Source: Chitinophagia bacterium (GTDB lineage Bacteria > Bacteroidota > Bacteroidia > Chitinophagales > Chitinophagaceae). From it: a stretch of 32,356 nt of DNA. Numbering within the stretch: position 1 is the stretch's first letter; each line of letters opens with the position of its first letter. Made by a program: the position numbers and the translations under genes. Below the pieces are notes generated by a model, which did no database searches, was not told the DNA's origin, and saw only the letters and a list, made by a program, of their open reading frames with translations. Where the stretch lies: positions 1 through 32,356 of the forward strand of contig RFVQ01000004.1 in assembly GCA_009922495.1 (NCBI GenBank), given 5' to 3'. This document shows positions 1 through 32,356 of this stretch, piece by piece.

Positions 1-240
1 AACCTGGGCATGATGGACATTGACGAATTCACTGCCATCATCAATCCGCCAGACAGTTGTATTTTGGCTGTGGGCAAGATCAAAGAGGTGGTTGTCAGAA
101 AAGGCGATGGATTCGGAACTACCCAGATGATGAAGGTTACCCTCAGCTGTGACCATAGGAGTGTAGACGGAGCTGTTGGCGCTTCTTTCCTGCAGACCCT
201 CAAGAAATACATGGAGAATCCTGTAGTCATGCTTGTCTGA
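1..240 (+). CDS. Pyruvate/2-oxoacid dehydrogenase E2 component (dihydrolipoamide acyltransferase), C-terminal fragment truncated by window start
   Basis: Frame 1 reads NLGMMDIDEFTAIINPPDSCILAVGKI...VTLSCDHRSVDGAVGASFLQTLKKYMENP, the typical E2 catalytic C-terminus with the DHRSVDGA motif; stop TGA 238-240. Confidence 0.95.
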   Translation, partial: NLGMMDIDEFTAIINPPDSCILAVGKIKEVVVRKGDGFGTTQMMKVTLSCDHRSVDGAVGASFLQTLKKYMENPVVMLV

Positions 241-599
241 TGATCAGCACGCTTGTCATTGGCGCCTCCTCCAATCCTGAACAATACAGTCACATGGCCA
301 TTGTACGACTGATGGCAGCGGGACATCCTGTAGAAGCCATTGGCAGAACTCCATTTCAGTTGGGTTCAACCCAGGTCACAGATGAAAAAAGAAATTTTCC
401 AGCCATTCATACGGTAACCCTTTACCTAAATAGAGAGCGCCAAAAGGATTATGAGCAGTATATATTAGCGCTAGCACCTCATCGGATCATTTTCAATCCG
501 GGTGCAGAGAATCCGGACTTTTTGCAATTGGCCAGATCCAAGGGCATTGATGCCATTGAAGCCTGCACGCTTGTCATGCTTTCGGCGGGCACGTACTAG
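240..599 (+). CDS. CoA-binding domain protein (YccU-like, small Rossmann)
   Basis: 119 aa; MISTLVIGASSNPEQYSHMAIVRLMAAGHPVEAIGRTP...IIFNPGAENPDF...ACTLVMLSAGTY. Start overlaps the upstream stop by 1 nt. Confidence 0.85.
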   Translation: MISTLVIGASSNPEQYSHMAIVRLMAAGHPVEAIGRTPFQLGSTQVTDEKRNFPAIHTVTLYLNRERQKDYEQYILALAPHRIIFNPGAENPDFLQLARSKGIDAIEACTLVMLSAGTY

Positions 600-682
600 T
601 ACTCAATTTCTGTTAATTAGTAGGCGATTCATACTATTTGGAGAAATACATCGTTCTCAAGGTGTATCATCAACCCTATAGT

Positions 683-1111
683 ATGAAAAGGCTCATCACA
701 TCCATCACACTCACAGCAGTTCTGTCAATCACCGGTTCCAGTGTAAAGGCGCAAAGGCTTTTTGATGCGTTACCCGAAAAAGCCAGCTTCCTGACCCAGG
801 TTGTTGAAAATATTTTTTCCCTTCCTCCAGGTGCAGCCGTTGACCTGAAATTCACCCAAGGATTCAGGGTAACCGGAACTGTCAAATCCAATCAGAAGGT
901 TTACGACAACCTCCAGACCGTTGTCATTGAAAGCACTAACTACAAGAATGCCAAACTCTTCCTTTCCAAAACCATCGGACAGGACAACAGGGTGAAATAT
1001 GTTGGAAGAATGATGGGCAAGGGCTTTGAAGATGGACTGGAAATCAAGACGGACAATGCCGGAAACAATTTCATCAAGAAAATCAATATCAAAGAAATGA
1101 TCGTAGAATAA
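683..1111 (+). CDS. Small secreted hypothetical protein with signal peptide
   Basis: In-frame ATG at 683 gives MKRLITSITLTAVLSITGSSVKAQ, a plausible signal peptide; no family recognised for the rest. Confidence 0.65.
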   Translation: MKRLITSITLTAVLSITGSSVKAQRLFDALPEKASFLTQVVENIFSLPPGAAVDLKFTQGFRVTGTVKSNQKVYDNLQTVVIESTNYKNAKLFLSKTIGQDNRVKYVGRMMGKGFEDGLEIKTDNAGNNFIKKINIKEMIVE

Positions 1112-1181
1112 ACTGAGTCCGTTTTAAATCCAAGACCTACCCTGGGTTCCAATCCTATTCCAAACCTCCAATTACCTTTCT

Positions 1182-2810
1182 ATGAAAAATTTATGCACAA
1201 CCGTGGTGGTAGTCGCGCTGATGGCAGCATTTACAGTGAAAGCTGCCCCCACGCTTAGCAGTTATCCCACAGCAACCGCTACATTGTACATCGACTTTGA
1301 TGGCCATGACGTAAATAGTTCCATGTGGAATTATGGTACCGCTTTTTCCTGTCTGCCTGCTGCCATGACCGATGCCCAAATCACGGAGGCATTCAACAGG
1401 GTAGCAGAAGATTTCAGGCCTTTCAACATCAATGTTACCACCGACCTGGCAAAATTTTTGGCTGCACCCTTTGCGCAACGCATAAGGGTTGTTGTTACCC
1501 CTACCAGTGCCTGGTATGCAGGTGTTGCAGGCATCGCTTATGTCACCTCTTTTACATGGGGTGACGATACACCTGCCTTTGTATTCAGTGATCGCTTGGG
1601 CAATGACGCAAGAAAAGTAGCAGAAGCCATCTCCCATGAAAGCGGACATACATTGGGCCTCTACCACCAATCCGATTGGAGCAGCAGTTGCACATTGGTT
1701 AGTGGTTATAATTCCGGAACAGGAAATGGTGAAATTGCCTGGGGTCCGATCATGGGCAGTGTTGCCAACAGAAATATTACGCAGTGGAACTTTGGTGCGA
1801 CCCCCAACGGTTGCAGCATTTTGCAAGACAACCTTAAGGTCATCACTGCTAACAATGGATTTGGTTACAGACCAGATGACCATGCTGACCTTTATACAAG
1901 CGCCAGCATCATCAACCTGGCCTATGGTGTTTTCACCAAACCCGGCGTAATATCTACTGCTGCTGATCAGGATTATTTCAGATTGGATCTTTCGGACAAT
2001 GGCAAATTGAAGCTGACCGCAAATCCCTACAGTGTAGGCGCCAATAACAGTGGCGCCAATCTCGACATCAAATTGGTTTTACAAGACAGAAAGGGAACAA
2101 TATTGGGCAGCTATGATTACAGCGATTCTCTTCATGCCAAAATTGACACCACGCTGAACGCAGGCACCTACTATCTGATCATTGATGGAACGGGTAATGT
2201 TAATTCCCAAAATGACTATGGCAGCCTGGGTGCCTACACGATTGAAGGCAATTTTACCGCTAATACGGCCACCACTGCTTCCACAGGAACTGGCAATGCA
2301 ACCGGAAGCGGTTCTACCAACACTTCTACAGCCATCATGACTGGAACCAAAACAAATAAAGGAAATCGATTGGTGTTCAATGGCATCAAAACCGGTGAAG
2401 CCATCACTTTGATGTATGCAACCGAAGAAGGTCAATGGGTGGACCTTGCCAAACCAAGTGCTGCACAGAGCAACTATCTTCACCAGACAACTGATAACAA
2501 AACTTACACTTATCAATTGCGGATTGTAGAAAAAGGGGGTTATGTAAAATTCAGCAACCAAGTCAAGATCATGGGCAATACCCCTAACAGCCATTTCAAA
2601 ATAATCAAGCAGGCACAACAGCCCCTGATCATATATGCATCTGCTCCTTACGACTATCAGATCTTTGACAATGCCGGACGCATCATCAGCACAGGCAAAG
2701 CAAATGCCGGTAGCAAGACCTTTGATGTGAGAAACCATCCAACCGGTATTTACAACATCAAACTGATGAATGCAGACGAACTGAAGATTGAAAAATTCAT
2801 GAATAAATAA
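1182..2810 (+). CDS. Secreted zinc metallopeptidase with PPC-like domain and T9SS type A sorting domain
   Basis: Signal peptide; HESGHTLGLYH (HExxHxxGxxH) followed by IMG Met-turn candidate; DQDYFRLDL...GTYYLIIDG PPC-like segment; Thr/Ser/Gly-rich linker; C-terminus YDYQIFDNAGRIISTGKANAGSKTFDVRNHPTGIYNIKLMNADELKIEKFMNK resembles T9SS type A sorting tails. Confidence 0.88.
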   Translation: MKNLCTTVVVVALMAAFTVKAAPTLSSYPTATATLYIDFDGHDVNSSMWNYGTAFSCLPAAMTDAQITEAFNRVAEDFRPFNINVTTDLAKFLAAPFAQRIRVVVTPTSAWYAGVAGIAYVTSFTWGDDTPAFVFSDRLGNDARKVAEAISHESGHTLGLYHQSDWSSSCTLVSGYNSGTGNGEIAWGPIMGSVANRNITQWNFGATPNGCSILQDNLKVITANNGFGYRPDDHADLYTSASIINLAYGVFTKPGVISTAADQDYFRLDLSDNGKLKLTANPYSVGANNSGANLDIKLVLQDRKGTILGSYDYSDSLHAKIDTTLNAGTYYLIIDGTGNVNSQNDYGSLGAYTIEGNFTANTATTASTGTGNATGSGSTNTSTAIMTGTKTNKGNRLVFNGIKTGEAITLMYATEEGQWVDLAKPSAAQSNYLHQTTDNKTYTYQLRIVEKGGYVKFSNQVKIMGNTPNSHFKIIKQAQQPLIIYASAPYDYQIFDNAGRIISTGKANAGSKTFDVRNHPTGIYNIKLMNADELKIEKFMNK

Positions 2811-2839
2811 ATTTACTACAGTCAATATAGGTTGGCATC

Positions 2840-2875
2840 GAAGCCCCTTTTTTCCAAGAGGGGCTTCACCTTTTT
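2840..2875 (+). terminator. Rho-independent terminator after the metallopeptidase gene
   Basis: GAAGCCCC (2840-2847) / GGGGCTTC (2860-2867), 8-bp perfect stem, then ACCTTTTT. Confidence 0.8.
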
Positions 2876-2897
2876 AGGGCATCGCCACATTCCTGCT

Positions 2898-2905
2898 TAT
2901 CTTTG
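2898..2905 (+). promoter_or_regulatory. Candidate -7 element (TATCTTTG) for gltX
   Basis: Exact match to the Bacteroidota -7 consensus TAnnTTTG, 4 nt before ATG 2910; a clear -33 element was not identified. Confidence 0.45.
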
Positions 2906-2909
2906 CGGT

Positions 2910-4448
2910 ATGTCAGCATCCACTGTCAGAGTCCGCTTTGCTCCCAGTCCTACTGGAGGTCTGCACCTTGGAGGGGTCAGAACTGCCCTTTTCAATTATC
3001 TCTTTGCCCAAAAGCACGGAGGTGTTTTCATCTTAAGAATTGAAGACACTGACCAGTCCCGTTTCGTTCCCGGTGCCGAAAAGTACATCCTTGATTGCTT
3101 GGAATGGTGTGGCATCTCCCCCACCGAAGGGCCGCACCAACCCGGTGCATTCGGGCCCTATCGCCAAAGTGAAAGAAAAGAAAGATATGCTCAACATGCG
3201 GAGGCATTGGTGGCAAAAGGACTGGCCTACTATGCTTTTGATACACCAGAGGAGTTGGAGTCGATGCGGACAAACTTAAAGTCAGATCAGAACCCCTCTC
3301 CGCAATACGACCACAAGACCAGGATGCAAATGCGCAATTCGCTCAGCCTCTGTCAAAAAGATGTAAAGCAATTGCTGGATTCCGGCCAGCCCCATGTGGT
3401 TCGGATCAAAATGCCTGCTGCTGAAACGGTTTCCTTCCACGACATGATCCGGGGTGAAGTGAGCTTTCAAACAGACCAGGTGGATGACAAAGTATTGCTG
3501 AAAGCTGATGGGATGCCTACCTACCACCTTGCGGTTGTAGTGGATGACCATGATATGCAAATCACGCATGCCTTTAGAGGAGAAGAATGGCTTCCTTCAG
3601 CACCTGTTCACCTGCTTCTTTGGGAATACCTGGGCTGGAAGGAAAAGATGCCCAAATGGGCCCACCTGCCCCTCATCTTAAAGCCAGACGGACAAGGAAA
3701 ATTGAGCAAGCGAGATGGAGACCGATTGGGATTTCCGGTATTTGCCATGGATTGGACCGATCCCAGAACAGGTGAGGAAACCAAAGGATTCAAGGAAAGA
3801 GGTTTTTTACCGGAAGCATTTGTGAACATGCTGGCAATGCTGGGATGGAATGACGGAACAGGCGAGGAAATATTCGACCTGGAAACCCTCACGGAAAGAT
3901 TTTCCATTGAAAGGGTCCACAAGGGTGGTGCCAAATTCGATTTTGAAAAAGCAAAATGGTTCAACCAGGAATGGATCAAAAGAAGTTCCACTGAAAAGCT
4001 TCTTCCCCTTGTCAGCCAGCAACTACTGGCAAATGGGTTGGAAGCCACTGAAAACAAATTGAACGAAATCATCCCACTGGTCAAAGAGCGTTGCCAATTG
4101 GTCAACGATTTTGTTGCGCAATCTGCCTTCTTTTTCAGGGATCCAGCTTCCATCGATATCAACACCATCCTGCCCAAATGGGATGCAAAAAAAGAACAGT
4201 TTTTTGAACATTGGATGCAAATCATATCCGACCTCGCTGCATTTGACGCAACGCATATAGAAGCCGCTTTCAAGGATACTGCTGCGGCTGCCGAGATCAA
4301 ACCAGGTGAACTCCAACTACCCTTCCGCATCATGCTGGTAGGGGGCAAGTTCGGCCCTCCCGTTTTTGAAATAGCTGCGCATATCGGCAAGGAATCTACC
4401 CAGCGAAGAATACGGCTTTGCCTTGAACTCCTAAAACAACAAGCATAA
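2910..4448 (+). CDS. gltX: Glutamate--tRNA ligase
   Basis: VRVRFAPSPTGGLHLGGVRTALFNYLFA...KLSKRDGD; start moved from 2832 to ATG 2910 because the upstream part overlaps a terminator and promoter element. Confidence 0.96.
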   Translation: MSASTVRVRFAPSPTGGLHLGGVRTALFNYLFAQKHGGVFILRIEDTDQSRFVPGAEKYILDCLEWCGISPTEGPHQPGAFGPYRQSERKERYAQHAEALVAKGLAYYAFDTPEELESMRTNLKSDQNPSPQYDHKTRMQMRNSLSLCQKDVKQLLDSGQPHVVRIKMPAAETVSFHDMIRGEVSFQTDQVDDKVLLKADGMPTYHLAVVVDDHDMQITHAFRGEEWLPSAPVHLLLWEYLGWKEKMPKWAHLPLILKPDGQGKLSKRDGDRLGFPVFAMDWTDPRTGEETKGFKERGFLPEAFVNMLAMLGWNDGTGEEIFDLETLTERFSIERVHKGGAKFDFEKAKWFNQEWIKRSSTEKLLPLVSQQLLANGLEATENKLNEIIPLVKERCQLVNDFVAQSAFFFRDPASIDINTILPKWDAKKEQFFEHWMQIISDLAAFDATHIEAAFKDTAAAAEIKPGELQLPFRIMLVGGKFGPPVFEIAAHIGKESTQRRIRLCLELLKQQA

Positions 4449-4868
4449 ATGGAAGCGTCCTCTCAAAGACCCCTCAGGATTCTCATTGCGAAAGTGGGAC
4501 TGGACGGTCATGACCGGGGAGCCAAAGTTATCGCCACTGCCATGCGCGATGCCGGCATGGAAGTGATCTATACGGGATTGCGCCAGACTCCTGAAATGGT
4601 CGTCAACACAGCCCTGCAGGAAGATGTGGATGCAATTGGCATCAGCATCCTTTCGGGTGCTCATATGACAGTATTTCCAAGGATCATCAACCTGATGAAA
4701 GAGAAGGACCTGAAGGATGTTTTGCTGACCGGGGGAGGTATCATCCCAGAAAAAGAAAGAGAAACACTGGCAGCAATGGGAGTTGGCAAGCTTTTTCCTC
4801 CCGGTACACCCTCAACTGAAATAGCCGATTATATCAGAGAATGGGTTCGTACCCATCGCAACTTTTGA
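4449..4868 (+). CDS. Standalone cobalamin (B12)-binding domain protein, methylmalonyl-CoA mutase small-subunit/C-terminal type
   Basis: 139 aa; intact DGHDRG (DxHxxG), SILSG (SxL) and TGGG motifs of the base-off/His-on B12 fold; no catalytic TIM barrel domain. Confidence 0.9.
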
Positions 4869-4869
4869 A

Positions 4870-4877
4870 TAAATTTG
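4870..4877 (+). promoter_or_regulatory. Candidate -7 element (TAAATTTG) for fumC
   Basis: Exact TAnnTTTG, 18 nt before ATG 4896. Confidence 0.45.
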
Positions 4878-4895
4878 CACCCACAAAATCAACTC

Positions 4896-6299
4896 ATGGA
4901 ATACAGGATCGAAAAAGACACAATGGGCGAAGTGAAAGTTCCTTCTACAGCCTATTTTGGAGCACAGACACAGCGCAGCATCGACAATTTCAGGATTGCA
5001 CAGGATACCAACAAGATGCCAAAAGAGATCATCAGGGCATTTGCTTACCTAAAAAAAGCTGCCGCCTTGACCAACAAGGATGCAGGTGTGCTTTCTGAAG
5101 AAAAAGCTGCGTTGATCGGACAAGTTTGCGATGAGATCCTGGAAGGCAAGCTGGATGAATACTTTCCATTGGTGGTTTGGCAAACGGGTAGCGGTACACA
5201 AAGCAACATGAATGTCAATGAAGTGGTGGCATACAGGGGACATGTGATCAAGGGTGGATTGTTGGGTGACAAAGAAAAATTCCTGCACCCCAATGATGAT
5301 GTAAACAAATCCCAGTCTTCCAACGATACTTTTCCAACTGCGATGCATATTGCCGCCTACAAGATGTTGGTGGAAGTAACCATACCTGGCATCGAATTGC
5401 TGAGGGATACCCTGAAAGCCAAAAGCCAGGCCTTTATGCATGTTGTAAAAATTGGAAGAACCCATTTTATGGATGCAACTCCCTTAACGGTGGGACAAGA
5501 ATTCAGCGGTTATGTTTCACAACTGGACCATGGACTGAAAGCCATCAAAAACACCCTGCCCCATTTGGCAGAGCTGGCATTGGGTGGAACTGCTGTGGGC
5601 ACAGGAATCAATACGCCTGAAAACTATGCCGAAAATGTCGCCAAACATATTGCCAACCTCACGGGGTTGCCTTTCATCACGGCAGAAAATAAATTCGAAG
5701 CATTGGCTGCACATGATGCCATTGTTGAGGCACATGGTGCGTTGAAAACAGTTGCCGTAAGCCTGATGAAAATTGCCAATGACATCCGCATGCTCTCCTC
5801 CGGACCAAGAAGTGGTATTGGCGAGATCTTCATTCCTGATAACGAGCCAGGATCTTCCATCATGCCCGGCAAAGTGAACCCCACCCAGTGTGAGGCACTG
5901 ACCATGATCGCTGCACAAGTTTTGGGCAACGATGTTGCCATCAATATTGGTGGTGCAACAGGGCATTTTGAGTTGAATGTTTTCAAACCAATGATGATCT
6001 ATAATTTCCTGCACAGTGCACGCCTGATCGGTGAAGGATCTGTCAGCTTCAACAACAAGTGTGCTGTTGGCATCGAACCCTTGTATGACAACATCGACAA
6101 ACACTTGAACAATTCTTTGATGCTGGTAACTGCACTCAATACCAAGATTGGATACTACAAAGCGGCAGAGATCGCGCAAAAAGCACACAAGGAGGGCACT
6201 ACCTTAAAGGAAATGGCTGTAAAGCTGGGATACCTTACCCCTGAAGAATTTGACGCATGGGTCATCCCCGGTGACATGGTGGGAAAATTGAATGGATGA
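4896..6299 (+). CDS. fumC: Class II fumarate hydratase
   Basis: [32 protein letters not shown]...[19 protein letters not shown] signature. Confidence 0.96.
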
Positions 6300-7292
6300 T
6301 CAACCGAGATCAATCTCGGTATTGTCGCCAATATTGAGTGTTCTGGTCTCCCCTTTGATCTCTGTGTCGGAACCAATCAAAGAATCGTTCAATACCACGT
6401 CATATAATTTCGAGAAGGCTCCGATGATGGAGTCCCTCACGATGGAAAATTGAATGATGGTCTTTTCTCCAATGGATACGTTGGGACCAATGATGGCATT
6501 TTTGATTTCACAACCAGGAGCAATGCTAACAGGGGGTATGATGATGGTATTTTCAAACCCTTCTTGATCCATTGCCTGTCCTCCCCATTTCTTGAGCAAA
6601 GTGGCATTGCTTTCCAGCAGCGTTTCTTTTTTGCCGCAATCAAACCAGTTGGATACTTTTTGGGTGGTAAAGGCTGCTCCCTTTGCCACCATGCAGTCCA
6701 GTGCTGGGGTGAGTCCCAATTCCTCTCCTGAGAAAACCACCTCAGTGATACCTGCCTCCAGACACTCAAACAGCAATTGGGTTTCCTTGATCTTGTAAAT
6801 GCCTACCAGTGCATTATTGGTTTTGGGGATCTGTGGTTTCTCGATCAGTCGGTTGACCTTGCCCTCCTCATCTGTTTCTGCAACTCCAAAATCCCTGGGA
6901 TCATCGACCTTCTTGACGCACAAAACAGAACCCTCATGGTTCAGCAACTCATGCACGTTGTACTCACAAATGGTATCACCCAAAACGATCACTACCTCAT
7001 CATCGGCAACATGTTCCTTGCAGAGAAAAACAGCATGCCCTAATCCCCTTCTTTCCTGTTGTTGCACGATGGTAATGTTCAGATCAGGATGATGTTCCCT
7101 TGCATAGTCTGCAATTTTATCGCCAAGGTAACCTACCACTAAAATGAATTCCTGAATACCCGCAGCTGACAATTGATCCAGAATGATGCCCAGGACTGTT
7201 TTACCTGCCAAAGGGATCAGTGCCTTGGGCTGCGTATACGTATGGGGCCTTAGTTTGGTACCTGCACCTGCAACGGGTATGATCGCTTTCAT
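6300..7292 (-). CDS. Sugar-phosphate nucleotidyltransferase (RmlA-like, with left-handed beta-helix C-terminus)
   Basis: MKAIIPVAGAGTKLRPHTYTQPKALIPLAGKTVL; VLGDTICEYN; C-terminal hexapeptide-like repeats. Confidence 0.9.
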   Translation of the reverse strand: MKAIIPVAGAGTKLRPHTYTQPKALIPLAGKTVLGIILDQLSAAGIQEFILVVGYLGDKIADYAREHHPDLNITIVQQQERRGLGHAVFLCKEHVADDEVVIVLGDTICEYNVHELLNHEGSVLCVKKVDDPRDFGVAETDEEGKVNRLIEKPQIPKTNNALVGIYKIKETQLLFECLEAGITEVVFSGEELGLTPALDCMVAKGAAFTTQKVSNWFDCGKKETLLESNATLLKKWGGQAMDQEGFENTIIIPPVSIAPGCEIKNAIIGPNVSIGEKTIIQFSIVRDSIIGAFSKLYDVVLNDSLIGSDTEIKGETRTLNIGDNTEIDLG

Positions 7293-7307
7293 GCAACAGT
7301 TTTATGG

Positions 7308-8519
7308 TTAACGCTGACTGGCGATCAGCAGGTTGAGGTCTGTGTATTTAAGATTGAACCGCTGGCTAAGGTGGAAATTGGTGAGCGATCCCTTGAATAG
7401 ATAAATCCCATTGCGGATGTTGAGTTGGTGCCATACCAGCTTTTCCAATCCGCCTTCATCGCCGATGGTCAGCAGCAGGGGCATCAATACATTGCTGATC
7501 GCTTGGGAGGCAGTTCGACCAAAGCCGGATGGGATGTTGGGCACACCGTAGTGAATGACACCATATTTCTCAACAACCGGTTTCTCATGGGAGGTTACTT
7601 CGGAAGTTTCAAAACATCCACCTCTGTCTATGCTAACATCCACGATTACACTGCCTGGGCGCATCATGGATACCATTTCCTCTGTAACAACGATGGGGGT
7701 TCGGCCACCATGGGAAGTAAGTGCTCCCACAGCAACATCACAGGTTTTCAATTGTTTGGCCAGAATCTTGGGTTCCAGCACCGATGTCCAAAGTCGCACA
7801 CCAATATTGTTCTGCAGTCTTTTCAGTTTGTAGATATTATTGTCGAACACTTTCACACTGGCTCCCATGGCGAGGGCTGTCCTGGCGGCATATTCACCAA
7901 CTATACCTGCTCCAATGATGATCACCTTGGTGGGTGGAATGCCAGCAATCCCTCCCAACAAAACCCCTTTGCCATTGTTTGCACTGCTGAGGTATTGACC
8001 CGCAATGAGCATGACGGCCGAACCTGCGATCTCACTCATGCTTCGAACAATCGGGTTGTGTCCGGATTCATCCTTCAGGTTTTCAAAAGAGAGGGCCGTG
8101 ATTTTTCGGTCCATCATCCTTTCCAGGATATGGGTTTTCATGACCGGCAGGTGAATGGGAGAAATGATGGTTTGCTCTACTGACAACAATGGCAATTCCT
8201 CATCTGAAACAGGTGCAGATTTAACAATCAGGTCTGCCCTGAAAATTTCCTTTTTATCATGCATGATGACTGCACCCGCCTCCGCATAATCCTTATCAGA
8301 AAAATGTGCCCCTTCTCCTGCCTTGTGCTCAACAGCAACGGAATGTCCGTTGGTAACCAAGACGCCAACAGCATCGGGTGTGAGTGCAATCCTGTTTTCC
8401 TGGAAAGCGGTTTCCTTGGGAATGGCAATGGAAAGTGAAGCCGAAGAAGGTTTGACATCTAGCGTCTCTTCCAGCGGCTCATAACTGATTCCGGTACTTA
8501 CATAAGGCTTGATGGGCAT
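7308..8519 (-). CDS. ald: Alanine dehydrogenase (AlaDh/PNT family)
   Basis: IAIPKETAFQENRIALTPDAVGVLVTNGHSVAVEHKAGEGAHFSDKDY...VIIIGAGIVGEYAARTALAMGASVKVFD...VDVSIDRGGCFETS. Confidence 0.9.
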   Translation of the reverse strand: MPIKPYVSTGISYEPLEETLDVKPSSASLSIAIPKETAFQENRIALTPDAVGVLVTNGHSVAVEHKAGEGAHFSDKDYAEAGAVIMHDKKEIFRADLIVKSAPVSDEELPLLSVEQTIISPIHLPVMKTHILERMMDRKITALSFENLKDESGHNPIVRSMSEIAGSAVMLIAGQYLSSANNGKGVLLGGIAGIPPTKVIIIGAGIVGEYAARTALAMGASVKVFDNNIYKLKRLQNNIGVRLWTSVLEPKILAKQLKTCDVAVGALTSHGGRTPIVVTEEMVSMMRPGSVIVDVSIDRGGCFETSEVTSHEKPVVEKYGVIHYGVPNIPSGFGRTASQAISNVLMPLLLTIGDEGGLEKLVWHQLNIRNGIYLFKGSLTNFHLSQRFNLKYTDLNLLIASQR

Positions 8520-8545
8520 GCTTCAAGGATGTGGATACAAGTTAA

Positions 8546-8986
8546 TCAATTTTCGTGTGAGTACACCTGGATCCTTCTTCCTCCGGATGCTGACACCCGT
8601 AGCCTGACCTCTATCCTTCTGCCGTCCAGCAAATCAGGCAATCGTTGCGGCCACTCTACCAAACAAAGATCATTGGACTGAATGATCTCTTCGACACCGG
8701 CATGATAGGCTTCTTCTGCTGAATCCAAGCGGTACAGATCGATGTGAAAAACAGGGAATGTTCTGTTTTCTTTTGAAGCCTGGTACTGGTTGATCAATGA
8801 GTAAGTGGGACTTGCGACCTTGTCCCATACACCAAGGGTGTCACAAATCGCTTTCACCAGCGTTGTTTTACCCGCACCCAGATCTCCTTCAAAAGTGAAC
8901 AAATGATACGAACTGACAAATTCTGCCAATTTATTTGCCACCAAAGGGAGTTCATCCATTCCATATTCCTGATCCAGTACCATCAT
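8546..8986 (-). CDS. tsaE: tRNA threonylcarbamoyladenosine biosynthesis ATPase TsaE
   Basis: FEGDLGAGKTTLVKAICDTLGVWDKVASPTYSLINQY...HIDLYRL...LCLVEWPQRL; start set at ATG 8986 rather than 9619, since the upstream ORF extension runs antisense to the P-type ATPase. Confidence 0.94.
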   Translation of the reverse strand: MMVLDQEYGMDELPLVANKLAEFVSSYHLFTFEGDLGAGKTTLVKAICDTLGVWDKVASPTYSLINQYQASKENRTFPVFHIDLYRLDSAEEAYHAGVEEIIQSNDLCLVEWPQRLPDLLDGRRIEVRLRVSASGGRRIQVYSHEN

Positions 8987-9022
8987 ATTACACGAAGATA
9001 ATTTAATCCATAAATTCGTAGT

Positions 9023-11140
9023 ATGGAAACCATACAATGGAAAGTGGAAGGGATGACCTGTGCCAACTGCGCACTGTCGGTGAACAAATACCTTGACAAA
9101 CAAGGCATGCAGAACATCCGGGTGAATCCTATTGATGGGGATGTTTCCTTTGAAATGGTAGAGGGTACAGACACCAAAGAAATTGTCAAGGGCATAGAGG
9201 GACTTGGCTACCAGGTAAACAAAGGTGAAGAGGTAAAACAATCCAAAAGAAATAATTTTCTTTCCACACAAAACGGAAAACTGCTTTTCTGTCTTCCTTT
9301 TACCCTGGTTTTGATGTTGCACATGTTTGAGCGCTGGATACAGATCCATTGGCTCATGAATCCTTGGGTACAATTGGTATTGGCTACTCCGGTATACGTG
9401 GTGGGTATGTCGTTCTTCGGAAGAAGTGCCATCAGAAGCCTGCGCAACAAGATGCCCAACATGAATGTACTGGTGGCCTTGGGGGCCACCGCTGCCTTTG
9501 GATACAGCCTTAGTGGAACCTTGATGGGACAAGGCATGGATTACCTGTTCTATGAAACAGCAGCCACCATCATCACGCTGGTTTTCTTTGGCAATTACCT
9601 CGAGGAATCTTCCATGCAATCCACCCAGCGTGCCCTAAAGGCCCTGATGAAGTCGCAGAAGGTCATGGCCAACATGATCGCTTTTGACGAGAACCACCAG
9701 GAGGTGATCTTTCCAATAGAAAATACACAGCTAAAAGTGGGTGATCTCATTCTGATCAGAAGTGGTGAACAAGTTCCCATCGATGCCAAGATCCTATGGG
9801 GGGAAGCACACGTGAACGAATCCCTGTTGACAGGTGAAAGCATCCCTGTGCACAAAGTAGCGAAAGACAAGATCATTGGAGGAAGTGTTCTGGAATCCGG
9901 CAACATCAAAGCACAGGTCACCGCCACTGGCAATGAAACGGTGCTTTCCGGTATCCTCAACCTGGTCAAACAGGCACAGGGGGAGAAACCTCCCGTACAA
10001 CAGCTCGCAGACAAGATCAGTGCCATATTCGTACCCCTGGTGATCGGTATCGCCCTTGTAACATTTGTTGGCAATTACATTTATCTGGGAGCGTTCAAAG
10101 ACGCACTCATGCGAAGCATTGCCGTCATGGTCATTGCCTGTCCTTGTGCAATGGGGCTTGCCACACCTGCCGCCATCGCTGTTGGCATGGGAAGGGCAGC
10201 AAGAAATGGCATCTTGTTTCGCAATGCAACCAGTCTTGAAAATTTCCGGAATATCAAACAAATCGTATTTGACAAGACCGGAACCTTGACCACCGGATCC
10301 TTCAAGTTATCGCAACACCAAGTGCTTAGCATGGAAGAAGCCGAATGGCAGCGCATCGTTTTTTCACTTGAGAAATATTCCAATCATCCCATTGCGCAAT
10401 GTGTGGCAGCGGCTTTCAAAACAAAGGAGGAGATCAAGTGGAAAAGCATTGAAGAGGTCAAAGGTACCGGGATGAAAGGCATCGACGGACTTGGCAATGA
10501 ATACTGGGCAGGATCCTATCGCATTGCGAAAGAACTTACGACCGATGCAGAACACAATGTTTACCTGCTAAAAAATGGCAGCCTCATCGGATGGATTGAT
10601 GTGGAAGATGAAATAAGGCCCGAAGCAAAAGAGGTTATTGGATATTTGAAAAAGCTGGGATTGAAAACAGTATTGTTGAGTGGCGACAGAAAATCCAAAT
10701 GTGATCGGGTAGCCGCTCTTCTGGGAATCGATCAGGTGATTGCAGAACAAAAGCCGGAAGAAAAACTGGAAGTCATTGCATCTCTGAATGCAGCCATGCC
10801 AGCTGCAATGGTGGGAGACGGCATCAACGATGCACCGGCCCTTGCCAAAGCCACCATTGGTATTTCCCTGAGCGAGGCTTCACAACTGGCCATACAGAGC
10901 GCACAGGTTGTGCTCATGAACTCCGGTTTGAAAAAACTTCCTACCGCATTGGGATTGGGAAAGCATACCTATCTGACCATCAAGCAAAACTTATTCTGGG
11001 CATTTTTCTACAACATCATCGCCATTCCTGTAGCAGCGTTTGGATTTTTGATTCCAACAGTGGGTGCATTGGTGATGGGGCTCAGTGATGTGGTACTGGC
11101 CATCAATTCCGTCAGGCTTTTTATCAAAAAAGTAGTCTAG
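9023..11140 (+). CDS. Heavy-metal (copper-type) translocating P-type ATPase with one N-terminal HMA domain
   Basis: GMTCANCALSVNKYL HMA motif; LLTGES; ACPCAMGLATP; DKTGTLT; GDGINDAPALA; YNIIAIPVA. Confidence 0.94.
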   Translation: METIQWKVEGMTCANCALSVNKYLDKQGMQNIRVNPIDGDVSFEMVEGTDTKEIVKGIEGLGYQVNKGEEVKQSKRNNFLSTQNGKLLFCLPFTLVLMLHMFERWIQIHWLMNPWVQLVLATPVYVVGMSFFGRSAIRSLRNKMPNMNVLVALGATAAFGYSLSGTLMGQGMDYLFYETAATIITLVFFGNYLEESSMQSTQRALKALMKSQKVMANMIAFDENHQEVIFPIENTQLKVGDLILIRSGEQVPIDAKILWGEAHVNESLLTGESIPVHKVAKDKIIGGSVLESGNIKAQVTATGNETVLSGILNLVKQAQGEKPPVQQLADKISAIFVPLVIGIALVTFVGNYIYLGAFKDALMRSIAVMVIACPCAMGLATPAAIAVGMGRAARNGILFRNATSLENFRNIKQIVFDKTGTLTTGSFKLSQHQVLSMEEAEWQRIVFSLEKYSNHPIAQCVAAAFKTKEEIKWKSIEEVKGTGMKGIDGLGNEYWAGSYRIAKELTTDAEHNVYLLKNGSLIGWIDVEDEIRPEAKEVIGYLKKLGLKTVLLSGDRKSKCDRVAALLGIDQVIAEQKPEEKLEVIASLNAAMPAAMVGDGINDAPALAKATIGISLSEASQLAIQSAQVVLMNSGLKKLPTALGLGKHTYLTIKQNLFWAFFYNIIAIPVAAFGFLIPTVGALVMGLSDVVLAINSVRLFIKKVV

Positions 11141-11143
11141 GCC

Positions 11144-13039
11144 ATGTCAATTTTTGAAACGCCGGAACAGGTGCTGAAAACCTATTGGGGACATGAAGCG
11201 TTCCGTGCCTCCCAAAAGGAGATCATTGAAAGCATATTGGATGGCAGGGATACCTTGGCCATACTTCCCACCGGAGGTGGAAAATCCATTTGTTTTCAGG
11301 TTCCAGCGATGATGAAGGAAGGTTGCTGTCTGGTGATCTCTCCCCTGATCGCATTGATGGAAGATCAGGTGCAACGCCTGCAAGCGATGGGAATACCCGC
11401 CAAGGCAATCCTATCGGGTATGACCCTGCGGGAAACAGAAGAGGTATTGGAGCATTGTGAAAATGGGAATCTCAAATTTCTTTATGTTTCACCTGAGCGC
11501 CTTGAAACAAGATCCTTTCTGGATCATCTCGCTGATCTTCCCATCAACCTGATCGCCGTTGATGAATCACATTGTATTTCCCAATGGGGCTATGATTTTC
11601 GACCCTCCTATCTCCAAATAGCAGCGATCAGGGAACCCTTGAAAGGAGTACCCCTTATAGCCCTGACAGCATCCGCCACTGGAAAAGTAAAAGAGGATAT
11701 CCTTGCGCGACTGCAAATGAAAGCACCACAGGTCTTCATGAATTCCTTTAGCAGAGCAAACCTGGTCTATCAGTCGACCTTCTGTGAAGAAAAAATCAAT
11801 GGCATGCTCAGGCTATTGGATCAACTAGAGGGCAGCGGGATCATTTATTGCAAAACACGCAGGAGAACCCAAGAAATCAGTGATTTACTCCAGCAGCATG
11901 GCATCAGCAGCGATTTCTATCATGCAGGTTTGGATCAGGATACAAGAAAAGAAAAACAAGCTGCTTGGTTGCACAACTCGAAAAGGATCATGGTTTGCAC
12001 CAACGCTTTTGGAATGGGAATTGACAAACCGGATGTTCGGTTGGTCATTCATGCAGATGTTCCAGATTGTCTCGAAAATTATTACCAGGAAGCAGGAAGG
12101 GCAGGCAGAGATGGACAAAGGGCTCATGCCATCTTGCTGTATCGAAAAGAAGAATTGGAAAATCTCAGAACATTGCCGCATCAAAAATTTCCTTCGCTGA
12201 CAACCATCAGAAAAGTTTATCATGCACTCGCCAATCACCATCAAGTTCCTACAGGTACCGGTGCTGGAACCTGCTATGACCTGGACCTGGAGGAATTCAC
12301 CGCCAACTTCCGCTTGCCTTTGATGGATGTCGTCAATAGTCTGCAAACACTCAAACAGGAAAAGGTCATACAATACATCGACAGGCTTTTCATGCCCTCC
12401 ACTGTTCAGTTCACCTGCAGCAGGTATGCATTAGAAGAGGCAGAACAACTTTATCCTTTGCTGGAGCCTTTGATCAAATCCTTGCTGCGCAGCTATGCAG
12501 GCATATTGGACTTTCCCATCCGAATCAATGAAAAACAATTGGCCTGGAAAAACAAGATGAGCCTGGAAGAAATCAATCGAAAACTCATGCAATTAAAAAA
12601 GATGGGATTGATAGCTTATGAGCCAAGGAAGGAGACGCCTCAGGTATGTTATATGCAGGACAGGATCAAGGCGGATGAATTGGAAATTGATCATGTTGCT
12701 TATGGCATGAGAAAAGCCAACTATGCGGCAAGAATCGAAAAAATGATCGAATACGCAACTCAGAAAACCTGCCGTTCGGCGATGATTGGCCGGTATTTTG
12801 GTGACGAGGAGATCAGCGATTGTGGGATATGCGATGTTTGCTCCGAAAGAAAAGACAAAGAAATCAAAGAAGGAATCCCCGAAAGGATATTGTCTATGCT
12901 ACGGCAAGAACCCAGGTCCTTCCAGGAATTAACCAAAAGCTTGCAATTAACGGAGCATGCACTGCAACAGGCAATCCAATTGCTACTATCTGAAAACAAA
13001 TTGACCTTGGATCATGACAATAGGCTGGTTATAAAATAA
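11144..13039 (+). CDS. recQ: RecQ-family ATP-dependent DNA helicase, no evident HRDC domain
   Basis: ILPTGGGKSICFQVP; DESHCISQWGYDFRP; ALTASAT; GRAGRDG; Cys cluster CRSAMIGRYFGDEEISDCGICDVC. Confidence 0.93.
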   Translation: MSIFETPEQVLKTYWGHEAFRASQKEIIESILDGRDTLAILPTGGGKSICFQVPAMMKEGCCLVISPLIALMEDQVQRLQAMGIPAKAILSGMTLRETEEVLEHCENGNLKFLYVSPERLETRSFLDHLADLPINLIAVDESHCISQWGYDFRPSYLQIAAIREPLKGVPLIALTASATGKVKEDILARLQMKAPQVFMNSFSRANLVYQSTFCEEKINGMLRLLDQLEGSGIIYCKTRRRTQEISDLLQQHGISSDFYHAGLDQDTRKEKQAAWLHNSKRIMVCTNAFGMGIDKPDVRLVIHADVPDCLENYYQEAGRAGRDGQRAHAILLYRKEELENLRTLPHQKFPSLTTIRKVYHALANHHQVPTGTGAGTCYDLDLEEFTANFRLPLMDVVNSLQTLKQEKVIQYIDRLFMPSTVQFTCSRYALEEAEQLYPLLEPLIKSLLRSYAGILDFPIRINEKQLAWKNKMSLEEINRKLMQLKKMGLIAYEPRKETPQVCYMQDRIKADELEIDHVAYGMRKANYAARIEKMIEYATQKTCRSAMIGRYFGDEEISDCGICDVCSERKDKEIKEGIPERILSMLRQEPRSFQELTKSLQLTEHALQQAIQLLLSENKLTLDHDNRLVIK

Positions 13040-13043
13040 AAAA

Positions 13044-13066
13044 GGGCCAGGATAGAAATCCAGCCC
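13044..13066. terminator. Imperfect hairpin between convergent recQ and groES-like genes, possibly bidirectional
   Basis: GGGC-CA-GGAT-AGAA-ATCC-A-GCCC; on the minus strand it is followed by a T-rich tract (TTTTTTATTTTA). Confidence 0.5.
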
Positions 13067-13227
13067 GTTTAAATCCAATATCCTATGAAAAACCAAGGTG
13101 AAGGTAGATGATTTGAAAAACCGTCAATGGATTAAACCAGCTGTTTGTAGAAATACTATTAAATGATAAGATTCAATAATCTACAATTGTTTTTTCCAGC
13201 AAATAATTCAGGGCAACCTGTGTGAAG

Positions 13228-13599
13228 TCAAATTTCCTCTTCCCTTTCCAGCATCAATATGGCGCTTTGGGGAACGATGTAATATTTCATCCCTTCATAG
13301 AGTACTTCAGTAGCACCACTCAATAGAAAGATTGCCAAGTCACCTTCTTTGGCCTGCAGGGGAACATATTTTACTTTTTCCTCATCGGATTTCCAGGCTT
13401 CATCTTCTACCGGCATGGGTATAACAAATCCGGGGCCGGTTTTGATGATAACCCCCTGTTGTACTTTTTCCTTTTCCTGTACTCCTGGAGGAAGATAAAG
13501 TCCGCTTTCTGTTTTTTCGTTGGGCTTAGCGGGACGGATCAATACCCTGTCTCCAATTACAATGAGCTTTTTAAATGTATTGTCTGATGTGAGGTGCAT
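13228..13599 (-). CDS. Standalone GroES-like co-chaperonin family protein
   Basis: IVIGDRVLIRPAKPNEKTESGLYLPPGVQEKEKVQQGVIIKTGPG...EGDLAIFLLSGATEVLYEGMKYYIVPQSAILMLE; start set at internal ATG 13599. Confidence 0.85.
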   Translation of the reverse strand: MHLTSDNTFKKLIVIGDRVLIRPAKPNEKTESGLYLPPGVQEKEKVQQGVIIKTGPGFVIPMPVEDEAWKSDEEKVKYVPLQAKEGDLAIFLLSGATEVLYEGMKYYIVPQSAILMLEREEEI

Positions 13600-13713
13600 G
13601 CGAGTAATATGAAACTGTAGCAAATTTCAAAAAACAGACCTGTTTAACAAAATTTTATTCAGATTGGAATGGATTTATCCCTTTTAATAATTTTATTTGT
13701 CTAAACCTTTCTT

Positions 13714-14373
13714 ATGTCATCTACCAGTAAACCCAGAATTCTCCTTTGTGAAGACGATCCCAACCTGGGAATTGTCCTGAAAAATTTTTTGGAATTGAAT
13801 GAGTTTGATGTAACCCTGGAAAGGGATGGCAGACTGGGACTTGCCGCATTTCAAAGGGAAAAATTTGACATCTGTCTCCTCGATGTTATGATGCCCAAGA
13901 TGGATGGATTTGCCTTGGCAGAAGAAATCCGTGACACCAATCCGGATATCCCCTTGTTTTTTCTTTCTGCCAAATCCATGAAGGAAGACCAGATCAAGGG
14001 ATACAAACTAGGAGCGGATGACTATATCACCAAACCCTTTGACTCAGAATTGTTGCTGTTCAAAATCAAGGCCATCCTGAAAAGAAATGAGGAGCAGAAC
14101 AGGGAACAAGAGAACATTGAGTTTGACCTTGGACGTTACCATTTTATTCCAAAGTTGAGAGAGCTTTCAATCGATGGCAACAAAATCACTTTGTCTCCCA
14201 AAGAAAACGAGCTATTGAAAATGCTCAGTGAGTACAAAAACGATTTGCTGCAAAGAGAGCTGGCATTGAAGAAAATTTGGGGAAATGACAATTATTTTAA
14301 CGGCAGAAGCATGGATGTATACATCGCGAAATTGAGAAAATACCTCAAAGAAGATAATTACTTTAAAAATTGA
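13714..14373 (+). CDS. OmpR-family response regulator (RprY-like)
   Basis: REC: RILLCEDDPNLGIVLKNFL...LLDVMMPKMDGF...GADDYITKPFD; C-terminal winged helix LSPKENELLKMLSEYKN...SMDVYIAKLRKYL. Confidence 0.93.
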   Translation: MSSTSKPRILLCEDDPNLGIVLKNFLELNEFDVTLERDGRLGLAAFQREKFDICLLDVMMPKMDGFALAEEIRDTNPDIPLFFLSAKSMKEDQIKGYKLGADDYITKPFDSELLLFKIKAILKRNEEQNREQENIEFDLGRYHFIPKLRELSIDGNKITLSPKENELLKMLSEYKNDLLQRELALKKIWGNDNYFNGRSMDVYIAKLRKYLKEDNYFKN

Positions 14374-17300
14374 TCAAGGGGCAAATCGAGCAAAACGGTT
14401 AGCCCCTTTTCATTTTTAAAAGAAACGATGGCATTCATCATGGAAGCCCGCTTTTTGATATTGTTGATCCCGTTTCCACCACCTTTGATTGTCTGATTGG
14501 TCAATTCCTCTGACATTCCTTTGCCATTATCGGAGATGGTAATTTTTAAATGCTGGTCCAGAACCACTTTTATGTCAATTTTTTTAGTTCCAGCGTATTT
14601 GATTGCATTGTTGATAATCTCCTTTACGATCATGAATACATTTCTGCGGACGCGCCCACTTACAAACATATCAGGATAAGCAATGGGCTCGCTGATTTCA
14701 AGCAAAATGCCAGCAGCTGATAACCGGGTAGATAGATATTGCCGGATATAGGATAGCAAGCTGATAAGGCTATCATTGCTGACATTCAAAGCCCAAACGA
14801 TCTCGTTCATGTCCTGAACCATCTTTTCTGACGCCTCTCCTATTTTATCAATCAGCTTCCGATCGGCTGTATTGCCTGTCTTTTCCTTAAGTATATTGGT
14901 CATGAGGGCCAGCGCCGACAAATTGCCCCCAATATCATCATGAAGATCCATGGCAATTCTCACACGTTCCTGTTCCAGCAATTGTTTTTTCTCCAATTCT
15001 ATTTTTTGAACCGCCAATCGCTTTTCGAAAAAGTTGCTCACAGGAAAGTACAGAACCAATAAAATCAAAAGCAAAAGAATAATTCGGAACAAGCGTGTTT
15101 TGAAAAAATTAGGCATTACCTCCAGTTCCATGCTAACCTGGTTTGACATGATGCCGCTTCTTTTCCCGATCAGTTGAACCACTATTTTGTATACACCGGG
15201 TTCCAGGTTAAATAGCGAAAGACTCTCGGATGAGGGACTGGTTTGCCAATCTGCCTCATCATTCATTTTGAATCTCAGATTGAAATCATTGTCGTTTGAG
15301 TAGTTCAGGGTTGAAAACTGTAAATTGAGACTCTCATTGTACTTTAACTTGAATTTGGGACTCTTTCGGAGTGCATCAACAATAGAATCACTTAGATAAA
15401 TGCCATTTCTGACAATTGAATAGAGCTGGAGCTTGGGCCTGATCAAGCTTTGCTTTAGCTGATTCTCAAAAAAGGAAACAACCCCCTTCGTGGTTGCCAT
15501 GAATATTTCCCTGTCGTCAATAGCATGATTCACGGCAATCTCAAATTCTTCTGCGGGTAGTCCATCTTTCTTCAAGAAAGTTGTAAATGTTTCTGTAGGA
15601 ATATGCATGATAGACATTCCCTTGTTGGTTCCAATAACCATCTTTTCATTCCCGATACCATGAATCGATGTGATGGAATTGGAAACCAGTCCATCACCCA
15701 TGGTATACACCTTCATTTGCTTTCGTTTAAGATCAAATCTCAGCAATCCATCACTTTCAGATGCAACCCAGAGATACCCATCTTTATACTCCATGTCATA
15801 CACACTGAGTTTGGAGAAATCGTATGATGGCCCAATCATTTGGTCGATATGCTGAAATTCTTTTTGATCATGGAATTTAATGGCAAATCCACGGTGATGG
15901 CCAACCGCGACATCCCCCTCTGCAGAAGATGTTACAAAATCCAGATGATTGATGGTTCGCTTGTAGTCACCCGTTCCTAATTGCAGATAACTTTGCGTAA
16001 TGCTGGTTCTTTTGTCAAATAGCAACAACCCATTTTCAGGTGTTGCAAACCAGATTTTCCCTTCAGGAGTGACAGAAATACCGTAAACCGGTTTCTTGCC
16101 AAGAACCGGATGATACTTGAATACTGATGGCCTTCTTAGCAGGTAATCATTGCCCTGGTTTTGCAATTCCAATATGCCATGAGAGGTGGGGATCCACCAT
16201 GTCATCGCGTCAACCTGAACTATGCCATAATGAAGAATAGACTTGTTTTCCAGTCCTTTTTCAAATTTCAGTGATTTGAAATCTTGTTCCTTCCTGTCAA
16301 AGATGGAAATACCCTTGCTCGAAACAGTGATGATATCATTTTTATGACTGGAAACACCAACATATTTGCCAAATGAAAACTGGTCAACAAATTTTGAAAT
16401 GGCCTTGTATACATTGAATTGATTGTAATCACTGTTATAGTGATACAATCCAAAATCTCCTCCCAGCCAAACCCCACCCTGTCTGTCAACCATTAAATCC
16501 GTCCAATCTGCGATGCCAGGCTCAAGTGGCGAGAGCCATGATACATTAAGATTTTGCAATTTTGCAGAACCCTCATAATACAATTGTACCCCTTTGACTT
16601 TATTGGCAATCCACAAAATTCCTTTTCTGTCGATCGCAAGATCTGAAACGGGATCAACAATATTTACGGAAGAGAATCGCTTCAATATTGACCTGGCAGG
16701 ATCATGATTGGAAAGCAGGTTGTAAATACCTTCGGAGGTAGCAATCAACAAATCACCTTGAGCCCTTTTCATCACTTTGCTCACGTAAGCAACGGCTAAT
16801 GGGTGATCCAGGTAATTGAAAATATTGTCATTCGGCCTTTTGTAAAAAATATGGCCCGTATATCCAAAAGCCCATAAAACTTGATTTTCATCTTTAACAA
16901 AAGCTATGATTTCCTGATTAACCTTGGGTGCTTGGATAGGCGTTTTTACATAGCTCCCGCTAACCGGATCAAAATAACTGATACCTGTTTGTGTTCCAAT
17001 CCAGATCAAGCCCTTTTCATCAATAAACAGGGTATTGATATAGCGGTCTTCCAGCTGCTGGGCTGCTGGTATAGGGTAGTTTCGGATTTTGTAAGTCTTC
17101 AAATCAATTTTTGAAATACCGAAATTTTCGGTGGCTACCCAAAGGCCGCCTTTTTTGTCTTCCTGGATACTGAATACCCTTGACCCACCTATGCTGGCAT
17201 TGTCGTTGGGGTCATGAAGAAAATTTCTAAAATGTGTTCCATCAAACATGCTCAACCCAAAACGGGTGCCTATCCATATATAGCCTCTGCTGTCCTGATA

Positions 17301-17468
17301 CAGAGATTCAACTTCATTACCCGGTAGACCGTTGGTTGAATTATAATTTTGGAAATTGAAATTAAAATACTGCGCATTGCTTTCCTGAAACAGCAATAGA
17401 AAAACCACAATACATATGAATCGTGTGGCCTTCAATGCTTTGGTATGATCAAAAAAGTAAATTGTCAT
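14358..17468 (-). CDS. Sensor histidine kinase with periplasmic two-component regulator propeller (Reg_prop), Y_Y_Y domain, one TM, HisKA_3 and HATPase_c
   Basis: Signal peptide; repeated [15 protein letters not shown] / [15 protein letters not shown] / [13 protein letters not shown] propeller motifs; [37 protein letters not shown]-box; ISDNGKGM and [13 protein letters not shown] ATPase motifs. Start reassigned to [10 protein letters not shown] at 17468. Confidence 0.92.
14376..14417 (+). terminator. Terminator of the response-regulator gene, located inside the 3' coding end of the convergent kinase gene
   Basis: AAGGGGC (14376-14382) / GCCCCTT (14402-14408) 7-bp stem, followed by TTCATTTTT. 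Confidence 0.7.
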
Positions 17469-18477
17469 TGGCCTTGTTCCATTTTCGTCCCAAATGCTCA
17501 TAGGCCCTTTGTGTAACTTCTCTTCCCCTCATGGTGCGTTGTAAAAACCCCTCCTGGATCAGAAAAGGTTCATAGACATCTTCAATGGTTCCTGCCTCTT
17601 CCCCTACGGCAGTGGCAATGGTACCGAGTCCAACAGGACCGCCCTTGAATTTATCAATGATAGTAGACAAAATTCGGTTGTCCATTTCATCCAAGCCATG
17701 TTCATCCACTTGTAGGGCCTTGAGTGCATGCTTGGTGATATCGATGGAGATCACACCATCTCCCAGGACCTGAGCAAAGTCGCGTACCCTTTTCAACAAT
17801 CCATTTGCAATCCTTGGCGTAGCCCTGCTTCTGCGGGCAATCTCTTTTGCTGCATCTGATGTGATGCGTGTATTGAGGATAGAGGCGGAACGCACCACTA
17901 TTCTTTCCAATACTTCATTGGGGTAATATTCCAGGCGCGATTTGATGGCAAATCTTGAAAGCAAGGGGGCCGTTAACAATCCACTTCTGGTGGTGGCGCC
18001 GATCAGGGTAAAGGGGTGAAGATTGATCTGTATGGTTTTGGCACTGGGGCCGCTATCGATCATGATATCGATCTTGTAATCCTCCATGGCGGAATAAAGG
18101 TATTCCTCCACCACTGTGCTCAAACGGTGTATCTCGTCAATGAACAACACGTCATTGGGTTCCAGGCTGGTAAGCAATCCTGCGAGATCTGCCGGCTTCT
18201 CAATGACAGGACCCGATGTCTCCCTGATGTTGGCGCCCATTTCATGGGCAACAATTCTGGAAAGGGTGGTTTTTCCAAGACCAGGAGGGCCGTGAAAAAG
18301 CACATGATCCAATGCTTCTGAACGCATCTTGGCAGCCTTGATGAATACCCTGAGGTTTTCAATGATGGCCGATTGTCCGGAAAAGTCTTCCAGACTGCCC
18401 GGTCGAATGGTATTTTCAAATTCAGACTCTGCTGCCGAATGTTGTTTTTGCGAAGGGTCCAGGTTTGGATTCTTCAT
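17449..18477 (-). CDS. ruvB: Holliday junction branch migration DNA helicase RuvB
   Basis: [51 protein letters not shown]...[20 protein letters not shown]...[17 protein letters not shown]. Confidence 0.97.
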
Positions 18478-18499
18478 ATCTAAATTTAAGGCAAATCAA

Positions 18500-21274
18500 T
18501 TAGATGACCACGTTGATCATTTTGCCCTTGACGAAAATGATTTTTTTCGGCGACTTGCCCTCCAGCCATTTGATCACCATAGGATCTGCCAATACAATGG
18601 CTTCCACATCTGCCTGTGTTGCATTGAGATCGATGTTCAAAGTTGTTCTGGTCTTTCCATTGACTGCAACCGGGTATTCCTTGGTGGTTTCTACCAGGTA
18701 TTTTTCTTCTATGGCAGGATAGGCTGCATCCAGGACAGAACCCTCTTCTCCGATGGCAGTCCATAGTTCTTCTGCCAGATGCGGTGCATAGGGTGCGATG
18801 ACGATCAGCAATTTGGACAAGAGATCTTTTGAGTGACACTTCAGGTCCGTCAATTCATTGATACCGATCATGAAGCTGCTCACTGCGGTATTGAAGGAGA
18901 ATTTCTCTGTGTCCTCTTCGATTTTTTTGGTCATGCGATAAAAAGCCTTCCATGCAGCATCATTGGCCGGAACATCTTGGAACAAGGGGCCCTTCTCGGC
19001 ATCAAAGAACAAACGCCAGAATTTTCTGATGAAGCGGTGAACCCCTTCAATCCCTTTGGTATCCCAGGGTTTGTCCTGCTCAATAGGACCCAGGAACATT
19101 TCATACATCCTGAAAGTGTCTGCACCATATTTGCTTACGATATCATCGGGATTGACCACATTGAAATACCGTTTGCTCATTTTCTCCAACCGACTGCCGC
19201 ATTTGTATACGCCGTCTTCTGTAATGAAGCTTGCCTCTGCATAATCTGGCTTCCACTGACGGAAGGCATCCATGTTCAATTCAAAACCATCCACCATGCT
19301 CACATCCACGTGCAGCTCATCTGTTTCATGCTGGTCTTTCAACCCGGCAGAAACAAATTGTTTGGTTCCCCTGATCCTGTATACCAACCGGGAATCACCC
19401 CCGATCTTTCCCTGGTTCAGCAAACGCTTGAAGGGTTCATCAAAGGAAATATACCCCAGATCGAACAAGGCCTTGGTCCACATCCTGCTGTACAAAAGAT
19501 GTCCAACCGCATGTTCTGTGCCACCCACATAGAGATCCACTTGTCCCCAGTAATCACTTGCTTGCCTGCTGCAAAATTCATTATCATTGTGAGGATCCAT
19601 ATACCGAAGGAAATACCAGCTGCTGCCTGCATAGCCCGGCATGGTATTCACTTCCCTATTGCCCCCTTCAAAAGATACCCATTCCGGGAGATTGGCCAAC
19701 GGTCCCTGTGCATCAGGACCAGGCTTCAAATCACCCAAAGGAGGAAGTTCCAAGGGAAGTGCAGATTCAGGAAGAGGGATTGCCACATCGTCCTTCCAGA
19801 CGATCGGAAAGGGCTCGCCCCAATAGCGTTGGCGACTGAAGGCGGCATCCCGCATTTTATAGTTGGTATGTCGCTTGCCAATACCCATTTCTTCGAGCTT
19901 GTCAATCGCCACACCGATTGCATCTGCCATTTTCAGTCCGTTTAAAAAGCCACTGTTTTCCAAGGTGGCATCTTTGGTGGGATTGGCATCGGTCCCATCA
20001 AAATGATCGCCAATGATATTGGTGATGGGTATTTCAAAATGACGGGCAAATTTAAAATCCCTTTCGTCACCGCATGGAACGGCCATGATGGCTCCTGTTC
20101 CATAACCAGCCAATACATATTCACTGATCCATACAGGGATTTTGCGCTCTTCAAAGGGATGCTGACAATAGGCCCCGCTGAAAACGCCGGTGATCTTCTT
20201 TTCTGCCATTCTTTCGCGTTCGCTGCGACTGTTCACATATTCCAGGTATTGCTCAACGGCAGGGGACTGTGCAGCAGAGGTGATGGAAGATACCAATTCA
20301 TGCTCCGGTGCGATCACCATGAAATCTATGCCAAAAATGGTATCGGGTCGGGTGGTATATACTTTTAGTTTTTTTCCTTTCAAGGAGTCGCTTTCGGTGA
20401 TCAGGTCAAAATCGATCTCTGCACCAAAACTCTTGCCTATCCAGTTGGATTGCATATCCTTCATGCTATCGCTGAAGTCCACCGTTTGGAGTCCGGACAG
20501 CAAGCGCTCTGCATACTCCGTGATGCGCAGGTACCATTGTCTCAATTTTTTTCTGATCACCGGATGTCCGCCTCTTTCGCTGACACCATTGATCACCTCA
20601 TCATTGGCCAGTACAGTACCCAATGCCTCACACCAGTTCACTTCACCAACACCACAATAGGCAAGGCGATAATGCATCAGGATTTCAGCCTTTTGCTTTT
20701 CATCGTATCCATTCCAGTCCGAAGCTGAAAATACCAGGTGGCGGTCGCCCGGACAAACATGATCCCTATTCCCTTCTGCCTGGAAAATATTGATCAGGTC
20801 GTTGATGCGCTTTGCCTTTTGTGCTTTGCGGTCATACCAGCTCTCAAACAATTGCAAGAAGATCCATTGCGTCCATTTGTAATAGGATTTGTCAGAGGTT
20901 CTGACTTCCCGTTCCCAATCATAACAAAACCCGATCTTGTCGAGCTGTGCCCTGAAGGTGGCAATGTTCTGGTCGGTTGAGACCGCTGGGGGAATACCAT
21001 GTTCGATGGCATACTGCTCTGCAGGCAAACCAAAAGAATCATAGCCCATGGGATGCAGGACATTGTACCCCTTTAGTCTTTTGTAACGACTGAACACGTC
21101 GCTTGCAATATACCCGAGCGGATGACCAACATGCAATCCGGCACCACTGGGATATGGGAACATGTCCAAAACATAATATTTGGGTTTATCTGTTGCATTG
21201 GATACCCGGTAGGAATGACGATCCTTCCACAATTGCTGCCATTTTTGTTCAATATCCCTGAATGCGTATTCCAT
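18500..21274 (-). CDS. leuS: Leucine--tRNA ligase
   Basis: MEYAFRDIEQKWQQLWKDR...DMFPYPSGAGLHVGHPLGYIASDVFSRYKRLKGYNVLHPMGYDSFGLPAEQYA; KMSKR; start at ATG 21274. Confidence 0.96.
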   Translation of the reverse strand: MEYAFRDIEQKWQQLWKDRHSYRVSNATDKPKYYVLDMFPYPSGAGLHVGHPLGYIASDVFSRYKRLKGYNVLHPMGYDSFGLPAEQYAIEHGIPPAVSTDQNIATFRAQLDKIGFCYDWEREVRTSDKSYYKWTQWIFLQLFESWYDRKAQKAKRINDLINIFQAEGNRDHVCPGDRHLVFSASDWNGYDEKQKAEILMHYRLAYCGVGEVNWCEALGTVLANDEVINGVSERGGHPVIRKKLRQWYLRITEYAERLLSGLQTVDFSDSMKDMQSNWIGKSFGAEIDFDLITESDSLKGKKLKVYTTRPDTIFGIDFMVIAPEHELVSSITSAAQSPAVEQYLEYVNSRSERERMAEKKITGVFSGAYCQHPFEERKIPVWISEYVLAGYGTGAIMAVPCGDERDFKFARHFEIPITNIIGDHFDGTDANPTKDATLENSGFLNGLKMADAIGVAIDKLEEMGIGKRHTNYKMRDAAFSRQRYWGEPFPIVWKDDVAIPLPESALPLELPPLGDLKPGPDAQGPLANLPEWVSFEGGNREVNTMPGYAGSSWYFLRYMDPHNDNEFCSRQASDYWGQVDLYVGGTEHAVGHLLYSRMWTKALFDLGYISFDEPFKRLLNQGKIGGDSRLVYRIRGTKQFVSAGLKDQHETDELHVDVSMVDGFELNMDAFRQWKPDYAEASFITEDGVYKCGSRLEKMSKRYFNVVNPDDIVSKYGADTFRMYEMFLGPIEQDKPWDTKGIEGVHRFIRKFWRLFFDAEKGPLFQDVPANDAAWKAFYRMTKKIEEDTEKFSFNTAVSSFMIGINELTDLKCHSKDLLSKLLIVIAPYAPHLAEELWTAIGEEGSVLDAAYPAIEEKYLVETTKEYPVAVNGKTRTTLNIDLNATQADVEAIVLADPMVIKWLEGKSPKKIIFVKGKMINVVI

Positions 21275-21325
21275 TTCCTGCGCTTTATGGTAAGGTGAAA
21301 AAATTAACGTTGGATAGAGGAAGCG

Positions 21326-21333
21326 CAAAAATA
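21326..21333 (-). promoter_or_regulatory. Candidate -7 element (TATTTTTG) for leuS
   Basis: Plus-strand CAAAAATA; exact TAnnTTTG upstream of leuS ATG 21274. Confidence 0.4.
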
Positions 21334-21353
21334 CAGAAACGCCTTAAAATTGC

Positions 21354-21361
21354 TATTTTTG
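21354..21361 (+). promoter_or_regulatory. Candidate -7 element (TATTTTTG) for ftsX
   Basis: Exact TAnnTTTG upstream of ftsX ATG 21404. Confidence 0.4.
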
Positions 21362-21403
21362 AGGGCATTACAATCCCTTAAAGTTTCAAATAACTGCGGA
21401 AAT

Positions 21404-22279
21404 ATGACGGCACAGAGCAAAGCATCCATGAGACGAAGCAAACCCTCCTATTTCATGGCTATCTTGGGTGTAGCCTTGGTATTGTTCATTTTGGGCATGC
21501 TGGGCTGGCTGGTCATCAATGCCAGCAAGCTTGAAACCTATTTCAAGGGCAGTGTTCAGGTGCACGCTTTTGTAAGAGATGGAAGCCCTCAAAAAGAGAT
21601 CGATATTGTCAAACAGAAGATTGAAGCCCGTCCCTATGCCCGCAATGTTGCCTTCATCACCAAGGAAATGGCAAGGAAAAATTTCATCGGAGATGGCAAT
21701 GAGGATTGGGACAAAGTATTGGACTATAATCCTCTTCCTGCGAGCATTGACTTTTTTTTAGAACCTGAATATGTAAACAAGGACAGCCTCAAGACCATCA
21801 CCGCGGAAATAACCAAAAACTTTATCATCAGCGAAGTGAAATATCCTGATGCCGTGGTCAGCAACCTGAACAATATCGTGAGGAAAGTAGGGTACTTCTT
21901 GTTATCACTTGCTGGAATTCTTGCTTTGATCGTCATCATCCTGATCGACAATACCATCAAACTGGCAATGTTCTCCAACCGTTTCCTGATCAAGACCATG
22001 CAAATGGTAGGCGCCACCCGCTGGTTCATCTCTAAACCATTTGACAGCCGTGCGATCATCAATGGCTTTATCAGTGCATTGCTGGCAATCGTTGCGATTA
22101 TGATCATCATCTACGGAGTAGAGAACTGGTGGTTACCGGAGATCGAGGCTTTGCGCGACAATGGTATGCTGGCTTTGTTGTTTCTGGGACTGATCATTAT
22201 TGGAATTAGCATTACCTTCATCAGCACACACCGCAGTGTGACCAAATACCTGAAAATGAAGTTGGATGAACTTTATTAA
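21404..22279 (+). CDS. ftsX: Cell division protein FtsX (permease-like)
   Basis: SYFMAILGVALVLFILGMLGWLVINASKLETYFKGSVQVHAFVRDG...FISKPFDSRAIINGFISALLAIVAIMIII; FtsX topology. Confidence 0.9.
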   Translation: MTAQSKASMRRSKPSYFMAILGVALVLFILGMLGWLVINASKLETYFKGSVQVHAFVRDGSPQKEIDIVKQKIEARPYARNVAFITKEMARKNFIGDGNEDWDKVLDYNPLPASIDFFLEPEYVNKDSLKTITAEITKNFIISEVKYPDAVVSNLNNIVRKVGYFLLSLAGILALIVIILIDNTIKLAMFSNRFLIKTMQMVGATRWFISKPFDSRAIINGFISALLAIVAIMIIIYGVENWWLPEIEALRDNGMLALLFLGLIIIGISITFISTHRSVTKYLKMKLDELY

Positions 22280-22288
22280 CATGAAAAT

Positions 22289-22519
22289 ATGGAAATGAAA
22301 AAAAATAACATATTCGAAAAAGACAACCTGATCTGGATGCTGATTGGGATCATTGTGATCGCACTGGGTGCCATTCTGATGGCAGGAGGAAAAAGCACCG
22401 ATCCCAATGTATTTGATGAAAGCTCGGTATACAGCACAAGAAGGATCACGCTTGCCCCCCTCATGATCATGGCCGGATTGCTGATCGAAGTGTATGCGAT
22501 CATGAAGAAAAGCAAGTAA
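22289..22519 (+). CDS. DUF3098 domain small membrane protein
   Basis: 76 aa, two TM segments; YSTRRITLAPLMIMAGLLIEVYAIM; lies between ftsX and uppP, an arrangement familiar in Bacteroidota. Confidence 0.8.
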   Translation: MEMKKNNIFEKDNLIWMLIGIIVIALGAILMAGGKSTDPNVFDESSVYSTRRITLAPLMIMAGLLIEVYAIMKKSK

Positions 22520-22522
22520 TCC

Positions 22523-23317
22523 ATGGACAACCTCAAAGCAGTGGTGCTGGCGATCATTGAAGGCATCACTGAATTCCTCCCCGTATCGTCAACAGGCCAT
22601 ATGGCCATCGCTTCTGCATTTTTGGACATTGAGTCAGATCCCTTTACCAAATTGTTTGAGGTTGTGATTCAGTTTGGTGCCATCCTTTCCGTTGTGGTAT
22701 TGTACTGGAGAAAATTCATCGACTTCAAAAAATTCAGTTTTTATGCCAAGCTGCTGGTGGCCATCCTTCCAGCACTCGCCTTTGGCGCCCTCTTCAAAAA
22801 GCATATCGACAATATGCTGGAGAAACCTCTCTTCATTTCCCTTGTGCTGCTAGGAGGTGGAGTACTCTTGCTGTTTGTTGACCGCTGGTTCAAAAATGGG
22901 TCCGTAAAAGAAGAAGAAGAGATCAGTTATAAAAAAGGGTTCATCATCGGACTCTACCAGGTTTTGGCAGTGATATTACCCGGACTCAGCAGAAGTGCAG
23001 CCACCATCGTGGGTGGTATGCAACAAAAGCTTACCCGGTCGCTCGCAGCAGAGTTTTCTTTCTTCCTGGCAGTACCCACCATGTTTGCTGCCACCGCCAA
23101 AAGTTTACTGGACATTGTACAGGAACAACCCGAAGTATTGAATACGGAAGGGATACAATACCTTTTGCTGGGCAGTGCAGTCGCCTTTGTTGTTGCCCTA
23201 TTGGCCATCCGGTTTTTCATTCGCTTTCTGCAGCAAAATGGATTCAAGGCCTTCGGATGGTACAGGATAGCCTTGGGGACTGTCCTGATTATGCTTATCT
23301 TGTTGGACAAGCTATAA
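22523..23317 (+). CDS. uppP: Undecaprenyl-diphosphate phosphatase (BacA/UppP)
   Basis: [22 protein letters not shown]...[16 protein letters not shown] motifs. Confidence 0.96.
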
Positions 23318-23319
23318 CC

Positions 23320-24648
23320 ATGAAGGATCGCAAAAAAATACAAAAGGCCTGGGCGATGTACGACTGGGCCAACAGCACCTATAACCTTGTCATCACCTCC
23401 ACGATCTTTCCGGCCTATTATGTGGCCATCACCACCGGTGATGAAAGCAATCCGCTTTCCTATGTCAATTTCTTTGGCATAAAAATCATCAACACTGCCT
23501 TGCAGAATTATGCATTGGCAGCTGTTTTTTTGTTGGTCTCCATCTTATCTCCCATCCTCTCTTCCATTGCTGATTTCAGGGGGAACAAGAAAGCCTTCAT
23601 GAGAGCGTTTTGCTATATCGGTTCGATATCCTGCATGGCCCTGTTCTTTTTCACACCGCAGCGCATCGAATGGGGCATTCTATTCTTCGCCCTGGCAGCA
23701 CTGGGATTTTGGAGCAGTTGGGTCTTCTACAACTCTTACCTACCCGACATCGCATTGCCCGAAGAACGCGACAAATTGAGTGCGAGAGGATTTGCCATGG
23801 GCTATATCGGCAGTGTATTGTTACAGTTGATTTGTTTTGTCATCATCCTCAAACCGGAATGGTTTGGACTGGCCAATGGTGACAAGACCCTTGGACCCCG
23901 TATTTCATTTTTACTGGTAGGCCTCTGGTGGCTCGGCTTTGCACAGATCTCATTTGCATCCCTACCCTCCAATACCAAAAGCAACAAGGAACTCAAGAAA
24001 CATATTTTGGTGAATGGATTCCACGAGCTGCAACTTGTCTGGAAGGAGGCCAAATCCATACCCGCCCTGAAACGCTTTCTGGGTGCCTTCTTCCTGCTCA
24101 GCGTAGGAGTGCAGACAGTCATGCTGGTGGCAGCAGGCTACAGCAAGAAAGAGATCTTCCCAAAACCGGAAGACGAACCCAAACTCATCCTCACCATCAT
24201 CCTGATCCAACTGGTAGCCATCTTTGGAGCGGTCGGTTTGAGTCGGTTGTCGAAGATCATCGGTAATCTCCCAACCATGCTCATCGCGATCGTGATTTGG
24301 GTGGGCATTTGCATCTGGGGATACAATATCCATTCGCAAACGGAATTCTATATCCTCGCCGCTTGTGTGGGACTTGTCATGGGAGGCATTCAATCCATGA
24401 GCAGAAGCACCTATTCCAAGCTGATCCCCGCAACAGAAGACACTGCATCATATTTCAGTTTCTATGATGTTACAGAAAAACTGGCCCTTACTATTGGACT
24501 CTTTTTATTTGCTTACAATGAAGAATTAACGGGCAGTATGCGAAATTCTATCTTGATGCTGATGGGATTTTTCATCCTTAGTTTTTTTGCGTTGCTCTAT
24601 ACCAAAAAAGCCATCACCCGTGAGAAAAATGGAAATCTATTCAATTGA
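23320..24648 (+). CDS. MFS transporter, UMF1/Atg22-like family
   Basis: KIQKAWAMYDWANSTYNLVITSTIFPAYY (DWANS signature); multiple TM; GGIQSMSRSTYSKLIP. Confidence 0.9.
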   Translation: MKDRKKIQKAWAMYDWANSTYNLVITSTIFPAYYVAITTGDESNPLSYVNFFGIKIINTALQNYALAAVFLLVSILSPILSSIADFRGNKKAFMRAFCYIGSISCMALFFFTPQRIEWGILFFALAALGFWSSWVFYNSYLPDIALPEERDKLSARGFAMGYIGSVLLQLICFVIILKPEWFGLANGDKTLGPRISFLLVGLWWLGFAQISFASLPSNTKSNKELKKHILVNGFHELQLVWKEAKSIPALKRFLGAFFLLSVGVQTVMLVAAGYSKKEIFPKPEDEPKLILTIILIQLVAIFGAVGLSRLSKIIGNLPTMLIAIVIWVGICIWGYNIHSQTEFYILAACVGLVMGGIQSMSRSTYSKLIPATEDTASYFSFYDVTEKLALTIGLFLFAYNEELTGSMRNSILMLMGFFILSFFALLYTKKAITREKNGNLFN

Positions 24649-25483
24649 TACCGGCCTCTTCAAGTTAGATGGTGGCGCCATGTTTGGCGTGGTACCCAAA
24701 GTCATCTGGCAAAGGCAAGTGCGTGCTGATGAAAACAATCTTTGTACCTGGTCGATGCGTTGCATGCTGGTAGTGGAAGAGGATCGAAAGATCCTGATCG
24801 ACACAGGAATGGGAAACAAACAATCTGAAAAATTCTTCAGTTATTATTATCCCAGTGGCAATGAAACCCTGCTGGGTTCATTGAAAAAAAATGGACTGGA
24901 TGCGGAAGATATCACCGATGTGATCCTGACACATCTTCATTTTGATCATTGTGGTGCTGCTGTAAAAAAAGAAGGGGAACAGTTGCTTCCAACCTTTCCA
25001 AAAGCAACCTACTGGAGCAATCGGTCACATTGGCAATGGGCCACGGAACCGAATCCCAGGGAGAAAGCATCTTTTCTGAAAGAGAACATTTTACCCTTGC
25101 AGGAAGCGGGTTGCCTCAAATTCATTGATGAGAAAAAAGGAGAGAGAACAAAGTTCAGCAATAACATAGAGATTCTTTTCAGTTATGGACATACAGAAGC
25201 CATGATGTGTCCGATCATCAGTTATCAAGACAAGAAAATTGTTTTTGTGGCCGACCTGATTCCTTCTGCTTCACATATTCCTTTGTCCTATATCGCAGGC
25301 TACGACATGTTTCCTTTGATATCCATGGAAGAAAAAAAAGCATTTCTTGAAGAGGCGGTAGACCAAGAGTATGTCCTCTTCTTTGGACATGATGCAGAAA
25401 ATGAATGTGCCACTGTGGAGAGAACAGAAAAAGGAATAAGGCTGAAAGAGAAGTTCAGCCTAAAAGAATTTATTTCATCTTGA
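24629..25483 (+). CDS. MBL-fold metallo-hydrolase
   Basis: ILIDTGMGNK; LTHLHFDHCGAA; GHTEAMMCPII; FVADLIPSASHIPL; FGHD. Start overlaps the MFS gene by 20 nt. Confidence 0.9.
   Translation: MEIYSIDTGLFKLDGGAMFGVVPKVIWQRQVRADENNLCTWSMRCMLVVEEDRKILIDTGMGNKQSEKFFSYYYPSGNETLLGSLKKNGLDAEDITDVILTHLHFDHCGAAVKKEGEQLLPTFPKATYWSNRSHWQWATEPNPREKASFLKENILPLQEAGCLKFIDEKKGERTKFSNNIEILFSYGHTEAMMCPIISYQDKKIVFVADLIPSASHIPLSYIAGYDMFPLISMEEKKAFLEEAVDQEYVLFFGHDAENECATVERTEKGIRLKEKFSLKEFISS
25439..25461 (-). terminator. Hairpin inside the 3' coding end of the MBL gene, just downstream of the convergent DUF3108 gene stop
   Basis: AGGCTGAA-AGAGAAG-TTCAGCCT, perfect 8-bp stem; on minus followed by TATTCCTTTTT (imperfect U-tract). 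Confidence 0.5.
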
Positions 25484-26270
25484 CCAGGGATCCAAAAGGA
25501 TAGCGAAGGTTGCGGTATCCCATCATGTCAACTTTCACACTGCCAACAGTAATCGGACTTTCTATGCGCAGGGGTACCCTGTTGGCATCATCTGATACCC
25601 ATACCGTCATCAGTTCACCTCCTTCAAAGATCGTTCCCTTGATGAGCATGGGCTTGAACTTAATGGCAGTGAATTTTCCATAGCGGGTTTTAATCAATTC
25701 TTTTCCCAAGTAGCGTATATAGATGTTATGCACTTCGTTGTCAAGAAACATATTGAAAGGTATCTTTTCTCCAATCTTGTATTTTGAGAAATCAATATTG
25801 CGTGCGTAATAGATGGAGCTGAGTACGTCCTGCATGCAATCTGAAATGGGATAGGTGCCTTTGTTGCTGGTTGCTTTGTTGTTGTCATGATCAAAATTGA
25901 CCCATTCGTCTTTTCTGAAGCCACCTTCTTCCACATGCCTGATGAATTTATAGGGCTTGAGTGTGGCGGTATCAATATAGGTCTCGTATCTGTCGCGCAC
26001 CCTGAAGATCCAGTCGTATGAAGGATTGGATGTACCCAAGCCCGTCACATGATATACCGGTTTGTTGTTGAGTTTTTCCTGGGCAACAGTAAAGGATGCT
26101 GTCCCGGCATCCACATACAACCCGATAACATTGTAGAAGATCTTGAAAGTGATCACTTCCCCGGCACTGAAAGCACCGTTGTTGAGTCCGCAAAAATCAT
26201 TCACTGCCCCCAATCTTGCAAAAGGAAGCATGAAAAAAAATACCGTCAATGTCATTCGGTTCAAACGCAT
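25470..26270 (-). CDS. DUF3108 domain secreted protein
   Basis: Signal peptide; GEVITFKIFYNVIGLYVDAGTASFTV...VTGLGTSNPSYDWIFRVRDRYETYIDTATLKPYKFIRHVEEGGF, typical DUF3108. Confidence 0.88.
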   Translation of the reverse strand: MRLNRMTLTVFFFMLPFARLGAVNDFCGLNNGAFSAGEVITFKIFYNVIGLYVDAGTASFTVAQEKLNNKPVYHVTGLGTSNPSYDWIFRVRDRYETYIDTATLKPYKFIRHVEEGGFRKDEWVNFDHDNNKATSNKGTYPISDCMQDVLSSIYYARNIDFSKYKIGEKIPFNMFLDNEVHNIYIRYLGKELIKTRYGKFTAIKFKPMLIKGTIFEGGELMTVWVSDDANRVPLRIESPITVGSVKVDMMGYRNLRYPFGSLVKMK

Positions 26271-26274
26271 ACCA

Positions 26275-26282
26275 CAAAGATA
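26275..26282 (-). promoter_or_regulatory. Candidate -7 element (TATCTTTG) for the DUF3108 gene
   Basis: Plus-strand CAAAGATA; exact TAnnTTTG, 4 nt before the start codon at 26270. Confidence 0.45.
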
Positions 26283-26351
26283 AAACCAATGAAGAACCGA
26301 TTTTGTTTATCCATCCTGCTGATGATTAAACTTTTATTAAAAAAAGGTTTG

Positions 26352-27350
26352 TTATTTTTTACCTGACCGCAAATGCAGGAATGCAAAGGCCCCCATGAAA
26401 GCCGGAATGATAAAATTCACGAGCCAGATGATGAAAACAGCGATGGGGATGGCCAATGGAGGGGAGCCGATCGCCGGAAACAGCAGCAACGCAAACTGCC
26501 AACGAACACCCATTTCCATGAAAGAAAAAGTGGGAACGATGGATAGCCAGAGCAACATAACGGAAACACTGATAGCCAATACCAGGAGTTCAGTGGTCAT
26601 TCCCGTGAAGCGAAAAACGATCAGGTATTGAAAGACGAAAATGGCATACCGGACAGAAGACAAGATCAGTACCCCTGTCAATCTTGAGGCAGGTGTGCGG
26701 GATAGCAGCAGCAGATGTGATGAAAAAGCCTTGAGCAATTTCCAGTGCCCCAATTTTTGCAAGATCCAGCTGCTGGAAAAATATACCAGCAATAAAACCA
26801 AGGTAGCGATCGGGGCCAATAACAAGAGAAGATCGATGGAATAGAAGGATTCATCCGCATTGAGTTGACCTTTCAGTTGATCGTATCCAATGTACAAGGA
26901 GATACTACCGATCAGACAGGTGATGATAAGCTGTGCCAAATTTCCAATGAAGGTAAAGGCGGTTCCCTCCAATCTTGTTCCATTGGGCAAATGAATGATC
27001 CTTCCGGCAAATTCACCCAAACGGTTGGGCGTTACCACTGAAACAGTGATGCCGCTGAGGATGGATCGAAAGGCATTGATCCAATGGATGCTGACAATAC
27101 CCTTGAGCAGCATCTTCCATTTGATCGCTTCCAGGAACCATTGAAAGAACATCAGCAACAGAATGAAAAGCAGTGGCCATGCTCCCTTGCCGGATATGGT
27201 TTCTTTCAATGCCTGCCACTGCAATGAAATATCTTTTGTAGCGGCAATCTGTTGATAGACATCCCAGGAAAGCCAGATCAGGAAAGCAGGTCCCAGGATA
27301 TAGTTGATGAATATTTTGATATTTTTGTCCAGACCTATCGCTTTCCTCAA
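26352..27350 (-). CDS. Lysylphosphatidylglycerol synthase TM region / AglD-like flippase-domain membrane protein
   Basis: Multi-TM; QWFLEAIKWKMLLKG...VSVVTPNRLGEFAGRIIHL. Start is uncertain: the track start 27350 is TTG. Confidence 0.8.
   Translation of the reverse strand: MRKAIGLDKNIKIFINYILGPAFLIWLSWDVYQQIAATKDISLQWQALKETISGKGAWPLLFILLLMFFQWFLEAIKWKMLLKGIVSIHWINAFRSILSGITVSVVTPNRLGEFAGRIIHLPNGTRLEGTAFTFIGNLAQLIITCLIGSISLYIGYDQLKGQLNADESFYSIDLLLLLAPIATLVLLLVYFSSSWILQKLGHWKLLKAFSSHLLLLSRTPASRLTGVLILSSVRYAIFVFQYLIVFRFTGMTTELLVLAISVSVMLLWLSIVPTFSFMEMGVRWQFALLLFPAIGSPPLAIPIAVFIIWLVNFIIPAFMGAFAFLHLRSGKK
27320..27327 (+). promoter_or_regulatory. Candidate -7 element (TATTTTTG) for ruvC
   Basis: Exact TAnnTTTG, 35 nt before the TTG start at 27363. 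Confidence 0.35.
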
Positions 27351-27355
27351 AAATA
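27348..27355 (-). promoter_or_regulatory. Candidate -7 element (TATTTTTG) for the flippase-like gene, overlapping its annotated TTG start
   Basis: Plus-strand CAAAAATA; the TTG of the motif is the ORF-track start codon. Confidence 0.35.
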
Positions 27356-27362
27356 ACCCCGG

Positions 27363-27950
27363 TTGGCACAGAAAAGTAAAATTATTTTAGGCATTGATCC
27401 GGGAACCGTGATCATGGGCTACGGTATCATTCGGGTGACTGGCAGTCAGATCAGCGTGCTGGACATGAATGCGATCAAACTCAATGGAAAGAAAGATATG
27501 TTTGAAAGATTGGGGGTGATCCATGATGTAATACAGGCCTTGATCGATGATTTCAAACCTGATCATCTTGCCATCGAAGCACCTTTTTTTGGAAAGAATG
27601 TACAAAGCATGCTCAAGCTGGGCAGGGCACAAGGAATTGCCATTGGTGTGGCCATGTCCAATAAAATTGGCGTAACAGAATACTCCCCCAGAAAGGTCAA
27701 ACAATCCATCACTGGAAATGGTGCCGCAGGCAAGGATCAGCTTTGGAAAATGTTGAAAAGCATGGTCACGATCGACGAAACCCCCAAATACTTTGATGCC
27801 TCCGATGCCTTGGCTGTGGCCATTTGTCATCACTTCAACAGCCATACGGCCGATGCTGCCATTGGAAAGATTTCCAAAAAATCTGTTGCCCCCAAAAAGA
27901 AAGGAAGCTGGGAAGCGTTCATGAAAGCCCATCCCGACAGGGTCAAATAA
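27363..27950 (+). CDS. ruvC: Crossover junction endodeoxyribonuclease RuvC (TTG start)
   Basis: KSKIILGIDPGTVIMGYGIIRV...LAIEAPFFGKNVQSMLKLGRAQGIAI...YSPRKVKQSITGNGAAGKDQ. An in-frame TAA at 27354-27356 excludes an upstream start. Confidence 0.95.
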   Translation: MAQKSKIILGIDPGTVIMGYGIIRVTGSQISVLDMNAIKLNGKKDMFERLGVIHDVIQALIDDFKPDHLAIEAPFFGKNVQSMLKLGRAQGIAIGVAMSNKIGVTEYSPRKVKQSITGNGAAGKDQLWKMLKSMVTIDETPKYFDASDALAVAICHHFNSHTADAAIGKISKKSVAPKKKGSWEAFMKAHPDRVK

Positions 27951-27968
27951 GCGATCGCTTGCCTGGCA

Positions 27969-28304
27969 TCAAGAGTGGGTCCATCGAAAGAAAAGAAGCG
28001 CAGGGATCAGGAGCAAAAGCTTCCACAATTGAAAGGCGCCTACATAGAGATCCAAGGCAAAATGACCAACCAGGATTCCTGCAAACAGAAAGACAGCCCA
28101 TTTCTCCTTAGACCAGATAAAAGAAATGGAGACAAACAGCAATACATTCAACAATACATGCGCTGCCGGATACAGGAGTCCGTATTGCGCATGAAATCCC
28201 GCAAAAGTATATAGGATATCAAATAGTCCCAAAGCAAACAGGATCCCGATAAGGGTACCCACCATATTTCTCTCTACGCTTTTTGAAACTGCCATATTAT
28301 ACAA
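27969..28304 (-). CDS. Small integral membrane hypothetical protein
   Basis: 111 aa (or 108 aa from ATG 28295), about four hydrophobic segments, translationally coupled to the upstream HIT gene. Confidence 0.7.
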   Translation of the reverse strand: MYNMAVSKSVERNMVGTLIGILFALGLFDILYTFAGFHAQYGLLYPAAHVLLNVLLFVSISFIWSKEKWAVFLFAGILVGHFALDLYVGAFQLWKLLLLIPALLFFRWTHS

Positions 28305-28692
28305 GGTGTTGCAGGATTTTATTTTGTGCTGCCTTTAACTCATCCGACGTGGGCTTGAGTTTGGGTCTGGTAAAATTGAGATCATCGGCAGATTGAATGG
28401 GGACCAGGTGCAGGTGTGCATGGGGAACCTCGAGGCCAACGACAGAAAGACCACAACGTTGGCAAGGGAATGCCTTTTCAATTGCCTTTGCAATGGGCTG
28501 CGCAAAACCCAGGATGGCAGAAAGCTCTTCCTGTGTAAGATCGAAAAACCGATCCATCTCTTTTTTAGGAACCACCAAGGTATGCCCTTCTACCAATGGG
28601 AAAACATCCAGAAAAGCATAGAACATTTCATTCTCTGCGATTTTATAGGATGGTATTTCACCTGCGATGATCTTGCTGAAGATACTGGCCAT
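28297..28692 (-). CDS. HIT family hydrolase
   Basis: IFSKIIAGEIPSYKIAENEMFYAFLDVFPLVEGHTLVVPKKE...VPHAHLHLVPI; HxHxH variant HAHLH. Confidence 0.95.
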   Translation of the reverse strand: MASIFSKIIAGEIPSYKIAENEMFYAFLDVFPLVEGHTLVVPKKEMDRFFDLTQEELSAILGFAQPIAKAIEKAFPCQRCGLSVVGLEVPHAHLHLVPIQSADDLNFTRPKLKPTSDELKAAQNKILQHLV

Positions 28693-28694
28693 GA

Positions 28695-29165
28695 TCAGAT
28701 GCTGATGTTGTCGATGGTGAAAACGATCTTTCCGTTGGGTGCTTGAATTTCAGCTTCGTCCCCCACTTTTTTTCCCAACAAACCTTTACCAATGGGAGAA
28801 GTCACGGATATCTTTTGCAATTTAAGATCAGCTTCTTTTTCAGAAACGATCTGGTAGGTCATGGATTTTTTGGTGGCCTTGTTCGTGATGGTCACTTTGG
28901 TAAGGATGGAAACCTTGCTGGTATCGATGTTGGTAGCATCCAGGATCCTGGCGGTTGCCAGCTCCGACTCCATGCGACTGATCTTGGCTTCCAACAATCC
29001 CTGTGCTTCTTTGGCGGCATCGTATTCTGCATTTTCCTTGAGATCCCCTTTTTCCCTGGCTTCTGCAATGGCTTTGGAGGCGGCAGGCCTTTCTACGGTT
29101 TTCATGTGATGAAGCTCCGCTTTCATTTGTTCCAGTGTCTCCTTGGTAACATACATTACGCTCAT
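28695..29165 (-). CDS. greA: Transcription elongation factor GreA
   Basis: YVTKETLEQMKAELHHMKTVERPAASKAIAEAREKGDLKENAEYDAAKEAQGLLEAKISRMESEL...VTSPIGKGLLGKKVGDEAEIQAPNG. Confidence 0.96.
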   Translation of the reverse strand: MSVMYVTKETLEQMKAELHHMKTVERPAASKAIAEAREKGDLKENAEYDAAKEAQGLLEAKISRMESELATARILDATNIDTSKVSILTKVTITNKATKKSMTYQIVSEKEADLKLQKISVTSPIGKGLLGKKVGDEAEIQAPNGKIVFTIDNISI

Positions 29166-29191
29166 AGGTCTATTTTTCTTTGGTCAGTTTT

Positions 29192-29232
29192 GAAAAAAAT
29201 AGCAACGCCCCAGAAAGATCTGAAGCGTTGCT
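29192..29232 (-). terminator. Strong terminator-like hairpin in the greA leader / downstream of the 2-hydroxyacid dehydrogenase
   Basis: AGCAACGC (29201-29208) / GCGTTGCT (29225-29232), with inner CAGA/TCTG stem; on minus followed by ATTTTTTT. Confidence 0.8.
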
Positions 29233-29238
29233 GTGTGG

Positions 29239-29246
29239 CAAAGGTA
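29239..29246 (-). promoter_or_regulatory. Candidate -7 element (TACCTTTG) immediately upstream of the greA leader hairpin
   Basis: Plus-strand CAAAGGTA; exact TAnnTTTG in the intergenic region between the dehydrogenase stop (29262) and greA. Confidence 0.45.
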
Positions 29247-29261
29247 GGTTTTTTTAGAAAA

Positions 29262-30197
29262 TCAGTATCCGGCTGCTTTCAGCTTTTGTACAATGATGTC
29301 AGCCATCTTGAACAGGGCTTCATGACTGTAGCCGGCAATATGGGGAGTGATGATCACATTGGCTCTTCGGGTCAGGTCTTGCAACTGCTGCTTTTCATGT
29401 ACCGTATAAGTTGCAAGTTGTTCATTTTCAAGGACATCAAGTCCTGCTCCGGCAATCCATCCAGCATCCAATGCTCTTTGCAAAGCTGCTGTATCCACAA
29501 CAGAGCCCCTGCTGCTATTAAGGAGATAAGGCTTGCGCTGAAGCTTGCTGAAAAAAACATCATTGGCGTAATGCTGGGTTTCATTTCCGAGGGGAAGGTG
29601 AAAGCTCACTACATCTGCCTGCGCAAGGATCGCATCTAAGGTGGATTCAACTACATGATTGGATCCAAAACCTTGCTTGTACTTATCATGTGCCAGTACC
29701 GTTGCGCCAAATGGTGCCAACAAAGCAGCAAATGCCTGGCCGGTATTGCCAAAACCAATGATGCCGACTGTTTTTCCTCTCAGCTCCATTCCCCGATTGG
29801 CTTCCCTGATCCATGCCGCCTGTTTCACTTCTTCTGATGCTGTCAAAATATTTCTCCTCAGGCTGATCAAGGTGCCCAGACACCATTCAGCTACTGCATC
29901 ACAGTTGCCTTCGGGACTGCTGAAACATTGGATGTTTTTTTGGCTTGCACATGCAGTATCAACGATCTCCATCCCACTGCCCAATCGGCCGAGCCATTTC
30001 AATTGTTTCGCCTCATCAAAAACGGCTTTGTCAATGATCAATCGAGTGGTGATGATGATACCGGTATAATCACCAATCGTGGCCAGCAATTCATCGCGGT
30101 TGATTTTTTCGTTTACCACTACTTCATATTGCATTGCTCTCAGCGCTGGAGCAAGACTGGGATGAACATAAGCCGTAATCAAGACCTTTCCATTCAT
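29262..30197 (-). CDS. D-isomer-specific 2-hydroxyacid dehydrogenase family protein (phosphoglycerate dehydrogenase-like)
   Basis: ELRGKTVGIIGFGNTGQAFAALLAPFGATVLAHD; VSFHLPLGNETQHYAN; LLNSSRGSVVDTAALQRALDAGWIAGAGLDVLENEQL. Confidence 0.92.
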   Translation of the reverse strand: MNGKVLITAYVHPSLAPALRAMQYEVVVNEKINRDELLATIGDYTGIIITTRLIIDKAVFDEAKQLKWLGRLGSGMEIVDTACASQKNIQCFSSPEGNCDAVAEWCLGTLISLRRNILTASEEVKQAAWIREANRGMELRGKTVGIIGFGNTGQAFAALLAPFGATVLAHDKYKQGFGSNHVVESTLDAILAQADVVSFHLPLGNETQHYANDVFFSKLQRKPYLLNSSRGSVVDTAALQRALDAGWIAGAGLDVLENEQLATYTVHEKQQLQDLTRRANVIITPHIAGYSHEALFKMADIIVQKLKAAGY

Positions 30198-30946
30198 CGC
30201 ATGCGATTTAGGATGTCAACAAAATCGGCCACTGATAATTGTTCTGCTCTCTTGGTGAAGATCGGATCTTGCAATACAGCAGGATCAAAATAAGGTTTCA
30301 GGGGATTGCGAAGCTGTTTCCTTCTTTGTCCGAATGCCGCCTTCACCAGCATCAAGAATTTTTTATGGTTCTCAATGCCATAGGGATTGCCTTGGAAGCG
30401 CAAACGAATAACCCCGCTTTTCACTTTGGGAGGTGGATTGAAACAATGCTCATCTACATCAAACAAATATTCTGTGGTAAAATAGGCTTGGCTAAGCACA
30501 CTGAGGATGCCATAATCCTTGCTGCCGGATTGGGCACAGATTCTTTCCGCCACTTCCTTCTGAAACATGCCCACCATGCATTGTACCTGCTCTCTCCACT
30601 CGATCACTTTGAAAACAATTTGAGAGGAAATGTTGTAAGGAAAGTTACCGATCATGGTGAAGGGACCCTCAAAAGGAAGATCGATATCCAGGATGCTGCC
30701 TTCGATGATCTTATCATTCAACGCAGGCCATGTCTTTTTGAGAAACTCAATCTTTTCTTCATCGATCTCCACTGCTTTGAAACGGATACCGGGCAGTTCG
30801 ATCAGGTATTGGGTGAGCGCACCCCCACCCGGACCTACTTCCAGGAGATCCTGAAAACTGCAGGCCTTGAGCGCATCCATGATCTGCAAACAAACCGATG
30901 CATCCTTCAGGAAATGTTGTCCGAGTGATTTTTTGAGGGTATACAT
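30194..30946 (-). CDS. rsmA: 16S rRNA (adenine1518-N6/adenine1519-N6)-dimethyltransferase
   Basis: MYTLKKSLGQHFLKDASVCLQIMDAL...LLEVGPGGGALTQYLIE...MIGNFPYNISSQIVFKVIEWRE...FNPPPKVKSGVIRL; start at ATG 30946. Confidence 0.96.
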   Translation of the reverse strand: MYTLKKSLGQHFLKDASVCLQIMDALKACSFQDLLEVGPGGGALTQYLIELPGIRFKAVEIDEEKIEFLKKTWPALNDKIIEGSILDIDLPFEGPFTMIGNFPYNISSQIVFKVIEWREQVQCMVGMFQKEVAERICAQSGSKDYGILSVLSQAYFTTEYLFDVDEHCFNPPPKVKSGVIRLRFQGNPYGIENHKKFLMLVKAAFGQRRKQLRNPLKPYFDPAVLQDPIFTKRAEQLSVADFVDILNRMR

Positions 30947-30952
30947 TGCGGT

Positions 30953-30960
30953 CAAAATTA
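30953..30960 (-). promoter_or_regulatory. Candidate -7 element (TAATTTTG) for rsmA
   Basis: Plus-strand CAAAATTA; exact TAnnTTTG 6 nt before ATG 30946. Confidence 0.45.
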
Positions 30961-30984
30961 CGGGAAAGATCCCCGTTTTCGGCG

Positions 30985-30992
30985 TACCTTTG
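30985..30992 (+). promoter_or_regulatory. Candidate -7 element (TACCTTTG) for pdxA
   Basis: Exact TAnnTTTG, 22 nt before ATG 31015. Confidence 0.45.
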
Positions 30993-31014
30993 GCCTTCAA
31001 TTCAAGTGGAAACA

Positions 31015-32100
31015 ATGAGTGTACAAAAAAGACCTGTTATTGGTATTTCTGTCGGAGACCTGAATGGGATCGGGATAGAGCTGATCATCAAAACATTCAG
31101 CGACAGCAGGATCACCGAATTTTGTACGCCCGTTGTGTTTGGAAACAACAAAGTGCTGAATTTTTACCGCAAACTGATGCCGGAAGCCAATATCAACTAC
31201 AACAGCACAAAGGACTTGTCAAAAATCAATCCCAAACAGCTGAACATCTTCACGGTTTGGGAAGAGGACGTGGATATTCAACCCGGACAAATGAACGAGA
31301 CGGGAGGACAATACGGAGTTAAATCCCTGCAGGCTGCGGTAAAAGCATTGAAAGAGCAATCCATCGATGCGCTCGTGACAGCTCCCCTGAACAAGTTCAC
31401 CATGCAAAGCAGTGAATTCAATTTCACCGGACATACCCCCTATTTGAAAGATGCTTTCAAAGCGGATGAAGTACTGATGCTGATGGTAGCGGAAAACATG
31501 AAGGTGGCCCTGCTGACAGAACATGTGGCCATTGGAGAGGTTGCCAAAAACATCAGCAAGGAGCAGATCATCAAAAAGATCAACCTGCTGAAGTCCAGCC
31601 TGAAAAAAGATTTTGGTTTGACAAGACCGCGCATTGCAGTACTCGGGCTCAACCCGCATGCCGGCGATGAAGGCCTGGTGGGAAGGGAAGAAAAAGACAT
31701 CATCAGACCTGCCGTTACCGAGTCAAAAAAGAATGATGCTGTGGTGATGGGCCCTTATAGTGCAGATGCTTTTTTTGCCCGTGGCAACCATGAAAAATTT
31801 GATGCAGTGCTGGCCATGTACCACGACCAGGGACTCATTCCCTTCAAATCACTTGCGCTGGGAGAGGGCACCAATTTTACTGCCGGTATTGCTGGCATCC
31901 GGACTTCCCCGGATCATGGAACAGCATTTGATATTGCCGGTAAAAACCTGGCGGATGAATCGTCTTTCCGCGCAGCCATCTTTGCAGCCATCGAAATATA
32001 CAACACCCGATCCGGTATTGCAGAAATGAGAAGAAATCCTCTCAGGAAGATTTCTGCACAAGTGGTAGCCAATGCGGTTGATGAGAAGATCGAAGAATAA
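31015..32100 (+). CDS. pdxA: 4-hydroxythreonine-4-phosphate dehydrogenase
   Basis: RPVIGISVGDLNGIGIELIIKTF...LVTAPLNKFTM...FTGHTPYLKDAF...AVLAMYHDQGLIPFKSLALGEGTNFTAGI..RTSPDHGTAFDIAGK. Confidence 0.96.
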   Translation: MSVQKRPVIGISVGDLNGIGIELIIKTFSDSRITEFCTPVVFGNNKVLNFYRKLMPEANINYNSTKDLSKINPKQLNIFTVWEEDVDIQPGQMNETGGQYGVKSLQAAVKALKEQSIDALVTAPLNKFTMQSSEFNFTGHTPYLKDAFKADEVLMLMVAENMKVALLTEHVAIGEVAKNISKEQIIKKINLLKSSLKKDFGLTRPRIAVLGLNPHAGDEGLVGREEKDIIRPAVTESKKNDAVVMGPYSADAFFARGNHEKFDAVLAMYHDQGLIPFKSLALGEGTNFTAGIAGIRTSPDHGTAFDIAGKNLADESSFRAAIFAAIEIYNTRSGIAEMRRNPLRKISAQVVANAVDEKIEE

Positions 32101-32121
32101 TCTTCACCGATACCTGCCCAA

Positions 32122-32356
32122 TCAGAGAGATGATTTGCCGATAGGCTTGTTGATTTCATAAGAGGAATAGACGATCTCAATTCTCCCCTTCTTGCTCAAT
32201 TGTTTTGGATCCTTTGGCTTCTGCGCTATACCGGCATCGTATTCAAAAGTGATGCCCTTGGGCAATTTGTAATCCTTGGTATTGAAGATCATGACTGCTT
32301 TGTCGGGCAATCCCCATTTTGCATATTTCCCGTACTCCATCTCCATCTCATAGGTA
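32122..32356 (-). CDS. Hypothetical protein, C-terminal part only (5' end beyond window)
   Basis: Open reading frame to window edge, ...MEMEYGKYAKWGLPDKAVMIFNTKDYKLPKGITFEYDAG...RIEIVYSSYEINKPIGKSSL; family not recognised. Confidence 0.55.
   Translation of the reverse strand, partial: TYEMEMEYGKYAKWGLPDKAVMIFNTKDYKLPKGITFEYDAGIAQKPKDPKQLSKKGRIEIVYSSYEINKPIGKSSL

Follow-up and report, generated by a model that had tools for sequence, protein, structure and literature searches.

The leader of greA in a bacterium of the Chitinophagaceae carries an exact sigma-A -7 promoter element, followed within a few nucleotides by an intrinsic terminator hairpin and its U-tract, and this leader is likely to be an attenuator, formed by a terminator that abuts the promoter and analogous to the GraL leader of Escherichia coli greA. 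Judging from the sequence and its conservation, most attempts to transcribe greA would probably end as a 42-nucleotide (nt) RNA, and the retention of the layout across the phylum suggests a deliberate brake on GreA production.

Anatomy of the greA leader

The window, which is the whole stretch of DNA analyzed, comprises 32,356 nt (GenBank assembly GCA_009922495.1, contig RFVQ01000004.1, positions 1 to 32,356). The features relevant to the greA leader are as follows.

29262..30197, minus strand: D-2-hydroxyacid dehydrogenase family gene, upstream of greA (Pfam 2-Hacid_dh and 2-Hacid_dh_C)
29239..29246, minus strand: -7 promoter element TACCTTTG (sigma-A, consensus TAnnTTTG; exact match, and conservation before the hairpin)
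29234, minus strand: predicted transcription start (A), 2 nt 5' of the hairpin (from Flavobacterium psychrophilum spacing)
29201..29232, minus strand: intrinsic terminator hairpin, 14 pairs, stem base GCAACGC/GCGTTGC (fold, conservation and covariation)
29193..29199, minus strand: terminator U-tract, T7 (sequence, and conservation in family leaders)
29193..29234, minus strand: predicted 42-nt terminated leader RNA, GraL-like (from the predicted start and the U-tract)
29166..29192, minus strand: spacer from the U-tract to the greA start, containing no -7 element (sequence)
28695..29165, minus strand: greA, transcription elongation factor, the regulated gene (Pfam GreA_GreB_N and GreA_GreB)
28297..28692, minus strand: HIT-domain protein gene directly 3' of greA, after a 2-nt gap (Pfam HIT)

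Read along the minus strand, TACCTTTG (29246-29239) is followed by CCACAC (29238-29233), by the hairpin AGCAACGCTTCAGATCTTTCTGGGGCGTTGCT (29232-29201), whose 14 pairs enclose a 4-nt loop, by ATTTTTTT (29200-29193) and, after a further 27 nt, by the ATG at 29165. The original prediction of an exact -7 element, a hairpin and a U-tract in front of greA was confirmed at these positions. The spacer of about 26 nt that it described exists, with a corrected length of 27 nt, and the short RNA that it placed at 29233-29192 is kept as a predicted RNA with its coordinates revised to 29234-29193. A G+C-rich stem-loop directly followed by a U-tract (14 pairs, T7) gives the leader hairpin the form of an intrinsic terminator, and its location between the predicted promoter and the greA start codon, with no -7 box between them, is the anatomy of an attenuator.

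The upstream dehydrogenase gene is co-directional with greA and ends at 29262, 29 nt 5' of the hairpin; an rRNA dimethylase gene (rsmA) also lies upstream. The HIT-domain gene is probably co-transcribed with greA. Besides GreA, no GreA/GreB protein was found in the draft genome of 2.5 Mb. We also observed that, within 29163-29200, the U-tract region is complementary to GAAAAATA in the adjoining spacer 5' of greA, and the resulting pairing would arise only in read-through mRNA; this candidate pairing, with AAAAATA in the spacer, was dropped, as it is absent from the near relatives read by eye.

Predicted start site and folding of the leader RNA

The TAnnTTTG box of Flavobacterium psychrophilum spans -12 to -5 (PMC9723704), and applying this -7 spacing to TACCTTTG predicts a start at the A at 29234. 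A transcript running from there to the end of the U-tract would be 42 nt long and almost nothing but terminator; a short RNA reaching from the promoter of greA to the terminator in its leader distinguishes the GraL type, and here such an RNA is predicted from the sequence.

The stretch folds at -24.3 kcal/mol, compared with -12.6 +/- 3.0 kcal/mol in shuffled sequences (z = -3.9; 0 of 200 as low), and the predicted 42-nt RNA by itself folds at -23.1 kcal/mol. Generic sigma-70 and terminator scans were uninformative for this window, as promoters of Bacteroidota differ, and the terminator scan of the window by itself was not significant (2 found versus 2.6 expected). The significance of the greA leader derives from conservation across genomes rather than from any single-window scan.

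The hairpin has just 2 nt ahead of it, too few for an antiterminator to form upstream, and we detected none of the competing upstream pairing that classically defines a riboswitch, a T-box or a leader peptide. When the 3' arm of the terminator was blocked, the best fold reached -16.6 kcal/mol, as opposed to -32.2 kcal/mol. An antiterminator or riboswitch was therefore rejected, there being neither room upstream nor a competing fold near the energy of the terminator.

Conservation of the promoter and hairpin in Chitinophagaceae

A CAACG...CGTTG hairpin with a U-tract is present in 120 of 124 Chitinophagaceae greA leaders, and two of the four leaders lacking it are on contigs that end early (L020 and L028). 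Within 30 nt 5' of the hairpin, 100 of these 120 leaders (83%) contain an exact TAnnTTTG, and 18 more contain a box with one mismatch, so that the -7 box is imperfect in about one sixth of the family (TTTA or TTCG variants). Control windows farther upstream contained an exact TAnnTTTG in only 2 of 1661 cases (about 0.12-0.14%). The conservation of TAnnTTTG together with the hairpin in relatives, a check that had been set with the original prediction, thus had a favorable outcome. Further promoter-like features of the aligned leaders are an A-rich stretch from -23 to -18 and a T at both -17 and -16; a -33 element is not sharply defined, and the modal distance before CAACG in the family is about 4 nt. 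Of 121 family leaders, 115 have a U-tract of 7-9 T.

Between the U-tract and the ATG, TAnnTTTG was found in none of 121 family leaders, and greA transcripts must therefore cross the terminator. Furthermore, the unit of promoter and hairpin lies 59-187 nt from the ATG in some genomes; as the -7 box and hairpin remain together at these distances, the hairpin is tied to the promoter and not to the start codon. In Lacibacter-like and related genomes (L031, L043, L048, L067 and L077), the distance from the unit to the greA ATG is 59-95 nt, additional sequence separating the U-tract from the start codon. By its joint conservation, by the lack of -7 boxes downstream and by the movement of the unit as one, this comparison supports the order of promoter, hairpin and U-tract, with greA dependent on read-through, that had originally been proposed.

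A strict search with the hairpin motif in 80 family genomes located it at greA in 69 (all 69 of the genomes that matched) and gave 17 matches elsewhere; in the genome under study the motif is unique. As background, we sampled 400 kb from two genomes of the same genus, containing 152 other intergenic upstream regions. A terminator-like hairpin no more than 140 nt from the start occurs in 16 of them, and a -7 box located 0-20 nt ahead of a terminator in none. From these sequence comparisons we conclude that the arrangement of -7 box and hairpin at greA is not due to chance.

Covariation and an almost invariant stem base

Across 61 aligned leaders, 95.4% of the pair cells hold standard pairs, and sliding the arms against each other lowers pairing to 33-52%. 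Cells changed on both sides number 72, compared with 20 in shuffles (score 0.41 versus 0.20). These covarying changes sit in the inner stem and the outermost pair, while the six pairs of the stem base, CAACGC/GCGTTG, are almost invariant in both arms. The CAACG and CGTTG arms are separated by 13 to 23 nt, and this variable spacing favors an RNA structure over a DNA operator.

The leader in other Bacteroidota

Outside the family, the comparison covered 108 greA leaders from the rest of the order and from further orders of the class. A terminator hairpin lies close to the ATG in 97 of the 108, and in 64 it is immediately preceded by an exact -7 box, compared with 5% of control windows. The remaining 11 leaders have no detectable terminator, and some of the leaders outside the family have no exact -7 box. 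The stems outside the family have other sequences that recur within lineages, such as GGCACGTC...GACGTGTC. In other classes of the phylum, where only hairpins were assessed, most greA leaders also carry a terminator hairpin. One further lineage-fixed stem from these classes, GATCGCCGCAGCCG..GGCCGTGGCGTTCT before CTTTTTCTG, was seen in the greA leaders L304-L307.

A covariance model of the family motif does not define the feature phylum-wide, since it matched few greA leaders outside the family and gave several weak matches elsewhere. Those away from greA include G287:C97:7034-7081, G366:C11:6251-6300 and G314:C49:20177-20227 (E about 1e-4 to 1e-5 per genome); they may be chance matches or may mark further genes in which a terminator immediately follows a -7 box.

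Alternative explanations

The simplest alternative, already raised with the original prediction, is that the hairpin merely terminates the upstream rsmA-dehydrogenase operon and that the -7 box is incidental. It agrees with the co-directional gene ending shortly before the hairpin in the window, and with a co-directional upstream gene in 205 of 228 loci. However, the gene upstream of greA varies, being a dehydrogenase in 78 of the 228 loci, a member of a large outer-membrane protein cluster in 92, and one of many others elsewhere. The longest reading frame nearby is oriented away from greA in 20 loci, of which 19 carry the hairpin and 17 an exact -7 box; as two of the 20 reading frames (L197 and L272) may be shadows, we relied instead on recognizable genes. 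Counted with the homologs of the representative genes, at least 11 loci with recognizable divergent upstream genes keep the hairpin, 10 of them with an exact -7 box, and the representatives match PMT_2 (a membrane protein), GpsA, a CvfB-like S1 protein, an ABC transporter, a TonB plug (TonB-dependent receptor) and DUF2911. A unit kept beside so many unrelated and divergent neighbors rules out termination of the upstream operon as its sole role, and an incidental -7 box cannot account for a frequency of 83% in leaders against 0.14% at control positions. We therefore regard this explanation, which fails on its own, as very improbable. As a second role in this genome, the hairpin may still serve as a terminator of the upstream operon, and the dehydrogenase gene may in this way use it as its own terminator.

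That a small RNA acting in trans is the main product, with control of greA secondary, is improbable: GraL of E. coli does work in trans besides in cis (PMC6829880), and an almost invariant stem base combined with a free inner stem is what a pairing or binding site could require, but the invariant bases are buried in both stem arms, whereas the exposed loop and the inner stem vary, and greA is the only gene that the element accompanies. A position 2 nt from the predicted 5' end is typical of a hairpin that protects or tunes the mRNA without terminating transcription, a function that would have no need of the U-tract kept right after the stem in nearly all family leaders; we consider it highly improbable that the greA hairpin acts in this way. 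Least credible to us, and extremely unlikely, is a DNA operator placed over the start site and bound by a repressor. The inverted repeat CAACGC/GCGTTG is of fixed sequence and overlies the predicted start region, as an operator might, yet the variable distance between its arms is unexpected for a dimer on DNA and led us to disfavor an operator; moreover, the bases between the arms show the covariation of an RNA stem, and the U-tract is retained.

A proposed model for attenuation of greA

According to the attenuator model, RNA polymerase carrying sigma-A would start at about 29234, making a nascent RNA that is almost wholly terminator. A large share of initiations would stop at the U-tract and release the 42-nt RNA, and greA and the HIT-domain gene would be expressed only by polymerases reading through. 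Because no upstream antiterminator can form, control would have to be exerted at the polymerase or at the terminator itself, and not by a riboswitch, a T-box or a leader peptide. By analogy with E. coli, the most likely controller would be the level of GreA, which would act on the early elongation complex, and feedback of GreA on its own leader is plausible, with roughly even chances of being correct.

More tentatively, and with odds that we place against it, the near-invariant stem base may be read in a sequence-specific manner during early elongation, by the polymerase together with GreA or by another factor, which would make the leader a terminator that senses GreA across the phylum without recourse to an alternative RNA fold. 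If so, the E. coli arm swap, which eliminates control by GreA in log phase (PMC6829880), would have its natural counterpart in a stem base that selection has held fixed in about a hundred genera. Mutations can be mapped out directly from the fixed base and the free inner part of the stem.

Comparison with known systems

Attenuation of greA is already known in Proteobacteria and has been predicted in Firmicutes. No Rfam family reached its gathering threshold anywhere in the window, and we found no report of a Bacteroidota greA leader in the literature searched, which consisted mainly of openly accessible main texts, so that an unlisted annotation in a transcriptome table is possible. The leader described here adds a conserved leader RNA that is missing from Rfam and, as far as searched, from Bacteroidota transcriptome papers. 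Like Flavo-1 RNA (RF01705) and other Rfam motifs from Bacteroidota, it is a short structured motif of this phylum; it is tied to one gene, however, whereas matches to Flavo-1 were reported on either strand and often outside transcripts (PMC9723704).

Naville and Gautheret (2010) predicted greA- and rnk-leaders in Proteobacteria, bacilli and Clostridia, each with a clear antiterminator (PMC2965389), and the main text of that study makes no mention of Bacteroid-. Premature terminators before genes of the greA family are a recognized recurrent theme, but, unlike those leaders, the one analyzed here leaves no room for an antiterminator upstream, and no alternative fold approaches the terminator in energy.

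The closest parallel is E. coli GraL (Dylewski et al. 2019, PMC6829880), where about two thirds of the greA transcripts stop at the leader terminator and about a third pass. GreA represses greA through this leader, for which catalytically active GreA is required, and an accessory factor is suspected (PMC6829880). Both leaders belong to the same gene and have a promoter, here a predicted one, a few nucleotides before an intrinsic terminator in the 5' UTR, an anatomy from which a short RNA of about 40 nt would be expected. In both, the hairpin precedes a similar tail, TATTTTTTT in E. coli and TATTTTTTT or a similar sequence in Chitinophagaceae. The E. coli K-12 greA leader (L295:2700-2960) itself reads as a hairpin GACCTGGG...CCCGGGTC, then GG and TATTTTTTT, its tail resembling that of Chitinophagaceae and its stem unrelated. 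In contrast, the stems of the two systems lack sequence similarity, 19 nt precede the terminator in E. coli versus 2 nt here, the spacer from U-tract to ATG is much longer in E. coli than the 27 nt in the window, and the promoter here is of the Bacteroidota sigma-A -7 type. Autoregulation has been demonstrated for GraL, and it is by analogy that we propose a Bacteroidota greA leader working as an attenuator of the GraL type under GreA-dependent control. If Bacteroidota do attenuate greA with unrelated sequences and a terminator abutting the promoter, the limitation of GreA at its own leader would be a recurring solution among distant phyla, and its mechanism could be approached by comparison.
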